From Roseovarius sp. THAF27 (GTDB taxonomy: Bacteria; Pseudomonadota; Alphaproteobacteria; Rhodobacterales; Rhodobacteraceae): 64,000 nucleotides of DNA. The notes below the pieces were generated by a model. That model had not been told where the DNA came from. It ran no database searches and saw only the letters and a program-made list of their open reading frames with translations. How positions within the stretch are numbered: the stretch's first letter is position 1; every line of letters begins with the position of its first letter. Positions 1-64,000 of this stretch are shown here, in pieces. The translations under genes and the position numbers were made by a program. The stretch covers positions 1,612,001 to 1,676,000 of the forward strand of contig NZ_CP045393.1 in assembly GCF_009363655.1 (NCBI RefSeq), read 5' to 3'.

Positions 1-162
1 CGCCGCCTCGTGAATGCGCACCACCTGCGCGTCGGTCAGCACCTTCAGCGTGCCGCCCTCCATACCGGGGCGTACGGGGCGCATCAAGGTATCGAGCGGG
101 GCGGCCCGGCTGGCCCGGCGCGCGGCACGGCCTCCGGTACGGCGGGGGGAAAGGTTGTTCAT
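1..162 (-). CDS. Trimethylamine methyltransferase (MttB) family protein, N-terminal fragment
   Basis: Only the first 54 codons are inside the window; the gene runs off the left edge. The N-terminus is Arg/Ala-rich (RRTGGRAARRASRAAP) and is followed by RPVRPGMEGGTLKVLTD. From memory this matches the conserved opening of MttB-family corrinoid methyltransferases in marine Rhodobacteraceae, many of which lack pyrrolysine and act on quaternary amines such as glycine betaine. Substrate and pyrrolysine status cannot be judged because the catalytic region is missing. The ATG at 160-162 is the natural start. No partner corrinoid protein is visible on this side. Confidence 0.7.
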   Translation of the reverse strand, partial: MNNLSPRRTGGRAARRASRAAPLDTLMRPVRPGMEGGTLKVLTDAQVVRIHEAA

Positions 163-447
163 GTCTTGGGTCCTTGGATCGCGGGAAAAAAGGGAAGGCG
201 AGATGCGTCTCAGCCCCGTCCCGGCCGCCCCCGTGCGGCCCGTCCGCGTTCCGCCCCGATGGTGCGGACCTTCAGAACTATCTTGCAGCGCTGCGCCATG
301 CGCGGCCTCCATCGCCAGCCCGCACGCACGTGACCGCACCGCCGGGCCCAATGGCCGATTTAAGGCGGCAGCCTCGCGTCCGATCTGTCCCGAAAGCGAC
401 GCATGGTCCAAAAACGACAGAATCTTACGCCGCAGGGCAGCGAACAT
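163..447. other. Intergenic region without a recognisable gene
   Basis: This stretch lies upstream of the mttB-like gene and downstream of the terminator of the next leftward gene. The open frames here have no ribosome-binding site and look like GC-rich noise. It presumably holds the mttB promoter, but I see no convincing -35/-10 pair. Confidence 0.5.
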
Positions 448-476
448 GAAAACGGCCCGCGCGCCTGTCGCGGGCC
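448..476 (-). terminator. Rho-independent terminator of the 27-aa ORF
   Basis: A perfect 8-bp stem (GGCCCGCG at 454-461 with CGCGGGCC at 469-476, 7-nt loop) is followed on the minus strand by GTTTTC. It sits about 25 nt past the stop of the small ORF at 500-583, which supports that ORF being a transcribed gene. Confidence 0.65.
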
Positions 477-499
477 TCGATGACGCAGGATGATGCGTT

Positions 500-583
500 T
501 TACAGCGCCGCGAGGATCGCGGCGGGCAGCCCGACCATGCCGCCCAGGATGATCGCCATCGAAAGTCCCAGACCCTTGAACAC
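500..583 (-). CDS. 27-aa predicted single-pass membrane microprotein
   Basis: GTG start preceded by a strong GGAGGA Shine-Dalgarno with 5-nt spacing, TAA stop, and a rho-independent terminator just downstream. The product starts VFKGLGLSM, then has one hydrophobic segment (AIILGGMVGLPAAILAAL) reaching the C-terminus, so a single transmembrane helix is likely. I do not recognise the family. The combination of ribosome-binding site, frame and terminator is what supports it; the protein alone is too short for homology. It is monocistronic as far as can be seen. It could instead be a fortuitous frame in a small RNA. Confidence 0.5.
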   Translation of the reverse strand: MFKGLGLSMAIILGGMVGLPAAILAAL

Positions 584-761
584 GTGTTTCCTCCGCTTGA
601 ACCAGGTTACATGCTGGATTTGTGCGGTCAGCCAAGGGTTTCGACGTGACCGGCGGTCGCAGGCAGCCGCGCGCGAACACCCATGTCCGCCATTACGCAA
701 TGCAGCTTCGCCGGTTTTTCACAGCCCCCGTCCCGGGCCTGACCCGGGACCTCTCACACGC

Positions 762-1946
762 TCAGGCCGCCACGCCCGCCAGCTCCGACGCCATCTCCAC
801 CAGCCGCGCCAACGCCTCGCGCAGCCGGTCATCCGCCACCGTCAGCGCCACGCGCACATGCCCCGCCGCGGCGCGGCCGAAACTCTCGCCCGGCATCACC
901 GCCACCTTGTGCCGCTCCAGCAGGCGCAGCGCAAAGTCCTCGCCCGACAGCCCGGTCGCCCGCACGTCCAGCATCACGAACATCGCGCCCTGCGCCGGGA
1001 TCGGGCGCACCACGTCCTGACCCTCCAGCAGCCCCAGCACCAGGTCGCGCCGCCGCCGGAAGGGAGCCGCCACCTCTGCCTCGAAATCCTGGCCCTTGCC
1101 AAGCGCGTAACACGCCGCCTCCTGCACGAAGCCGGCCACGCCATAGGTTGTGTGGGTCGACAGGTTGCCCATATGCGAAATCGCCTCCTCCGGTCCCACG
1201 ACCCAGCCGATGCGGCTGCCGGTCATCGCATGGCTTTTCGACAGCGACCCGATCACCAGCGTGCGCTCGGCCATCCCGTCCAGCATCCGGGGGCTCAGGT
1301 GGTCGCCCTCCCACAGCTGCGTGTCGTAAACCTCGTCCGAGATCAGCCACATGTCGTGATCCCGGCAAACCCGGCCGATCCCCTCCAGCGTCTCGCGGCC
1401 ATAGACCGCGCCGGTGGGATTGTTCGGCGTGTTGATCAGCAGGCTTTTCGCGCCCTGCGCCGCCGCTGCCGCGATATCCGCCGGATCGGGCTGGAACATC
1501 CGCTCGGGCCGCGCGGCCACCGCCACATCCTTCGCGCCCACCGCCCGGATCGTGCCGGGGTAGGTGGCATAGAACGGATCGATGTAAAGCGCCCGGTCAC
1601 CCTCGTCACAGGCCGCGTGATGCGCCGCGAAGAGCCCCGCCTGGCCGCCCGGCACGACCAAGACGTTGTCCGGCGTGGTCGCCACACCCGTCCGCGCGGT
1701 CACCCGCCGGGCCACCGTCTCGCGCAGGTTCAGGTTGCCGTTGAACATCGAATAGCCCACATGCCCCGCCTTGGTGGCGGCATGCATCGCGTCCAGGATG
1801 CTGTCATCGGTGCCGATATCGTGCTCGCCGATGGTCAGCATGGCGACATCCTCGCCCGCGTCCATCATGTCCTTGGCCTTGTAATAGACGTCCCAGCCGT
1901 CCGATCCGCCGCCCGTCAGCCCCGTGATCCGCTTCGACAATGCCAT
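762..1946 (-). CDS. Pyridoxal-phosphate aminotransferase, class I/II
   Basis: This 394-aa protein has fold-type I aminotransferase features: NTPNNPTGAVYG for the cofactor and substrate loop, DEVYDTQLW for the PLP pyridine-binding Asp, and SLSKSHAMTGSRIGW holding the Schiff-base lysine. Full length for the family. The N-terminus ALSKRITGLTGGGSDGWDVYYKA is typical of aspartate/aromatic-like aminotransferases of Rhodobacteraceae. The amino donor cannot be inferred from sequence. It stands alone on the minus strand, with soxR about 70 bp upstream in the same orientation. A second PLP aminotransferase lies at 60085. Confidence 0.88.
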   Translation of the reverse strand: MALSKRITGLTGGGSDGWDVYYKAKDMMDAGEDVAMLTIGEHDIGTDDSILDAMHAATKAGHVGYSMFNGNLNLRETVARRVTARTGVATTPDNVLVVPGGQAGLFAAHHAACDEGDRALYIDPFYATYPGTIRAVGAKDVAVAARPERMFQPDPADIAAAAAQGAKSLLINTPNNPTGAVYGRETLEGIGRVCRDHDMWLISDEVYDTQLWEGDHLSPRMLDGMAERTLVIGSLSKSHAMTGSRIGWVVGPEEAISHMGNLSTHTTYGVAGFVQEAACYALGKGQDFEAEVAAPFRRRRDLVLGLLEGQDVVRPIPAQGAMFVMLDVRATGLSGEDFALRLLERHKVAVMPGESFGRAAAGHVRVALTVADDRLREALARLVEMASELAGVAA

Positions 1947-2019
1947 GCCAGCCTCCTTCGCTCCGTCGCCGCCACATGGCCCGGCACCCTTCGCGAAGTC
2001 AAGCAGGTGGCCAGCCCTC

Positions 2020-2490
2020 TCAAATCTCGTCCGAGCGGTCCCCCATCACATAGCGCGGCCCCGGCCCGCGCACCCTCGCCTTGTCCTTGGGATTGTAAAG
2101 CGCGCAGGTCTTCAGCGACAGGCAGCCGCAGCCGATGCACCCGTCCAGCCGCGCCCTGAGCGCCTGCATCTGCGCGATCCGCTCGTCCAGCACCGCCCCG
2201 AACCGGCGCGAGATCCGCGCCCAGTCCGCCTTGCCCGGCGTGCGGCGCTCGGGCAGCTCGGCCAGCGCCGCGCGGATCTCGGGCAGGCTGAAACCCAGCC
2301 CTTGCGAGATCATCACAAAGCTCAGCCGCCTGATGTCCGACCGTGCATAGCGCCGGTGCCCGGCGTCGTTGCGATCCGGGCGCACCAGCCCCTCGTCCTC
2401 GTAGTACCGTATGGCCGACGGCGCGAGGCCGGTGCGCTCGGCAACATAGCCGATCGTCAGGCCGCGATCCGGCAAGGGTCTGACGGGCAT
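2020..2490 (-). CDS. soxR: Redox-sensing MerR-family activator SoxR
   Basis: A 156-aa protein with the MerR winged-helix N-terminus (LTIGYVAERTGLAPSAIRYYEDEGL) and the SoxR-specific cluster motif CIGCGCLSLKTC, cysteines at about 118, 121, 123 and 129. These ligate the [2Fe-2S] cluster whose oxidation activates transcription. I chose the ATG at 2488-2490. A longer frame starting at a TTG would begin inside the SoxR operator. The gene is divergent from a VOC/EamA pair and shares its operator region. In non-enteric bacteria SoxR usually controls small regulons answering redox-cycling compounds directly, and the neighbours fit that pattern. Confidence 0.93.
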   Translation of the reverse strand: MPVRPLPDRGLTIGYVAERTGLAPSAIRYYEDEGLVRPDRNDAGHRRYARSDIRRLSFVMISQGLGFSLPEIRAALAELPERRTPGKADWARISRRFGAVLDERIAQMQALRARLDGCIGCGCLSLKTCALYNPKDKARVRGPGPRYVMGDRSDEI

Positions 2491-2504
2491 GAGAATTTTC
2501 CCTC

Positions 2505-2535
2505 TTGGCTTCAAGTTAACTTGAAGGATTACGTT
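2505..2535 (+). promoter_or_regulatory. SoxR box inside a 19-bp-spacer promoter
   Basis: The 18-bp perfect palindrome CTTCAAGTTAACTTGAAG (2509-2526) differs from the E. coli SoxR box CCTCAAGTTAACTTGAGG only at the second and penultimate bases. It lies between TTGGCT (2505-2510, -35) and TACGTT (2530-2535, -10). The spacer is exactly 19 bp, the overlong spacing that MerR-family activators correct by distorting DNA. The -10 lies 38 bp upstream of the VOC gene ATG, whose ribosome-binding site is AAAGGAG. Confidence 0.9.
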
Positions 2536-2573
2536 GATTTCACAACGGAATCAAGCTTGCAAAGGAGCGCCCC

Positions 2574-2948
2574 ATGAAACTCGAACATGTCAACATCACC
2601 GTCCCCGATCCCGGGGCCAGCGCCGCGATCCTGTGCGATCTCTTCGGCTGGCACGTCCGCTGGCAGGGGGCGGCCAAGGACAACGGCTTTACCGTTCATG
2701 TCGGCGACGACGACAGCTACCTCGCGCTCTACGCGCCCGACAAGGACCTTCAGCCGACGGGCGAGACCTATGGACGGATCGGCGGCCTGAACCATGTGGG
2801 CGTCACGGTGGACGACCTCGGGGGAACCGAGGCGAAGGTCAAGGCCGCCGGCTACACGCCCCACAACCACGCCGATTACGAACCGGGGCGGCGCTTCTAT
2901 TTCGACGGCCCCGACGGGATCGAATTCGAGGTGGTGACCTATGACTGA
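2574..2948 (+). CDS. VOC (glyoxalase/dioxygenase-fold) family protein
   Basis: This 124-aa single-module vicinal-oxygen-chelate protein starts MKLEHVNITVPDP and ends DGPDGIEFEVVTYD, with the beta-alpha-beta-beta-beta pattern of glyoxalase I and antibiotic-binding proteins. Candidate metal ligands are His near the N-terminus (EHVNI), His in GLNHVGV and the C-terminal Glu (IEFEV). The substrate is unknown. It is the first gene behind the SoxR-box promoter and overlaps the EamA gene by 8 bp. A role in detoxifying a redox-cycling compound or aldehyde is inferred from that context. Confidence 0.8.
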   Translation: MKLEHVNITVPDPGASAAILCDLFGWHVRWQGAAKDNGFTVHVGDDDSYLALYAPDKDLQPTGETYGRIGGLNHVGVTVDDLGGTEAKVKAAGYTPHNHADYEPGRRFYFDGPDGIEFEVVTYD

Positions 2949-3885
2949 CAGCGCCCACACCCCCCGCGCCATCGGCCTTTTGCTCTATACCGGGGCGCTG
3001 CTGGGCGCCGGCCTGCCGCTGGGCAAGCTGGCGTCCGGTGCAGGGGTGCCGCCGCTGGTCTGGGCCATGGTGATTTCCGCCGGGGCCGCCGGCGTTCTGG
3101 TGCCGGTGCTGGTGGTCCAGCGGCGCTTCGCGCTGCCCCGGGGGCGGATGCTGCGCTATGCAGCCATATCCGGCACGCTCAGCTTTGCCGCGGTCAACGC
3201 GCTTCTGTTTTGGGTGATCCCGCATGTCGGCGCGGGCTATGCCGGGCTGATGTTCGCCCTCTCGCCGGTGGCGACGCTGGCGGTGACGGCGCTGGCAGGC
3301 CTTGCCACGCCGCCCCGGCTGGGGATCATCGGCATCGGTCTGGGCCTTGCCGGAGCGGCGCTGGTGGCGCTGACGCGGGGCGGGGCGATTGGGACGGACG
3401 GGGCAGGGGGCCTGGGCTGGGCGGTCCTGGGCTTCGCGCTTCCGGCGATCCTGGCCATCGGCAATGTCTATCGCACGCTCGACTGGCCCGAGGGCGCACA
3501 CCCCGCCGCCCTCGCGGCGTGGAGCCATATCTTCGCGCTCCTGGCGCTGGGCCTGCTGCAACTCGCCCTGACCGGCGACGTGCCGCTCGAGCGTCTGCAT
3601 GCCGTGCCGCATCTCGTCCTGCCCCAGATGCTGGTCGCGGGCCTGACCTTCCCGGCCTATTTCGCCCTGCAACGCGCGGGCGGCCCGGTGCTGCTCAGCC
3701 AGATCGGCTATGTCGCCGCCGCCGTGGGGCTGGCCGCCGGCACGGTGCTGCTGGGCGAGGTCTATGCCCCGCTCACCTGGGCCGGGGCGGCGGTGGTCGC
3801 CATCGGCATTGCCCTGACCATCCGCGCGCAGCTCTCCCCGGCGCCGGAGGTCCCCCGGCGGGCGCCCTCCGCGGGATGCGCTTGA
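2941..3885 (+). CDS. EamA/DMT-superfamily transporter
   Basis: A 314-aa membrane protein with about ten hydrophobic helices in two repeated halves, as in EamA (RhaT/YdcZ-type) drug/metabolite exporters. It starts inside the 3' end of the VOC gene (8-bp overlap), so the two are translationally coupled. Being second in a SoxR-controlled operon suggests export of a redox-active or toxic small molecule. The substrate is not deducible. The C-terminal 20 residues are Pro/Arg/Ala-rich and probably cytoplasmic. Confidence 0.85.
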   Translation: MTDSAHTPRAIGLLLYTGALLGAGLPLGKLASGAGVPPLVWAMVISAGAAGVLVPVLVVQRRFALPRGRMLRYAAISGTLSFAAVNALLFWVIPHVGAGYAGLMFALSPVATLAVTALAGLATPPRLGIIGIGLGLAGAALVALTRGGAIGTDGAGGLGWAVLGFALPAILAIGNVYRTLDWPEGAHPAALAAWSHIFALLALGLLQLALTGDVPLERLHAVPHLVLPQMLVAGLTFPAYFALQRAGGPVLLSQIGYVAAAVGLAAGTVLLGEVYAPLTWAGAAVVAIGIALTIRAQLSPAPEVPRRAPSAGCA

Positions 3886-3917
3886 CCGGGCGGGGGCGGC
3901 CTTCTATGGTCGCCCCC

Positions 3918-3959
3918 ATGACCGTTGCACCCATCACCATTTGCTGCATTACCCGCTGA
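3918..3959 (+). CDS. Cysteine-codon leader peptide upstream of cysS (MTVAPITICCITR)
   Basis: A 13-codon ORF, ATG to TGA, with two consecutive TGC cysteine codons (3942-3947) ending 83 bp before the start of cysteinyl-tRNA synthetase. An in-frame upstream ATG at 3906 would add MVAP. Tandem codons for the amino acid that the downstream gene charges are the signature of ribosome-mediated attenuation. The stop region lies within a hairpin whose downstream arm can pair alternatively (see 3952-4017). No strong Shine-Dalgarno precedes it. I infer a regulatory rather than functional peptide; it is too short for homology support. Confidence 0.5.
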   Translation: MTVAPITICCITR

Positions 3960-4017
3960 CATCGTCAGGCGGGCCGGTCTTCTATTCCATCCTTGAATGT
4001 TAGTTGCTAAGCCCGCC
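3952..4017 (+). promoter_or_regulatory. Mutually exclusive hairpins, candidate cysS attenuator
   Basis: CCCGCTGAC (3952-3960) pairs with GTCAGGCGGG (3964-3973), giving nine pairs, one bulged G and an ATC loop. The GGCGGGC of its 3' arm (3968-3974) can instead pair with GCCCGCC (4011-4017), giving seven perfect pairs around a 36-nt loop. The two structures cannot coexist. A ribosome stalled on the two Cys codons would cover the 5' arm and favour the second. No U-run follows, so control at cysS translation or Rho-dependent termination is more likely than intrinsic termination. Confidence 0.42.
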
Positions 4018-4042
4018 GCGGGACCACGCGCGCGAGGACGCC

Positions 4043-5515
4043 ATGACAACACTAAAACTCCACAACACCCGCACCCGGAAGAAAGAGGTGTTCGAGCCTC
4101 TGAACAAGGACGATGTGCGCATGTATGTCTGCGGCCCCACCGTCTATGACCGCGCCCACCTGGGCAACGCGCGGCCCGTGGTGGTGTTCGACGTGCTCTA
4201 CCGGCTGTTGCGGCACGTGTATGGCGAGGATCACGTCACCTACGTCCGCAACTTCACCGACGTCGATGACAAGATCAACACCCGCGCCGCCGAGACCGGG
4301 CGCGATATCTCGGACATCACCGCCGAAACCACCCAGTGGTTCCTGGACGACATGGGCAGCCTCGGCGCGCTTGAACCCAACGAGATGCCGCGCGCCACGC
4401 AATACATACCGCAGATGGTGGCGATGATCGAGAAACTGATCGCGGATGAGTATGCCTACGAGAGGGAAGGCCATGTCCTCTTTCGCGTCCGCAAATACGC
4501 CGACTACGGCAGACTCTCCGGCCGCTCGGTCGACGACATGATCGCCGGCGCCCGGGTCGAGGTCGCCCCTTTCAAGGAAGACCCGATGGATTTCGTCCTC
4601 TGGAAACCTTCCGATGAGACGCAACCGGGCTGGGACAGCCCTTGGGGCAGGGGCCGCCCCGGCTGGCACATCGAATGCTCTGCCATGGCCTTCGAGTTGC
4701 TCGGCAACAGCTTCGACATCCACGGCGGCGGCAACGACCTGATGTTCCCCCACCACGAGAACGAGATCGCCCAAAGCTGCTGCGCCCACCCCGAGGGGCA
4801 ATTCGCGCAGGTCTGGATGCACAACGAGATGCTTCAGGTCGAGGGCAAGAAGATGTCCAAGAGCCTGGGTAATTTCTTCACGGTGAAGGATCTGTTGGAT
4901 CAGGGCATTCCCGGCGAGGTGATCCGCTTCGTGTTCCTCAGCACGCATTACCGCAAGCCGATGGACTGGACGGCAGAAAAGGCGCGGGAGGCGGAAATTA
5001 CATTGAGAGAATGGATTGAAACTGCTGACCTCGATTGTTCGGGGGAAGTCGACGAGATAGTGCTTGAGGCGCTGTCCGATGATCTGAACACCGCAATGGC
5101 AATTCAAAGAATGCATGAGTTGTACGCAACGGGTGATGCTCGCTCGCTTACAGCGTCAGCTGCTCTGCTTGGTTGGGACCTTGCGGCACTTCAACAAGCT
5201 AACTGGGCAAAACCATTCAAGGTCGAGATGGAGGCGGGGGTCGAACTAGAGGAAGGTGTGGACTTTCAGCCGACCATAGGCGTCATGGGGTGGGGAAGCT
5301 TTCAAAAAGAAGTAATTGATGAATGCATGAATATTGCGCGTTTTTGGTTGACCCTTCGTAGGGAAAAGTCATGGGACGACGCAGATAGCCTACGCAGTAA
5401 GGCAGCCTCGATCGGTATCGAACTGCGCGCTCACAAATCAGAAAATGGTGTAAACGGCGCGACAGCAGAACTTAGGTACAACTTCGACCCCGCCAAATTG
5501 GAGGCCCTCAAATGA
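4043..5515 (+). CDS. cysS: Cysteinyl-tRNA synthetase
   Basis: Charges tRNA-Cys with cysteine in the cytoplasm. The 490-aa product shows class I signatures: [18 protein letters not shown] (Zn Cys and HIGH-like HLGN), [27 protein letters not shown] and [11 protein letters not shown]. The start is the ATG at 4043 with GAGGA upstream; an upstream in-frame ATG lacks this. The last ~175 residues (from about base 4990) are AT-richer and unlike the usual anticodon-binding domain: by direct count GC is 65% at 4321-4380 but 43% at 5281-5340. The extreme C-terminus [10 protein letters not shown] again looks familiar. The reading frame is intact, so this is probably a functional hybrid. Confidence 0.93.
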
Positions 5516-5541
5516 TCCTCCAACAGACACATCAGAGCGAA

Positions 5542-5671
5542 GGGCCGCGCCCGACCCTGGGTGGGCGCACGCAACGCTCCTTTGATGGGCGACAGGTGTC
5601 ACGCGCAAAACACCCCTTCGGCGCGCAACATCACCCACGCGCCCTCCCGGGGGGAGGGTCGGGCGCGGCCC
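5542..5671. repeat. 130-bp element with 17-bp perfect inverted ends
   Basis: GGGCCGCGCCCGACCCT at 5542-5558 is the exact reverse complement of AGGGTCGGGCGCGGCCC at 5655-5671. The arms extend imperfectly inward (GGTGGGCGCACG against GGAGGGCGCGTG). It fills most of the 214-bp gap between cysS and cimA. I recognise the general look of a dispersed GC-rich Rhodobacteraceae repeat, but this is the only copy in the window. It could form a long hairpin in the transcript. No transposase is present. Confidence 0.7.
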
Positions 5672-5729
5672 GGCGTGCCGCCGGGCGAAACAGCTCGAGC
5701 GAAGCACCAGTATTCGACGAGGCCCCCAA

Positions 5730-7349
5730 ATGACCAAAACCCGCCTCAGCCTCTACGACACCACCCTGCGCGACGGCCAGCAAACCCAGGGCGTGCAATT
5801 CTCCACCGCCGAGAAGCAGGCCATCGCCACCACGCTCGACCAACTCGGCGTCGACTATATCGAAGGCGGCTGGCCCGGGGCAAACCCCACCGACAGCGCC
5901 TTCTTCGACGCCGCCCCCGAGACCCGCGCGCGCCTCACCGCCTTCGGCATGACCAAGCGGGCCGGACGAAGCGCTGAAAATGACGACGTTCTGGCGGCGG
6001 TCATGAATGCCGGCACCGCCTCGATCTGCCTCGTCGGCAAGACCGATATCTTCCACGTCGAAACCGCCCTCGGCATCGCCCCCGACGAAAACCTCGAAAA
6101 CATCTCCGCCTCCATCGCCCATATCGTGAAACAGGGCCGCGAGGCGCTGTTCGATGCCGAGCATTTCTTCGACGGCTACGCCCGCGATCCCGCCTATACG
6201 CTCGACTGCCTGAAGGCCGCGCATCAGGCCGGCGCCCGCTGGATCGTGCTGTGCGACACAAATGGCGGCACGCTCCCGCACCGCATCGCCGACGTGGTAT
6301 CGGACGTCATCGCCGCCGGCATCCCCGGCGAACGCCTGGGCATCCACACCCATAACGACACCGAGAACGCCGTCGCAGGCAGCCTCGCCGCCGTGGATGC
6401 AGGCGCGCGCCAGATACAAGGCACGCTCAATGGCCTGGGCGAGCGCTGCGGCAACGCCAACCTCACCGCGCTCATCCCCACGCTTTTGTTGAAAGAACCC
6501 TACGCCAGCCACTACCAGACGGGTGTCACCCTCGAAGCGCTCGAAGGCATCACCATGGCCTCGCGCCAACTGGACGAGATCCTCAACCGCGTCCCGATGA
6601 AGCAATCCGCCTACGTGGGCGCCTCCGCCTTCGCCCACAAGGCGGGCCTGCACGCCAGCGCCATCGTCAAGGATCCGACCACCTACGAACATATCGACCC
6701 CGCCACCGTCGGCAACGCCCGCATCATCCCCATGTCCAACCAGGCGGGCCAGTCCAACCTGCGCAACCGCCTCTCCGAGGCCGGGCTGGAGATCGAAAAG
6801 GACAACCCCGCGCTCCCGCGCATCCTCGAAGAGGTCAAGACCCGCGAAAACCGCGGCTACACCTACGACATGGCGCAGGCCAGCTTCGAGCTGGTCGCCC
6901 GCCGCGAACTGGGCCTTCTGCCGGAATTCTTCGAAGTCAAGCGCTACAAGGTCACGGTCGAGCGCCGCAAGAACAAGTACAACAAGATGGTGTCCCTGTC
7001 CGAGGCCGTCGTGGTCGTCAAAGTCGACGGCGAGAAGAAACTGTCGGTCAGCGAGTCCATGGACGAAACCGGCACCGATCGTGGCCCGGTGAACGCCCTG
7101 GCCCAGGCGCTGGCCAAGGACCTCGGCCGCTACCAGGACGCCATCGCCGACATGCGGCTGGTGGACTTCAAGGTGCGCATCACCCAAGGCGGGACCGAGG
7201 CCGTCACCCGCGTCATCATCGACAGCGAGGACGGGCAGGGGCGGCGCTGGTCGACCGTGGGCGTGTCGCCCAACATAATCGACGCCTCCTTCGAGGCGCT
7301 GCTCGAAGCAATAAACTGGAAACTTTTGCGCGACGGCGGCGAGGCCTGA
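5730..7349 (+). CDS. cimA: (R)-citramalate synthase
   Basis: Condenses pyruvate and acetyl-CoA to citramalate, the first step of the threonine-independent route to isoleucine. The 539-aa protein has the DRE-TIM metallolyase signature LYDTTLRDGQQTQG, the metal-binding GIHTHND and HKAGLHASAI, and a C-terminal allosteric (LeuA-dimer) domain after about residue 400 (VERRKNKYNKMVSLSEAVVVVKVDGEK). The extended length and EGGWPGANP motif fit CimA rather than LeuA or homocitrate synthase. It starts just after the 130-bp repeat, so it may be read through from cysS. The methyltransferase follows 3 bp downstream. Confidence 0.92.
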   Translation: MTKTRLSLYDTTLRDGQQTQGVQFSTAEKQAIATTLDQLGVDYIEGGWPGANPTDSAFFDAAPETRARLTAFGMTKRAGRSAENDDVLAAVMNAGTASICLVGKTDIFHVETALGIAPDENLENISASIAHIVKQGREALFDAEHFFDGYARDPAYTLDCLKAAHQAGARWIVLCDTNGGTLPHRIADVVSDVIAAGIPGERLGIHTHNDTENAVAGSLAAVDAGARQIQGTLNGLGERCGNANLTALIPTLLLKEPYASHYQTGVTLEALEGITMASRQLDEILNRVPMKQSAYVGASAFAHKAGLHASAIVKDPTTYEHIDPATVGNARIIPMSNQAGQSNLRNRLSEAGLEIEKDNPALPRILEEVKTRENRGYTYDMAQASFELVARRELGLLPEFFEVKRYKVTVERRKNKYNKMVSLSEAVVVVKVDGEKKLSVSESMDETGTDRGPVNALAQALAKDLGRYQDAIADMRLVDFKVRITQGGTEAVTRVIIDSEDGQGRRWSTVGVSPNIIDASFEALLEAINWKLLRDGGEA

Positions 7350-7352
7350 GCG

Positions 7353-8072
7353 GTGGACGACGCCTTCCTGACGCTCCACCGCGAGATGACGCGTCAAGGC
7401 CCCGGCACATCGGAGGATGTCCGATGGGCCCTCAGCCAGCTTGACCTGCCCGATGCGCCCAATGTGCTCGACGCCGCCTGCGGTCCTGGTGCGGATCTCG
7501 TGACCCTGGCCGAATGTCTGCCCCGGGCGCAGATCGAAGGCATCGACCAACTGCCCCACCTTGTCGAAGAGGCCCGCACGGCCACCGCCCGCTTCACCAA
7601 CGTCACCGTATCGACCGGCGACATGGCGCAGATCACCGGCTTTTACGACCTCATCTGGTGCGCCGGCGCGCTCTATTTCCTAGGCGTCACCGAAGGGCTG
7701 ACACTCTGGAGGCGCGCCCTCACGACCGATGGCGCAATCGCCTTCTCCGAACCCGTCCTCAGCCCCGAGGCACCGCAGGCCGCCCGCGATTTCTGGGCCG
7801 ACTACCCGGCAATCTCCGACCTCGACGGCATCACCGCGCGGGTCGAGGCAGCCGGCTACGACGTGCTGAACCACCGCCTTGTCACCGGCAGGGCCTGGGC
7901 GGAGTATTACGCCGAACTCGGCGGCCGCATCGCCGCCCTACGCCCCGATGCCGACGCCGCGCTGGACCAAGTCCTCGACACCGCGCTGCGCGAAATCACC
8001 CTCTGGCGGCAGGCCCCCGGCGATATCGCCTACGCGCTCATCCTTGCGCGCCCCGGTTTCGGGCCTACCTGA
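7353..8072 (+). CDS. Class I SAM-dependent methyltransferase
   Basis: A 239-aa protein starting at GTG three bases after the cimA stop. It has SAM-binding motif I (VLDAACGPGADLVTLAE), an acidic residue ending beta-2 (IEGIDQ), and a motif II region (GFYDLIWCAGALYFLG). The fold is the Methyltransf_25/11 type acting on small molecules. Substrate unknown. It is probably cotranscribed with cimA and the following squalene/phytoene synthase-like gene, but no pathway link is evident. Confidence 0.82.
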   Translation: MDDAFLTLHREMTRQGPGTSEDVRWALSQLDLPDAPNVLDAACGPGADLVTLAECLPRAQIEGIDQLPHLVEEARTATARFTNVTVSTGDMAQITGFYDLIWCAGALYFLGVTEGLTLWRRALTTDGAIAFSEPVLSPEAPQAARDFWADYPAISDLDGITARVEAAGYDVLNHRLVTGRAWAEYYAELGGRIAALRPDADAALDQVLDTALREITLWRQAPGDIAYALILARPGFGPT

Positions 8073-8077
8073 CGGTC

Positions 8078-8848
8078 ATGGCGCTCGACCCAGACATCAT
8101 GGCCTGCGCGGGCCTCGTCCATCGCGGCGACCCCGAGCGTTTCGCCGCCACCATGGCCGCCCCGGTGCCCGCGCGCGAAAAGCTCTTTCCGCTCTACGCC
8201 TTCAATGTCGAGGTTTCCCGTGCTCCGTGGGTCACGCAGGAGAGCATGATCGCCGAAATGCGCCTGCAATGGTGGCGCGACGTGCTGGAAGAGATCCGCA
8301 CGGGCGCCGAGGTCCGCCGCCACGAGGTCGCCACGCCGCTTGCCAGGGTGCTGGACACGGACATGGCCGCACGGTTGGATGCGCTGGTCGAGGCCCGCCG
8401 CTGGGACATCTACCGCGACCCGTTCGAGGACATGAGCGCTTTCCGCGGCCACCTCACCAACACGTCCGGTCTGCTGCTGCTCGCCGCCGCCCGCACCCTC
8501 GGCGACGCGCCGGAAGAGCCGATCCTGAAAGCAGGCTACGCCCAGGGCGTCGCCAACTGGCTGCGCGCCGTGCCGGAACTCGAACGCCAGGGCCGCATCC
8601 CGCTCGTCGAAGGCACGCATGCCGCCATCCGCGCCCTGGCCGACGATGCGCTGACAGACCTCGCAGAGGCCCGCCGCACGCGCCCTGCGCCGGAAGTACG
8701 TCCGGCCATGCTGGCCCTCTGGCAGACCGACGCGATCCTGAAAAAAGCCCGCCGCGACCCCGCCGCCGTCTCGGAAAACCGCCTGACCCTGCCGCCCTTC
8801 CGCTCCCGCCTCGGGCTGATGCACCGGGCCCTGACCGGACGCTGGTAA
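8078..8848 (+). CDS. Squalene/phytoene synthase family protein (NDUFAF6-like)
   Basis: A 256-aa protein starting MALDPDIMACAGLVHRGDPERFAATMAAP, then REKLFPLYAFNVEVSRAPW. Its motif order resembles the trans-isoprenyl synthase fold, but the canonical paired DxxxD motifs are not obvious; RDPFEDMSAFRGHL is the closest. Short proteobacterial members of this family resemble the mitochondrial complex I assembly factor NDUFAF6 rather than true carotenoid enzymes, and no carotenoid genes are near. I favour the NDUFAF6-like reading. The start at 8078 lacks a clear ribosome-binding site and may depend on coupling to the methyltransferase five bases upstream. Confidence 0.75.
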   Translation: MALDPDIMACAGLVHRGDPERFAATMAAPVPAREKLFPLYAFNVEVSRAPWVTQESMIAEMRLQWWRDVLEEIRTGAEVRRHEVATPLARVLDTDMAARLDALVEARRWDIYRDPFEDMSAFRGHLTNTSGLLLLAAARTLGDAPEEPILKAGYAQGVANWLRAVPELERQGRIPLVEGTHAAIRALADDALTDLAEARRTRPAPEVRPAMLALWQTDAILKKARRDPAAVSENRLTLPPFRSRLGLMHRALTGRW

Positions 8849-8881
8849 ACGGAGCGCCTGCGGCGCGCTCTATAGGGGAAT

Positions 8882-8930
8882 GAGGGGCGCTGCCCCTCAA
8901 ACTCCCCGGAGTATTTTCGGCAAGAAAAAG
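8882..8930 (+). repeat. Dispersed GC-rich palindromic repeat, copy 1
   Basis: Begins with the near-palindrome GAGGGGCGCTGCCCCTC (8882-8898), then CTCCCCGGAGTATTTTCGG and CAAGAAAAAG. Related copies are at 10213-10264 (inverted) and 61266-61338. Copies 1 and 2 bracket the MFS gene. The layout, a GC hairpin followed by CCCCGGGATATTT-like and purine-rich parts, is common between genes in this family of bacteria. Confidence 0.7.
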
Positions 8931-8932
8931 CC

Positions 8933-10153
8933 TCAGGCTGTCTTCGGCCGCATCACCAGCCAGATCAGCGCCCCGCCCGCCAGCGTCAGAAGCGGCACCA
9001 TCGCGAGGTTCACCGCTGTCCACCCGGCCTCCGCCGTGCTGCCCGAACAGTTCATCAGCCCGCCCGAGGCCAATGACGCCACCGTGACACCGCCGAAGAC
9101 CAACAGGTCGTTCATCCCCTGCATCCGACCCCGCTCATGCACGTCATGAGCGCCCGCCAGCATGGTCGTCGCCCCGATGAACCCGAAATTCCAGCCCAGC
9201 CCCAGCAGGATCAAGGCGATGAAGAAATTCTCGATCTCCACCCCCTGCAGCGCCACGATTCCCGCGGCGGCCAGGATCACAAGGCCCGCGCCCACGATTC
9301 GCTCCACCCCGAACCGCGCGATCAGATGCCCGGTAAAGAACGAAGGCGCGAACATCGCCAGCACGTGGCCTGTCACGATGTCCGCCGCGTTGCTCTCGGT
9401 GAACCCGCAGCCCACCACCGCCAGCGGTGTCGAGGTCATCACCAGGTTCATCAGCGCATAGGACACCATGGCGCAGATCACCGCCACCGCGATTCGCGGC
9501 GTGGTCAGCAGTTCCCACCGGGTGCGCCCCCTGGGACTGTCCGGCGCGGGCGGCGGGGGTTTCGGAATGTCCAGGAAGAAGAACAGCAGCGCGCCCAAAA
9601 GGTTGATCGCGATCACCGCCAGGTACGTGCCCAGGAAAGGGACGACCATCGCCTGGCTCGTCACCTTCACCAGTTGGGGTCCGATGATGGCACTCGCCAG
9701 CCCGCCCGCCAGAACATAGGAAATCGCCTTGGGCCGGAAATCATCGCTCGCCGTGTCGGCGGCGGCGAAGCGGTAAAAGCCCTGCGCCGACATGTAGATG
9801 CCGGTCAGGAAACTGCCCGTCAGGTAAACCGGAAAGGACGCCAGATAAAGGCCATAGCCCGCAATCGCCGCCCCGGTGGCCCCGCCCAAGGCCCCAATCA
9901 GGAAACCGGCCTTGCGCCCGAACCGCTGCATCACCATCGACAACGGGTTGGCCGAAATCATCGACCCCAGCACGATCAGCGAAATCGGCAACGTGGCGAA
10001 ACACACGTTGCTGGCAAGGCTCTGCCCGGCCAGCCCGCCGACGACGAAGATCATCGCCATCTGCGCCCCCAGGAGGGCCTGCGCCAGTACCAGCACGATC
10101 ACGTTACGCTTCGCGCGGCGGTCATCTTCAAGGGGCAGGGCGGTCTCGGTCAT
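8933..10153 (-). CDS. MFS transporter
   Basis: A 406-aa major facilitator with about twelve hydrophobic segments. The N-terminal half holds NPLSMVMQRFGRKAGFLIGALGG, the loop 2-3 motif of MFS proteins; the central loop (LDIPKPPPPAPDSPRGRTRWELL) separates the two six-helix halves. It probably exports a small solute or drug, but the substrate is unknown. It is monocistronic, opposite to its neighbours, and both flanks carry a copy of the same palindromic repeat in inverted orientation. That layout could reflect past insertion or just repeat-rich intergenic DNA. Confidence 0.87.
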   Translation of the reverse strand: MTETALPLEDDRRAKRNVIVLVLAQALLGAQMAMIFVVGGLAGQSLASNVCFATLPISLIVLGSMISANPLSMVMQRFGRKAGFLIGALGGATGAAIAGYGLYLASFPVYLTGSFLTGIYMSAQGFYRFAAADTASDDFRPKAISYVLAGGLASAIIGPQLVKVTSQAMVVPFLGTYLAVIAINLLGALLFFFLDIPKPPPPAPDSPRGRTRWELLTTPRIAVAVICAMVSYALMNLVMTSTPLAVVGCGFTESNAADIVTGHVLAMFAPSFFTGHLIARFGVERIVGAGLVILAAAGIVALQGVEIENFFIALILLGLGWNFGFIGATTMLAGAHDVHERGRMQGMNDLLVFGGVTVASLASGGLMNCSGSTAEAGWTAVNLAMVPLLTLAGGALIWLVMRPKTA

Positions 10154-10212
10154 GTCGCCTTGCTAGACCCCTCTCGAGAGGCCCACAAGACCCGAAATCA
10201 ATCCCAGCCCCT

Positions 10213-10264
10213 GCTTTTCCTCTGGCCGGAAATATCCCGGGGAGCGCGAGGGGCAGCGCCCCTC
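10213..10264 (-). repeat. Dispersed GC-rich palindromic repeat, copy 2 (inverted)
   Basis: Read on the minus strand it starts GAGGGGCGCTGCCCCTC and continues through CTCCCCGGGATATTTCC to GGCCAGAGGAAAAGC. It is inverted relative to copy 1 and closest to copy 3. It lies in the 232-bp gap between the MFS gene and cobK, which has no other recognisable gene. Confidence 0.7.
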
Positions 10265-10385
10265 GCATCGGTCGTATTGCGCAACGCGCAATGCGAAATT
10301 CCCGATTGGCGCGAAGGGCTTGCCCCCCTATAGTCCGCCCGACCATGCCCGGACGACCCGTTCCCTCACACCAAAGGCCCAGCCC

Positions 10386-11114
10386 GTGACGCTCCTTTTG
10401 CTCGCCGGCACAGGCGAGGCCAAGACCATCGCCGCCCGCCTGCACGCAAGCGGCATCGCGGCCACCGCCTCGCTCGCCGGCGCCTCCCGCGCGCCCGCAC
10501 CACTGGCCCTGCCCACGCGCAGCGGCGGCTTCGGGGGCGAGGCCGCGTTCCGCACCTACCTGAGCGATCAGGCGATCACTGCCGTGCTCGACGCCACGCA
10601 TCCCTTCGCCGATCGCATCTCGCAGCGCACCGCCCGGGTCTGTGCCGACCTCGGCATGCCCTACTGCCAGGTACTGCGCCCGCCCTGGACACCGGGGCCG
10701 GGCGACGACTGGACCCTGATCGACCGCGAGGAAGAGGCCGCCGCCCACATCCCGCCCGGCTCCACCGTCTTTCTCGCCACCGGCCGCCAGACGCTGCACC
10801 GTTTCGCCAACCTGTCCGCCTGCACCGTCATCAGCCGCCAGATCAACGTGCCCGACACGCCCTTTCCCTTCCCGAACGGCCGCTTTCTGCAAGGCGATCC
10901 GCCCTTTTCGGAGCGCCAGGAATACGACCTTTTCAAATCCCTCGGCATCGACTGGCTGATTGCCAAGAACGCGGGTGGCACGACACCCCGCACCAAGCTC
11001 GACGCCGCCCGCCGCCTCGGGCTGCGCGTCGCGCTGATCAACCGTCCGCCCCAGCCGGACGCACGCCGCGTCGAAACTGTCGAGGACGCCCTTGCATGGG
11101 TGCGTTCGCTGTGA
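10386..11114 (+). CDS. cobK: Precorrin-6A (cobalt-precorrin-6A) reductase
   Basis: Reduces the macrocycle of precorrin-6A in cobalamin synthesis. The product (about 242 aa) starts at GTG with VTLLLLAGTGEA, a nucleotide-binding start typical of CobK/CbiJ, and has AVLDATHPFADRIS and the C-terminal WLIAKNAGGTTPRTKLDAARRLGL. An upstream in-frame ATG at 10320 would add 22 unconserved residues, so I prefer the GTG. No other cob genes are adjacent; it overlaps the DNA glycosylase gene by 19 bp, and the three genes 10386-12402 probably form one transcript. Confidence 0.88.
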   Translation: MTLLLLAGTGEAKTIAARLHASGIAATASLAGASRAPAPLALPTRSGGFGGEAAFRTYLSDQAITAVLDATHPFADRISQRTARVCADLGMPYCQVLRPPWTPGPGDDWTLIDREEEAAAHIPPGSTVFLATGRQTLHRFANLSACTVISRQINVPDTPFPFPNGRFLQGDPPFSERQEYDLFKSLGIDWLIAKNAGGTTPRTKLDAARRLGLRVALINRPPQPDARRVETVEDALAWVRSL

Positions 11115-11740
11115 CGGGGCGCATCATCCGCACCGATGCGGACGTGGCGGAAGGCGTGGCGCATCTCACCGCCATCTGCCCCCGCATGGCCCATGCCCAC
11201 GCCCAGACCGGCCCGCTTCCCCTGCGCCGCAGACTCGACGGGTTCGCGGAACTTCTGTCAGCCATCGTCAGCCAGCAGGTCTCCACCGCCTCCGCCGCCG
11301 CCATCTGGGACCGCATGAAAACTGCAGGTCTCACTGGCCCGCGCAAGATCAAATGGGCCAGTGACGACAACCTCCGCGCCGTCGGCCTCAGCCGCCAGAA
11401 GATCCGCTATGCCCGCGCGCTCTCGGACGCCGGGATCAACTTCAAGGCCCTCCGCGATACTCCCACGGACGAGGTTATCGCCACCCTCACGCAAGTCCCC
11501 GGCATCGGCACCTGGACCGCCGAGATCTATGCCATGTTCAGCCTCGGCCGCGCCGACGTCTTCGCCCCCGGCGACCTTGCCCTGCAAGAGGCCGCGCGCC
11601 TCCTATACGACTTGCCCGACCGCCCCCGCGACCGCGCCCTGCGCGCCATGGCGACCGCCTGGAGCCCATGGAGATCGGTTGCAGCCCGCCAGCTCTGGGC
11701 CTACTACCGTGTGGCGAAACAAAGGGAAGGCATCAGATGA
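11096..11740 (+). CDS. DNA-3-methyladenine glycosylase II (AlkA-like)
   Basis: Excises alkylated purines in base-excision repair. The 214-aa protein has the helix-hairpin-helix LTQVPGIGTWTAEIYAMFSLGRADVFAPGDLALQEA; the Asp in PGDLAL is the catalytic residue of the HhH-GPD superfamily. There is no C-terminal Fe-S loop, unlike Nth or MutY. It lacks the Ada-like N-terminal extension of E. coli AlkA, as is normal for short bacterial forms. It overlaps cobK upstream and shares an ATGA stop-start with the esterase gene downstream. Confidence 0.87.
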   Translation: MGAFAVTGRIIRTDADVAEGVAHLTAICPRMAHAHAQTGPLPLRRRLDGFAELLSAIVSQQVSTASAAAIWDRMKTAGLTGPRKIKWASDDNLRAVGLSRQKIRYARALSDAGINFKALRDTPTDEVIATLTQVPGIGTWTAEIYAMFSLGRADVFAPGDLALQEAARLLYDLPDRPRDRALRAMATAWSPWRSVAARQLWAYYRVAKQREGIR

Positions 11741-12402
11741 CCCGCGTACTTCAGGCCGGCCGCAAGGAACCTCTCTCTGGCACGACCCGCTCCGTCGTCG
11801 TGTTCCTGCATGGCTACGGCGCCAATGGGGCCGACCTTCTGGGCCTCGCCGACCCGCTGGCCGAACACCTGCCGGATACGCTCTTCGTCGCGCCCGACGC
11901 GCCCGAGACGATCCCGATGATGCCCACCGGCTACCAGTGGTTCCCGATCCCCTGGATCGACGGATCGAGCGAGGAAGAGGCCCATCGCGGCCTGCAAGCG
12001 GCGTCGGAAGACCTCAACGCCTTCCTCGACGCGCTCATGGTCGACGAGGACGTGCTGCCCGAACAGGTCGTGCTCTTCGGCTTCTCGCAAGGCACGATGA
12101 TGGCCCTGCACGTGGCCCCGCGCCGCGAGGACGAGATCGCCGGCATCGTCGGCTTCTCGGGCCGTCTCCTGCAGCCCGAGCTTCTGGCCGACGAGGTGGT
12201 CAGCCGCCCGCCGGTTTTGCTGGTCCATGGCGACGCCGACGACGTCGTGCCGCCACAGTCGCTGCCAGAGGCCGCCGAGGCGCTGCAATCCGCCGGCTGG
12301 AAAGAGGTCTATGCCCATGTGATGAAAGGCACCGCCCACGGCATCGCCCCCGATGGCCTGTCCGTGGCGCTCGCCTTCATGCGCGACAAGCTCAGCCTCT
12401 GA
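11737..12402 (+). CDS. Alpha/beta-hydrolase, carboxylesterase/phospholipase family
   Basis: A 221-aa serine hydrolase: oxyanion-hole HGYGANGADL, nucleophile elbow GFSQGT (Ser), catalytic Asp in HGDADDVVP and His in GTAHGIAPDG. This matches the Abhydrolase_2 (YpfH/acyl-protein thioesterase-like) family of small-ester hydrolases. The start ATG shares four bases with the glycosylase stop, so translation is coupled. Physiological substrate unknown. Confidence 0.87.
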   Translation: MTRVLQAGRKEPLSGTTRSVVVFLHGYGANGADLLGLADPLAEHLPDTLFVAPDAPETIPMMPTGYQWFPIPWIDGSSEEEAHRGLQAASEDLNAFLDALMVDEDVLPEQVVLFGFSQGTMMALHVAPRREDEIAGIVGFSGRLLQPELLADEVVSRPPVLLVHGDADDVVPPQSLPEAAEALQSAGWKEVYAHVMKGTAHGIAPDGLSVALAFMRDKLSL

Positions 12403-12457
12403 AACCAACGCGGTTTCGCCGTTCATCTGGCGCAATCAAACGCAGTTTCGCCGTCCC

Positions 12458-12484
12458 CGCGTAGGGTGGGTGACAACCCACGCG
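12458..12484 (+). repeat. 27-bp CGCGTAGGGTGGGT repeat, left copy
   Basis: A 27-bp sequence with ACCC and ACGCG pairing back to GGGT and CGCGT, so it can fold as a hairpin. A second copy in the same orientation is at 13659-13685, differing at four positions by eye. The two flank the PAP2 gene on either side. Confidence 0.6.
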
Positions 12485-12492
12485 TCCCCCGG

Positions 12493-13545
12493 CTACTCCC
12501 CCGGCACCCCCTGCAAAGCGCCGTCCTCCACCGCCTTGTCCGACGCCAACCAGGGGATCACCGCCCGCAAGGCCCCCCAGATCCCCACAACCAGCGCCGA
12601 GGACACAATCCCGTCCACCGCGTAATGCCACCCAAGGTGCACCGACCCCACCCAGATGAAGAGCGTATAGACGACGCCCGCCAGCCCCAGCCAGCGGCCA
12701 ACCCCGAAGAACAACAGCGCCCACATCGCCGCCAACGCCACATGCATCGACGGCATCGCCGAGATTCCGTATCCCAGCCCGATCGCCCCGGCCTTGTACC
12801 CCGCCAGCAACTCCGCCTGGAAAACCTGCGAGGCGATCCCCGGCACCTCCGCCGCCTGTTCCGCCAGCCGGGCTTTCAGCGGGTTGAACACGCCGGCCTC
12901 GAACAACGCCCCGTCATAGACCGGCCCCGCCGATGCGAACATTCCCGCCAGCACGCAGCCGATCACGAACCAGCTGATCAGGAACGTCCCGATGTAACAG
13001 GCCCGCGCCAGCGGCCCCGTTACCATCAGCCCGCAGATCACATAGGCGATCATCATCGGATAGAACCATGCGTGGTAGAACTGGTCGATCCACCATGTCG
13101 CCGCCGCGCTGCCGAACACCGCGTGGCTCAGCACCCACGGGTCATGCCCCATGAACATCGCCCGGTCCCACGCGATAAAATCCGCATCCCACGTGAACCC
13201 AAAGTTCGGCAGAACAACCGTCTTGTGCACGGTGAAACTGGCCATCGTCACGATGAACGCCACCAGCGGCACGACCACGTTCAGAAACCTGGCCCGCCGC
13301 TGATGCGCCAGCCAATCCTTCACGAACCCCAGCCGGTCCACAGGCGCCGGGCCTCGCACCGACTGCCGGATCAGGCCGCAACACACGAGGATCAGCGCCC
13401 CCGCCGCCCACATGCTCAGGCCCAGCCCGGTGTAATGCACCAAGGGCACCGCGAAATGCCGCAACGAGACCGCCGGCGCGGCCCAGGTCCAGGCAAGAAT
13501 GGCCGCGGTCACGGCCAGGAAAATGCGGTTTACGATGCGGTCCAT
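12493..13545 (-). CDS. PAP2-superfamily membrane phosphatase (Aur1/Ipt1-like domain)
   Basis: A 350-aa multi-pass membrane protein with the phosphatase motifs SAMPSMHVAL and VGSVHLGWHYAVDGI, the two His-containing signatures of type-2 phosphatidic acid phosphatases; the first motif near KAGAI is less clear. The arrangement with a long N-terminal membrane region resembles the inositolphosphotransferase-like PAP2_3 group, which handles lipid phosphates or phosphosphingolipid head groups. It is monocistronic and flanked by two copies of a 27-bp repeat. Confidence 0.8.
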   Translation of the reverse strand: MDRIVNRIFLAVTAAILAWTWAAPAVSLRHFAVPLVHYTGLGLSMWAAGALILVCCGLIRQSVRGPAPVDRLGFVKDWLAHQRRARFLNVVVPLVAFIVTMASFTVHKTVVLPNFGFTWDADFIAWDRAMFMGHDPWVLSHAVFGSAAATWWIDQFYHAWFYPMMIAYVICGLMVTGPLARACYIGTFLISWFVIGCVLAGMFASAGPVYDGALFEAGVFNPLKARLAEQAAEVPGIASQVFQAELLAGYKAGAIGLGYGISAMPSMHVALAAMWALLFFGVGRWLGLAGVVYTLFIWVGSVHLGWHYAVDGIVSSALVVGIWGALRAVIPWLASDKAVEDGALQGVPGE

Positions 13546-13658
13546 GCCAAACCCCGTGATCTCCAGCCTGCGTGGGATGCCACGCGGGCCGCCCCATTTT
13601 GAGGCGCGATTGCGGTCATTGCATGAAAAAGGGCAGGGCGCGCACCCCTGCAGACATC

Positions 13659-13685
13659 CGCGTAGGGTGGGTAAAAACTCACGCG
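13659..13685 (+). repeat. 27-bp CGCGTAGGGTGGGT repeat, right copy
   Basis: Direct-orientation partner of the copy at 12458-12484, with the same CGCGT arms and centre changed to AAAAACT. It lies between the 3' end of the metallo-hydrolase gene and the 5' end of the PAP2 gene. Confidence 0.6.
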
Positions 13686-13695
13686 CGGGGGATCG

Positions 13696-14601
13696 CTAGA
13701 ACCTGTTCGCCGGGATCTTGAAATAGCTCCTGCCGTCTTCCTCCGGCTCGGGCAGGCGCCCGCCGCGCAGGTTGACCTGCAACGCCGCCAGCATCCGGTC
13801 GGGCAGGGCCAGCGTCGCATCCCGGGTCTCGCGCCGGGCCACGTACTCGGCCTTGCTCGCCCCGTCCTTCAGGTGGATGTTCTCGCGCTTCTGCTGCCCC
13901 ACCGTGCTTTCCCACGCAGGCTCTTCGCGGCTGTCCGTGCCGTAATCGTGCCCGATGAAGACGCGCGTCTCGTCCGGGTGGTCCAGGATCCGCATGATGC
14001 TGTCATAAAGTTCCGCCGCCGTCCCACCGGGGAAATCGGCGCGCGCCGTTCCGGCGTCCGGCATCATCAACGTGTCATGGGCAAAGATCGCGTCGCCCAC
14101 CACATAGGTCACGGACCCCAGCGTATGGCCCGGAGACAGCATCACCTTCACGTCCAGATTGCCGATCTTAAACCTGTCGCCATCGGCAAAAAGCCGGTCG
14201 AAATGCGGATCGACCGGAAAGGCGTGCGGCGCGTTGTAATAATCCCGCCATAGCGCCGCGATCTCGCGCACCTTCTCGCCGATCCCCGTCGGCGCGCCGG
14301 TCTGCTCCTTCAGCCAGGCCCCCGCCATCAGGTGATCCGCATGCGGATGCGTGTCGAGGATCCATTCCAGCTCCAGCCCGCGTTCCGCGATAGTGTCCAG
14401 CGCCCATTGCGCCGGCGCGAACCCGGTGGAGAAAGATTTCGGGTCCAGCGTCTGCACCACGTCGATCAGTGCCGCGTGCCGCGTTTCGGGGCAGATGCAG
14501 ATATACTGGCAACTGCCTGTATCCTCGTCATAAAACCCGATCACCTCGGGGCTGCCGGCGCCGGTCGACGCGGATGTCTTGCTCAGGATATCGTCGCTCA
14601 T
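13696..14601 (-). CDS. MBL-fold metallo-hydrolase, persulfide dioxygenase (ETHE1)-like
   Basis: A 301-aa metallo-beta-lactamase-fold protein with ILDTHPHADHLMAGAWL (HxHxDH), SPGHTLGSVTYVVGDAIFAHDTL and FIGHDYG, the iron-site ligands of the ETHE1/glyoxalase II group. ETHE1-type enzymes oxidise glutathione persulfide to sulfite. It is the last gene of a leftward sulfur operon, 36 bp after a paralogue of similar architecture. The extension past the MBL core (ENIHLKDG, DATLALPDRMLAALQVNLRGG) is shared with the paralogue, so both come from one duplication. Confidence 0.85.
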   Translation of the reverse strand: MSDDILSKTSASTGAGSPEVIGFYDEDTGSCQYICICPETRHAALIDVVQTLDPKSFSTGFAPAQWALDTIAERGLELEWILDTHPHADHLMAGAWLKEQTGAPTGIGEKVREIAALWRDYYNAPHAFPVDPHFDRLFADGDRFKIGNLDVKVMLSPGHTLGSVTYVVGDAIFAHDTLMMPDAGTARADFPGGTAAELYDSIMRILDHPDETRVFIGHDYGTDSREEPAWESTVGQQKRENIHLKDGASKAEYVARRETRDATLALPDRMLAALQVNLRGGRLPEPEEDGRSYFKIPANRF

Positions 14602-14637
14602 ACTCTCCCTTCCGAATGCTGTGGAACTGACGCGGCC

Positions 14638-15522
14638 CTACAACCCGTTCAACGGCACTTTCAGCACCGGGTTCCCATGTTCGTCCGTCGGCACCTTTCC
14701 GGCGCGCATGTTCACCTGCAAGGACGGTATGATCAGCTTGGGCATCGCCAACGTCGCGTCCCGCTCGGTGCGGAACTTCACGAACTCCTCGCGGCTTTTG
14801 CCGCCGCCCACGTGAATGTTGTGCGTCTTCTCGTCGCCCACGGTCGTCTCCCACGCGATATCTCGCCCGTTGGGACCATAGTCGTGACACATGAACAGGC
14901 GCATCGCGTCGGGCAGGGTCAGCACCTTCTGAATGCTGTCGTAAAGCTGCCCCGCATCCCCGCCCGGAAAATCCGCCCGGGCCGAGCCGCCATCGGGCAT
15001 GAACAGCGTATCGCCCACGAACGCCGCGTCGCCCATCACGTGCACCATGCAGGCGGGCGTATGGCCGGGCGTGTACATGGCGAAACAGTCCATCTCGCCC
15101 ACGCGGTAGGTGTCGCCATCCTCGAACAGCGAGTCGAACTGCGACCCGTCGCGCTGAAACTCGGTGCCCTCGTTGAACACCTTGCCGAACGTGTCCTGCA
15201 CGACCATGATCTTGGACCCGATCCCGATCTTCCCTCCCAGCTTCTCCTGGATATAGGGCGCGGCGGACAGGTGGTCGGCATGGACATGCGTCTCGATGAT
15301 CCAGTCCAGCCGCAGGCCCTGATCCTTGATCTGCCGGATCAGTTCATCGGCATGGTCATAGGTGATCCGCCCGGCGGCGTAATCAATGTCCATCACGCTG
15401 TCGACGATGGCACAGGCCTCGCTGCCGGGGTCCTTGACGATATAGCTGATCGTATTGGTCGCCGCGTCGAAAAAGCCCTGCACCTGAGGCCTCACACCCA
15501 TGTTCACGGGATAATCGTTCAT
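14638..15522 (-). CDS. MBL-fold metallo-hydrolase, Blh/ETHE1-like sulfur dioxygenase
   Basis: A 294-aa protein with IIETHVHADHLSAAPYIQ, TPGHTPACMVHVMGDAAFVGDTLF and FMCHDYGPNGR, the ETHE1-type metal ligands. It carries the same C-terminal extension (HNIHVGGGKS, DATLAMPKLIIPSLQVNMRAG) as the gene that follows it. Proteins of this type in BigR/SqrR regulons detoxify hydrogen sulfide as persulfide. The start at 15522 has GGGAGG upstream and lies 13 bp past the YeeE-like stop. The two may differ in substrate, since active-site surroundings diverge. Confidence 0.85.
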   Translation of the reverse strand: MNDYPVNMGVRPQVQGFFDAATNTISYIVKDPGSEACAIVDSVMDIDYAAGRITYDHADELIRQIKDQGLRLDWIIETHVHADHLSAAPYIQEKLGGKIGIGSKIMVVQDTFGKVFNEGTEFQRDGSQFDSLFEDGDTYRVGEMDCFAMYTPGHTPACMVHVMGDAAFVGDTLFMPDGGSARADFPGGDAGQLYDSIQKVLTLPDAMRLFMCHDYGPNGRDIAWETTVGDEKTHNIHVGGGKSREEFVKFRTERDATLAMPKLIIPSLQVNMRAGKVPTDEHGNPVLKVPLNGL

Positions 15523-15535
15523 CTCATGCCTCCCT

Positions 15536-15973
15536 TCACGTCTCCGCCCGCCTTGGCCACAGCGGCAACCCCTTGGCCAGCCGCGCCAGACCCAGACCCA
15601 CGCCGACCGCGCCCAGGAACAGGATAACCTCCCAGCGGCCAGTGCCAAGCGCCGGAATCGCGGCACCGGGGCAGAATCCCGCGATGCCCCAGCCGATCCC
15701 GAACAGGGCCGATCCGCCCACCAGCCTGCCGTCGATCACCGCCGAGCCGGGCACTTGGAATCGCCCGGCGAAAAGCGGCGCAGACCGCCGCCAGACCAAC
15801 CGATACCCGATAAAGGTCACCACCACGGCGCCCCCCATCACGAAGATCAGGCTCGGGTCCCAAGTCCCTGCGATATCAAGAAAATTCAGAACCTTCGCCG
15901 GGTTGATCATCCCCGACAGGGTGATCCCCGCACCGAACACCATGCCAGTCAGAACCGCGAACAGAAGCCTCAT
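15536..15973 (-). CDS. YeeE/YedE-family (DUF6691) half-size sulfur transporter
   Basis: A 145-aa membrane protein with about four helices and the sulfur-transport motif GWGIAGFCPGAAIPALGTG, in which the Cys is proposed to relay thiosulfate or polysulfide. E. coli YeeE carries two such halves in one chain; here two adjacent short genes encode them separately. It is 3 bp downstream of its partner and immediately upstream of the MBL-fold hydrolase, so imported reduced sulfur would meet the dioxygenases. Confidence 0.85.
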   Translation of the reverse strand: MRLLFAVLTGMVFGAGITLSGMINPAKVLNFLDIAGTWDPSLIFVMGGAVVVTFIGYRLVWRRSAPLFAGRFQVPGSAVIDGRLVGGSALFGIGWGIAGFCPGAAIPALGTGRWEVILFLGAVGVGLGLARLAKGLPLWPRRAET

Positions 15974-15976
15974 CGC

Positions 15977-16408
15977 TCAGCCTCCCATAATGTGACGGAT
16001 GTTGAACACCGTCATCGCCGCCGTGCCCATGAAGACCGGCACCGCCACGATGGACCGGCGCGACAACCTCGACAACCCACAGACGCCATGCCCCGAGGTG
16101 CAGCCCGACCCGAGGCTCGCGCCAAATCCCACGACGATCCCGCCGATCACGATCATCGCCGGGCTGACCGGCACGTCGATCTGCGGCCAGCGCCCGGTCA
16201 TCAGAAACATCAGCACCGGCACCAGCACCATCCCCAGGATCAGCGCCGCGCGCCAAGACAGCTCCTCGCGGCCTTCGGCAAAGACAAACCCCGACAGGAT
16301 GCCGGTCGCGCCAAAAATGCGCCCCAGCCCCAGCATCAGCAGCACCGCCGCCAGCCCGATCAGTGCGCCGCCGGCCAGCGACGCGAATGGTGTGAACGCG
16401 GTCTCCAT
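15977..16408 (-). CDS. YeeE/YedE-family half-size sulfur transporter
   Basis: A 143-aa membrane protein, N-terminal partner of the gene at 15536. The motif GFGASLGSGCTSGHGVCGLSRLS carries two cysteines and matches the conserved YeeE/YedE sulfur-binding loop. Four or five hydrophobic segments. It is 3 bp from both the upstream DUF2892 gene and the downstream half-transporter, so the three are clearly one operon. Confidence 0.87.
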   Translation of the reverse strand: METAFTPFASLAGGALIGLAAVLLMLGLGRIFGATGILSGFVFAEGREELSWRAALILGMVLVPVLMFLMTGRWPQIDVPVSPAMIVIGGIVVGFGASLGSGCTSGHGVCGLSRLSRRSIVAVPVFMGTAAMTVFNIRHIMGG

Positions 16409-16411
16409 GAT

Positions 16412-16624
16412 TTACCGCGCGCAGGTCCGGACGCCGAGGATGGAATAGACGGGGCAAACCCGCACCGCCGCGACGATCAGCATCACGACGCCGACAATCG
16501 CGGCAAGATACTTCCACACCGGCGCCTCGAACGCAGGCAATCCTCTGAAAAACGCAAGATAGAGCAGCACGACACCCAAAGCCGCGCGCAGGATACGGTC
16601 GATAGTGCCTACATTGACAGTCAT
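16412..16624 (-). CDS. DUF2892 (YgaP transmembrane-domain-like) small membrane protein
   Basis: A 70-aa protein starting MTVNVGTIDRILRAALG, the typical DUF2892 opening, with two transmembrane helices and CPVYSILGVRTC near the end. In YgaP this domain is fused to a rhodanese; here it is free-standing. The start was placed at 16624 because GGAGG lies just upstream; longer in-frame starts put that site inside the gene. It is the first gene of the sulfur operon and sits behind the GTGAC-N3-GTCAC site. Confidence 0.82.
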   Translation of the reverse strand: MTVNVGTIDRILRAALGVVLLYLAFFRGLPAFEAPVWKYLAAIVGVVMLIVAAVRVCPVYSILGVRTCAR

Positions 16625-16679
16625 CGTGTCCTCCATGGAAATGATACCCCGATCATGCCCGCCGGACCTCGCCCGTGTC

Positions 16680-16694
16680 AGTGACATAGTCACT
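16680..16694 (-). promoter_or_regulatory. Inverted repeat AGTGACATAGTCACT, candidate Crp/Fnr-type operator
   Basis: Six-base arms with a 3-bp centre, 56 bp upstream of the DUF2892 start. The core GTGAC-N3-GTCAC is the same as at 18178-18190, upstream of the Crp/Fnr regulator of this cluster. A possible -10 (TATCAT on the minus strand, 16641-16646) puts the site near -50, an activator-like position. GTGA-N5-TCAC has one base less than the classical CRP spacing. Confidence 0.6.
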
Positions 16695-16753
16695 CATGTC
16701 TAACTCCGGACCTCATGATGAGGGGCATTTCGAACGGTCCAATCCGTCGCCCC

Positions 16754-17395
16754 TCACAATCGCGCCGCGACCAGCAACCACAGGCACAGCGCGCTCTCGG
16801 CGACCATCGGCACCACGTAGGCGGGTTCGATCACGTCCACCCAACCGGGCACCACAAGCCGCGCAAGGCTGCCCGCGGCGTAAACCAGGGCAGCCGCGGC
16901 GATGCCACCCGCGATCACGTTCGGCACCGCCGACCGCCACAGCAGCACGGACATGATCGCGCTGTTCACCGCGAACAGGATCAGCCCGACATCATATCCG
17001 ATCGCGTGCAGGTCGGTCATATGCACCGCAAGGCGCGGCGCATCCGCCAGCACCATCGGCACGCTGCCAAGCGCCATCAGGCTCGCGCCGATCAGAACCG
17101 CCTGTCCCAACCGGAACACCATCGCCGCCAGCGCCAGCGGCGCCGAAATATGACGCAGCAAGCTAAAGAACACCAGCGCAAGCGCCATATCCGCCAGAAG
17201 CATCACGGTATCAGCCAGAAAACTGAGCCGCAGTTGCGCAATACCGGCGTCTAGCGCCCGGGCGACCTCTTCGGGCGATCCCGCAAGCAACGGACCACGC
17301 AGCACCAGCTCGGCCGTCAGCCCGCACAGGATGATAACAAGATAAAGCGCCCCGGCCAGCCGGACGAGACGGAGATCATCATGCGTTGCCGTCAT
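16754..17395 (-). CDS. DUF4386 family membrane protein
   Basis: A 213-aa protein with six or so hydrophobic helices. The opening LVRLAGALYLVIILCGLTAELVLRGPLL and the pattern around FRLGQAVLIGASLMAL are those of DUF4386, a family without known function. It lies between the Crp/Fnr regulator and the sulfur operon, same strand, 83 bp downstream of the regulator. Whether it belongs to the sulfur system is unknown. Confidence 0.8.
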   Translation of the reverse strand: MTATHDDLRLVRLAGALYLVIILCGLTAELVLRGPLLAGSPEEVARALDAGIAQLRLSFLADTVMLLADMALALVFFSLLRHISAPLALAAMVFRLGQAVLIGASLMALGSVPMVLADAPRLAVHMTDLHAIGYDVGLILFAVNSAIMSVLLWRSAVPNVIAGGIAAAALVYAAGSLARLVVPGWVDVIEPAYVVPMVAESALCLWLLVAARL

Positions 17396-17478
17396 GCCAG
17401 CATCCTTTCATAGAAATCGCGCAGGTTCCGACGTCTATATCACAGATCCGGGCACCGGGACGGGGGGCGACTTGCACA

Positions 17479-18162
17479 TCACGCGCTCTCCGCCAGCGCC
17501 CGCAGCGCGGGCTTGTCCGCCAGGCTGATCCGCCCCCGCGACTGCTGCACCAGCCCGCGTTTCTGGAAATCCGCCAGCACGCGCGAGATCACCTCCCGCG
17601 CAGTGCCCAATTCGCTGGCCAGGTCCTGGTGCGTCGCCGCGACCTCCTTCCTGTCGCCGGCCAGCGCCAGCAGCCGTTCGGCCAGCCGCACGTCGATCCG
17701 CCCGAACGCCACGTCGTCCACCACGCGCAGCATGTCGATCAGCCGCCGCGAATAGGCGTCAAAGACGAACTTGCGAAACGGTTCCGCCTCGGCCACCAGC
17801 CGGTCGAACTCGGGCTTCGGCAGCACCACGGCGGTCACGTCCGTCTCGGCAATCCCTTCGGCGTTGTACGCTTCTTCGGCCAACATGCAGGCGGTCGTCA
17901 GCACGCAACTGTCCCCGGCCTCGACCCGGTAAAGCACGATCTCGCGTCCGCCTTCCGAGGTTTGCGACACGCGAATGCGCCCATCGTAGAGAAAGAACAG
18001 CCGGTCCGGCACGTTGTCCGGCCCGAAAACCTGGGTGCCTTTGTCGATCTGCACGATCCGGGCCGCCCGGATCAGCCGGTCGCGCACGGCACGGGGCAGG
18101 GCGCGTGTCCCTTGGAACCGCTCGGTCCAGTCCGCGATGCCTGTCGTCCCGTCCGCGCTCAT
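17479..18162 (-). CDS. Crp/Fnr-family transcriptional regulator with two cysteines
   Basis: A 227-aa protein: cyclic-nucleotide-binding-like beta-roll (about 20-140), dimer helix, and C-terminal winged helix with DLASELGTAREVISRVLADFQKRGLV. The EVISR recognition helix resembles CRP and FNR. There is no N-terminal Fe-S Cys cluster. The only two cysteines, C86 and C92 (SCVLTTAC), lie in the beta-roll where ligand binds in CRP. That and the adjacent persulfide genes suggest a thiol or persulfide sensor, which is inference. A GTGAC-N3-GTCAC site lies just upstream of its ribosome-binding site, which suggests autorepression. Confidence 0.87.
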   Translation of the reverse strand: MSADGTTGIADWTERFQGTRALPRAVRDRLIRAARIVQIDKGTQVFGPDNVPDRLFFLYDGRIRVSQTSEGGREIVLYRVEAGDSCVLTTACMLAEEAYNAEGIAETDVTAVVLPKPEFDRLVAEAEPFRKFVFDAYSRRLIDMLRVVDDVAFGRIDVRLAERLLALAGDRKEVAATHQDLASELGTAREVISRVLADFQKRGLVQQSRGRISLADKPALRALAESA

Positions 18163-18177
18163 CTTTCCGCCTCTTGC

Positions 18178-18190
18178 GTGACTTTGTCAC
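18178..18190 (-). promoter_or_regulatory. Inverted repeat GTGACTTTGTCAC before the Crp/Fnr gene
   Basis: Five-base arms and a 3-bp centre, ending 15 bp before the regulator ATG. Same core as the site at 16680-16694. The position close to the translation start fits autorepression. Confidence 0.6.
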
Positions 18191-18338
18191 CGACGTCCGC
18201 CGCTGTGACGCCTAGGTTCAAACCACTCCCTGCCGGGCCAGCCGCCCGCCTCGTCACCAAGTTGCGCATGACGGCGCGCGGCGGCGCACCCGACAGACAG
18301 CCCGAGGCGGGGCCACGCATCCCGGCCCCGCCTCGCGC

Positions 18339-19211
18339 TTATCCCAGCTTGCGCAGCCGCTTGATCAGGCTCGACGTGTCCCAACGCCCGCCGCCCATGT
18401 TCTGCACGTCCTTGTAATATTGGTCCACCAGCGCCGTCACCGGCAGCGACGCGCCGTTCTCGTCCCCGGTCTTCAGGCAGATCCCCAGGTCCTTGCGCAT
18501 CCAGTCCACGGCAAAGCCGTGCTCGAACTGGTCGTCCAGCATCGTCTCGTAGCGGTTCGCCATCTGCCAGCTTCCGGCCGCCCCCTGGCTGATCACCTCG
18601 ACCACCGCGCGCCCGTCCAGCCCCGCCTTCTCGGCGAAATGCAGCGCCTCGGACAGGCCCTGCACCAGCCCGGCAATGGCGATCTGGTTGCACATCTTGG
18701 TCATCTGGCCCGCGCCGCTTTCGCCGATGCGGCGACACAGCTTGGCGTAGGTCTCCATCACCGGCTCGGTCCTGGCATAAACCTCCGCATCGCCGCCGCA
18801 CATGATCGACAACTGCCCGTTCTCGGCCCCGGCCTGACCGCCCGAGATCGGCGCATCGACATAGCCGATCCCGGCCTCTTTGGCGGCGGCATAAAGCTCC
18901 TCGGTCACCTGCGCCGAAACGGTCGTGTGGTCGACGAACGTGGCCCCCTTCGCCATCCCCGCAAACGCGCCATCCTCGCCCAGGCAGACCGACCGCAGAT
19001 CGTCGTCATTGCCCACGCAGGCCATCACGCACTCCGCGCCGTCGGCGGCCTCGCGCGGGGTGGGGGCGTGACGCCCGCCATGCTCCTTCACCCAGGCCTC
19101 GGCCTTGGCCGCCGTCCGGTTGTAAACGCACACGTCATGGCCCGCCGAGGCCAGGTGCCCGGCCATCGGATACCCCATCACGCCCAGTCCCAGAAATGCC
19201 AGCTTTGCCAT
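18339..19211 (-). CDS. 3-hydroxyisobutyrate dehydrogenase-family oxidoreductase
   Basis: A 290-aa NAD(P)-dependent beta-hydroxyacid dehydrogenase. It has the Rossmann start FLGLGVMGYPMAGHLASAG, the substrate motif DAPISGGQAGAENGQLSIMCGG, and the catalytic Lys region GQMTKMCNQI. The start at 19211 has GAGGGAG upstream; an earlier in-frame codon is less likely. Members reduce or oxidise hydroxyisobutyrate, tartronate semialdehyde or glyoxylate; the exact substrate is not decidable here. It is monocistronic and divergent from the penicillin acylase gene. Confidence 0.88.
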   Translation of the reverse strand: MAKLAFLGLGVMGYPMAGHLASAGHDVCVYNRTAAKAEAWVKEHGGRHAPTPREAADGAECVMACVGNDDDLRSVCLGEDGAFAGMAKGATFVDHTTVSAQVTEELYAAAKEAGIGYVDAPISGGQAGAENGQLSIMCGGDAEVYARTEPVMETYAKLCRRIGESGAGQMTKMCNQIAIAGLVQGLSEALHFAEKAGLDGRAVVEVISQGAAGSWQMANRYETMLDDQFEHGFAVDWMRKDLGICLKTGDENGASLPVTALVDQYYKDVQNMGGGRWDTSSLIKRLRKLG

Positions 19212-19317
19212 CTTGATCTCCCTCGTGCCTTCGCGCCGCATTGTGAAGAGCGGCCCATTGTCTATGCCGGGATTTGTGACTATCCCCACCGGAATGGCAA
19301 CCTAACGTGGGTGGGGC

Positions 19318-21792
19318 ATGGCGCAAGTGTTCAAATGGCTGGTGCGGATCGCGGGCGGGATGATCCTGCTCGGCCTGGTCGCGCTGCTGGGCGTCTATTT
19401 CCTGCTGTCGCGCTCGCTGCCGGACTATTCCAAGGACCTCGACGTGATCGGCATCCTGGAGCCGGTCGAGATCGTCCGCGACAACGCCAACGTGCCGCAT
19501 ATCTTCGGCACCAACGACCCCGACACGTTCTATGGCCTGGGCTATGCCCACACGCAGGACCGGTTGTGGCAGATGGTGATGATGCGCCGCACCGTACAGG
19601 GCCGCTTGTCCGAGGTGTTCGGCCCCCGCACCGTCGAGATCGACAAGATCCTGCGCCGCTTCGACCTCTACACGCTGGCCCAGCGATCGGTCGAGGCGCA
19701 GGACACCCAGACGCTCGCCGCCCTGCGCGCCTATTCCGCCGGGGTGAACGCCCGTCTCAAGGAAATCAACGAATCCGCCCTGGGCCGGGGCGCGCCCGAG
19801 ATGTTCCTCTTCAATAACCCCGTGGCCCCGTGGACGCCCGCCGACTCCATCGCCATCGTCAAGCTCATGGCGGTGCAGCTGTCCGCGCATCTGGAAGAGG
19901 AAGTGCTTTACGCCCACGCCGCCCTTGAGCTGGACGATGCCGACCGCCTGGCCGACATCATGCCGCTCGCCCCCGGCACCGGCATCGCCGCGCTGCCCGA
20001 TTACGCCAGCCTCTTCCCCGAAGGCACGCAATTCGCCCATGCCAATGCCCCCGGCACCCCTGACCACCCGCTGTCGCCCTTCAAAAAACGCGCCTTCGCC
20101 GGCGCCTCCAACGCCTGGGCCGCCGCGCCCAAGCGCTCGGCCTCGGGCGGCACGCTGCTGGCCAACGATCCTCACCTTGGTCTGACCGCGCCCGCCATCT
20201 GGTATCTCGCCCGGCTGGAGCTTCAAACGGGGGGCGTCATCGGCGCCACCATCCCTGGCGTGCCCATCGTCATGGCCGGGCGCAGCGCCGATCTGGGCTG
20301 GGGGGTCACGTCCTCCTATCTCGACGATCAGGACCTCTTCATCGAGCGTCTAAATCCTGACAACCCGCAGGAATATCTCACACCCGACGGCTACAAGCCC
20401 TTCCGTACCGAAAGCACCATCATCCGCATCGCGGATGCCGCGCCCATCACGCTCACACTGCGCTGGACGGAAAATGGCCCCGTGCTCCCCGGCTCGCATT
20501 ATAATCTCGCCGACGTGACGCCCCCTGGCCACGTCGCCTCGCTGGGCTGGACGGCCCTCTCGGACAGCGACACGACGCTGTCCTCGGCCATGGCCCTGAT
20601 GCGCGCGGCGTCGGTGGACGAGGCCATCGCGGCAGGCGAGAGCTATATCGCCCCGTCGCAGAACCTTACGCTGGTGGACCAGTCCACCATCGCCATGAAG
20701 ACCATCGGCGCCATGCCCCGACGCGACGCCGATCATGAAACCCGCGGCCGCTACCCCTCACGCGGATGGGAAGACACCAACCGCTGGCAGGGCACGCTGG
20801 CCTATTCCGCCAACCCCGAATTCGTGGCCCCCGCCGGTGGCATCCTGGGCAACACCAACAACAAGACCCTGGACCGCCCCTTTCCCAACCATGTCAGCTA
20901 CAAGTGGGGCGACACGCAGCGCGTCTTCCGCTGGCGCCGCCTGATGCAGAACCGCGAGGTGCACACCCGCGACAGCTTCATCGAGGCGCAGCTCGACACC
21001 GTCAGTTTCACCGCCCGCTCGCTTTTGCCGCTCATCGGCAAGGACCTGTGGTTCACCGGCGAGGCCGCGCCCGACGGCACGCCGGAACGCCAGCGCCAGC
21101 GCGCGCTCACCCTGCTGTCCGAGTGGAACGGCGAGATGAACGAGCACCTACCCGAGCCGCTGATCTACGCCGCCTGGCTGCGCGAATTGCAGCGCCGCCT
21201 GATTGTCGACGAACTCGGCCCCCTGGCGGACGAGTTCACCCATCCCGACCCGGTCTTCATCGAGCGTGTCTACCGCGATATCGACGGCGCGTCGGCCTGG
21301 TGTGACATCCGACAGTCCACGGTTGAGGAAACCTGTTCCGACATCGCCCGCATCGCGCTCGACGCGGCGCTGATCTGGATCGACGAACGCTATGGCAGCG
21401 CGCTGGAAAGCCTGCGCTGGGGCGACGCGCACCAGGCCACGCACGATCACCAGGTCCTGGGCGAGGTGCCGCTGCTGCGCTACTTCGTCAACATCCGCCA
21501 GTCGACCTCGGGCGGCGACAACACGCTCCTGCGCGGGCGCACGCGCGGGCAGGGACCCGACCCGTTCCAGAACGTGCACGGCGCGGGCTATCGCGGGGTC
21601 TACGATTTCGCCGATCCCGACAGCAGCGTGTTCATCACCGCGACCGGGCAATCGGGCCACTTTCTCAGCCGGCACTACGACGACATGGCCCAGCTCTGGC
21701 GCCGGGGGGAATACATCCCGATGTCGCTCGACGCCGATCTCGCGCGCGCCGCGTCGGTCGGGATCACCCGCCTGACACCCGCCGCCCCCTGA
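19318..21792 (+). CDS. Penicillin acylase family (S45) N-terminal-nucleophile hydrolase
   Basis: A 824-aa protein with an N-terminal membrane anchor or signal (MILLGLVALLGVYFLL), then VEIVRDNANVPHIFGTNDPDTFYGLGYAHTQDRLWQM, the conserved alpha-subunit start. The autoprocessing site is GASNAWAAAPKR with the nucleophile at about Ser264, followed by GGTLLANDPHLG. Members cleave amide side chains: penicillins, cephalosporins or acyl-homoserine lactones. Quorum quenching is possible, but the sequence does not settle the substrate. The gene is monocistronic; three phased palindromes follow its stop. Confidence 0.9.
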   Translation: MAQVFKWLVRIAGGMILLGLVALLGVYFLLSRSLPDYSKDLDVIGILEPVEIVRDNANVPHIFGTNDPDTFYGLGYAHTQDRLWQMVMMRRTVQGRLSEVFGPRTVEIDKILRRFDLYTLAQRSVEAQDTQTLAALRAYSAGVNARLKEINESALGRGAPEMFLFNNPVAPWTPADSIAIVKLMAVQLSAHLEEEVLYAHAALELDDADRLADIMPLAPGTGIAALPDYASLFPEGTQFAHANAPGTPDHPLSPFKKRAFAGASNAWAAAPKRSASGGTLLANDPHLGLTAPAIWYLARLELQTGGVIGATIPGVPIVMAGRSADLGWGVTSSYLDDQDLFIERLNPDNPQEYLTPDGYKPFRTESTIIRIADAAPITLTLRWTENGPVLPGSHYNLADVTPPGHVASLGWTALSDSDTTLSSAMALMRAASVDEAIAAGESYIAPSQNLTLVDQSTIAMKTIGAMPRRDADHETRGRYPSRGWEDTNRWQGTLAYSANPEFVAPAGGILGNTNNKTLDRPFPNHVSYKWGDTQRVFRWRRLMQNREVHTRDSFIEAQLDTVSFTARSLLPLIGKDLWFTGEAAPDGTPERQRQRALTLLSEWNGEMNEHLPEPLIYAAWLRELQRRLIVDELGPLADEFTHPDPVFIERVYRDIDGASAWCDIRQSTVEETCSDIARIALDAALIWIDERYGSALESLRWGDAHQATHDHQVLGEVPLLRYFVNIRQSTSGGDNTLLRGRTRGQGPDPFQNVHGAGYRGVYDFADPDSSVFITATGQSGHFLSRHYDDMAQLWRRGEYIPMSLDADLARAASVGITRLTPAAP

Positions 21793-21803
21793 TGGTCCGC
21801 GCG

Positions 21804-21872
21804 CCATTTTCTGCGCAGAAAATGGTCCGGAGAATACATATTCTCCGGTTGCAGAATTTGCGCAAATTCTGC
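21804..21872. repeat. Three consecutive 22-nt palindromes
   Basis: Palindromes occupy 21804-21825 (CCATTTTCTGC and its complement, perfect), 21827-21848 (CCGGAGAAT-ACAT-ATTCTCCGG) and 21851-21872 (GCAGAATTTGC and its complement, perfect). Starts are 23 and 24 bp apart, about two helical turns. They lie in the 230-bp gap between the penicillin acylase and the ABC ATPase. They could act as a REP/BIME-type element, a terminator cluster or binding sites. Confidence 0.8.
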
Positions 21873-22022
21873 GCCGCTCTGGTGCTCCGGTGATCCAGAA
21901 AATCGCACCGTCGCAATACCACTTGGATACCGACGCGATACCGACGCTGGTTTTCGCCGTGCAATGTGTCGAGGAGCATCGTGAAATTGACCTCTTCCTA
22001 ACCCGCTGCTTAACTCCCTGAC

Positions 22023-23834
22023 ATGCGCGACATGCCTCTTGCCCAGATCGAAAACCTCGGCGTGACGTTCCGGTCCGATGCCGGCGACACCGTGGCCGTG
22101 CGCGACGTCTCGTTCGACATTCTGCCCGGCGAAACCCTTGCAATCGTTGGGGAATCCGGCTCCGGCAAGTCTGTGACCTCACTCGCCCTGATGCGTCTTG
22201 TCGGCTTTGATGGGGGCCGGATCACCGGCGGCCGGTTGATGTTCGACGCCGGTTCCGGGCCTCTCGAGCTCGGAAAACTGACGCAAAAACAGATGCGTAG
22301 CCTCCGCGGCGCCCGGATCGGCATGATCTTCCAGGAACCCATGACCGCCCTCAACCCGGTCTTCACCATCGGCCGTCAGCTGACCGAAGGTCTGCGTAAA
22401 CACAAGCACCTCAGCCGCGCCGCCGCCCGCACCAAGGCCTTGGAATTACTGCAAGAAGTCCGCCTGTCCGAACCCGAACGCCGCCTCTCGCAATATCCCC
22501 ACGAACTTTCCGGCGGCATGCGCCAGCGCGTCATGATCGCCATGGCGCTGGCCTGCGAGCCGCGCCTCCTGATCGCCGACGAGCCCACCACCGCCCTCGA
22601 CGTCACCACCCAGGCCGAGATCCTCGCCCTCATCGACCGTCTCCGCCACGACCACGGAACCGCCGTTCTTTTCATCACCCACGACATGGCCGTCGTGGCC
22701 CAGGTGGCCGACCGCGTCGTGGTTCTGAAGGACGGTGAAAAAGTCGAGGAAGGCCCTGTTTCGAAAGTCTTTTCGGCGCCTTCGCATCCTTACACGCGCA
22801 AGCTTCTTGCCGCCGTGCCGCGGCTGGGCGACATGCGCGGAAAACCTGCGCCACAGCCGTTCGCGCTCGACCCCGAAGCGTCGCCGAAGCCCATACCGGG
22901 GCAGGGCACCGAACTTCTCCGGGTCGAGCACCTAAGCACGCGGTTTCCGGTGAGGGGTGGGCTTCTGCGGCGGATCGTCGGTCGTGTTCACGCGGTCGAG
23001 GATGTGTCCTTCCGCATCAATGCCGGTCAAACCCTTGCCTTGGTTGGTGAATCCGGCTGTGGCAAGTCCACCGTGGGCCGTTCTCTTCTGCGCCTGGTCG
23101 AGCCCGATCGCGGCCGCATCTCGCTGGGCGGACAGGACATAACCGCCTTGCCCGCCGCCGAACTGCGCCGCGCACGCGCGCAGATGCAGATGATCTTCCA
23201 GGACCCTTACGGCAGTCTCAATCCCGTGCTGCGCCTGGCCGAGCAGGTGGCCGAACCCCTGCGCAATTTCACCAATCAGAACAAGGCGCAACGCACTGAC
23301 CGCGTGACAGCCCTGTTCGACCGGGTCGGTCTGCCAGGCAGCTTTCTCGACCGCTACCCGCACGAGCTGTCCGGTGGCCAGCGTCAGCGCGTCGCAATCG
23401 CGCGCGCCCTTGCGCTTAACCCGAAATTAATCGTCGCCGACGAAGCTGTCTCGGCGCTCGATGTGAGTGTGCAGGCGCAGGTTCTGAACCTGCTGATGGA
23501 ATTGCAGGCCGAACTGGGGTTGTCCTACCTCTTCATCAGCCATGATATGGCGGTGGTCGAGCGGGTCAGCCATCACGTCGCGGTCATGTATGCCGGGCGC
23601 ATCGTCGAGCGCGGGCCCCGTGCCGCCGTGTTGGAAAATCCCCGGCACCCTTACACGCGGGCGCTCCTGCGCGCTGTCCCCGTGGCCGACCCGGCCCAAC
23701 GGCGGCAGATAAGTGATTTGAGTTTCAAACCGATTCCGTCTCCGATACACCCCAAGGATCACGACCCCGGCCCGTCGCTCTATCGCGAGGTTTCGCGGGA
23801 TCACGTCGTTCTGACTTCGGATTGTGGATACTGA
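22023..23834 (+). CDS. Peptide/opine ABC transporter, fused double ATP-binding protein
   Basis: A 603-aa protein with two complete ABC ATPases, equivalent to DppD and DppF in one chain. First half: Walker A GESGSGKS, signature LSGGM, Walker [13 protein letters not shown]. Second half: [25 protein letters not shown]. Each half ends with the oligopeptide-transporter tail ([12 protein letters not shown] and [12 protein letters not shown]). An alternative start is ATG at 22032. Its likely membrane partners are on the opposite strand at 25388-29046, so the transporter is split into two converging units with the M20 peptidase. Confidence 0.92.
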
Positions 23835-23845
23835 AAGGACCGCCC

Positions 23846-25006
23846 ATGCCCATCAAGAACCGCTTTGCAGAAATGCAGGATGAGATTACGGCATGGCGAC
23901 GTGATATTCACGAGAACCCCGAAATCCTCTTCGATACCCACCGCACCAGCGCCCTGGTTGCCGAAAAATTGCAAAGCTTCGGCTGTGACGAGGTCGTCAC
24001 CGGGCTGGGCCGCACCGGCGTCGTGGCGGTCATCAAAGGGCGCGAAAACTCTTCAGGCCGCACTATCGGCCTGCGCGCCGACATGGACGCGCTGCCGATT
24101 CACGAGGCGACGGGGCTCGACTATGCCTCCAAGACGCCCGGCGCGATGCACGCCTGCGGCCATGACGGGCACACCGCCATGCTGCTGGGCGCGGCCAGGT
24201 ACCTTGCGGAGACCCGCAATTTCAACGGCACCGCCGTGATCATCTTCCAGCCTGCCGAAGAGGGCGGCGGCGGCGGCAAGGAGATGTGCGACGACGGGTT
24301 GATGGAACGCTTCGGCATCCAGGAAGTCTATGGAATGCACAACTGGCCGGGGGTCGAACCGGGCCAGTTCGCCATCCGGCCCGGCCCGTTCTTTGCCGCC
24401 ACCGACAAGTTCGATATCGTGGTCGAAGGCAAGGGCGGCCACGCGGCCAAGCCGCATGAAACCATCGACCCCACGGTCGTCACGGGCCACCTGGTGACCG
24501 CGCTTCAGACCATCGTCAGCCGCAATGCCGATCCGATCCAGCAGATCGTCGTCTCGGTGACCTCGATGGAAACCTCGTCGCATACATTCAACGTGATTCC
24601 GTCCCGCGTCACGCTGATGGGCACCGTGCGCACGCTCAGCAACGAGACGCGAGAGCTGGCCGCGACCCGGATGAAGGGCATCTGCGACCATATCGGCGCG
24701 GCCTTCGGGGCCGAGATATCGCTTGATTACGAGTACAATTACCCGGTCATGGCCAACCATGACGAACAGACGGAGTTCGCCGCCGAGGTGGCAAAATCGG
24801 TGTCAGGTCAATGCGATACGGCGCCTCTGGTGATGGGAGGAGAGGATTTCGCCTTCATGCTCGAGGAACGCCCCGGGGCCTATATCCTCGTCGGCAACGG
24901 CGCCTCGGCCCCGGTTCATCATCCGGAGTACAACTTCAACGACGAGGTCATCCCCGCCGGCTGCAGCTGGTGGGCCGGAATCATCGAACAGCGGATGCCG
25001 GCCTGA
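23846..25006 (+). CDS. M20 family amidohydrolase (hippurate hydrolase-like)
   Basis: A 386-aa metallo-aminoacylase with the zinc and catalytic motifs RADMDALPIHE, HACGHDGHTAMLLGAARYL and FQPAEEGGGGG, and the late His in PVHHPEYNFND. These match the M20D hippurate/IAA-amino acid hydrolase group, which removes acyl groups from amino acids. The start at 23846 has AAAGGA upstream; the frame can extend into the end of the ABC gene. Position right behind a peptide ABC ATPase suggests it processes the imported N-acyl amino acids or dipeptides. Confidence 0.9.
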   Translation: MPIKNRFAEMQDEITAWRRDIHENPEILFDTHRTSALVAEKLQSFGCDEVVTGLGRTGVVAVIKGRENSSGRTIGLRADMDALPIHEATGLDYASKTPGAMHACGHDGHTAMLLGAARYLAETRNFNGTAVIIFQPAEEGGGGGKEMCDDGLMERFGIQEVYGMHNWPGVEPGQFAIRPGPFFAATDKFDIVVEGKGGHAAKPHETIDPTVVTGHLVTALQTIVSRNADPIQQIVVSVTSMETSSHTFNVIPSRVTLMGTVRTLSNETRELAATRMKGICDHIGAAFGAEISLDYEYNYPVMANHDEQTEFAAEVAKSVSGQCDTAPLVMGGEDFAFMLEERPGAYILVGNGASAPVHHPEYNFNDEVIPAGCSWWAGIIEQRMPA

Positions 25007-25011
25007 TTCGG

Positions 25012-25326
25012 TCAGGCCGCGCAGTGGGCGCAGAACGGTGTGTCCGGCAGGAACTTCAGCCGGGCCTCCGGGATGCTCTCCCCGCAGGCAGTGCAGATAC
25101 CATAGGTACCCACCTTGATCCGCTCCAGCGCGGCATCGATCCGGCGGACCTCTTCCAGTTCCGCCAAACCCAGCGCCTCGAGCACCTCGTCACCCTGCCG
25201 CTCCGAGGCGCGGTCTTCCCAGTCCTTGGGTGGTGTCTCGTCCAACGTGCGTTCGACGGTGCTCAGATGCGTGGTCAGAGTTTCTCGGCGTTTTAACAAC
25301 GCGATTTTCCGGGCTTCGTGCTTCAT
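25012..25326 (-). CDS. TraR/DksA-family zinc-finger protein
   Basis: A 104-aa protein with an N-terminal helical part (LKRRETLTTHLSTVERTLDE) and a C-terminal four-cysteine zinc finger, ICTACGE and PFCAHC, spaced as in DksA/TraR. It is much shorter than E. coli DksA (151 aa) and so resembles the YbiI/DksA2-like proteins that enter the RNA polymerase secondary channel. The acidic coiled-coil tip of DksA is not obvious. Start ATG at 25326 has GGGAGG upstream. It lies between the two halves of the peptide transporter locus. Confidence 0.85.
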   Translation of the reverse strand: MKHEARKIALLKRRETLTTHLSTVERTLDETPPKDWEDRASERQGDEVLEALGLAELEEVRRIDAALERIKVGTYGICTACGESIPEARLKFLPDTPFCAHCAA

Positions 25327-25387
25327 GGTGGCCTCCCTTTCGCGGGCTCCATATTCGCAAACCAAGCCCGTGCCGCCTTGATCGCGA

Positions 25388-26296
25388 TCAAAGCCGCGCG
25401 GTTCGGGCGCGCAGCTTGGGGTCGAGCGCATCGCGCAGCCCGTCGCCCATGAAATTCACGCTGAGGACGGTGAGCGAGATCATCAGACCCGGCCAGAACA
25501 CGCGCCAGGGGAACTCTGCCAGATAGACCACGCCATCGCTCAGAAGGCGCCCCCAGGTGGGAAAGTCGGATGGAAAACCCAGGCCCAGAAAGCTCAGGGC
25601 GCTTTCGGTTATGATCGCGTTGGCAATCCCGAGCGTGGCGGAAACCACCACCGGCGACAGGACGTTCGGCAGCACGTGCCGGGTGATCTGGCGAAAGCGC
25701 GTGGTTCCCGCGGCGCGTGCCGCCAGGATGTATTCGCGCTCCCGCACGCTCAGCACGTCGGCCCGCACGATCCGTGCCACGGGCATCCAGCTGGTCAGTC
25801 CGATCGCGGCGACGACCAAAAGGAAAATTCCCATCTCCGTCCCCACCGCGGCACTCAGCGCTTCGCGGAACAGCATCACGATGACCAGCAGCAACGGCAG
25901 AAGGGGCATGGACAGAAACAGGTCCGTCAGCCGCATCAACGGCCCGTCGAGCCGGGGAAAGAACCCGGCGGACACACCCACCAGCGTGCCCAGACATACC
26001 GACAGCACCATGGCCGCCAACCCGACCGCCAGCGAGATGCGTCCCCCCAGCAGCACCTGTGCCAGCACGTCCCGGCCCAGCTGATCGGTGCCGAAGGGAT
26101 GCGCCAGGCTGGGCGCCGCGTTGCGGGCGGAGAAATCCAGCGCATCGGGCGCGATGCTCCACAAGGCCGGGCCAAGCAGTACGGCCAGCACGATACCGGC
26201 AAAAAGATATGCGCCGAAGACGGCGCCCTTGTGGCGCAGGAACTGGCGCCGGACGTCGCGCCAGAGGCCGGTTTTCGCGGGCGAGCGGTCAGTCAT
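25388..26296 (-). CDS. Peptide ABC transporter permease (DppC-like)
   Basis: A 302-aa inner-membrane permease with the DppC/OppC N-terminal domain (RDVRRQFLRHKGAVFGAYLF), HPFGTDQLGRDVLAQVLLGGRISL, and the EAA loop REREYILAARAAGTTRFRQITRHVLPN that contacts the ATPase. Six transmembrane segments. The ATG at 26296 overlaps the upstream permease gene by 8 bp. Its partner ATPase is probably the fused protein at 22023, since no other ATPase is in this unit. Confidence 0.9.
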   Translation of the reverse strand: MTDRSPAKTGLWRDVRRQFLRHKGAVFGAYLFAGIVLAVLLGPALWSIAPDALDFSARNAAPSLAHPFGTDQLGRDVLAQVLLGGRISLAVGLAAMVLSVCLGTLVGVSAGFFPRLDGPLMRLTDLFLSMPLLPLLLVIVMLFREALSAAVGTEMGIFLLVVAAIGLTSWMPVARIVRADVLSVREREYILAARAAGTTRFRQITRHVLPNVLSPVVVSATLGIANAIITESALSFLGLGFPSDFPTWGRLLSDGVVYLAEFPWRVFWPGLMISLTVLSVNFMGDGLRDALDPKLRARTARL

Positions 26297-27296
26297 AACG
26301 GATTCTCGGATCGAGCAGACCATAGAGCAGGTCCGCAACCAGGTTGGCGAGGACGATCAGGACAGCGAACAGGAACGTCAGCGTCTGAACCATGGGCAGG
26401 TCGTTGGCCTTGATCGCCCCGATCAGCTGCGCGCCGATGCCGTTTATCGCGAACACCTGCTCGGTGATGATGGCCCCGCCGAACACCGCCGGGGCGCCCA
26501 GTGCAATGACGGTTACGACCGGGATCATCGAATTGCGCAGGACGTGCACCATCACCACCGCCCACTCTCCAAGCCCTTTGGCCCGCGCTGTGCGCACGTA
26601 ATCCTGGCCGAGGTTGTCCAGCATGGCAGAGCGCAGGTAGCGGCTGATCTGCGCCGTGGTCTGCACCGACAAGACCAGCACCGGCAAGACCATCTGCCGG
26701 ACCTGATAGATGAAGCTGTCCCAATCCCTCACGCTATGCGTCGTCTCGTAGATGAAGGGCAGCAGGTCGAGCTGAACCGCGAAGACATAGATGACCAAGG
26801 GGCCGGTCAGGAACGGTGGCAGGGAATAGCCCAGCATCGTCACGAAGGTGCCGGCGTTGTCGAAGACCGAATATTGGCGGTAGGCCGAGTAGATTCCGAT
26901 CGGCAACGCCACGAGAATGCCGACCACATAGGCCGTGCCGACGACCCAGAGGGTCTGGGGCAGGGCGCGGGCGATCTCGGCCATGACGGGCGCACGGCTC
27001 TGCCAGCTCAGGACACGCAGCTTTCCGTCGGCGAGGGATGTTCCGAACACGCTATCCAACAGCACTTGCGGCTCGATCCAGAAGAATTGCACCATCCACT
27101 TCCAGAACCGCACATGCACGGGCTCGCCAAGGCCGAGCGCCTCGCGCATCCGGGCCTTTACCTCGGGCGAAATCGTTTGGGGCAGGTTGCCCATGGGGTC
27201 GCCCGGCGCGAACTCCAGCAACAGAAAGATGATCAACGCGATCAGGATCAGGGCCGGTATCGACAGCAGCAATCGGCGCAAAGCGAATGTCAGCAT
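26289..27296 (-). CDS. Peptide ABC transporter permease (DppB-like)
   Basis: A 335-aa permease starting MLTFALRRLLLSIPALILIALIIFLLLEFAPGDP, the standard DppB/OppB first helix. Its EAA-type loop is QDYVRTARAKGLGEWAVVMVHVLRNSMIPVVT. The region FFWIEPQVLLDSVFGTSLAD is a periplasmic insert typical of the subgroup. The gene is 43 bp downstream of the substrate-binding protein gene and overlaps the second permease. Confidence 0.9.
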   Translation of the reverse strand: MLTFALRRLLLSIPALILIALIIFLLLEFAPGDPMGNLPQTISPEVKARMREALGLGEPVHVRFWKWMVQFFWIEPQVLLDSVFGTSLADGKLRVLSWQSRAPVMAEIARALPQTLWVVGTAYVVGILVALPIGIYSAYRQYSVFDNAGTFVTMLGYSLPPFLTGPLVIYVFAVQLDLLPFIYETTHSVRDWDSFIYQVRQMVLPVLVLSVQTTAQISRYLRSAMLDNLGQDYVRTARAKGLGEWAVVMVHVLRNSMIPVVTVIALGAPAVFGGAIITEQVFAINGIGAQLIGAIKANDLPMVQTLTFLFAVLIVLANLVADLLYGLLDPRIRYD

Positions 27297-27339
27297 TCAG
27301 CCATGTCCATTGGCGGCCCCCATCGTAGCCTTTTCGGGA

Positions 27340-29046
27340 TCACTCCGCCGACTTGCGGTACCAGTCCGCCGCGTTCCACAATTCGCTGTCCCAGGTGTTC
27401 ATGACGACACCACCCAGGCTGTCTACATGGGCCGAAACCCGCCCGCGATGTACCAGCGGCAGAATCGCGAAATCCTGCATCAGCATGTCGTTGAGCGCCC
27501 GCGCCAGTTCGGCACGAGCTTCCAGGCCCGCGGTTTCGCGAAACTCTTGCACCAGGGCGTCGTATGCCTCGTTGCAATAGCGCGGCATGTTGGTGCCCTG
27601 CCACTGGTTTTCCGGTGTCGGAATGCGGTCACATGTCCAGCTGGCCATATACGCCTCGGGGTCCGTGCCATCGAACATCTGGGCGTACATCTGCACGTCG
27701 GCAAAGAACTTCTGATAAGTGTCCGGACTGTTGGGATCGCTTCCGAAAAAGACGTTCCCGTCGATGCTGCGCAGCTCGGTTTCGACCCCGATCTCTGACC
27801 ACCAGCTCTTGATCGCCGCCTGAAAGGTCTGGCGGACCGCGTTGGTGGAGGTTTGAAACAGAATGCGCAGATCGATCCCGTCCTTGTCGCGGATGCCATC
27901 GCCATCACTGTCGGTCCAGCCGGCCGCGTCCAGCAGCGACTTCGCACCTGCCATGTCCTGGGTCTTGCAGGCCTCGTTGGCGTCGGAGGCATAGATTTCC
28001 GGCGCGGGCAGGATGTTGCAGGTCATCGCACCCGCCTCGCCATAGCCGATCTCGACGAGGATCGCCCGGTCGATCGCCAGGCTCAGGGCCTGGCGCACGG
28101 CGACATCGGTCAGAAACGGGTGGTCATGCGCCTGGGTCGAACGCTCGTCCCCAAGCGCCGCCGAGGGATCGGTCAGGTTGAGAACGACACGTTCCACCAG
28201 CGTCCCGAACGCCGAAACGATGCTGCCCTTGCCCGCCGCCTGCATCCCGTCCAGCACCTCGGGCGGCAGTTGCAGGTTCCAGGCGTAATCGTAGTCTGCG
28301 GTTTCCAGCACGGCCCGGCCCGCATTTTCGGCGGTGCCACCGCCCTTGATCAGCAAGCTGGCGAAGGCAGGCTTCTCGGGCTCCCGGAAATTCGGGTTGG
28401 CGGACATCTTGACGATGTCCCCCGCCCGGAACTCCTCCAACACGAACGGGCCGGTGCCTATGGGATAGAAATTGGCGTCTGTGCAGGTCGGCGCACGGTC
28501 GCCAAGGCAATCGGCGAATTGCCGTGCCTGAAGGATCGGGGCCGAGGATCCCACGAATGCGTCGTAGGGAAACGGCTTTGCCTCGTCGAAGCGTATGACG
28601 ACCGTCCGGTCATCCGGCGTATCGATGCCTGTGATCCCGGCGAACTTGTCGGCATGCGCGCAACCGCCACCCTCGGCGGTGCAGTATGTCCAGGTGAAAC
28701 GGACATCGCTGGAGGTGACGGGCGTGCCGTCGGACCAAAGCAGCCCGTCGGTCAGGGTCCAGGTGACGGATTTCATGTCTTCGCTGACGCCGCCGTTTTC
28801 CAGCGTCGGGATCTCGTCCACCAGCCACGGCACCATCGTGCCCGTCTCGTCGTAGCGCGCCAGCGGCTCGAGGACCAGGCTGGCGGACTCGATGTCCTTG
28901 ATGCCGCCTGTCAGATAGGGGTTCAGGATCGAAGGGGCCTGCCAGAAGATAACGTTGACCTGTCCATCGCTTGCCCGTTCCGCGGCGCAGACCTGCGCGA
29001 CGCTACATGCAAGCATCGCCGCCGCGGTCAGCTGTCCCCACTGCAT
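27340..29046 (-). CDS. Peptide ABC transporter periplasmic substrate-binding protein
   Basis: A 568-aa family-5 extracellular solute-binding protein. Signal peptide (LTAAAMLACSVAQVCAAE) with a likely cleavage after AxA. The body has NPYLTGGIKDIESASLVLEPLARYDETGTMVPWLVDEIP and the C-lobe DMLMQDFAILPLVHRGRVSAHV, as in DppA/OppA. First gene of the leftward transporter unit, with AAGGGG upstream. The ligand is unknown; the fused ATPase and M20 acylase suggest peptides or N-acyl amino acids. Confidence 0.88.
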   Translation of the reverse strand: MQWGQLTAAAMLACSVAQVCAAERASDGQVNVIFWQAPSILNPYLTGGIKDIESASLVLEPLARYDETGTMVPWLVDEIPTLENGGVSEDMKSVTWTLTDGLLWSDGTPVTSSDVRFTWTYCTAEGGGCAHADKFAGITGIDTPDDRTVVIRFDEAKPFPYDAFVGSSAPILQARQFADCLGDRAPTCTDANFYPIGTGPFVLEEFRAGDIVKMSANPNFREPEKPAFASLLIKGGGTAENAGRAVLETADYDYAWNLQLPPEVLDGMQAAGKGSIVSAFGTLVERVVLNLTDPSAALGDERSTQAHDHPFLTDVAVRQALSLAIDRAILVEIGYGEAGAMTCNILPAPEIYASDANEACKTQDMAGAKSLLDAAGWTDSDGDGIRDKDGIDLRILFQTSTNAVRQTFQAAIKSWWSEIGVETELRSIDGNVFFGSDPNSPDTYQKFFADVQMYAQMFDGTDPEAYMASWTCDRIPTPENQWQGTNMPRYCNEAYDALVQEFRETAGLEARAELARALNDMLMQDFAILPLVHRGRVSAHVDSLGGVVMNTWDSELWNAADWYRKSAE

Positions 29047-29243
29047 CCCCGTGTCCCCTTTTGGTTCGTGCCACCTCCCACGACGCCGACAATGGCCTGT
29101 CGTGAACCCCTGGGTCGTGTGAGTGACGGGGTCCGGGCGTATGACGACGGCATCTGACCATTTGCCCGGCGGAAAATCAAGCGGTCAGCCCGGTCAGGGC
29201 AGACCGAAGACGCGACAAAACCTGTCTGCGCAAATTATGGGAT

Positions 29244-29789
29244 CTACCTGGCGCCCGGCGCGATGATCATAATCATCTGGCGGCCTTCCATCTTCGGCAT
29301 GTTCTCGACCTTGCCGATTTCCTTGATGTCCTCGGCCACGCGTTGCAACAGGTCGCGGCCCAGGTCCTGGTGCGCCATTTCGCGGCCACGGAAGCGCAGC
29401 GTGATCTTCACCTTGTCGCCATTCTCAAGAAACCGAAAGACGTTGCGCATCTTGACGTCATAGTCGTGCGTATCGGTGTTGGGGCGGAACTTCACCTCCT
29501 TCACCTCGATGACCTTCTGCTTCTTGCGCGCCTCGGACTCGCGCTTCTGCTGTTCGTACTTGTACTTGCCGTAATCCATGATCTTGCAGACCGGCGGATT
29601 GGCGTTCGGCGAAATCTCCACGAGGTCCAGACCGGCCTCTTCCGCCATGCCCATGGCCCGTTCTGGCGTCACGACGCCAACGTTTTCGCCATCCGCGCCG
29701 ATCAGGCGGATTTCCGGAACGCGGATTTTATCGTTGATGCGGGGGCCGGTGTCGCGCGTCGGGGGCGCGTTGTGTGGTCTGCGGGCTAT
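29244..29789 (-). CDS. infC: Translation initiation factor IF-3 with a probable AUA start
   Basis: Keeps 30S subunits apart from 50S and checks initiator tRNA pairing. Both domains are intact: N-domain ([26 protein letters not shown]), linker, and C-domain ([20 protein letters not shown]). The best start is an ATA at 29787-29789 ([10 protein letters not shown]), giving 181 aa against 180 in E. coli, with GAAGGA eight bases upstream. No ATG or GTG is available at the expected place. Upstream TTG codons lack a ribosome-binding site. E. coli infC uses AUU for autoregulation, so a rare start here is expected. Confidence 0.92.
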
Positions 29790-29992
29790 GGTTTTTGTCC
29801 TTCGATCGTTCAACAAGTTTGAGGTCGCAAGGTAACTGCGGCCAAGGGGTGTTTCAAGCGGCAAAATGGGCTGTCAGTGCCCCAAGCGAAGGTAATTTCC
29901 CCTTGCGCACGCCGATTTTACGCTTCATCTCGAAGCAACGTTAAGGCAGGCTGTGACTGTCTCTAGATACCTGCCAGTTGAGGGGAATACCA

Positions 29993-30835
29993 ATGAGAAA
30001 CATTTTGTGGCTGATCGTCGCCTTCGCCATTCTTGCCGGCGGCTACATGCTGTTCACCGGCAAGTCTCCGCAGGAGGTCGTGGAAGAGGTCTCCGAGACC
30101 GTGTCGACACCCGAGGAGCTGGAAAGTGCCGGCGATGCCGCCGGTGAAGCGGTCGAGAACGCCGTCGAGGACACCGGCCAAGCGCTCGACGAGGCTGCCG
30201 AGGCGACCGAGGAGGCTGCCGAAGATGCCGCGGCGGCCGCAGAAGGTGCTGTCGATGCTGCCGGGGACGCGGCCGATGAAGCGGCGCAGGACGCGGTCGA
30301 GGCCGGCGACGATGCGGCCAATTTCGCCGAGGACACCGCGTCGGATGCCGCCAACACGGCCAGTGAAGCCGCGGATGATGCGGCGGAAGCCGCCGCCGAC
30401 GCCGCGGATGCGACCGAGCAGACAGCCGAGGAAGTCGCCGAAGAAACAACGCAAGCCGCCTCGGACGCCGCAGATGCCGCCGCCGACACTGCAAGCGACG
30501 CGGCTGATGCGACGGAAGCAACCGCCGAGGATGCGGCTGACGAGGCCGCGGATGCGACGAGCGATGCGGCAACTGCAACCGAAAACGCGGCGGAAGACGC
30601 CGCGAGCGCTACCGAAGACGCCGCGACCGAAGCCGGGGAGGCGTCCGAGAACTCCATCGAGCAGTTGCTGACGCCCGAGGGGTTCGATTACGACAAGGTT
30701 GCGGACTACATCGACAATTCCGACCTTGGCCCGGTGCAGAAGACAGGGCTGAAATCCAGCCTGGAAGCCGCGCGGGACAATCCCGATATGTTGGACAGCG
30801 CGCTGGACGCGGTGCGTGAAGCGCTCAACATCTGA
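29993..30835 (+). CDS. Membrane-anchored Ala/Asp/Glu-rich low-complexity protein
   Basis: A 280-aa protein. One N-terminal transmembrane segment (ILWLIVAFAILAGGYMLF), then about 190 residues almost entirely of A, D, E, T and S in loose short repeats (DAADAAADTASDAADAT), highly acidic and predicted helical. It ends in an ordered domain of about 60 residues (SIEQLLTPEGFDYDKVADYIDNSD onward). Start ATG has GAGGGG upstream, and a strong terminator follows. It resembles LEA-like or apolipoprotein-like amphipathic helices. I know no function; a periplasmic spacer or stress protectant is conceivable. Confidence 0.75.
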   Translation: MRNILWLIVAFAILAGGYMLFTGKSPQEVVEEVSETVSTPEELESAGDAAGEAVENAVEDTGQALDEAAEATEEAAEDAAAAAEGAVDAAGDAADEAAQDAVEAGDDAANFAEDTASDAANTASEAADDAAEAAADAADATEQTAEEVAEETTQAASDAADAAADTASDAADATEATAEDAADEAADATSDAATATENAAEDAASATEDAATEAGEASENSIEQLLTPEGFDYDKVADYIDNSDLGPVQKTGLKSSLEAARDNPDMLDSALDAVREALNI

Positions 30836-30860
30836 TCGTATCAGGCTGCTGAAACAAGAA

Positions 30861-30890
30861 AACCCGCGCTGCGATCAGCGCGGGTTTTTT
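30861..30890. terminator. Bidirectional rho-independent terminator
   Basis: The stem is AACCCGCGCT and its complement around GCGAT, followed by TTTTTT on the plus strand and preceded by AAAA, which reads as TTTT on the minus strand. It sits between two converging genes (the acidic protein and ferredoxin reductase) and can end both transcripts. Confidence 0.85.
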
Positions 30891-30908
30891 CGTGTTTGCT
30901 GACGAGGT

Positions 30909-31754
30909 TCAGTCGAGAAAGGCTTTTTCGACCACGTATTCCTTCGGATCGGAGTTGGCACCCTCGCGCAGGCCGTATTCCTCCAGCATTTCCTTGATCT
31001 CGAGGTTGAACGCCAAGTTGCCACAGACCATCGCGCGGTCGATCTCGGGCGTAAGAGGCTCAACCCCCAGGTCTTCGAAGACTTCGCCCTTGCGCATCAA
31101 GTCTGTGATGCGGCCCATCTTCGTGCTCTCCTCTCGCGTTGTGGTGGGGTAATAGCGCAGCTTCTCGTGAAAGCCTTCGCCGATCAGTTCGGCCAGCATC
31201 TCGTCGGTGCGGATGCCGTCGATCAGCTCCTTGCCATAGGTCAGCTCACCCACCTCGCGGCAGGTATGGGTGATGATCACCTCGTCATAATCGGTATAGG
31301 TTTGCGGATCGCGCAACAGCGAGGCGAAAGGCGCAAAGCCGGTGCCCGTTGCGAAAAGCCAAAGGCGCTTGCCCGGCAAAAGGGCGTCATGCACCAGCGT
31401 TCCCACGGGCTTGGGTCGCAGGATGATCTCATCGCCCGGCTGGATATGCTGCAGGCGGCTGGTCAGGGGGCCGTCCTGCACCTTGATCGAGTAAAACTCC
31501 AGCTCGTCGTCCCAGGACGGCGAGGCGATGGAATAGGCCCGCAGCAGGGGCTTTTCCTTGCCGGTCTTCTCGTCTTTCTGCATCAGCCCGATCATCACGA
31601 ACTCGCCCGAGCGGAAACGCAGGCTGGCGGGTCGGGTGGTGCGGAAGGAAAACAGCCGGTCGGTCCAGTGTTTGACCGCCGTCACGGTCTGGGCATCGGG
31701 CAGGGTGGGGACTTTGACGGGTTTCGCTTCGGTCACGGTCACGGTCTCGTTCAT
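30909..31754 (-). CDS. fpr: Ferredoxin--NADP(+) reductase
   Basis: A 281-aa bacterial-type FAD protein: FRTTRPASLRFRSGEFVMIGL, the FAD motif RAYSIASP, NADP-binding ATGTGFAPFASLLRD, and the C-terminal family signature CGNLAFNLEIKEMLEEYGLREG. It passes electrons between NADPH and ferredoxin or flavodoxin. It is the last leftward gene after the cysteine operon (71-bp gap), so it may supply reduced ferredoxin to the sulfite reductase encoded upstream. Start ATG at 31754 rather than a TTG two codons earlier. Confidence 0.92.
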   Translation of the reverse strand: MNETVTVTEAKPVKVPTLPDAQTVTAVKHWTDRLFSFRTTRPASLRFRSGEFVMIGLMQKDEKTGKEKPLLRAYSIASPSWDDELEFYSIKVQDGPLTSRLQHIQPGDEIILRPKPVGTLVHDALLPGKRLWLFATGTGFAPFASLLRDPQTYTDYDEVIITHTCREVGELTYGKELIDGIRTDEMLAELIGEGFHEKLRYYPTTTREESTKMGRITDLMRKGEVFEDLGVEPLTPEIDRAMVCGNLAFNLEIKEMLEEYGLREGANSDPKEYVVEKAFLD

Positions 31755-31825
31755 CAGCAATCATAGCCCGGGGTCTTAGCCCGGGCGCCTCCTCGTATAC
31801 TTTGATTCAGGTCAGATGACAGGGG

Positions 31826-32257
31826 TTATTCGGCGGGAATCCTGCCGCGCTCGGCGCCGCGCAGGCGCGCCTGGTAGTCATGCGCCTGCCAATCCGCCCG
31901 GAACAGCCATTGGTCCTCGGGCTGCCGTTGGGCCAGGTCGTCCGAGATTTCGACCTCGTCGAAACCGGCCCGGCGCGCCATCGCGTACTGGTCGGCGATG
32001 ACATGGCCGCGCGCCCGCAGGCGCCCCTTGAAGCCCATCAGCCGGAGTTGCCGCGCGATGGTGAAGCCGCGCCCGTCGGAAAAGCTGGGAAAGTCGACGC
32101 GGATCATCGGGATGTCAGATATCCGCCCGGCCAGTTCATTGGGGTCGTTGCTGGACGCAAGATCGATGGCACAGCCAGGATGCGCGTCGTTCAGCGCGGC
32201 GATGGGGCCATCCCAGTCGTCGCTTGTAAAGCCTTGATCGGTCACGATAACGCTCAT
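31826..32257 (-). CDS. DUF934 protein of the sulfate assimilation operon
   Basis: A 143-aa protein starting MSVIVTDQGFTSDDW and containing MIRVDFPSFSDGRGFTIARQLR, the conserved DUF934 core. Members are nearly always next to cysI/cysH and are called putative oxidoreductases; the function is unproven. Its ATG overlaps the cysH stop (4 bp), so it is translationally coupled. AGGAGA lies upstream. Confidence 0.85.
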   Translation of the reverse strand: MSVIVTDQGFTSDDWDGPIAALNDAHPGCAIDLASSNDPNELAGRISDIPMIRVDFPSFSDGRGFTIARQLRLMGFKGRLRARGHVIADQYAMARRAGFDEVEISDDLAQRQPEDQWLFRADWQAHDYQARLRGAERGRIPAE

Positions 32258-33000
32258 GCCGTTTCTCCTGTTCTGACGGGTTTTCCGTTGACGAAATGAA
32301 TGCCGCATTCGGATTTGTCGGAGCCGCGCCAGCGGCCCGCGCGGGCGTCTTCGCCGGCGGCCACACGGCTGGTGCAGGGTTTGCACCCGATGGAAGGATA
32401 GCCCTGCGCCACCAGCGGATGCCGGGGCAGGCGGTTTTCTTCCATGTAGGTCTGCACGTCTTCGCGGGTCCAATGCGCCAGCGGGTTGACCTTCATCCGG
32501 CCCGTGGACTCTTCGGTCTCGAAGAAATCGAGCGCCGCCCGGTCACCGCCGTGATAGCGTTTGCGCCCGGTGATCCAGCCGTCGAACCCTTGCAACGCGT
32601 ATTGCAGAGGCACCGTCTTGCGCAGGGTGCAGCAGGCGTCGGTGTCGGATTGGTGCAGGGTCCCGTTGGGGTCCTGCCGGGCCACCGCGTCGGTGTCGGG
32701 ACGAATGATGCGCAGGTCCTTCAGACCCAGCCGCTCGGCCAGTTCCTGCTGGTAGACCAGCGTTTCGGCAAACAGCATCTCGGTATCGAGAAAGATCACC
32801 GGCGTGTCGCGCTTCAGCACCGAAATCATGTGCAAAAGCACCACGGATTCCGCGCCGAAGCTGGACACGAGCGCCAGCTTGCCCGCCTCGGGGCTGGCCA
32901 GCGCATGGCGCAGCACGGCGGTGGCGGAGTTCAGGCGATACCACTCGTTCAGACCCGAGACCCGGGTCGGCAGGCTGGTGTCGATCTTACTCTGCAGCAT
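32254..33000 (-). CDS. cysH: APS/PAPS reductase
   Basis: Reduces adenylyl sulfate to sulfite using thioredoxin or glutaredoxin. The 248-aa protein has the PP-loop LVSSFGAESVVLLHM, the Fe-S cysteines ACCTLRK and GCKPCT, and the catalytic tail SECGIH. Presence of both CC and CxxC points to a [4Fe-4S] enzyme using APS rather than the E. coli PAPS type. It overlaps cysI by 14 bp and the DUF934 gene by 4 bp. Confidence 0.93.
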   Translation of the reverse strand: MLQSKIDTSLPTRVSGLNEWYRLNSATAVLRHALASPEAGKLALVSSFGAESVVLLHMISVLKRDTPVIFLDTEMLFAETLVYQQELAERLGLKDLRIIRPDTDAVARQDPNGTLHQSDTDACCTLRKTVPLQYALQGFDGWITGRKRYHGGDRAALDFFETEESTGRMKVNPLAHWTREDVQTYMEENRLPRHPLVAQGYPSIGCKPCTSRVAAGEDARAGRWRGSDKSECGIHFVNGKPVRTGETA

Positions 33001-34654
33001 AGGCCTTGTCCTGTTCGTAGAGGGCGGTCTTGAACGGCGCCATGCCGACACGGCGGTAGAATTGCAGGAACGTCTCGTCCCGGTCCTGCCGCTGGTCGAG
33101 ATAGGTCTCGACGATGCGTTCGACGGCCGGAATGATCTCGTCGGCCGAGAAGCCCGGTCCGGTACGGTCGCCGATAGCCGCGGTCTCGGTGTGGTCGCCA
33201 CCCAGCGTGATCTGGTAGTTCTCGACGCCTGCGCGATCGAGCCCGAGGATACCGATATGGCCCACGTGGTGATGGCCGCAGGCGTTGATGCAGCCCGAGA
33301 TCTTGATCTTCAGCTCGCCGATATCATGCTCCAGCTTCAACTCGTCGAAGCGGGTTGCGATTTGCTGGGCGATCGGGATGGATCGCGCTGTGGCAAGCGC
33401 GCAGTAATCCATGCCGGGGCAGGCGATGATATCCGAGATCAGGCCGATATTCGCCGTGGCCAGCCCGTGCTTTTTCAGAATGGCGTGCAGCGTGGGCAGG
33501 TGCGACTTATGCACATGCGGCAGGATCACGTTCTGCTCGTGGCTGATGCGTAGTTCGTCATGGCCGTTGAACTCGGCAAGGTCGGCCATCACCCGCATCT
33601 GGTCCGCCGTGGCGTCACCGGGCGTGGCGCCATGGGCCTTGAGGCTGATCTGGACGATTGAATATCCCGGCGCCTTGTGGGCGACGAGGTTCGTGTCGGC
33701 CCAGGACCGGAAGATCGGGTCGGTCTTGTACGTGGTCTCGAACACCTCGGTGCCGTCCTGCCGGAAGACGGGCGGGGCGAAGGCGGTCTTGATGTCTTCG
33801 AAGAGAGCGACGTCGATGCCCGAAAACGCGGGGCGGATAATCTCGAACCGCTCCTGAACCCGGGCGCGGATATCGTCGATGCCATGCTCGTGCACGGTGA
33901 TCTTGATGCGCGACTTGTACTTGTTGTCGCGCCGGCCCAGCAGGTTCCAGACGCTGACCGTGGCCTCGATATAGGGCAGCAGGTCTTCCTGGCTGACGAA
34001 ATCGGACAGTACCTTGCCGATCATCGGCGTCCGGCCAAGGCCACCGCCGACGAGAACGCGGTAACCGATTTCGCCGTCACGCTCGACGATCTGGATGCCG
34101 ATATCATGCGCCTTGATCACGGCGCGGTCGTTCGGGCTGCCGGTCACGGCGATCTTGAACTTGCGCGGCAGGAACTGGAATTCCGGGTGATCGGTGGACC
34201 ATTGCCGCAAGAGTTCGGCCACCGGGCGCGGATCGGCGATCTCGTCCTCGGCGGCGCCTGCGAAATGGTCAGCCGTCACGTTGCGGATGGTGTTGCCGGA
34301 GGTCTGGATGGCGTGCATCTCGACCTCGGCAAGCGCATCGAGGATTTCCGGCACGTCACGCAGCTCGGGCCAGTTGAACTGGATGTTCTGGCGCGTGGTG
34401 AAATGGCCGTAGCCCTTGTCCCACGTCTCGGCGATATGGGCGAGCTGGCGCATCTGGCGCGAATTGAGCGTGCCATAGGGAATCGCCACACGCAGCATGT
34501 AGGCGTGCAGTTGCAGATAAAGGCCGTTCATCAGGCGCAGCGGCTTGAACTCGTCCTCGGTCAGGTTGCCGGCGATGCGGCGCTCGACCTGGGCGCGAAA
34601 CTGGCGGTTGCGCTCGGCCACGAAGGCCGCGTCGAATTCGGAATAGGAATACAT
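32987..34654 (-). CDS. cysI: Sulfite reductase hemoprotein (nitrite/sulfite reductase family)
   Basis: A 555-aa siroheme/[4Fe-4S] enzyme. It has two ferredoxin-like half domains, the cluster-siroheme cysteines in CPGMDYCALATAR and KISGCINACGHHHVGHIG, and the substrate arginines in the GYGHFTTRQNIQFNWPEL region. It reduces sulfite to sulfide with six electrons. No cysJ flavoprotein is present, so electrons probably come from ferredoxin, possibly through the fpr product encoded at 30909. The start shares one base with the DUF2849 stop (TGATG). Confidence 0.92.
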   Translation of the reverse strand: MYSYSEFDAAFVAERNRQFRAQVERRIAGNLTEDEFKPLRLMNGLYLQLHAYMLRVAIPYGTLNSRQMRQLAHIAETWDKGYGHFTTRQNIQFNWPELRDVPEILDALAEVEMHAIQTSGNTIRNVTADHFAGAAEDEIADPRPVAELLRQWSTDHPEFQFLPRKFKIAVTGSPNDRAVIKAHDIGIQIVERDGEIGYRVLVGGGLGRTPMIGKVLSDFVSQEDLLPYIEATVSVWNLLGRRDNKYKSRIKITVHEHGIDDIRARVQERFEIIRPAFSGIDVALFEDIKTAFAPPVFRQDGTEVFETTYKTDPIFRSWADTNLVAHKAPGYSIVQISLKAHGATPGDATADQMRVMADLAEFNGHDELRISHEQNVILPHVHKSHLPTLHAILKKHGLATANIGLISDIIACPGMDYCALATARSIPIAQQIATRFDELKLEHDIGELKIKISGCINACGHHHVGHIGILGLDRAGVENYQITLGGDHTETAAIGDRTGPGFSADEIIPAVERIVETYLDQRQDRDETFLQFYRRVGMAPFKTALYEQDKAYAAE

Positions 34655-34956
34655 CAGTTTACCTCGGCTTGTTTGCCATGGTCATAGTTGGACGGGCCGG
34701 TGCGGCGGAATTCCTCGCGGAAATGCGTCGGCTGCGGGCCGTTGTCAGAGGGCTTGGCATCGGCCAGATAGGGCCCGACGACCAGTTCGGGCTGGCCTTC
34801 GGCCTGCGCCAGCCGCAGCTTGGCGAGCGCCTCGTCGCTGATCAGTTCAGCCTCGGAAAGGTGCCGCGACCAGCGGTCATCGGCAGTTTGATAGACGACG
34901 TCGCCTTCGAGCAACGCATTGGCGGTGACGACCTTGGGCGTAAATTCTCTGGGCAT
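34654..34956 (-). CDS. DUF2849 protein
   Basis: A 100-aa protein (PKVVTANALLEGDVVYQTADDRWSRHLSEAELISDEALAKLRLAQAE) with the DUF2849 pattern. The family is short, cytoplasmic and almost always between cysG and cysI in alphaproteobacteria. It shares one-base TGATG junctions with both neighbours, so its expression is tightly coupled to siroheme synthesis and sulfite reduction. Function unknown. Confidence 0.85.
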   Translation of the reverse strand: MPREFTPKVVTANALLEGDVVYQTADDRWSRHLSEAELISDEALAKLRLAQAEGQPELVVGPYLADAKPSDNGPQPTHFREEFRRTGPSNYDHGKQAEVN

Positions 34957-36350
34957 CAGGCGAACTCCTGGGTCGAGAGGGAAAGACTTGCCTCGGCGGC
35001 ACGCGGTGCCAGGCCGATGAAGGTAAGGGCGGGGCCGTCGAGATCGGCGGCTTCCAGATCCTGCGCCATGCGGGCCACGGTGGTGGCGACGATGCGCTGT
35101 TCCGGGCGCGAGGCGTTCTCGACGATGCTGACAGGGGTGGCGCGGTCGGCGCCATGCATCAGCAGGCGGCCCTGGATGAAGCGGCTGGATTTCTTGCCCA
35201 TGTAGATCGCGGCCACCTCGCCGGGTTGGGCCAGCGTGGCCCAGTCCTGCTCGGCATAGCCTTTCATGTCATGGCCGGTGACGAAACGCACCGCGGCATT
35301 GCGCTGGCGCTTGGTCAGGCTTTGGCCGATGGCGGCCACACCGGCAGAGGCGGCGGTGATCCCGGGCACGATGTGCCAGCCGATCCCGGCGGCATCGACC
35401 GCGTCGATTTCTTCGTCGAGGCGGCCGAAGACGGTCGGATCGCCACCTTTCAGGCGCACCACCTGCGCGCCGGTTGCGGCGTGTTCGACGATCAGCGCGT
35501 TGATATCCTCCTGCGACATCGACGGGCCAAAGCCGGTTTTGCCGGCGTCGATCAGCGTCGCTTCGCGGCGGGCAAGTTCAAGGATTTCGGGCGTGACAAG
35601 CCGGTCGTGGATCACCACGTCGGCGGCGTCGAGCGCCTTGCGGGCCTTGAGGGTCAGCAGCTCCGGGTCACCGGGGCCGGCGCCGACGAAGGCCACATAA
35701 CCCTTACGCTCTTCGGCCTTCACATGTTTGTCCAGAAGGGCGGGCAGGGCGTTGGTGACGGCCTCTTCGCCGCCTTCATCCATCGCACGCGGGCCGGTGC
35801 CGAAGTAATACTCCGACCAGAAGTCGCGGCGTTTGCGGCCCATGGGCAGTACCTCGACCGCCTTGCGGAACGCCTTGCCGATCCGGGCGAGAGTGCCCAG
35901 CGTGGCGGGCAGGCGCTCTTCCAGATCGGCCTTGATCGCGCGGGCCAGAACGGGGGCCGCGCCCTCGGTGCCGATGGCGACGGTCACCGGGTCACGATCC
36001 ACGATCGCGGGCGTGATGAAGGCGCTGTCCTGCAGGTTGTCGACGATATTCACCAGCGCGCCATCGGCGCGGGCGATGGCGGAGGTGCGGGCATCCTCGG
36101 CCTCGTCCTCGTCCGCGGCGTAGAACAGAACGGCGCAGGTCGTGTCGCCCGGCTCCATCGCGCGACGCACGAGGCGCAGCTTGCCGGCTACGTGCCAGTC
36201 TTCGATCTCTTGCGCGGGAGACGGGGTGAACACCGTCAGGTGCGCTTCGGTCTTCAGCAGCAGGCGCAGCTTGGCCAGGGCCGCGTCGCCGCCTCCGGAC
36301 AGTACGACGCGACGGCCCTCGAGCGCGACGAAGATGGGAAAATGTTTCAC
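34956..36350 (-). CDS. cysG: Siroheme synthase, multifunctional
   Basis: Makes siroheme for CysI from uroporphyrinogen III. The 464-aa protein joins a precorrin-2 dehydrogenase/ferrochelatase half (PIFVALEGRRVVLSGGGDAALAKLRLLL, residues 1-210) with a uroporphyrinogen methyltransferase half (YVAFVGAGPGDPELLTLKARKAL, VVRLKGGDPTVFGR). First gene of the cysG-DUF2849-cysI-cysH-DUF934 operon. It is divergent from an Lrp-type gene across a 146-bp AT-richer gap containing TAGAAAATATTCC-like sequence, a plausible control region. Confidence 0.92.
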   Translation of the reverse strand: MKHFPIFVALEGRRVVLSGGGDAALAKLRLLLKTEAHLTVFTPSPAQEIEDWHVAGKLRLVRRAMEPGDTTCAVLFYAADEDEAEDARTSAIARADGALVNIVDNLQDSAFITPAIVDRDPVTVAIGTEGAAPVLARAIKADLEERLPATLGTLARIGKAFRKAVEVLPMGRKRRDFWSEYYFGTGPRAMDEGGEEAVTNALPALLDKHVKAEERKGYVAFVGAGPGDPELLTLKARKALDAADVVIHDRLVTPEILELARREATLIDAGKTGFGPSMSQEDINALIVEHAATGAQVVRLKGGDPTVFGRLDEEIDAVDAAGIGWHIVPGITAASAGVAAIGQSLTKRQRNAAVRFVTGHDMKGYAEQDWATLAQPGEVAAIYMGKKSSRFIQGRLLMHGADRATPVSIVENASRPEQRIVATTVARMAQDLEAADLDGPALTFIGLAPRAAEASLSLSTQEFA

Positions 36351-36496
36351 GGGGGCTTGCCTCCGGCTGCGATTGACTTGCCCTTAGATATAGAAAATAT
36401 TCCCGGTATTGCGCCACTGGTCGGCGCGAATAAGGACATGCGTTCCAAAATGCTTTCAGCGGACAGGGCGTGTTCCGGGAAAAGGGAAATTGTGGA

Positions 36497-36958
36497 ATGA
36501 GTGTTCGCCTTGACGAACTGGATCGGAAAATCCTCTTGGAACTGCAAAAGGACGGCGGGCAGTCGCTGGACGATATCGCCAAATCCGTGGGCAGTTCGAA
36601 GACGCCGGTGTGGAACCGGATTCGCAAGATGCGGGAAGGCGGTGTGATCCGCCAGCAGACTTTTCTGCTGGATCCAGAAGCCTTGGGACTGGAGGCCTGT
36701 TTCTTTGTCCTGATCCGCACGTCAGAGCACGACAAGGAGTGGCAGGACAGGTTTTTGAATGCGCTGAGAACCCGGCCCGAGGTGATGGAGGCGCACCGGC
36801 TGGCGGGCGATATCGACTATATCCTGAAGGTCGTGGTCAGCAACGCGCGGGCCTACGACACCTTTTACCAGGCGCTGATTTCAGAGGTGAAAGTGCACAA
36901 CGTGACCGCGCTCTTGTCGATGGAAGAGATCAAATCGACGACGATGTTGCCGGTCTAG
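36497..36958 (+). CDS. Lrp/AsnC-family transcriptional regulator
   Basis: A 153-aa regulator with the AsnC winged helix (LDRKILLELQKDGGQSLDDIAKSVGSSKTPVWNRIRKMREGGVI) and the RAM ligand-binding domain (LAGDIDYILKVVVSNARAYDTFYQALI). It is divergent from the cysteine operon, so it probably controls cysG and the downstream genes in answer to a sulfur amino acid or other amino acid. That role is inferred from position. Start chosen at ATG 36497; an in-frame ATG at 36470 is less typical. Confidence 0.88.
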   Translation: MSVRLDELDRKILLELQKDGGQSLDDIAKSVGSSKTPVWNRIRKMREGGVIRQQTFLLDPEALGLEACFFVLIRTSEHDKEWQDRFLNALRTRPEVMEAHRLAGDIDYILKVVVSNARAYDTFYQALISEVKVHNVTALLSMEEIKSTTMLPV

Positions 36959-36962
36959 CCGA

Positions 36963-37715
36963 TCATGTCGATTGCTCCAGCGCCTTGATAATGGGCGAGA
37001 AATCCGCGGCCTTGAGGCTTGCGCCGCCGACGAGGGCGCCATCGACATTGTCGGTGGCGAAAATCTCGGCGGCGTTGTCGGGTTTCACCGATCCGCCGTA
37101 GAGCAGGGGGATCGCACCGCCTTCCTCTGCGCCGAAGCGGCGGATCATGTCGGCGCGGATGAAATCGTGAACCTCGTCGATCTGGTCGGTCGTGGGAATC
37201 CTGCCGGTGCCGATGGCCCAGATCGGCTCGTAGGCGATCACCGTATTGGCCGCGGTGCAGGCATCGGGCAGGGACGCGGCGAGCTGGCCGCCGATGATTT
37301 CGAGCGTGCTGGCCGACTCGCGCTGCGCCAGCGACTCGCCCACGCAGACGATGGCGACCAGCCCGGCGGCGTGGACCGCGCGGATCTTGGCGTTGACGGC
37401 GTCACTGCTTTCGCCGTGATCTTCGCGCCGTTCGGAATGTCCGAGGATGACGCTGGTGGCGCCGGCGTCGGCCAGCATCTGGGCAGAGATATCGCCGGTA
37501 TGGGCGCCACTGACCTGCGCGTGACAATCCTGTCCGCCGATCTGAACGGACGCGTCCGCCATAAGCGCCGCAGCCGGATGTATCAGCGTGGCGGGCGGGC
37601 AGATGAGAATGTCCACGGACGGATCGGGATGCGCCTGTGCGAGAGCGGACAATTCCTGCAAGGCACCGCGCGTGCCGTTCATCTTCCAGTTACCAGCCGC
37701 CAGCTTACGCGCCAT
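36963..37715 (-). CDS. tpiA: Triosephosphate isomerase
   Basis: Interconverts dihydroxyacetone phosphate and glyceraldehyde 3-phosphate. The 250-aa TIM barrel has AAGNWKMNG (catalytic Lys), GHSERR (electrophilic His), [11 protein letters not shown] (catalytic Glu and loop 6) and [11 protein letters not shown] (phosphate site). It converges with the Lrp gene with a 4-bp gap between stops. Two tpi paralogues exist in many Rhodobacteraceae; only this one is in view. Confidence 0.95.
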
Positions 37716-37774
37716 TCCTTACCTCCCGGTTAATTGACCGGAGTGGTAGCGGCTCGAGCCGGGCTGGGCAACGG

Positions 37775-38125
37775 CTACATGCCTTCGAACTTGATCGACT
37801 CGCCGCAGCCGCACGCCTCGGTGACGTTGGGATTGTTGAAGACGAAGCCCGATTCCAGAAGCGAGGTCTGGTAGTCGATCTCGGTCCCGAAAAGGAACAT
37901 CTGCGCCATGGGGGCGATCATCACGCGCGCACCATCCTGCTCGACCACCTCGTCGTTGGGGTCGACCTCGGTCACGTAGTCCATGGTGTATTCCATGCCC
38001 GCGCAGCCGCCTTTCTTGACGCCGATGCGCAGGCCCTGGTGGCCGTCCTTGTCCATCAGGCGGGCAATCATCGACGCCGCTTTGGGGGTCATGGTGACCG
38101 CCTGCTTGCCTGGAATTCCGAACAT
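37775..38125 (-). CDS. HesB/IscA-family iron-sulfur assembly protein
   Basis: A 116-aa A-type carrier with the three cysteines of the family: GGCAGMEY and the C-terminal ACGCGES. It passes clusters to apo-proteins in the SUF/ISC system. It carries a short N-terminal MFGIPGKQAVTMTPKAA. Closest by motif to SufA/IscA. The SUF-associated SufT-like gene is 1.4 kb away on the same strand, separated by the DUF3307/SatD-like pair. Confidence 0.9.
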   Translation of the reverse strand: MFGIPGKQAVTMTPKAASMIARLMDKDGHQGLRIGVKKGGCAGMEYTMDYVTEVDPNDEVVEQDGARVMIAPMAQMFLFGTEIDYQTSLLESGFVFNNPNVTEACGCGESIKFEGM

Positions 38126-38157
38126 GGTGCTGCCTTTCTCGCTGCGTTGACCTCAAT

Positions 38158-38877
38158 CTAAGCAAGCCACCGGGCAATCTCAAGCGGCGGCAGCAATTCC
38201 ATCCAGGCGCGGGTGGTCTCGGCCACGAGGAACGCCCATGCAAAGGAGGCCAGCGTGCCGATGATCACGTATTCCGCCGTTTTCTGATCCCGCGCGGCGG
38301 TGCCGAAGCGCAGGATGGACTTGGCCGTGATCAAAAAGCCGACGGCAAGCGGTTGATTTGCCATGACGAAAAAGAAGATTAGCCCGCGTTCGATCAGCCC
38401 GATCTGGCGGCCGCCATTGCGCAGGCCACGTTGCTGGATCAGCGTGCCATGCGAGCGCATCAACAGGCCGATGGCGTATTGTCCGGCGACCAGGGTCGCG
38501 ATCAGGCCGGAGAGAAGCGCCATCAACGGCAACAGGGTGGGCATGTCGGCCCAGGCGCCGGTGGCCCAGAGGGTGGGGGCGTGAAACGCGACGGCGACAA
38601 TCACCAGTAGGTGCAGGGCCTGATCGGCGAGAAACGCCGTCAGGCCCTTGAAATTGCCGTAGGTTTTGGCGCAGTCGATCGCGAGGTGCAGGGCGGCCAG
38701 CGCCAGAACCGGCAAAGCGTCCACCTGGCCCAGCGCGGCCATGGAGACCACCAGAACCAGCGCGCTGTGCAGAAGCATTACGCCGAAATGGCGCTTGTGG
38801 CGGTGGATCCAGTCGGTTTGCAGGACGAAATCGGCCAAGACATGAGCAAAGAGGAGGGCGGTCAGGGTTTCGATCAT
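38158..38877 (-). CDS. DUF3307 membrane protein
   Basis: A 239-aa protein with about six transmembrane helices. The start TALLFAHVLADFVLQTDWIHRHKRHFGVMLLHSALV and HLAIDCAKTY hold the conserved His/Asp residues of DUF3307, which has no known function. It overlaps the SatD-like gene by 4 bp, so the two are made together. The conserved polar residues inside membrane helices suggest a metal site or enzyme, but this is speculation. Confidence 0.8.
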   Translation of the reverse strand: MIETLTALLFAHVLADFVLQTDWIHRHKRHFGVMLLHSALVLVVSMAALGQVDALPVLALAALHLAIDCAKTYGNFKGLTAFLADQALHLLVIVAVAFHAPTLWATGAWADMPTLLPLMALLSGLIATLVAGQYAIGLLMRSHGTLIQQRGLRNGGRQIGLIERGLIFFFVMANQPLAVGFLITAKSILRFGTAARDQKTAEYVIIGTLASFAWAFLVAETTRAWMELLPPLEIARWLA

Positions 38878-39491
38878 TCCGACGTCTCCAGCAGTGTCAG
38901 GGCATCGTGCAGGGCCGGGTAACCGGCGGCGTGCAGGGCCTGGTCAATGGCCTGGCGGGAAATGCCGAGGCGGTCGGCGGCGACGCGGCGCGGCCCGGTT
39001 CCGGGGGGCAGCATCGCGGCCACGGCGCGGGCCTGGGCCTGGGTCCAGCCCTGCGCGATATGGTCGGCAAGCCGGAAGGTGGCGTCGAGCGGGCCACCGT
39101 CGGCGTGTGCCAGGAGCGTGTTGCCCGAGAGCGTTTCCAGCAGACGGCCAGACGCACTGAACGCGGGGCCGTGGGCGCTGTTGGGGTTGGCGTCAGGTCC
39201 GTCGGGGAGGGTGCCTTTGCCGGTCGCCACGGCGATGCGCGTTTGCACTGCAGGATCCAGCGCCATCAGGCTGGATTGCAGGTAAAGCGTTGATCTGAAG
39301 GTGTATTCAGCCGCATTGACCGCCAGTTGCCAGCCGTCCCCGCCGCGTCGTCCGAAGGCAATCGTGGCGCCCTGGCCCCAAGCGGAAATGTCATCTGACA
39401 GCCGGTCGAGGCAGGCCATGACATCGTCCAGGCGGTCCGCCGAAAGGGCGGAGGAGTCGACGATATCGCCGGTGAGGACGGTCCAAATCAT
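38874..39491 (-). CDS. SatD-like protein with C-terminal helix-turn-helix
   Basis: A 205-aa protein beginning MIWTVLTGDIVDSSALSADRL, the SatD-family opening, with an alpha/beta N-terminal region (to about 140) and a C-terminal HTH-like segment ADRLGISRQAIDQALHAAGYPAL. The DNA-binding end and two operator-like inverted repeats directly upstream suggest autoregulation. The ATG lies 2 bp from the first repeat and has no Shine-Dalgarno, so the mRNA may be leaderless. Function of the SatD/DUF3307 pair is unknown to me. Confidence 0.7.
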   Translation of the reverse strand: MIWTVLTGDIVDSSALSADRLDDVMACLDRLSDDISAWGQGATIAFGRRGGDGWQLAVNAAEYTFRSTLYLQSSLMALDPAVQTRIAVATGKGTLPDGPDANPNSAHGPAFSASGRLLETLSGNTLLAHADGGPLDATFRLADHIAQGWTQAQARAVAAMLPPGTGPRRVAADRLGISRQAIDQALHAAGYPALHDALTLLETSE

Positions 39492-39493
39492 AT

Positions 39494-39540
39494 GCAAGTA
39501 ATATTACTTGCTTTTGCAAAATGCAAGCGTTTTTGCTTGC
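39494..39540 (-). promoter_or_regulatory. Two 18-bp inverted repeats GCAAG-N8-CTTGC, operator pair
   Basis: Site 1 is GCAAGTAATATTACTTGC (39494-39511), perfectly palindromic. Site 2 is GCAAGCGTTTTTGCTTGC (39523-39540), with six-base arms. Both have the same 5-8-5 layout, with starts 29 bp apart. The segment is conspicuously AT-rich and contains -10-like sequence, so binding would block transcription of the SatD-like/DUF3307 operon. It also faces the 3' end of the SufT-like gene. Confidence 0.75.
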
Positions 39541-39541
39541 C

Positions 39542-39904
39542 TTACATGAACCCGAGTTCGAGCCTTGCCTCGTCGCTCATCATGTCCATGCCCCAGGGCG
39601 GCTCCCAGGTCAGATCAACATCAACCTGTTTCACACCTGCTAACGGCTCGATCGCCTCGGCGACCCAGCCGGGCATTTCGCCGGCGACGGGGCAGCCGGG
39701 CGCGGTCAGGGTCATGATGACGCTGACCTCGTTCTGGGCGGTGATGTCGATCGTGTAGATCAGCCCGAGGTCATAGATATTCACAGGGATTTCAGGGTCA
39801 TAGACCGAGCGGCACGCTTCGACGATCTGGTCGTAAAGCGGGTGATCCGTGCTGGAGGGCGCGATCAGCGGCGCGCCTTCGAGGGGTTCTGGCTGTTGGG
39901 TCAT
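39542..39904 (-). CDS. SUF-associated MIP18/DUF59 protein (SufT-like)
   Basis: A 120-aa protein with the MIP18 domain: VYDPEIPVNIYDLGLIYTI, then LTAPGCPVAGEMPGWV with the reactive Cys. The Fe-S maturation factor SufT has this architecture. Start ATG at 39904. It ends two bases from the operator pair of the next leftward operon. It is likely expressed on its own. Confidence 0.9.
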   Translation of the reverse strand: MTQQPEPLEGAPLIAPSSTDHPLYDQIVEACRSVYDPEIPVNIYDLGLIYTIDITAQNEVSVIMTLTAPGCPVAGEMPGWVAEAIEPLAGVKQVDVDLTWEPPWGMDMMSDEARLELGFM

Positions 39905-40020
39905 GTCACGTCCTGTGCCGTTATCCGACTGAATATATAAGGATATGAGAGCGCCGCGTCCAGAGGGGGTGCGGTGGATTAACGCCCGGGTTTCGGCCGG
40001 ATCGGGCGGGGGTGACATGC

Positions 40021-40048
40021 GTGCACCCCGCGTGCACCGGGTGTGCAC
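40021..40048. repeat. Three GTGCAC palindromes at 11-bp intervals
   Basis: GTGCAC occurs at 40021-40026, 40032-40037 and 40043-40048, each followed by C. The 11-bp period puts all three on one face of the helix. It lies in the 212-bp gap between the SufT-like gene and the 3' end of the RimK gene, upstream of the former. Confidence 0.5.
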
Positions 40049-40116
40049 CGCCGCGGCGCGGCATCGGGCGGCCCGAAAGGGTTAACGCGCGCCGGGTGAC
40101 GTTGCGTTCCCCGGGG

Positions 40117-41523
40117 TCACTTGCTGGTGCGTCGCCGCCGCACGGGTTCGGGGCGCACGCGGGCCTCGATATCGTCGTAGAGCATCCCGACGATGTTCTT
40201 GCCGGTGGAATTTTCGATCCCCTCCATGCCGGGCGAGGAGTTGACCTCGAGCACCTTGGGCCCCGCCTCGGCCCGTAGAAGGTCGACGCCCGCCAGCCCC
40301 AGGCCGAAGGCGCGGGCGGCGCGCAGGGCGGTTTCGCGCTCGGTCTTGGTGATGCGCACAGACTTGGCCGAACCGCCGCGGTGCAGGTTGGAGCGGAAAT
40401 CGCCCTCGGCGCCCGTGCGTTTCATCGAGGCCACGACCTTGCCGCCGATCACGAGACAGCGGATATCCTCGCCCGCGGCCTCCTTGACGAAATCCTGCAC
40501 GAGGAAGTTGGCCTTGAGGCCGCGGAAGGCGTCGATCACGGACTCGGCGGCCTTCTTGGTTTCGGCCAGCACGACGCCCTTGCCTTGGGTCGATTCCAGC
40601 AGCTTGACGATCAGGGGCGCGGTGCCGACGAGGCCGATGAGGTTGCCGGTGTCCTGCGGCGAGGCGGCGAAGGCGGTGTTGGGCATACCCACCTTGGCGC
40701 GGGCCATAAGCTGATGCGCATAGAGCTTGTCGCGGCTGGACGAGATACCGGCCGAAGGGTTCACGCAATAGGTGCCGATGGTTTCGAACTGGCGGACCAC
40801 GGCGGCGCCGTAGGACGTGATCGAGGCGCCGATGCGCGGGATCACGGCATCGTAGCGGGGCAGGCGCTTGCCGTCGTAATGCACCTCGGGCGCCAGCGTG
40901 TTGATCGCCATGTAGCAACGGGTGGTGTTGATCACCTCGACGGAATGGCCGCGCTTCTCGCCTTCCTCGACGAGGCGGCGGGTGGAGTAGTTGTCCTCGC
41001 GCGAGAGCACCGCGATGCGCAAGGAGCGGTTGGGCTGAGCCTCGCGCATCTTCTTGGTGTGGTAGACGTCGTAGTTGAGCTCGGGCTGAAGAAAGCGGTC
41101 GGTGGCGACGATCGAGATGTGGTCCTTGAGCGCGGTGCGGCCCAGGAGCATCCGGCTGTTCATGGTGGAGCGGTTGGTCAGCGTGATCTCGATCGGCCAG
41201 GACTGGCCCGCGACCTCGAGCTTGCTTTCGATGACGTAGCGCAGTTCCTTCTCGCCGTTCGAGGACGCGACCTCGCGCCGGTCGACGATGGGGGCCGAGC
41301 AGGGGATCACGAGGTCGTCGCGGCCCGGGATCGGGTGCACGGTGAACCGGACCTTGGGTTTCGAGGACGGCCCGAAGGTTTCGATGTCGAAGGCGTGGAG
41401 CGCCGAGGTGCGCGCGCCGGTATCGACCTTGGCCCGCAACGCCGGCACGCCCAGTCCGGGCAGGGAAATCCATTCTTCCCAGCCAAAGTTCAGGATCTCG
41501 GGGCTGTCGGCGGATGCTGTCAT
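40117..41523 (-). CDS. RimB-RimK fusion: retropepsin-like protease plus glutamate ligase
   Basis: A 468-aa protein. Residues 1-145 form a RimB-type domain (PF05618): [18 protein letters not shown] with the retropepsin-like DTGA. From about 155 on it is a RimK ATP-grasp ligase: [53 protein letters not shown] and [15 protein letters not shown]. RimK adds glutamates to ribosomal protein S6 and RimB trims them, so opposing activities sit in one chain. Start at 41523 has AAAGG upstream; ATG 41586 is an alternative. Confidence 0.88.
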
Positions 41524-41636
41524 GGGGTGGCCTTTTGATTGTGGATCGGTCGACGGTGGAACTGCAAGTTTCACCACGTAATCCATGTCGGCACAAGGTT
41601 ACGCTGGGATGACGGTCGCGGGCGCGGCGCGTGAAG

Positions 41637-41909
41637 CTACTTGTTGATGTCTTCGTCGAAGTAGCGGGTCTGGTCGTCGGGCGCACGAAAGAGGCGGCGC
41701 AGTACCAGCCATGCGACGAGCGAGACGCCGGCGAAGAGAGCGACGAGAGTGGGGGCCGCGAACGGCCCGAGCAGAGCCACCAGCAGGGCCATGACCGCGG
41801 CGCCCACGGCAATGCCGAGGAAGATGTAGCCCGGCATCAGCAGTTCGAGGATGGCGATGGCCAGCGCGGCGCAGAGCCAGACCCACCAGTGCGACAGCAG
41901 GTCGATCAT
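41637..41909 (-). CDS. NfeD-family membrane protein
   Basis: A 90-aa protein with three transmembrane segments (HWWVWLCAALAIAILELLMPGYIFLG and following) and a short charged tail. This is the NfeD short form (YbbK-partner type) that lacks most of the soluble OB-fold domain. It shares a 4-bp ATGA overlap with the stomatin-like gene. NfeD/stomatin pairs act together in membrane microdomains and membrane protein quality control. Confidence 0.85.
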   Translation of the reverse strand: MIDLLSHWWVWLCAALAIAILELLMPGYIFLGIAVGAAVMALLVALLGPFAAPTLVALFAGVSLVAWLVLRRLFRAPDDQTRYFDEDINK

Positions 41910-42796
41910 GGCTTGCCCTTCAGCATGGTGAAGGCATTGGCGAAGGCCTCGACCGCGTGGGCGGGGACGATCACGGTCTGCGACGACGGCCCCTGGCCCA
42001 GGGCGTTGAGCGCCTCGACCTGTTTCAGGGCGACCTGGTATTGCGCGGCTTCCAGCCCGTTATCGGCGATGGCGCGGGCCACGACGCCGGTGGCATAGGC
42101 CTCGGCGTCGGCCTGGATCCGGCGGGCCTCGGCGGTTTTCTCGGCGGCGTAGAGATCGGCGTCGGCGGCCAGTTCGACGGCGCGTTTCTTGCCCTCGGCC
42201 TCGGTCACCTGGGCGCGGCGGGCGCGTTCGGCGTTGAGCTGTTGCAGCATGGCTTCGCGGGTGGCCTGGTCGAGATTGACGTCGAGGATCTCGGCGCGGG
42301 TGACCTCGATCCCCCAGTTGTCGACGGCGTCCTCGACATGCTGCTTGATCGTGTCGATCAGTTGCGAGCGGTTGGCCTGCACGTCGTCGAGATCCATCTT
42401 GCCGATCTCGGCCCGCACGATCCCGGCCACGGTGGTGGCGATGGCAGCGTCCACGTCGCGGATGCGGTAGACGGTCTTTTCCGGGTTGGTGATGCGGTAG
42501 AAGACGGAGGTTTCGACCTCGACCAGCACGTTGTCGCGGGTGATGGCGTCCTGGCTGGCATTGGGCAGCTGGCGTTCGAGGATCGAGACGCGGTGCCGGA
42601 TCTTGTCGAGGAAGGGCACGATGAAGTTGATCCCCGGCCCCAGCACCGAGCGCAGGCGGCCGAAGCGTTCGACCACGTGCTGTTCGGATTGCGGCACGAT
42701 CTTCACGCCCTTGAAGATCACGAGGAACAGCAGCAGGGCGAGCAGGATGTAGGACAGGTTGGAAGAGAGCAGGTCGATAATCTGGTCTTCGGTCAT
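41906..42796 (-). CDS. SPFH/stomatin-like membrane scaffold protein (QmcA type)
   Basis: A 296-aa protein with one N-terminal membrane helix (ILLALLLFLVIFKGVKIVPQ), an SPFH domain (VVERFGRLRSVLGPGINFIVPFLDKIRHRVSILERQLP) and a long C-terminal coiled coil (AERARRAQVTEAEGKKRAVELAADADLYAAEKTAEARRIQADAEAYA). It forms oligomeric cages around membrane proteases such as FtsH. It precedes NfeD in a two-gene operon. Confidence 0.92.
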   Translation of the reverse strand: MTEDQIIDLLSSNLSYILLALLLFLVIFKGVKIVPQSEQHVVERFGRLRSVLGPGINFIVPFLDKIRHRVSILERQLPNASQDAITRDNVLVEVETSVFYRITNPEKTVYRIRDVDAAIATTVAGIVRAEIGKMDLDDVQANRSQLIDTIKQHVEDAVDNWGIEVTRAEILDVNLDQATREAMLQQLNAERARRAQVTEAEGKKRAVELAADADLYAAEKTAEARRIQADAEAYATGVVARAIADNGLEAAQYQVALKQVEALNALGQGPSSQTVIVPAHAVEAFANAFTMLKGKP

Positions 42797-42879
42797 CGGG
42801 ATCCCCGTTGAAAAGGTCCCGGCTTAATAGGGCCAGCGCGCGCGCCAATGCAAGGCTTCGATCCGTCGGGCGCGCGGGG

Positions 42880-44541
42880 TCAGCCGCCGGGATAATCCTG
42901 CACCGGACCCTGCGGCAGGAAGGGCTTGCCGGTTTCCTGTTCAAGCTCGGCGGCGCGGGTCAGCAGGCGTTCGCGGCAGGCGGTTTCGAGATCCCAGAAG
43001 GTGGACTGGTCGGGGGTGGGCAGGGCGAAGAGGACCTTCTTGCCGAAGATGTCCTGGTCCTCGACCCAGACGCCGGCGTCGTCCTTGGAGCCCAGCGTGC
43101 CGTCGTCGATCTCGTCCATGATCTGAAAGAACGCCGTGCGCAGGGCGGATACATCGGCGGTCTGGGCGAAGGTCAGGCGGATCGGTCGGGTCATCTCGCG
43201 GTCGCCGGCGGAGAGGTTCTCGAACGGGTGCTTGACGAAGTGGCTGACCGGCACGATGAAGCGGTTGCCGGTCCAGATCGCCAGCTGGACATAGGTGAAA
43301 TGGATGCGCTCGACGGTGCAGAAGCGGTCCTCGAAGATGATCTGGTCGCCGATCCGGGCCGAGCGGTTGAGCGCGATCTGCACGGCGGCCAGGAGGTTGC
43401 CCAGCACCTCGCGGGCGGCAAAACCCAGTACGATGGTGATCGCACCCGCCCCGGCCAGCAGGGTGTAGCCCAGCGAGTTGAAGACCTGCACCGAACTGAG
43501 CAGCGTGGCGGCGCCGGCGATGACGGCGAGGATGATGACGAACTTGCGGAAGCCCGACAGCATGGTGGCCATGTTGCGATAATGCGCGTTGCCCGGGTTG
43601 GCGAGTTCCTCGGGGCTGTTGAGGCTGACGCGGTCGAAGATCTCGTCGGCGACGCGCACGGCCGCCAGGGCGAAGCCGATGACATAGCCCAGAAGGACCA
43701 GGGGGCCGACGACGACGCTGATCGGGCCGGTGACCACCAGCAGGCGGTTGGTGGTGAAGCCGATGACGGCGGAAATCACCATGATCGTGGCGGGCAGGCG
43801 GAAGGCGCGGACGCAGGCCTGCACGATCCGCCGGCTGGAGAACTGGCCCAGCCAGCCGACGAGGCGATAGGCGATGTAGCCCAGCAGGAACGCGACGACG
43901 GTGATGACGGGCAGCGCCAGCCATTCCCAGATATACATCCCGAACGGGCCGCGTTCGCGCGCCCAGGGGGGCATCGCCATTTCAAGCTCGGTCGGCTTGA
44001 AGCGCTCGTAAAGCGCGGGGATGTCGCGCACGCTCTGCCGCGAGATGAGCCAGACCGCATCGCCGTTCGCGGGTTTCACGCGGTTGAGGCGCAGGGGCAC
44101 GGGGCGCTTGTCCAGCTCCAGCATGTTGAGCAGGATCGAGCGGCGCACGCGGCCGGCGCCGGGGTCTTCCTCGGCCCCGTCGAGCCAGCCGTCGGGACGG
44201 TCCGACAGGTCGGTCCAGGGGATCAGGACCTGGCGGTCGATGATCATCTTCAGCTGCCGCGCGAGGTCGGCACCGCGGTTGGCCTGCATTTCGAGCGGCA
44301 GATCGCCCAGGTCCAGCAGGTGGGCCGCGGCGCCGTACTCTTCCTTGTCGAAAAAGGCGAGGAGGGATTCCACGGTCGAGCGGGGCGTGTCGCGGTCGAG
44401 GGATTCAGGCGGCTGGGGCAGGCCGGGATTCAGCAGGTCGATCTCGAAATGAGGCTCCTGCGCAAGTGACGCGACCGCACCGGACACGAGGATGAGGAGC
44501 GCCGCCAAGAGGCTGCGCAGCGAGGCGGCGATAATGTGCAT
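42880..44541 (-). CDS. MscS-family mechanosensitive ion channel with periplasmic domain
   Basis: A 553-aa protein. Signal peptide (LLAALLILVSGAVASLAQ), a periplasmic domain of about 180 residues, then transmembrane helices and the MscS core with pore helix LGYTLLAGAGAITIVLGFAAREVLGNLLAAVQIAL, followed by the beta domain (RIGDQIIFEDRFCTVERIHFTYVQL). It opens on membrane tension to release solutes. The start at 44541 puts the signal peptide at the N-terminus; upstream in-frame codons lack support. Monocistronic. Confidence 0.9.
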   Translation of the reverse strand: MHIIAASLRSLLAALLILVSGAVASLAQEPHFEIDLLNPGLPQPPESLDRDTPRSTVESLLAFFDKEEYGAAAHLLDLGDLPLEMQANRGADLARQLKMIIDRQVLIPWTDLSDRPDGWLDGAEEDPGAGRVRRSILLNMLELDKRPVPLRLNRVKPANGDAVWLISRQSVRDIPALYERFKPTELEMAMPPWARERGPFGMYIWEWLALPVITVVAFLLGYIAYRLVGWLGQFSSRRIVQACVRAFRLPATIMVISAVIGFTTNRLLVVTGPISVVVGPLVLLGYVIGFALAAVRVADEIFDRVSLNSPEELANPGNAHYRNMATMLSGFRKFVIILAVIAGAATLLSSVQVFNSLGYTLLAGAGAITIVLGFAAREVLGNLLAAVQIALNRSARIGDQIIFEDRFCTVERIHFTYVQLAIWTGNRFIVPVSHFVKHPFENLSAGDREMTRPIRLTFAQTADVSALRTAFFQIMDEIDDGTLGSKDDAGVWVEDQDIFGKKVLFALPTPDQSTFWDLETACRERLLTRAAELEQETGKPFLPQGPVQDYPGG

Positions 44542-44704
44542 CGGTCTGGTCACGGGTCCCGTCGTTTTCGTGCCAGCATAACCCGGCCCGTGCCGATTTG
44601 GTTCATTTTCTTCCGCGCGGCCCGGTGCGGGGTCGATAACCGGAGTGATTGAAGCTTTCGCCAAAGGCGTTATGGAGGGCGCGGTGAGGTCAGAGGGTGA
44701 TGAC

Positions 44705-45835
44705 ATGACGAACGGGTTCGCTTTCGAGCTGGGCGCAACGGACGGGCAGGCGCGGACGGGGGTGATCCGCACGCCGCGCGGCGAGGTGCGCACGCCGGCC
44801 TTCATGCCGGTGGGGACCGCCGCCACGGTCAAGGCGATGATGCCTGAAAGCGTGCGCGAGACCGGGGCGGATATCCTGTTGGGCAACACCTATCACCTGA
44901 TGTTGCGCCCCACGGCGGAGCGGATCGACGCCCTGGGCGGCTTGCATCGGTTCATGAACTGGGAGCGGCCCATTCTGACCGACAGTGGCGGGTTCCAGGT
45001 GATGAGCCTGGCGGGGTTGCGCAAGCTGACCGAGGCGGGGGTCACCTTCAAGAGCCATATCGACGGGTCGAAACACGAGCTGACCCCCGAGCGGTCGATG
45101 GAGATCCAGCGCCTGTTGGGCAGCGATATCGTGATGTGTTTCGACGAATGCCCCGCGCTGCCGGCGAGCGACGACGAGGTGGCGCGGGCAATGCGCCTGT
45201 CGATGCGGTGGGCGGCGCGGTCGAAGGACGCGTTCGGGGACCGGCCCGGCCATGCGCTTTTCGGGATCATGCAGGGCGGCGTGACGCAGGCGCTGCGCGA
45301 GGAAAGCGCCAGGGCTCTGGTGGATATCGGGTTTGACGGTTACGCGGTGGGCGGCCTGGCCGTGGGCGAGGGGCAGACGGCGATGTTCGGCGTGCTGGAC
45401 TATGCCACCGGGTATCTGCCCGAGGACAAGCCGCGCTACCTGATGGGGGTGGGCAAGCCCGACGACATCGTGGGCGCGGTGAAGCGCGGGGTGGACATGA
45501 TGGATTGCGTGCTGCCGTCGCGGTCGGGGCGGACGGGGCAGGTGTTCACCCGGCGCGGCGTGCTGAACATCAAGAACGCGCGGCACCAGGACGACCCGCG
45601 CCCCCTGGACGAGGCCTGCACCTGTCCGGCCTGCCGCAACTATTCGCGCGCTTACCTGCATCACGTGTTTCGCAGCCAGGAGATCATCAGTTCGATGCTG
45701 CTGACCTGGCACAACCTGCATTACTACCAGGAGATCATGGCGGGGATGCGCGAGGCCATCGCCGAGGGCCGGTTCGCCGCCTGGGAAGCTGAGTTTCACG
45801 CCGGGCGGGCCGAGGGGGATATCCCGCCGATTTGA
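44705..45835 (+). CDS. tgt: Queuine (preQ1) tRNA-ribosyltransferase
   Basis: Exchanges guanine-34 of Asn, Asp, His and Tyr tRNAs for preQ1. The 376-aa TIM barrel has [14 protein letters not shown], the catalytic Asp motif [26 protein letters not shown], and zinc ligands [16 protein letters not shown]. Start at ATG 44705 ([11 protein letters not shown]); a longer frame from 44645 adds unconserved residues. The two tRNA-Asp genes in this window are possible substrates. Confidence 0.94.
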
Positions 45836-45956
45836 CTGCAATCGCAATGGCTTGGCCGATCCACCGGCTTTTGGCTCCAAACTGTTTCCAAAACGTGATC
45901 CGATTTCTCTAGGTGGTGGGCGGTTTTCCGCTTATCCTGATGTCATTACTGGGGAA

Positions 45957-46040
45957 ATGAGTACTATTACAATGACTTATGCTGCCTTTGCCTTTAGCTG
46001 GATGTCCGTCGCGCTGTTCGCGGCCGTGCTGCTCGCCTAG
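45957..46040 (+). CDS. Tiny membrane peptide, copy A of a paralogous pair
   Basis: An ORF of 27 codons (ATG 45957) or 22 codons (internal ATG 45972). From the second Met it reads MTYAAFAFSWMSVALF and ends AAVLLA. It is almost entirely hydrophobic with one central Trp. A second ORF at 46180 aligns with it along all 22 residues with 15 identities. GGGGAA precedes the first ATG closely. Together they suggest a real, duplicated microprotein in the 684-bp gap between tgt and lon. No family is known to me. Confidence 0.55.
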   Translation: MSTITMTYAAFAFSWMSVALFAAVLLA

Positions 46041-46179
46041 TTCAGGCACGCGACGGACCCTCCGAGCCCTGAATTTCAGACCGGCACCACGCACCGGGCC
46101 GATTCATTTTTTTGAACGCTTTGCCGGCAGAGCGCGACCCAGAGGCATCACGACACCGTGACAGGCTGGGAGCGATCAG

Positions 46180-46248
46180 ATGACATATGCGGTTTTCACC
46201 TTCACCTGGGCCTCTATGGCGGTTCTTGCGGCGGTGCTGCTGGCCTGA
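46180..46248 (+). CDS. Tiny membrane peptide, copy B of a paralogous pair
   Basis: A 22-codon ORF reading MTYAVFTFTWASMAVL and ending AAVLLA, TGA stop. GGGAG lies eight bases before the ATG, a good Shine-Dalgarno. It matches copy A (45972-46040) at 15 of 22 positions without gaps, including MTYA, the F-x-F-x-W-x-S core and the AAVLLA tail. The substitutions are mostly conservative (A/V, S/T, L/V, F/L), which suggests selection on the peptide. A single transmembrane helix is expected. Confidence 0.6.
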   Translation: MTYAVFTFTWASMAVLAAVLLA

Positions 46249-46255
46249 CCGTGCC

Positions 46256-46287
46256 GCGCCAGGGACGCGCCAGGGACGCGCCAGAAC
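46256..46287 (+). repeat. Short tandem repeat GCGCCAGGGAC
   Basis: Two exact 11-bp units (46256-46266, 46267-46277) and a degenerate third, GCGCCAGAAC. It begins eight bases after the stop of micro-ORF copy B. It may be replication slippage. Confidence 0.6.
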
Positions 46288-46411
46288 GCGCGTCCACGCA
46301 TGGGCCGCGCCTGCGCGAAAATGCGCAATCACTGTTAAGAACGCGTATATTTGGTGCTTGTGCCTGTCTGCGCCGCGAGTCATGCTGGCACCAGCCCCCT
46401 TGAGGGCCGAG

Positions 46412-46441
46412 GTTGAAACTGGTCCGAGAGCGCCCAGATTA
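46412..46441 (+). promoter_or_regulatory. Candidate heat-shock (RpoH-type) promoter for lon
   Basis: GTTGAAA (46412-46418), 14-bp spacer, then CCCAGATTA (46433-46441). This resembles the alphaproteobacterial sigma-32 pattern CTTGAA / CCCCAT-like. It is 78 bp before the lon ATG, and lon is a classic sigma-32 target. Confidence 0.45.
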
Positions 46442-46519
46442 AGCCTATCGAAACGGAGAAGGCCGGTGGTTGCCGCCAAGTCGGGACCGGAGCCTTCTTG
46501 CCAATACAGGATACCGAGC

Positions 46520-48931
46520 ATGCAAGATCCCCTTAACGCCTCTTACCCCGTGCTGCCGCTGCGCGATATCGTGGTGTTCCCGCACATGATCGTGCCGCTT
46601 TTCGTGGGACGCGAGAAATCCGTCCGGGCGCTGGAAGAGGTGATGCAGGACGACAAGCAGATTCTGCTGTCGAGCCAGATCGACCCGGGCGAGGACGACC
46701 CGAATTCGGACGGCATTTACACGGCCGGCGTGCTGGCCAACGTGCTGCAACTGCTGAAACTGCCCGACGGCACCGTGAAGGTGCTGGTCGAGGGCGTGGC
46801 GCGGGTGCAGATCACCGAGTACCTTGAGAACGAGAATTTCTTCGAGGCGCGGGCCGAGTACCTGGCCGAGATGCCGGGCGACGCCGCGACGATCGAGGCG
46901 CTGCTGCGGACCGTTTCGGACGAGTTCGCGCGCTATGCCAAGGTCAAGAAGAACATCCCCGAAGAGGCGCTGGCCGCCGTGACCGAGGCCGACGATGCCG
47001 CCAAGCTGGCCGACCTCGTTTCGGGGCACCTGGGCATTGAGGTGGCGCAAAAGCAGGAACTCTTGGAGACGCTGAGCGTCAGCGAGCGTCTGGAGAAGGT
47101 CTATGGCTTGATGCAGGGCGAGATGAGCGTGTTGCAGGTCGAGAAGAAGATCAAGACGCGCGTGAAGTCCCAGATGGAGCGCACGCAGCGCGAATATTAC
47201 CTGAATGAGCAGATGAAGGCCATTCAGAAGGAGTTGGGCGATGGCGAGGACGGCGAAGGCGAGATTGCCGAGTTGGAAGAGCGCATCGAGAACACCAAGC
47301 TCAGCAAGGAAGCCCGCGAGAAGGCCGAGGGCGAGCTGAAGAAGCTCAAGAACATGAGCCCGATGAGTGCCGAGGCGACGGTCGTGCGCAACTATTTGGA
47401 CTGGATGCTGTCGATTCCGTGGGGCACGAAATCCCGCGTGAAGAAGGATCTGAGCCGGGCGCAGGACGTGCTGGACCACGACCACTATGGCCTTGAGAAG
47501 GTCAAGGAGCGGATCGTCGAGTACCTCGCGGTGCAACAACGCTCGAAAAAGCTGAAAGGCCCGATCATGTGCCTTGTCGGCCCGCCGGGCGTGGGCAAGA
47601 CCAGCTTGGGCAAATCCGTCGCCAAGGCGACGGGCCGCGAGTTCATCCGCATCAGCCTGGGCGGCGTGCGCGACGAGTCCGAGATCCGCGGTCACCGCCG
47701 GACCTATATCGGCTCGATGCCGGGCAAGATCATACAGTCGCTGAAGAAGGCGAAGACGACCAACCCGCTGATCCTGCTCGACGAGATCGACAAGATGGGT
47801 CAGGATTTCCGGGGCGACCCGGCGTCGGCCATGCTGGAGGTTCTGGACCCCGAGCAGAACGGGACGTTCGTGGACCACTACCTTGAGGTCGAGTACGACC
47901 TGTCGAACGTGATGTTCCTGACCACGGCGAACTCCTACAACATGCCGGGGCCGCTGCTGGACCGGATGGAGATCATTCCGCTGGCCGGCTACACCGAGGA
48001 CGAAAAGCGCGAGATCGCCAAGCAGCACCTTCTGGCCAAGCAGATCAAGAACCACGGTCTGAAGCAGAAGGAGTTCAGCCTGGACGACTCTGCGCTGACG
48101 GCGATCATCCGGCATTACACCCGCGAGGCGGGCGTGCGGAACCTCGAACGCGAGATCAGCAAGGTCTGCCGCAAGGCGCTGACCAAGATCATCAAGAAAG
48201 AGGCCGAGCGCGTCGACGTGACCGGCGACAATATCGACGAGTTCCTGGGCGTGAAGAAGTTCCGCTATGGGCTTGCCGAGGAGAAGGACCAGGTGGGTGT
48301 CGTCACCGGGCTGGCCTATACGTCGGTGGGCGGCGAATTGCTGAACATCGAGGCGCTGCGCCTGCCGGGCAAGGGCCGGATGAAGACCACCGGCAAGCTG
48401 GGCGACGTGATGAAGGAATCGATCGATGCGGCCTCAAGCTATGTCCGGTCGATCAGTCCGCAGATCGGGGTGAAACCGCCGCGGTTCGAGAACTGGGACA
48501 TCCACGTGCACGTGCCCGAGGGCGCCACGCCCAAGGATGGCCCCAGCGCGGGCCTGGCGATGGTGACGTCGATCGTGTCGGTGCTGACCGGGATCCCGGT
48601 GCGCAAGGACATCGCCATGACAGGCGAGGTCACGCTGCGCGGCAATGCGCTGGCCATCGGCGGGCTGAAGGAGAAGCTGCTGGCGGCCCTGCGCGGCGGG
48701 ATCAAGACGGTTCTGATCCCGCAGGAAAACGAGAAGGACCTGACCGAAATCCCCGACAACGTGAAGGAGGGGCTGGAGATCATCCCGGTCGAACATGTCA
48801 GCGATGTGTTGCGGCTGGCGCTGGTCAAGGCGCCCGAGCCAGTCGAATGGGACGAAGCCGCCGAGGAGGCGGCTGCCGCCGAGGCCGCGCGAAAGTCGCG
48901 GGATGACGGGGCAGGGGCGGTGACCCACTAG
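46520..48931 (+). CDS. lon: ATP-dependent protease Lon
   Basis: Degrades misfolded and regulatory proteins in the cytoplasm. The 803-aa protein shows the N-domain ([26 protein letters not shown]), coiled-coil linker, AAA+ module with Walker [14 protein letters not shown] and Walker [11 protein letters not shown], and the Ser-Lys protease domain with [11 protein letters not shown]. The real start is [14 protein letters not shown] at 46520; the frame stays open 333 bp further upstream but without conservation. A candidate heat-shock promoter precedes it and a terminator follows. Confidence 0.96.
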
Positions 48932-48960
48932 GCCGGCCCAACCGTTCAGTGAAAAGAGAA

Positions 48961-48986
48961 AGGCGCCCCGGTCGGGCGCCTTTTTT
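48961..48986 (+). terminator. Rho-independent terminator of lon
   Basis: AGGCGCCC pairs with GGGCGCCT around a short CGGTC-type loop, followed by six T (48981-48986). It lies 30 bp past the lon stop. Confidence 0.88.
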
Positions 48987-49090
48987 CATCCGGGCAGATT
49001 TATTCAAGGCCGCCTGCCGCAGGCCGCGCAGGCGCAGCCGCCGGATGGCCGGCCGGTCGGTTCGGGGGCCCGATTGCGCGGTTTCGCAGT

Positions 49091-49291
49091 CTAGAACGCG
49101 CCGCCGGCCGCCGCGAAGAGGAAGACGTAAAACAACGTCAGCATCAGCGCATCGACCTTGGCCGTGGAATCTTCGACGGCGGCATCCGCGATAACCTGCT
49201 GATCGAGCACGGGGTCTGACAAGTTTCCGGCAAGGCCAGGTTCGATGAAAAGCAGCGAGGCGACAGCGGCGGCGACAATAACTTTCTTCAT
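49091..49291 (-). CDS. 66-aa predicted secreted/membrane small protein
   Basis: Starts MKKVIVAAAVASLLFIEPGLAGN, a good signal peptide, then a short acidic middle (SDPVLDQQVIADAAVEDSTAKVD) and a second hydrophobic stretch (ALMLTLFYVFLFAAAGGAF) reaching the C-terminus. GGGGA precedes the ATG. It lies in the gap between the converging lon terminator and the divergent HU gene. I do not recognise it. The signal peptide plus C-terminal helix make it likely real. Confidence 0.6.
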   Translation of the reverse strand: MKKVIVAAAVASLLFIEPGLAGNLSDPVLDQQVIADAAVEDSTAKVDALMLTLFYVFLFAAAGGAF

Positions 49292-49417
49292 TGCGTGATC
49301 CCCAGTGATAATTGGCGACAGTTTATGCGGCCCGGTTGCCGGCACGTCAACTCGGCGGTGGTATTCCGTTCCAAATCCGGTATCGTGTGTCAAAAGTGCA
49401 AATATTAGAGGCCCAAA

Positions 49418-49783
49418 ATGGCATCGCGCAGTACGACAAGCCCGAAATCCAAGGCCGCGGCCACGGCGCCCGCCGCCCCGGCCAAGGCGGATCTGGACGT
49501 GGTCACGGAGACGACCGCGGCGGAGATCGTTTCGACCGAACTCAAGAAGCAGGAGCTGCTTCAGCTGGTGGCGGACCGTGCCGATCTGAACAAGAACAAG
49601 GTGAAGCCGGTGGTCGAGGCCATGCTGGAAGTACTGGGCGAGGCGTTGGCCGAAGGGCGCGAACTGAACCTCAAGCCGCTGGGCAAGGTGAAGATCAACC
49701 GCCAGAAAGAGGTCGGCAACGCGCGGGTCACCGTGGCGAAGATCCGGCAATCGAAGGACGACGACACCAGCGGCAACGGCTAG
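49418..49783 (+). CDS. HU-family nucleoid protein with Ala/Lys-rich N-terminal extension
   Basis: A 121-aa protein. The first 35 residues are low-complexity (SPKSKAAATAPAAPAKAD). Then comes the HU/IHF fold (KKQELLQLVADRADLNKNKVKPVVEAMLEVLGEALAEGRELNLKPLGKVKINRQKEVGNARV). The beta-arm region is unusually short compared with E. coli HU (90 aa), so DNA bending may differ. The N-terminal tail is reminiscent of histone-like tails. Monocistronic. Confidence 0.85.
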   Translation: MASRSTTSPKSKAAATAPAAPAKADLDVVTETTAAEIVSTELKKQELLQLVADRADLNKNKVKPVVEAMLEVLGEALAEGRELNLKPLGKVKINRQKEVGNARVTVAKIRQSKDDDTSGNG

Positions 49784-49792
49784 GTTTGCCTG

Positions 49793-49827
49793 GATCCGCC
49801 TGCAGGGTGAAATTCCCTGCGCGGATC
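49793..49827 (+). other. Long hairpin downstream of the HU gene
   Basis: GATCCGC (49793-49799) pairs with GCGGATC (49821-49827), continued by GCAGGG with CCCTGC, about 13 pairs in all. It starts 10 bp past the HU stop. There is no T-run, so it may protect the mRNA 3' end or aid Rho-dependent ending rather than act as an intrinsic terminator. Confidence 0.6.
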
Positions 49828-49841
49828 ATGCGGCTTTGCTA

Positions 49842-49870
49842 TTGCACCGATCTCGAAGGGGCGCTAAACA
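49842..49870 (+). promoter_or_regulatory. Promoter of tRNA-Val(CAC)
   Basis: TTGCAC (49842-49847), 17-bp spacer, TAAACA (49865-49870), 11 bp before the tRNA 5' end. The same -10 TAAACA appears before the tRNA-Asp pair. Confidence 0.65.
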
Positions 49871-49881
49871 GCGGCTCCGGC

Positions 49882-49956
49882 GGGCGATTAGCTCAGTGGT
49901 AGAGCGCTTCGTTCACATCGAAGATGTCAGAAGTTCGAATCTTCTATCGCCCACCA
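49882..49956 (+). tRNA. tRNA-Val(CAC)
   Basis: A complete cloverleaf of 75 nt including encoded CCA. Acceptor GGGCGAT pairs with ATCGCCC; anticodon stem CTTCG/CGAAG encloses loop TTCACAT, so the anticodon is CAC, reading GUG. The D loop has AGTGGTA and the T arm GTTCGAATC. Confidence 0.95.
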
Positions 49957-49965
49957 TTTCCCACT

Positions 49966-50322
49966 CTATACGTTCAGCATCCGCCAGAGCCCGTAGCCGA
50001 TGACCAGCAGGGTCACGACGACCACGGCGGGCCAGCTCCAGCCTGGCCAGTGCGGCGGGAAGCGTTGGCGCAGGATCTGAAGCGACGTTGCCATGAACCA
50101 GGCGAGGGTGAGGCCGAGAAGCATGAAGAATGCGATGATCCGGGCATTGCCCTGACCGTGCGTGCCCAGCCCCAGGACGTCGAGATAATGCGCGCCCCAC
50201 AGGATTATGAGGGCTGCCGCCACCGCCAGGGCGGCCAGCAGGGCGGGCCGGCCATGGGGCAGGAGGGCCAGCACCAGAAAGAGCGCCGCCGGGAGTGCGA
50301 ATGCAAGAAGAGTGAGGGCCAT
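49966..50322 (-). CDS. Small multi-pass membrane protein of unknown function
   Basis: A 118-aa protein with four likely transmembrane helices (LLAFALPAALFLVLALLP, LLAALAVAAALIILWGAHYL, IIAFFMLLGLTLAWFMA, WPAVVVVTLLVIGYGLWRML). It lies between two tRNA-Val genes on the other strand. No recognisable domain. The regular helix pattern and charged loops make it plausible, but support is only compositional. Confidence 0.6.
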   Translation of the reverse strand: MALTLLAFALPAALFLVLALLPHGRPALLAALAVAAALIILWGAHYLDVLGLGTHGQGNARIIAFFMLLGLTLAWFMATSLQILRQRFPPHWPGWSWPAVVVVTLLVIGYGLWRMLNV

Positions 50323-50475
50323 GCTCGTGCGCAGTCTTTTTCTTCGTTGCCGACGACCTTAGGCACGGGCACAGGCGTTCTGAATAGATTTCGGCAGGCC
50401 CGTGTGCATTTTCGACCGGCCTGTTGCGGGAAAGTTCGACCGCGCAGTCGGCGGGGCGGTCGGGTGCGAAGCATC

Positions 50476-50504
50476 TTGCAAGGCCAGTGCGGTGTTGCTA
50501 GAGG
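50476..50504 (+). promoter_or_regulatory. Promoter of tRNA-Val(UAC)
   Basis: TTGCAA (50476-50481), 17-bp spacer, TAGAGG (50499-50504), 11 bp before the tRNA. The -35 resembles that of the tRNA-Val(CAC) promoter. Confidence 0.6.
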
Positions 50505-50515
50505 AGCGCAACGAG

Positions 50516-50591
50516 GGGCGGTTAGCTCAGTTGGTAGAGCGCTTCGTTTACACCGAAGATGCCGGGGGTTCGAGTCCCTCACCGCCCACCA
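50516..50591 (+). tRNA. tRNA-Val(UAC)
   Basis: A complete 76-nt tRNA with encoded CCA. Acceptor GGGCGGT pairs with ACCGCCC; anticodon stem CTTCG/CGAAG with loop TTTACAC, so the anticodon is TAC, reading GUA/GUG. It has the same anticodon stem as tRNA-Val(CAC) 0.6 kb away but a different T arm. Confidence 0.95.
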
Positions 50592-50793
50592 TTCCCCCTA
50601 ATGGAAACAGGCTGACAGACGCGCGCTTTCCGATGTCGAAACACGTGCCGGGGGTTGTTTCGCTTAGAGAAACATTCCGTTTTTGAGGATCGGAGTCATT
50701 CCAACCTGCATTCCACGCTGTTAACCATGTTTGCGGATGCCGGTGGGCCGACGGTTGCCACGGCAAGGCTCGATGCAGGGGAAGCAGGAGCAC

Positions 50794-51480
50794 ATGCAGA
50801 ATTCACTGGACCTGATCAAGGTCGGCGGGGCCTGCGTCTCGGGCCTGGCGCGCAACGGGTACGCTATCGAGACGGTGTCGGATTTCGAGGCCGTGGAACA
50901 GCTGGTGCGGGAGCATGGCAAGACCAGCGTCACCGCGAAACTGTCGGCGCATTACAACGATTTCACCGAAGAGTCCGGCTTCTGGCTGGTGCTGCGCGAG
51001 GGCGAGACCTTCGTGGCCGCGGTGGCGACGCGGTTCGACAATGTCGGACGCGAGAACATGGGCGACTACATGCGCCGGACGATGCGCCGGCATTATCCGC
51101 ACCCGTCCGGCGACACCTTGCTGGACTTCACCACGGCGCTACCGCCGGGGTTTCACGGGCGCATGGCCTATATCGGAGAGCTTTTCGTCGCCCCGGGGCA
51201 GCGGGGGTCGCGGCAGCGCCTGCGGCAGCTGATGTTGCTGCTGCATTGCTGTATCGCCACGAAATGGCCGGTGGACTGGACCTATGCGATGATGCGAGAC
51301 CGGGACGTGATGGCGGGTTTCGCAACCACGTATGGATTCACCGTGCAGGTGCCGGGCGTGGCGAGATGGGCCGATCCGGCGCCTGCGGGGCGGGGCGACA
51401 GCGAATGGCTGGTGGCGCTGTCGTCGGAGCACCTGTCGCACATGATGGCGTATTACGCCGGCTCACTCGAGAGCTTGTGA
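50794..51480 (+). CDS. GNAT-like protein of unknown function
   Basis: A 228-aa protein. The segment YIGELFVAPGQRGSRQRLRQLMLLLH resembles GNAT acetyltransferase motif A, with the beta-strand, pyrophosphate loop and helix, but it ends up Gln/Arg-rich and is not a clear match. The start is uncertain: ATG 50794 has AGGAG very close, ATG 50773 is an alternative. Its 3' end overlaps the convergent XRE regulator by 18 bp. I considered an acyl-homoserine-lactone synthase because of length and context, but the conserved residues are absent. Confidence 0.6.
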   Translation: MQNSLDLIKVGGACVSGLARNGYAIETVSDFEAVEQLVREHGKTSVTAKLSAHYNDFTEESGFWLVLREGETFVAAVATRFDNVGRENMGDYMRRTMRRHYPHPSGDTLLDFTTALPPGFHGRMAYIGELFVAPGQRGSRQRLRQLMLLLHCCIATKWPVDWTYAMMRDRDVMAGFATTYGFTVQVPGVARWADPAPAGRGDSEWLVALSSEHLSHMMAYYAGSLESL

Positions 51481-52191
51481 GTAGTTCAGCACGTACTTGT
51501 TGCCTTCGCCATCACGCACCGGCAGCAAAAGCCGCTTGTAGGTGAAGCGCAGCGGAAAGCTGTGGCCGGGCAGCATGACGTCGATTTCCTCGATCGTCAG
51601 CTTGGGTTCGCCGCGCGTGGCCTCGACATGGGCCAGCCGGACGCTTTCGCACAGCTTGTCATCGAAGGTGGTGAAGAGATAGCGCAGGTGCTCGGCCGTC
51701 TGGATGCCGAAGCTTTGCGCGGCAAGGCTCTGGTGGCCGATCTTGTAGGGTTCGGGCAGGCGCGAGTGCTCGTCCGGCGCAAGGTAGAGATCGACATGTT
51801 CGCTGAGCGTGTCGAAATTGGTCAGAACGCCCCCCTGCTGGTGCCACCAGGTCAGCACGTCGTCCAGAAGGGGGCGGGCGCCGCGTTGCGACAGCTTGCG
51901 ATGCGCCTCGCGGGTGACGGAGGTCAGGATCCGCTCGGCCTGGGCCGTGACGATGCGGTTGTCGATCTCGCCGCCGGCCAGGGTGATCTGGTCGTTGAGA
52001 CCGGCGATCTGGTTCGGCGTGATGCCGAGGGCGGAGCAGATCTTGACCACGCTGGAATAGCCCGGGTCACTTTTCGAGGACAGGAGGTTGGAAATATAAC
52101 GCTCGCCCTGTCCGATCTCGAGAGACAGGCCTTTGTAATCGTAGGACGAGCCCTTGATGTAGGTCTTCAGGCGATCATGGAAATCCAGCAC
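51463..52191 (-). CDS. XRE-type helix-turn-helix regulator with sensor domain
   Basis: A 242-aa protein. N-terminal HTH (YKGLSLEIGQGERYISNLLSSKSDPGYSSVVKICSALGI, residues 15-60) and a C-terminal alpha/beta region (DVLTWWHQQGGVLTNFDTLSEHVDLYLAPDE) that looks PAS-like. It converges on the GNAT-like gene with an 18-bp overlap of coding ends, so the two transcripts would form a duplex. Targets unknown. Confidence 0.75.
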   Translation of the reverse strand: MLDFHDRLKTYIKGSSYDYKGLSLEIGQGERYISNLLSSKSDPGYSSVVKICSALGITPNQIAGLNDQITLAGGEIDNRIVTAQAERILTSVTREAHRKLSQRGARPLLDDVLTWWHQQGGVLTNFDTLSEHVDLYLAPDEHSRLPEPYKIGHQSLAAQSFGIQTAEHLRYLFTTFDDKLCESVRLAHVEATRGEPKLTIEEIDVMLPGHSFPLRFTYKRLLLPVRDGEGNKYVLNYSQALE

Positions 52192-52425
52192 GAGATACCA
52201 ATCCTGTTTTACGGATCACGAGTCATTTATAAGAGGTCTATTGCAGTAACGTCAAATAGCGATTGACACTTCGCCAGTAAAGTATTTAGCCCCAACGCTT
52301 GGCACCTGTGCACCTGAATCCAAAGAAAAACACTGTTTCCGAAGACTGACGCAACGTCACGAAACGCTTGAAAACCTGCGTCGGAGCGGGTGTGGAAAAA
52401 CCTGTCGATTTGACGCGGTGAACGC
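52192..52425. other. AT-richer intergenic stretch upstream of tRNA-Asp
   Basis: About 230 bp, clearly AT-richer than the flanks. It contains the promoter region of the XRE regulator (minus strand). I see no protein-coding frame with a ribosome-binding site and no tRNA-like fold in it. Confidence 0.5.
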
Positions 52426-52454
52426 TTGACGGGACGGGCCGCGCCGCCTAAACA
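52426..52454 (+). promoter_or_regulatory. Promoter of the tRNA-Asp pair
   Basis: TTGACG (52426-52431), 17-bp spacer, TAAACA (52449-52454), 39 bp before the first tRNA. A GC-rich discriminator follows, typical of stringently controlled tRNA promoters. Confidence 0.65.
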
Positions 52455-52493
52455 CCCTCTCACGCTCGGGGCATGGCTTCGGGTTTGCAGCGG

Positions 52494-52570
52494 GCGGTTG
52501 TAGCTCAGTTGGTTAGAGTACCGGCCTGTCACGCCGGGGGTCGCGGGTTCGAGCCCCGTCAACCGCGCCA
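52494..52570 (+). tRNA. tRNA-Asp(GUC), copy 1
   Basis: 77 nt with encoded CCA. Acceptor GCGGTTG pairs with CAACCGC, discriminator G; anticodon stem CCGGC/GCCGG with loop CTGTCAC, so the anticodon is GTC. Aspartate tRNA is a substrate for the queuosine pathway enzyme encoded by tgt. Confidence 0.96.
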
Positions 52571-52596
52571 CCGCTGCAAAACATTACGACCTTCGC

Positions 52597-52673
52597 GCGG
52601 TTGTAGCTCAGTTGGTTAGAGTACCGGCCTGTCACGCCGGGGGTCGCGGGTTCGAGCCCCGTCAACCGCGCCA
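52597..52673 (+). tRNA. tRNA-Asp(GUC), copy 2
   Basis: Identical in sequence to copy 1, 26 bp downstream, and probably on the same transcript because the spacer has no promoter-like pair. Such tandem identical tRNA-Asp genes are common where codon demand is high. Confidence 0.96.
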
Positions 52674-52688
52674 CGTCATCCCCTACAT

Positions 52689-53555
52689 TCAGTCGAAGAA
52701 CCGGCGCAGCGCCGCGATGGTCGCCTCGGGCGCCGTGTCGATGAAGAAATGGCCGCCTTCGACCGTACCGGAGCGCATGTCGGCGCATTTCGGCTCCCAC
52801 GTGGCCGGCACGTCATAGTGGCGGGCCATCGCCCCGTCGCGACCGTAGAGGATCAGCGTGGGGCAGGCGATGCGGGCGTCGAGATCGGCGGCATCGTCGG
52901 TGACGTCATGGGCAATGGCGGCGCGGTAATCGTTGCACATGCCGCGAATGGTGTCGCGGTTGCGCCAGCTGCGCTGGTAGGTGGCCAGTTGATCCGGGGC
53001 GAAATCATCGAGGGCGGCGGAGCCCCAGCCGGTGAGGCAGGACTGGTAATAGGCGTCCGGGTCGGCAGCGATCATGTCCTCGATCAGGGCGCCGGGCTGG
53101 GCAAGGAAGAACCAGTGGTAATAGGTCTGCGCCACGTCCATCCGCAATTCGGTCAGAAGGGTGTGCGTGGGGACGATATCCATCAGGCATAGCGAGGTCA
53201 CGGCGTCGGGCGCGTCGAGCGCGAGCCGGTGCGCCACGCGCGCCCCGCGATCATGGCCTGCGACGGCGAAGCGGTCGTGGCCAAGGTGGGACATCAGCGC
53301 CAGTTGGTCGCGGGCCATTTCGCGAAAGCTGTAGGCGGCGACATCCCGGGGTTTTCCGCTGTCGCCATAGCCGCGCAGGTCGGGGCAGACCACGGTGTGC
53401 GTCTCGGCCAGTGCCGGGGCCACGTGGGCCCAGAGCGCGCGGGTCTGCGGGAAACCGTGCAAGAGCAGCAGCGGCGGGCCGGAGCCGCCGATGCTGTAGG
53501 CGATCCGGGTGCCGTTGAGTTGCGCGGTCGCGTGGCGAAAGCCGGGGATGGGCAC
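52689..53555 (-). CDS. Alpha/beta hydrolase, haloacetate (fluoroacetate) dehalogenase-like
   Basis: A 288-aa protein carrying what look like all catalytic positions of the fluoroacetate dehalogenase FAcD: nucleophile D102 with R103 and R106 (GHDRGARVAHR), acid D126 (MDIVP), H147 and W148 in the halide pocket (YYHWFF), Y210 (NDYRA) and H269 (EGGHFF). FAcD of Rhodopseudomonas palustris has D110, R111, R114, D134, H155, W156, Y219 and H280. That spacing is nearly constant, so C-halogen hydrolysis is a strong candidate; related epoxide hydrolases lack the Arg pair. Confidence 0.82.
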   Translation of the reverse strand: MPIPGFRHATAQLNGTRIAYSIGGSGPPLLLLHGFPQTRALWAHVAPALAETHTVVCPDLRGYGDSGKPRDVAAYSFREMARDQLALMSHLGHDRFAVAGHDRGARVAHRLALDAPDAVTSLCLMDIVPTHTLLTELRMDVAQTYYHWFFLAQPGALIEDMIAADPDAYYQSCLTGWGSAALDDFAPDQLATYQRSWRNRDTIRGMCNDYRAAIAHDVTDDAADLDARIACPTLILYGRDGAMARHYDVPATWEPKCADMRSGTVEGGHFFIDTAPEATIAALRRFFD

Positions 53556-53558
53556 GGG

Positions 53559-54947
53559 TTAGCGCGACAGCCGGTCGAGCACGCGCGCCCAGCTGCGGGT
53601 GCCCTTGTGAAAGCTCTCGACGTTGTATTTCTCGTTGGGCGAATGGATCGCGTCGTCTTCCTGGGCAAAGCCGATCAGCATGGAATCGAGCGACAGGATT
53701 TCCTTGAAGAAGCCGGCGATGGGGATCGAGCCGCCCATCGCATTAAAGACCGCCTCGCGGTTCCATTCATCGGACAACGCCTGGCGGGCGGCCTCGAATT
53801 CGGGGCGGTCGATGTTCATCTTCGCCGCCGGCGAGCCGTCGAGATCGTCGTTCCAGGTGACGCGGGCGTCGGGCGACAGGCGGTCCTCGACATGCTTGCG
53901 AATGTTCTCGCGCAGGGCGTCGGGGTCCATGTCATCGACCAGCCGGCAGGTCAGCTTGCAATGCGCCTCGGCGGGGATCACCGTCTTGGTGCCAGCGCCC
54001 TGGTAGCCGCCCCAGAGACCGTTGATTTCCAGCGTGGGCCGAGCCCATTGCTGGACGAGCGTGCTGTAGCCTTCCTCGCCATGCGCCTGGGTGAAGCCGA
54101 CCGAGGACAGGTATTCCTTTTCGTCGAAGCCGCAGCTTTCCCATTGGCGCAGAAGCTCGGCGGGAACCTCTTGCACGCCGTCGTAGAAGCCGTCGACGGC
54201 AACGCGCCCGGTGTCGTCGTGGAACGAGGCGATGAGGCGCGAGATTTCCCGCAGCGGATTCAGGGCCGGGCCGCCGTAATGCCCCGAGTGCAGGTCGATG
54301 CGGGGGCCGTGGATGGTGAATTCGTCCTTCATCATGCCGCGCAGCTGTGACGCGATGGAGGGCACGCCGGGGGCGACCATCGAGGTATCGCAGATCAGCG
54401 CGAGATCGGCCTGAAGCTCTTGGGCGTTTTCCTTCATGAAGGGGATGAGAGAGGGCGAGCCCGATTCCTCTTCGCCCTCGAAGAAGAAGGTGATGCGGCA
54501 GGGCATTTCGCCGGTGACGTGTTTATAGGCGCGGCAGGCCTCAACGAAGGTCATGAGCTGGCCCTTGTCGTCCGAGGCGCCGCGGCCGCGGATGACCTTG
54601 CCTGCGTCGGTGTCCTGGATCTGCGGATCGAAGGGGTCGGTCTTCCACAGCTCAAGCGGGTCGACGGGTTGGACGTCGTAATGGCCATAGAACAGGAGGT
54701 GCGGGCCGGTGCCGCCCTTGGGTCCGTCGGCGTGGCCCACCACCATGGGGTGGCCGGTGGTGGGGCGCTTCTCGGCCTTGATGCCCAGGCTTTGCAGGTC
54801 GGCGACCAGCCAGTCGGCGGCGTCCTCGGTGGGCTGCTTGAAGGCCGGATCGGTGGAAATGGAAGGGATGCGCAGGAGATCCGTCAGGCGGTCCATCGCG
54901 TCGGGCAACTGGTCGTCGATACGGGTGAGGATGGCGTCGAGGGACAT
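53559..54947 (-). CDS. M20 family metallopeptidase (dipeptidase)
   Basis: A 462-aa di-zinc peptidase: LLFYGHYDVQPVDPLELWKTDPF (His and catalytic Asp), RGASDDKGQ (bridging Asp), FFFEGEEESGSPSL (catalytic Glu), DTSMVAPGVPS and the late His near DDAIHSPNEKYN. The long form with the inserted dimerisation domain fits carnosinase/CNDP-like dipeptidases. It follows the dehalogenase-like gene's reverse order with only a 3-bp gap, so both are in one operon with this gene first. The tight coupling to the hydrolase is the main functional hint. Confidence 0.9.
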   Translation of the reverse strand: MSLDAILTRIDDQLPDAMDRLTDLLRIPSISTDPAFKQPTEDAADWLVADLQSLGIKAEKRPTTGHPMVVGHADGPKGGTGPHLLFYGHYDVQPVDPLELWKTDPFDPQIQDTDAGKVIRGRGASDDKGQLMTFVEACRAYKHVTGEMPCRITFFFEGEEESGSPSLIPFMKENAQELQADLALICDTSMVAPGVPSIASQLRGMMKDEFTIHGPRIDLHSGHYGGPALNPLREISRLIASFHDDTGRVAVDGFYDGVQEVPAELLRQWESCGFDEKEYLSSVGFTQAHGEEGYSTLVQQWARPTLEINGLWGGYQGAGTKTVIPAEAHCKLTCRLVDDMDPDALRENIRKHVEDRLSPDARVTWNDDLDGSPAAKMNIDRPEFEAARQALSDEWNREAVFNAMGGSIPIAGFFKEILSLDSMLIGFAQEDDAIHSPNEKYNVESFHKGTRSWARVLDRLSR

Positions 54948-55197
54948 GCGCGAACTCCGGTCTGAAGGAAATGTTGGCCGGACCCTACCACCGCGCGCCG
55001 GACTGTCCAGCGGGATCGGGGCGCGAGCCCCTTGCGCCTGCGACCAAAGGAGGGGCCGGGCGCGGTTGTCACGGGGGCAGGGGCGTGGCAATTTGTAACC
55101 TGTTGCGCGCCAAGCCTTAAAACTATATCCGGCGCAACAAGGGCGAAGCTGGCCGCCTCCGCGCCGCGCCTCGTCAGACTGCCAGGAGGAGATCCGC

Positions 55198-56421
55198 GTG
55201 GATTACACTGCCAAGCTCGATATCGCCTTGAACCGACTTCACGAGGAAGGGCGGTACCGCACCTTCATCGATATCGAGCGGACGAATGGCCAGTACCCGC
55301 ACGCGACTTGGAAGCGGCCCGACGGGGGCGAGCAGCCGATCACCGTCTGGTGCGGCAACGACTATCTCGGGATGGGGCAGCACCCTGTCGTCCTGGCGGC
55401 GATGCACGAGGCGCTCGATGCCACCGGCGCAGGGTCGGGCGGCACGCGCAACATCTCGGGCACGACGGTCTATCACAAGCGGCTGGAGGCCGAACTGGCG
55501 GACCTGCACGGCAAGGAAGCGGCGCTGCTGTTCACCTCGGCCTATATCGCCAACGATGCCACGCTATCGACGCTGCCGAAGCTGTTTCCCGGGCTGATCA
55601 TCTATTCGGACTCGCTGAACCACGCCTCGATGATCGAGGGCATTCGCCGCAACGGCGGGTCCAAGCGGATTTTCCGGCACAACGACCTGGACCATCTGCG
55701 CGAGATGATGGCGGCGGACGATCCCGCGGCGCCGAAGCTGATCGCCTTCGAATCGATCTATTCGATGGATGGCGATTTCGGCCCGATCGAGGCGGTCTGC
55801 GACATTGCGGACGAGTTCGGCGCGCTGACCTACCTGGACGAGGTGCACGCGGTGGGCATGTACGGACCCCGCGGCGGCGGCGTGGCCGAACGCGACCGGC
55901 TGACCCACCGGATCGACATCATCAACGGCACGCTGGCCAAGGCGTTCGGCGTGATGGGCGGCTATATCGCCGCGAGCGAGAAAATGTGCGATGCGGTAAG
56001 GTCTTATGCGCCGGGCTTCATCTTTACCACGTCGCTGCCGCCGGCCGTCGCCGCCGGTGCGGCCGCGTCGGTTGCGCATCTCAAGCACGATCAGGACCTG
56101 CGCGACCGGCACCAGACCCAGGCCGGTATCCTGAAGCTGCGGTTGAAGGGGCTGGGCCTGCCGATCATCGACCACGGCACGCATATCGTGCCGGTGATCG
56201 TGGGCGATCCGGTGCACACCAAGAAACTGTCGGACATGCTGCTGGAGCGCTACGGCATCTACGTGCAGCCGATCAATTTCCCGACCGTGCCGCGCGGCAC
56301 CGAGCGGCTGCGCTTTACCCCCTCGCCGGTGCATGGCCCGCGCGAGATGGACCATCTGGTTAACGCGATGGATGAACTCTGGAGTCATTGCGCGCTGAAT
56401 CGTGCCGAACTGTCAGCATAA
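55198..56421 (+). CDS. hemA: 5-aminolevulinate synthase
   Basis: Condenses glycine and succinyl-CoA to 5-aminolevulinate, first step of the Shemin heme pathway in alphaproteobacteria. The 407-aa PLP enzyme has [29 protein letters not shown], the PLP Asp in [17 protein letters not shown], and the Schiff-base lysine in [16 protein letters not shown] start with a perfect AGGAGG eight bases upstream. A second copy (hemT) occurs in relatives; only this one is visible. Monocistronic. Confidence 0.96.
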
Positions 56422-56560
56422 TTTCGTCACAGGTGCATTGTTTCTTGCGCTATGCTAAGAGTGCATAAAGAAAAAGGGCATCGCGCGAATCGGACAGACC
56501 CGGATGAAGGGTTTCGCGCGGCGGGATAAACGCAGGCACGAAGTTAGAGGGCAGAACCTG

Positions 56561-57853
56561 ATGATAGGGTTCCGATCCAAGCGATATACTGGGGAACCGG
56601 ACGTCGAGCCGCGTGGTTTCGACGCGTTTGAGTTGCGCTTGGGCGACCTTATGCGCGGTGAGCGAGCGACTTTGGGCAAATCCCTTCTGGATGTTGAACG
56701 CGAGCTTCGCATCAAGGCCTCCTACATCGCCGCCATCGAGAATTGCGATCCCGATGCGTTCGACACGCCGGGCTTCATCCCCGGCTATGTGCGGTCCTAC
56801 GCGCGCTATCTGAACATGGATCCCGACCGGGCCTTTGCCGGCTTCTGCGCGGAAAGCGGGTTCTCCATCGCGCATGGCATGTCGGCCGAGGCCAGCAGTA
56901 TCCGCCGCCCCGACGCGATGCCGATGCGGCGCAAGGCCCGCAGCGAAGATCCCATCGCCTTGCCGAAGACACCGTTCGTGCCGGCCACTGAATCGTTTCT
57001 GGCCCGGATCGAGCCGGGCGCGATCGGGTCGGCGATGGTGCTGACATTGCTGATCGGCGGCCTGGGCTATGGCGCGTGGAGCATCCTGAACGAGGTGCAA
57101 CGCGTGCAGTTCGCCCCGGTCGAGAACACACCTGCGGTCCTGAGCGACCTCGATCCGCTGGACGGCGCCGTCGCACCGGCCCAGAGCGACGGCGAGACGC
57201 GCGAGAACGATCCCGCGACGACGGCGTCGGTGTTCGACGCCCCGCGCGACGAGCGGCTGGACCGGCTGTACCGGCCCGAGGCGCTGGATGTGCCCGTAAT
57301 GGTCGCGCGCGACGCGCCGATTTCCACGCTGAACCCTGCCGATGTGGGGGCGTTCAGCGGCACGCTGCCGGAGGCGGACCGGACCTCGCCCGATTACGCG
57401 ACGGCCACGGCCGGTGCCGCGCAGATCGCCGATGCGCCCCGGACGGGCCAGACGGGCCGGACCGGCGAAGAGCGCCAGGGGCCACAGGTTCTGGCCGAGC
57501 AGCCCGCCGGCGTGAAGATGGTGGCCGTCCGTCCCGCGTGGGTTCGGGTGCAGGCACCCGATGGCAGTGTCATCTACGAGACGATCATGAACGCGGGCGA
57601 CACCTGGGACGTGCCGGTGATGGAAGATGCGCCGACGATCCGGATCGGGGAAAGCGGCGCGATCTATTTCGCCGTGAACGGCGTGCACCATGGCCCGGCC
57701 GGGCAGCGCGGGCAGGTGACCTCTGGCCTGCCGCTGGATTCGAAGATGCTGGCCGATGCGCTGCCAGTGGCGAACCTGGACTCCGACCAGGACCTTTCGC
57801 GCTACGTGGCCGAACTCGAAGCGCGGGCCGAGACACCGCCGACACAGGACTGA
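56561..57853 (+). CDS. RodZ-like protein: helix-turn-helix plus DUF4115 domain
   Basis: A 430-aa bitopic protein. N-terminal XRE-type HTH (ELRLGDLMRGERATLGKSLLDVERELRIKASYIAAIENCDPDAFDTPGFIPGYVRSYARYL), a single transmembrane segment (IGSAMVLTLLIGGLGYGAW), an Ala/Asp-rich periplasmic linker, and a C-terminal DUF4115 beta domain (AVRPAWVRVQAPDGSVIYETIMNAGDTWDVPV). RodZ links MreB to the wall machinery. Start ATG 56561 has AGAGGG upstream. It is followed after about 100 bp by ispG, as often seen for alphaproteobacterial RodZ-like genes. Confidence 0.85.
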   Translation: MIGFRSKRYTGEPDVEPRGFDAFELRLGDLMRGERATLGKSLLDVERELRIKASYIAAIENCDPDAFDTPGFIPGYVRSYARYLNMDPDRAFAGFCAESGFSIAHGMSAEASSIRRPDAMPMRRKARSEDPIALPKTPFVPATESFLARIEPGAIGSAMVLTLLIGGLGYGAWSILNEVQRVQFAPVENTPAVLSDLDPLDGAVAPAQSDGETRENDPATTASVFDAPRDERLDRLYRPEALDVPVMVARDAPISTLNPADVGAFSGTLPEADRTSPDYATATAGAAQIADAPRTGQTGRTGEERQGPQVLAEQPAGVKMVAVRPAWVRVQAPDGSVIYETIMNAGDTWDVPVMEDAPTIRIGESGAIYFAVNGVHHGPAGQRGQVTSGLPLDSKMLADALPVANLDSDQDLSRYVAELEARAETPPTQD

Positions 57854-57959
57854 TCCGCGCCTGAAGGGCCGGACCCTTAATTCGCGATCCTTTCATTGTC
57901 ATAGCCGCGCTGCATCCTTACCTTGGACGCAGGATTGAAACTTGTCTGGACCTGTACTG

Positions 57960-59090
57960 ATGTCGCTGAACCACATCCGCCCGTGGCGTAATATCTATCG
58001 CCGGGAAAGCCGCCAGATCATGGTGGGCAACGTGCCGGTGGGCGGCGGCGCCCCGATCAGCGTGCAGACCATGACCAACACGGCGACGACCGACGTCAAG
58101 GGCACGGTCGCGCAGGTGCAGGCCGCCGCCGATGCGGGGGCGGATATCGTGCGGGTCTCGGTGCCGGACGAGGACAGCGCCCGCGCCCTGAAGGAGATCG
58201 TGCGCGAAAGCCCGGTGCCGATCGTGGCGGATATCCATTTCCACTACAAGCGCGGGATCGAGGCCGCCGAGGCGGGCGCGGCCTGCCTGCGGATCAACCC
58301 GGGCAATATCGGCAGCCAGGACCGGGTGCGCGAAGTGATCAGGGCCGCGCGCGACCACGGCTGTTCCATGCGGATCGGCGTGAATGCCGGGAGCCTGGAA
58401 AAGCACCTGCTGGACAAGTACGGCGAGCCCACGCCCGAGGCCATGGTGGAATCCGGGCTCGATCATATCAAGGTGCTGGAAGACAACGACTTTCACGAGT
58501 TCAAGATCAGCTGCAAGGCGTCCGACGTGTTCATGGCCGCCGCAGCCTACCAGGCCCTGGCCGAAGCAACGGACGCACCCATACACCTTGGCATCACCGA
58601 GGCGGGCGGGCTGACCTCGGGCACGATCAAGAGCGCCATCGGGTTGGGCAACCTGCTGTGGATGGGGATCGGCGACACGATCCGCGTCAGCCTGTCCGCC
58701 GACCCGGTCGAAGAGATCAAGGTCGGCTACGAGATCCTGAAATCGCTGGGCCTGCGCCACCGGGGCGTGAACATCATTTCCTGCCCCAGCTGCGCGCGGC
58801 AGGGATTCGACGTGATCAAGACGGTCGAGGCGCTGGAGGAACGGCTGGAGCATATCAAGACGCCGATGAGCCTGAGCATCATCGGATGCGTGGTCAACGG
58901 GCCGGGCGAGGCACTGATGACCGACGTGGGCTTTACCGGCGGCGGCGCGGGCAGCGGCATGGTCTATCTTGCCGGCAAGGCCAGCCACAAGATGTCGAAC
59001 GATCAGATGATCGAGCACATCGTCGAGGAGGTCGAGAAAAAGGCCGCCGAGATCGAGGCGGCCGGGGAGGGAGCGCAAGCCGCGGAATGA
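57960..59090 (+). CDS. ispG: 4-hydroxy-3-methylbut-2-enyl diphosphate synthase
   Basis: Penultimate step of the MEP isoprenoid pathway; a [4Fe-4S] enzyme using flavodoxin or ferredoxin. The 376-aa protein has the TIM-barrel N-half ([29 protein letters not shown]) and the C-terminal cluster cysteines in [14 protein letters not shown] and [11 protein letters not shown]. Start: ATG 57960 ([14 protein letters not shown]) follows family convention, but AGGA lies six to seven bases before the TTG at 57942, which would add MSGPVL. The two options cannot be separated here. Confidence 0.95.
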
Positions 59091-59193
59091 TGTCCGGTCA
59101 ATGGCTTGCGCGGTGATCTTCGCGCGTATCATATGCGCGTTTCACTGCGTTTCGCGATATTCCGTGAGGCTGGTTGGCCCGGAAACGCCCTGA

Positions 59194-59946
59194 TCAACCT
59201 TCGTTGCGGATCTCGTCGGCGATCATTTCCATTTCTTCCTGCGGGACGTAGCCGCGCAGCATCTGATTTTCCATCACGAAGGAGGGCGTGCCCGAGATCT
59301 GAAGGGCGCGGCCGAGCGCGTGGTTTTCCTCGATCACGGTGGTGACCTCTTCGCTGCCCATCGCGGCGATGATGTCGTCCACGGGCAGGTCCAGCGGTTC
59401 GGCCATCCGGCGCAGCGCCGGTTCGGTGATGTCGCCGGAATAGGCCATGAGAGCCTCGCTGACGGCATGGTAGGCGTCGTCGCCGGCGACTTGCTGCGTG
59501 GCGATGGCAAAGCGCGACGCGGTGACCGATTGCTCGCCCAGGATCGGGAATTCCTTGACGATGAAGCGGATGTTGCCGTCTTCCTTCAGCAGGTTCGTCA
59601 CCTCGGGATGGGCGCGTTTGCAGTAGCCGCAGCGATAATCGAGGAATTCGACCAGGGTGATGTCGCCGTCGGGATTGCCGCCGACCCAGGAATGGCCGTC
59701 ATCGAAGAGCGCGTCTGCATTGGCGGCCACGAGATCCTTGTCGCTCTGCGCCTGGGCGTCGGCCTCGCGCTGTTCCAGCACGGCGACGGCTTCCATGATG
59801 ACCTCCGGGTTCTCCATCAGGTAGGCGCGGACCTCGTCACGGAAGGCGGCGCGTTCGGCATCGGTCATGGCATCGAGGTCGAGCGCCTGTGCGGGCAGGG
59901 CAAGGCCCAGGGCGAGGGCGGTCGCGGTAACGAGGGGACGGGTCAT
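59194..59946 (-). CDS. DsbA-family thiol-disulfide oxidoreductase (ScsC-like)
   Basis: A 250-aa exported protein. Signal peptide (LVTATALALGLALPAQA), an N-terminal helical segment (DAERAAFRDEVRAYLMENPEVIMEAVAVLEQ), then the thioredoxin fold with the active site DYRCGYCKRAHPE (CGYC) and cis-Pro loop SGTPSFVM. The N-terminal helices resemble the oligomerisation segment of ScsC/BdbD-like proteins. It probably oxidises or isomerises disulfides in the periplasm. Monocistronic. Confidence 0.9.
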   Translation of the reverse strand: MTRPLVTATALALGLALPAQALDLDAMTDAERAAFRDEVRAYLMENPEVIMEAVAVLEQREADAQAQSDKDLVAANADALFDDGHSWVGGNPDGDITLVEFLDYRCGYCKRAHPEVTNLLKEDGNIRFIVKEFPILGEQSVTASRFAIATQQVAGDDAYHAVSEALMAYSGDITEPALRRMAEPLDLPVDDIIAAMGSEEVTTVIEENHALGRALQISGTPSFVMENQMLRGYVPQEEMEMIADEIRNEG

Positions 59947-60084
59947 CCGGGCTCTCCTTTGCGGATTACGTGGCGTGTTTGGGGCTTCGCGTGGATGGCG
60001 TCAAGCCGTGGCGGGCCAGGTGCATTGACGTGCGTCCGTTTTCCCTGTGAAACCCGGGTGTGGCGGCAATGTAGGGATATAAGG

Positions 60085-61227
60085 ATGCGAAACTCAACCC
60101 GTTCGGAGGTCGATCCCTTTATCGTGATGGACGTGATGGAAGCCGCGCGGCGCGCCGAGGCGGACGGCCGGCACATCATCCACATGGAGGTGGGTCAGCC
60201 GGGCACCCCCGCGCCCGAGGGCGCAAGGGCGGCGCTGGCGCGGGCCATGCAGGACGATCCGATGGGCTATACCGTGGCGCTGGGGCTGCCGGCTCTGCGC
60301 GCGCGGATCGCGCGGCTGTATGGCGAGTGGTACGGCATCGACCTGTCGCCGGAGCGGGTGGTGATCACGCCGGGCTCGTCCGGGGCGTTCATCCTGGCCT
60401 TCACGGCGCTTTTCGATACCGGGGCGCGCGTCGGCATCGGCGCGCCGGGCTATCCCAGTTATCGCCAGATCCTGAAGGCGCTGGACCTCTGCCCGGTGGA
60501 CATCGAGACCACCCCCGGGCACCGCTATCAGCCCGTGCCGGGAGATGTGGCGGCGCACAAGCTGGACGGCCTGCTGGTGGCCAGCCCGGCGAACCCGACG
60601 GGGACGATGCTGGACAGGGACGCGCTGGCGGCGCTGATGGGGGCGGCGCAAGAGGCCGGTGCGGGGTTCATCAGCGACGAGATCTATCACGGCATCGAGT
60701 ATGACACCCGCGCGGTCACCGCGCTGGAGGTCAGCGACGAGGCCTACGTGATCAACTCGTTCTCCAAGTATTTCAGCATGACGGGCTGGCGCGTGGGCTG
60801 GATGGTGGCGCCCGAGACACATGTGCGCCGGATCGAGCGGCTGGCGCAGAACCTGTTCATCTGCCCGCCGCATGCCAGCCAGGTGGCGGCGCTGGCGGCG
60901 ATGGAGTGCGGGCCGGAGTTGCAGGCCAACATGGACGTCTACCGCGCCAACCGGGCGCTGATGCTGGAGGGCCTGCCGAAGGCCGGGTTCGACCGGATCG
61001 CGCCGCCCGATGGTGCGTTCTACGTCTATGCCGATGTCAGCCAGCTGACCGATGACAGCCGGGCCTTTGCCGCCGAGATCCTGGAGCGGGCCGGGGTGGC
61101 GGTGACGCCGGGGCTGGATTTCGACCCGGTGCGCGGTGGCGGCACGCTGCGGTTTTCCTATGCGAGGTCGACGGCGGATATCGAGGATGGCCTGGGGCGG
61201 CTGGCGGCCTTCATGGCGACGCGGTGA
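60085..61227 (+). CDS. Pyridoxal-phosphate aminotransferase, class I/II
   Basis: A 380-aa protein: MEVGQPGTPAPEGARAAL, LLVASPANPTGTMLD, ISDEIYHGIEYD and SFSKYFSMTGWRVGWMV (Schiff-base lysine). It matches the aspartate/alanine-like aminotransferase group. The ATG has AAGG only one base upstream, a poor ribosome-binding site. The frame stays open to 59320 but that part is antisense to the DsbA-like gene and unconserved. Substrate unresolved. It differs clearly from the aminotransferase at 762. Confidence 0.88.
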   Translation: MRNSTRSEVDPFIVMDVMEAARRAEADGRHIIHMEVGQPGTPAPEGARAALARAMQDDPMGYTVALGLPALRARIARLYGEWYGIDLSPERVVITPGSSGAFILAFTALFDTGARVGIGAPGYPSYRQILKALDLCPVDIETTPGHRYQPVPGDVAAHKLDGLLVASPANPTGTMLDRDALAALMGAAQEAGAGFISDEIYHGIEYDTRAVTALEVSDEAYVINSFSKYFSMTGWRVGWMVAPETHVRRIERLAQNLFICPPHASQVAALAAMECGPELQANMDVYRANRALMLEGLPKAGFDRIAPPDGAFYVYADVSQLTDDSRAFAAEILERAGVAVTPGLDFDPVRGGGTLRFSYARSTADIEDGLGRLAAFMATR

Positions 61228-61265
61228 TCCGGGTGTGCGCCTGCGGCGCGCAGGTTTCGGGAGAG

Positions 61266-61338
61266 GAGGGGCGCTGCCCCTCCGGCCGAAACCGGGTTTC
61301 GGCCTCCTCCCCGGGATATTTCCGGCCAGGGGAAAAGC
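61266..61338 (+). repeat. Dispersed GC-rich palindromic repeat, copy 3
   Basis: Starts GAGGGGCGCTGCCCCTC, then an extra inverted pair (GGCCGAAACC / GGTTTCGGCC), then CTCCCCGGGATATTTCC and GGCCAGGGGAAAAGC. Same family as copies at 8882 and 10213 and closest to the latter. It lies between two plus-strand genes. Confidence 0.7.
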
Positions 61339-61405
61339 GGGCTGTGGGAATCGGTCGTGCTGGTGTAGACTGGCGACAACCAAGACCGAAAAGCGGCTGA
61401 GCAGT

Positions 61406-62620
61406 ATGATCCGGGTGTTTCTGGCAATGATGATGTGCCTTTGGGCCGTGGCGGCGGCGGCGCAGTCCTCTTTCGGCGGGCTGGCGCGGGTCGACATGGA
61501 CGGCTCGCGGCTGTCGGATACGCGGCAGGGCCTGGTGCTGGAACTGGCGCTGAGCCAGGGCGTGCCGTGGCGGGTGTTCACGCTGGACGCGCCGGAGCGC
61601 CTGGTGGTGGATTTCCGCGAGGTGGACTGGCGCGGTGTGGACGCGGCCCTGCTGGACATGGCCGAACGGGCGCGGGAGGTGCGCATGGGCAGTTTCCGGC
61701 CCGGCTGGTCGCGCATGGTGATCACGCTGGCCGGGCCGTACGCGGTGCGGGCCGCGGACATGGCGCTTGAGCAGGAGACGGGCGCGGCGCTCTTGTCGAT
61801 CGAATTGACGGAAGTGACCGAAGCCGCCTTCGCCGCGGCCTCGGGGGCGCCGAAGGTGCCGGGCTGGGACAGGCAGGATCCGTCGCCCGGCAAAGCCGCG
61901 CGCGCGGCGGATCCGGGCCTGTTCACGGTGGTGATCGACCCCGGGCATGGCGGCATCGATCCGGGCGCGGAGAAGGACGGCCTGTCGGAAAAGGACCTGA
62001 TGCTGGCCTTCGCGCGCGAGTTGAAGGACGTGCTGTTGCGGCAGGCGGATGTCAAGGTGGTGCTGACCCGCGAGGATGACAGTTTCGTCTCGCTGGAGCG
62101 GAGGGTGGCGATTGCCCACCAGGTCGGGGCGGGGCTGTTCATTTCGCTGCACGCGGATGCGCTGATCGAGGGGCGGGCGCATGGCGCGACGGTCTATACG
62201 CTGTCGGACAGCGCGTCGGACCGCGCCTCGGCGGCGCTGGCCGAGCGGCATGACCGCGCCGACCTGTTGGCCGGGATCGACCTGACGGGATCGGATGACG
62301 TGGTGGCCGACGTTCTGATGGACCTGGCGCGGATGGAGACGCAGCCCCGGGCCGAACAGCTGGCAAAGGCGATCCAGATGAGCATAAGGGAGAACGGGTT
62401 GCCGCTCAATTCGCGCCCCATGCGGATGGCAGGGTTCTCGGTGCTGAAATCGCCCGATATTCCGTCGGTCCTGCTGGAAGTGGGGTTTCTGAGTTCGGAC
62501 CGGGACCGTGCCAACATCGCAGACGCGGAATGGCGCGCCCGGATGGCGCAGGCGGTCAGCGACGCCGTCCGGGCCTGGCGCCAGGCCGATGCGGCCAACG
62601 CGGAACTGGTGCGGCAATGA
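61406..62620 (+). CDS. N-acetylmuramoyl-L-alanine amidase (AmiC type)
   Basis: Cleaves the septal peptidoglycan stem during daughter-cell separation. The 404-aa protein has a signal peptide (MMMCLWAVAAAAQ), an AMIN domain that targets it to the septum (about 25-150), and the amidase_3 catalytic domain with VVIDPGHGGIDPGAE, SLHADA and PSVLLEVGFLSS (zinc His/Glu/His and catalytic Glu). It is followed by the PBP1A gene with an 88-bp gap, so cell wall splitting and synthesis genes are adjacent. Confidence 0.93.
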   Translation: MIRVFLAMMMCLWAVAAAAQSSFGGLARVDMDGSRLSDTRQGLVLELALSQGVPWRVFTLDAPERLVVDFREVDWRGVDAALLDMAERAREVRMGSFRPGWSRMVITLAGPYAVRAADMALEQETGAALLSIELTEVTEAAFAAASGAPKVPGWDRQDPSPGKAARAADPGLFTVVIDPGHGGIDPGAEKDGLSEKDLMLAFARELKDVLLRQADVKVVLTREDDSFVSLERRVAIAHQVGAGLFISLHADALIEGRAHGATVYTLSDSASDRASAALAERHDRADLLAGIDLTGSDDVVADVLMDLARMETQPRAEQLAKAIQMSIRENGLPLNSRPMRMAGFSVLKSPDIPSVLLEVGFLSSDRDRANIADAEWRARMAQAVSDAVRAWRQADAANAELVRQ

Positions 62621-62708
62621 GGCGCCGACGGCCCGGGCGCACCGGAATGTGTTTTGACGGCGCATCGCGCGGCGCCTATAGGAAGGCGATCTTGAAAGGA
62701 CCCGTATC

Positions 62709-64000
62709 TTGCTGAGACCCATCACCACATTCCTGGGCACGATCTTCAGTCTCGTGACGCTTGTCGTCGTGGTGATCGCGCTGTCGATCGGGGCGGTGTT
62801 TCACATTTACGGCAAGGACCTTCCGAGCCACGAAAGCCTGGCGAATTACACGCCGCCGACGATCAGCCGAATCTATTCCGGCGAGGGGCGGATCATCGAC
62901 GAGTTCAGCCGCGAACGGCGGCTGTTCACGCCCGCCGAGGACATTCCCGACCTGGTGAAGCAGGCCTTCATCTCGGCCGAGGACAAGAATTTCTACAGCC
63001 ATGGCGGCTATGACGCGCGCGGGATCGCCGCGGCGGTGGTCGAGGCGGTGCGCTCGCGCGGGCAGAACGTGCGCGGGGCGTCGACCATCACGCAGCAGGT
63101 GATGAAGAACTTCCTGCTGTCGGGCGACCGGCGGATCGAGCGCAAGATCAAGGAGATCATCCTGGCGACGCGGATCGAGGAGACGCTGAGCAAGGAGGAC
63201 ATTCTCGAGCTTTACATGAACGAGATCTTCCTCGGCCAGAATTCCTATGGCGTGACGGCGGCGGCGCAGACCTATTTCAACAAGCCCCTGCGAGAGCTTG
63301 CGCCGCACGAGGCGGCGTTCCTGGCGTCGATGCCCAAGGCACCGTCGGATTATCATCCGGTGCGCGAGAGAGAGCGGCTGATGAAGCGGCGCAACTTCGT
63401 GCTGAAGGAAATGTACGAGAACGGGTATATTGACGAGGCCAGTTACGAGACCGAGGTGGTGATGCCGCTCCGGTCGGTTCAGAACGGCGATTTCGAGCCG
63501 TTTTCGGCACAGTTGCCGCCCCGCGATTATTTCACCGACGAGATCCGCCGCCAGTTGAGCCAGGATTTCGGGGAAGGCGAGTTTTTCTCGGGCGGGCTGG
63601 CGGTGCGCGCCACGATCGACCGGGAATTGCAGAATATCGCGGCCGAAGCCCTACGCGAACAGCTCGAGACCTATGACCGGGGCACAGGCCGCTGGCGCGG
63701 CACTGGCAAGACGCTGCCGGCAGAGGCGCTGGAAAGCGAAGAGGCGTGGCGCGCGGCGCTGGCCGAAACGCGGGTTGCGCGCGACATCGAGCTTGATGGA
63801 ACGTGGTACCCCGCCGTGATCCTGGAGATCGGAGACCAGCAGATGCGTCTGGGCATCGAGGGTGTCGAGGAGACCGAGGCCGAGCCCCACGTGGTACCGC
63901 GCGACGATATTGCCTGGCTGCCCGGAAACTTCCAGGAGACGTTCGAGCGGGGCGAGGTCGTCCATGTGCGGCGCATGACCGCCGACAGCGATGGCAGCTT
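62709..64000 (+). CDS. mrcA: Penicillin-binding protein 1A, N-terminal part
   Basis: Bifunctional peptidoglycan synthase, cut by the window end after 430 codons. It begins at TTG with AAAGGA eight to nine bases upstream: LRPITTFLGTIFSLVTLVVVV gives the membrane anchor. The glycosyltransferase domain follows, with catalytic Glu in ISAEDKNFYSHGGYD, RGASTITQQVMKNFLL, and LELYMNEIFLGQNSYGV. The OB/ODD region begins near the end; the transpeptidase SxxK lies beyond. No ATG or GTG is available at a suitable place, so TTG is preferred. Confidence 0.92.
   Translation, partial: MLRPITTFLGTIFSLVTLVVVVIALSIGAVFHIYGKDLPSHESLANYTPPTISRIYSGEGRIIDEFSRERRLFTPAEDIPDLVKQAFISAEDKNFYSHGGYDARGIAAAVVEAVRSRGQNVRGASTITQQVMKNFLLSGDRRIERKIKEIILATRIEETLSKEDILELYMNEIFLGQNSYGVTAAAQTYFNKPLRELAPHEAAFLASMPKAPSDYHPVRERERLMKRRNFVLKEMYENGYIDEASYETEVVMPLRSVQNGDFEPFSAQLPPRDYFTDEIRRQLSQDFGEGEFFSGGLAVRATIDRELQNIAAEALREQLETYDRGTGRWRGTGKTLPAEALESEEAWRAALAETRVARDIELDGTWYPAVILEIGDQQMRLGIEGVEETEAEPHVVPRDDIAWLPGNFQETFERGEVVHVRRMTADSDGS

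Follow-up and report, generated by a model that had tools for sequence, protein, structure and literature searches.

Attenuation of an aminoacyl-tRNA synthetase operon by a leader peptide is known from pheST of Escherichia coli, and the same principle is proposed here for the cysteinyl-tRNA synthetase gene cysS within a 64,000-nucleotide stretch of the Roseovarius sp. THAF27 genome (hereafter, the window), although the pheST attenuator works with Phe codons and an intrinsic terminator, unlike the element analyzed here. The closest described system is uORFC-8-2, a computer-predicted attenuator located before cysS in Rhodobacterales (RNA Biol 2021, PMC8632094); the part of that paper dealing with it (section 24) is computational and reports no experiment on the motif. 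The element of the window fits the written description given there: both are situated before cysS in Rhodobacterales, have an AUG uORF in which two adjacent Cys codons, mostly UGC, are conserved, and both have been proposed to act by ribosome-mediated attenuation. The preliminary description of the locus, according to which no case was described for cysS in this group, has to be corrected in this respect. Several details differ, however. The Cys codons of uORFC-8-2 usually occupy positions 14 and 15 in contrast to 9 and 10 here, the first of its two stems holds these codons while the hairpin found here (P1) spans the stop codon, and its last stem is followed by the U run of an intrinsic terminator, while a pyrimidine-rich tract lies 5–15 nt past the stem in the present case. 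A leaderless start, the two further pairings described below (P2 and P3), a second promoter, cimA and the Ile codons are all absent from the section on uORFC-8-2. PMC8632094 was the sole paper found in the open-licence literature on uORFC-8-2 or on cysS attenuation in Rhodobacterales, and a search of this literature by title and abstract (cysS leaders; cysS with cimA) found no experimental study of the element.

Among the more distant systems, the mycobacterial polycysteine short ORFs are described as leaderless, with contiguous Cys codons and a downstream cysteine response (PMC9094748, PMC9031893); the element here likewise combines a probably leaderless ORF with a Cys pair but belongs to a different phylum. 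The actinobacterial Cys leaders precede cys operons and cbs and are described as having no conserved hairpins (PMC1262725), in contrast to the cysS element with its conserved rival hairpins. Transcripts of the trpL attenuator of the alphaproteobacterium Sinorhizobium meliloti start directly with the ATG of a leader peptide of 14 aa (PMC7298713), as proposed here; unlike here, this attenuator contains Trp codons and acts by transcription attenuation of trpE(G) (PMC7298713). The element of the window is real, conserved and already described in outline, and the mechanism put forward below is a revision of the published reading. What is added is a probably leaderless start, rival arms identified by position and backed by compensatory changes, a switch point that folding models resolve to the codon, and a probable promoter bypassing the switch.

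The leader ORF, its putative promoter and its distribution

The leader ORF MTVAPITICCITR occupies positions 3918–3959 of the forward strand (ATG 3918–3920, TGA 3957–3959), comprises 13 codons and precedes cysS (4043–5515, forward strand; TIGR00435 above cut-off, PF01406). Its tandem Cys codons TGC TGC (3942–3947, forward strand) are the presumed stall site, as judged from the leader comparison and folding models; the 13-codon Cys-Cys ORF had been read correctly in the preliminary description. A promoter scan found one promoter-like site at the leader against 0.1 expected, TTGACC-17-TATGGT at 3882–3910 of the forward strand. Its spacing is kept in the relatives: the –35 box was located 35–37 nt ahead of the leader ATG in 71 and the –10 box 12–13 nt ahead in 70 of 76 rows, among which the window appears twice (L001 and WIN) together with the near-identical L002. 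An SD-like string preceded the leader in six of the 76 rows, five of these inside the –10 box. Because the promoter boxes are spaced such that +1 coincides with the first base of the ATG, the transcript appears to start at or beside this base and the leader looks leaderless. A further in-frame ATG at 3906 falls within the –10 box, and therefore 3918 is the likely start.

The ORF was found ahead of cysS in 71 of the 80 named loci (70 by pattern and the variant leader of L087 by inspection) and was absent in nine (L015, L030, L036, L048, L054, L058, L073, L082 and L088); the named loci most similar to the cysS of the window belonged to Rhodobacteraceae, many of them to Roseovarius. The leader was also present in all eight loci kept from the genus, one belonging to the genome of the window and the rest to 7 of its 23 further genomes. 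Trained on 69 sequences of the element, a covariance model matched 231 of the 295 family genomes (E up to 0.01) and missed 64, with one match per genome among the matches listed; in the genome of the window the model gave a single match, at cysS, and no further leader copies. In each of the 84 matches sampled, tblastn (E up to 1) placed CysS downstream. The leader pattern was satisfied in 81 of them, where the leader ATG lies 118–180 nt ahead of cysS, the remaining three loci (L098, L116, L152) having degenerate leaders. Among 240 genomes drawn from the class, three gave clear element matches, all within the family, and four further matches were weak (E 0.019–0.034) and at chance level. The covariance models of Rfam 15 families, including the T-box, produced no match up to E = 1 within 3500–4300. 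A chance ORF was ruled out by the family-wide conservation, since the leader precedes cysS in relatives throughout the family and both pairings described below covary.

The peptides were compared in 149 distinct leaders out of 159 rows collected with a pattern requiring Cys (L087 stands outside this set): on this basis tandem Cys codons were present in 113 and at least two Cys in 146. The peptide usually ends with I-I-C-C-I-(I/T/P)-x after a variable N-terminal half, and the last internal Cys was separated from the stop by three codons in 109 leaders, four in 36 and five in 4. Retention of the ORF, the Cys codons and covarying pairings among the relatives, on which the preliminary description had staked its case, was observed in this comparison. 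In the first 75 leaders, 221 of 225 Cys codons were TGC and 166 of 301 Ile codons were ATT. The corresponding figures for the first 300 codons of cysS in 87 loci, or 26100 codons, were 274 of 350 and 167 of 1163 (Fisher tests, kinship ignored). As a side observation, the Ile codon behind the conserved Cys (3948–3950 in the window) was ATT in 136 of the 149 leaders, while ATC prevails in cysS.

Rival pairings and a probable second promoter

Hairpin P1 (3952–3973, forward strand; folding and covariation) lies over the stop codon and consists of arm 1, CCCGCTGAC at 3952–3960, a loop at 3961–3963, and arm 2, GTCA-(G)-GCGGG at 3964–3973, with nine base pairs and one bulged G. It is present in the lowest-energy fold of 3918–4060, in agreement with the 9-bp hairpin reported before, although that fold as a whole had no exceptional stability (z –0.94; matched by 34 of 200 shuffles). 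In the alignment used for P1 covariation (A2), which had been fitted to the P1 structure, 82.9% of the cells were paired, five of eight pairs had changed on both sides, and 19 cells carried a double change; shuffles gave 6.4, and not one of the 500 reached 19 (kinship ignored). Alignment A1 was made without L044 and near-duplicates. The P1 region is rewired in seven sampled loci (L101, L102, L104, L107, L112, L127 and L132), where a longer GC-rich inner hairpin replaces the usual short loop.

The terminator scan of 3800–4100 found no canonical intrinsic terminator, in line with the earlier remark on a missing U-run, but in the relatives the hairpin is followed by a tract rich in pyrimidines and poor in G. 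T reached 57–81% at several positions 5–15 nt past the stem and G was 0–4% at positions 6–9, a GC-rich spacer of the CCGG type separating stem and T-rich tract. At least five T within 8 nt, starting 3–7 nt past the stem, were present in 89 of 115 loci, but only in 33 of 115 when starting 0–2 nt past it. One trait of a classical attenuator is present, the leader codons being those of the amino acid handled by the regulated gene; the exchange between an intrinsic terminator and an antiterminator was not found, as far as the scan of 3800–4100 reaches.

The rival pairing P2 (3968–4017, forward strand; covariation) joins GGCGGGC of arm 2 (3968–3974) with GCCCGCC of arm 3 (4011–4017). The two arms are fully complementary, as the preliminary description had indicated, and the pairing covaries. 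On 69 sequences the signal was slight, with four double changes where shuffles gave 1.9; 46 of the 500 shuffles reached four. In 135 of the 149 loci, the arms being unlocated in the other 14, the mean duplex energy was –15.00 against –13.92 (sd 0.13) after exchange of partners, and none of 300 exchanges was as low (kinship ignored). A compensatory change to GCGGAC:GTCCGC was found in both L068 and L157, whose nearest CysS relatives differ and retain GCGGGC:GCCCGC, and L148 has GCAGGC:GCCTGC; judged from these sequences, the three changes are independent. The outermost pair of P2, readable in 112 loci, was G-C in 50, C-G in 30, A-G in 19, C-C in 6 and T-G in 3, with four further combinations occurring once each. 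The comparison supports P1 and P2 as mutually exclusive pairings, both covarying, so that the attenuation logic proposed at the outset stands for its Cys-codon leader and its exclusive pairings.

Arm 3 can also pair with arm 4 in hairpin P3 (4012–4037, forward strand; folding and partner exchange), which takes up two G of the Shine-Dalgarno sequence GAGGA of cysS (4034–4038, forward strand). Among 128 loci its mean energy was –9.42 against –8.81 (sd 0.14) with partners exchanged, none of 300 exchanges being as low (kinship ignored), and in 100 of the 128 the mean probability that bases of the SD region pair with arm 3 exceeded 0.3. From arm 3 up to the ATG, the sequence was little more stable than its shuffles (mean z –0.52), and the support for P3 appears weaker than that for the leader, its promoter spacing, P1 and P2.

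Arm 3 is overlapped by a probable second promoter, TTCCAT-17-TAAGCC with a TG extension at 4005–4006 (3985–4013, forward strand), which, judging from its spacing in the relatives, probably drives cysS. The –10 pattern was found in 112 of 149 loci searched, and in 109 of these a TT-initial hexamer stood 17 bases ahead of the extended –10; the latter was TGCTAAGCC in 60 of the 112, and five of the 112 matches (TGACAAGTT) were displaced a few bases upstream, onto a site overlapping the one sought. Inspected by eye, the second promoter was kept with equal spacing in seven of the nine loci without leader ORF. These seven (L030, L036, L048, L058, L073, L082 and L088) offer natural controls for the contribution of the leader. 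The string TTGCTAAGCCCG does not look like a general box, because the genome holds a single exact copy of it, and matches with one mismatch do not outnumber those obtained with the pattern reversed. Part of the conservation of arm 3 may be due to the promoter; as the whole reason for keeping arm 3, the promoter was ruled out by the compensatory changes.

Proposed switch and alternative readings

The reading adopted here, held with slightly better than even confidence, is ribosome-mediated attenuation in which the supply of charged tRNA-Cys is sensed and the translation of cysS is controlled. Transcription would start on the leader ATG, and a ribosome loading at the 5′ end would read the 13 codons. 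With ample Cys-tRNA it would reach the stop codon and leave, arms 1 and 2 would form P1, and arm 3 would be free to pair with the ribosome-binding region of cysS (P3), resulting in poor translation of the synthetase. With scarce Cys-tRNA the ribosome would wait on the Cys pair and cover arm 1, arm 2 would pair with arm 3 (P2), and the freed ribosome-binding site (RBS) would allow more synthetase to be made. The second promoter just ahead of cysS would supply a basal level escaping the switch. The leader, its promoter spacing, P1 and P2 are supported by the comparison of relatives; we infer the stalling, the direction of control, the translational output and the activity of either promoter.

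The switch point was modelled in 121 loci by placing the ribosome at each codon, with the A-site codon plus 9 nt covered; the models are equilibrium folds of the RNA alone. The mean P1 probability was 0.49–0.54 with the ribosome on codons seven to two before the conserved Cys and fell from 0.54 through 0.26 to 0.04 as the A site moved from two codons before to one before and onto this Cys, while mean P2 rose from 0.30 through 0.42 to 0.58 and mean openness of the RBS region from 0.37 through 0.39 to 0.43. The codon one before the conserved Cys is itself Cys in 111 of 149 leaders, and the hairpins are thus predicted to swap at the two Cys codons. For the window, the last three steps gave 0.68, 0.01 and 0.00 for P1, 0.24, 0.33 and 0.88 for P2, and 0.31, 0.30 and 0.49 for RBS openness; P2 also reached 0.83–0.95 with the ribosome on codons 3–5, yet RBS openness there was 0.20–0.27. 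Comparing a stall at the second Cys with P1 formed, the RBS region opened in 64 loci, closed in 10 and was unchanged in 47 of the 121 (changes above 0.05 counted as opening); an earlier run with a stall at the first Cys gave 34, 5 and 31 of 70 loci, respectively. The predicted effect on RBS opening is therefore modest, and some loci, e.g., L067, had no switch in the folding models.

The published alternative shares the stall logic and places the output in transcription: P1 with its U-rich tract would be an intrinsic terminator, and a ribosome stalled on Cys would block P1 and let the polymerase enter cysS. According to PMC8632094 the motif always ends in a run of U, and the T-rich tract 5–15 nt past the stem in most relatives agrees with this, so the tract may leave room for termination. 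However, the GC-rich spacer keeps T directly behind the stem in a minority of loci only, the terminator scan of 3800–4100 found none, and the covarying P2 and the P3 pairing are left unexplained, although P2 could serve as an antiterminator. This makes transcription attenuation rather unlikely. Because arm 3 can also hide the RBS of cysS, translation is the likelier output as judged from the comparison and the folding models, in line with the preference for translational control voiced in the preliminary description; should this be true, the published terminator model needs revision. It is improbable that Rho acts on the pyrimidine-rich stretch behind P1 once the leader has been read, and is prevented from doing so by a stalled ribosome or by P2: the near absence of G shortly past the stem would suit such a site, and Rho sites have been weakly proposed for actinobacterial Cys-codon leaders (PMC1262725), but the stretch is short, and P3 and the fixed geometry of P2 would have no explanation.

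The peptide itself might also act, as an arrest peptide or in trans, with its Cys and Ile residues kept for that purpose. Ile is indeed enriched around the Cys pair, being present three codons ahead of the conserved Cys in 118 and directly behind it in 145 of the 149 leaders, and the peTrpL leader peptide of another alphaproteobacterium is reported to act in trans (PMC7298713). Nevertheless, the N-terminal half is variable, the Ile positions also take Thr, Cys, Leu and Pro, and the Cys pair is located just where the hairpins switch in the folding models, all of which renders an acting peptide very unlikely in comparison with stalling for charged tRNA-Cys.

The cysS-cimA gene pair and isoleucine

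The next gene downstream of cysS is cimA, encoding citramalate synthase (5730–7349, forward strand; TIGR00977 above cut-off, domains). Of 89 loci, 85 had cimA behind cysS; among the exceptions, L042, L066 and L084 were cut short by contig ends, and L030 had neither a leader ORF nor cimA within the flank. In 40 of 40 further genomes, chosen among those with a leader position in the matches listed, cimA shared contig and strand with the leader and lay 1.4–2.1 kb further downstream, as judged by coordinate comparison. Of 16 genomes from other families searched, nine had a cimA-like match and in five of them cysS adjoined it by coordinate comparison; none of the 16 gave a match to the leader. The pairing as a hallmark of the leader was consequently ruled out, the two genes also being neighbours in other families without leader, as in the alphaproteobacterial genomes G024, G027, G033, G038 and G039, and for the same reason the gene pair seems to predate the leader.

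In Roseobacter denitrificans, 80% of isoleucine is made via citramalate on pyruvate (PMC2749216). The leader peptide mostly has 2–4 Cys and 3–5 Ile codons (3–5 Ile in 132 of the 149 leaders) ahead of cysS-cimA, and an Ile-rich leader in this position suggests a second input. In such a case the leaderless Cys and Ile leader would weigh both supplies for the gene pair, with translation as the output and the promoter overlapping arm 3 providing a basal level: shortage of Cys would stall the ribosome where the switch opens, and shortage of Ile either before the switch zone (shut) or just past it (open). This extension is regarded as speculative and on balance unlikely. The simpler version, in which Ile shortage just opens the switch, was not upheld, since stalls before the Cys pair leave P1 in place on average in the folding models. 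If the Ile codons do matter, the leader would be unusual in responding to two unrelated amino acids on behalf of paired genes that serve both.

The cysS gene itself has an uneven composition. Its last third (4900–5524 of the window) contains 50–54% GC with a changed GC skew, in comparison with about 60–66% upstream, and many relatives align well with CysS only to about residue 380 of 490, which points to a mosaic or fast-evolving C-terminus.
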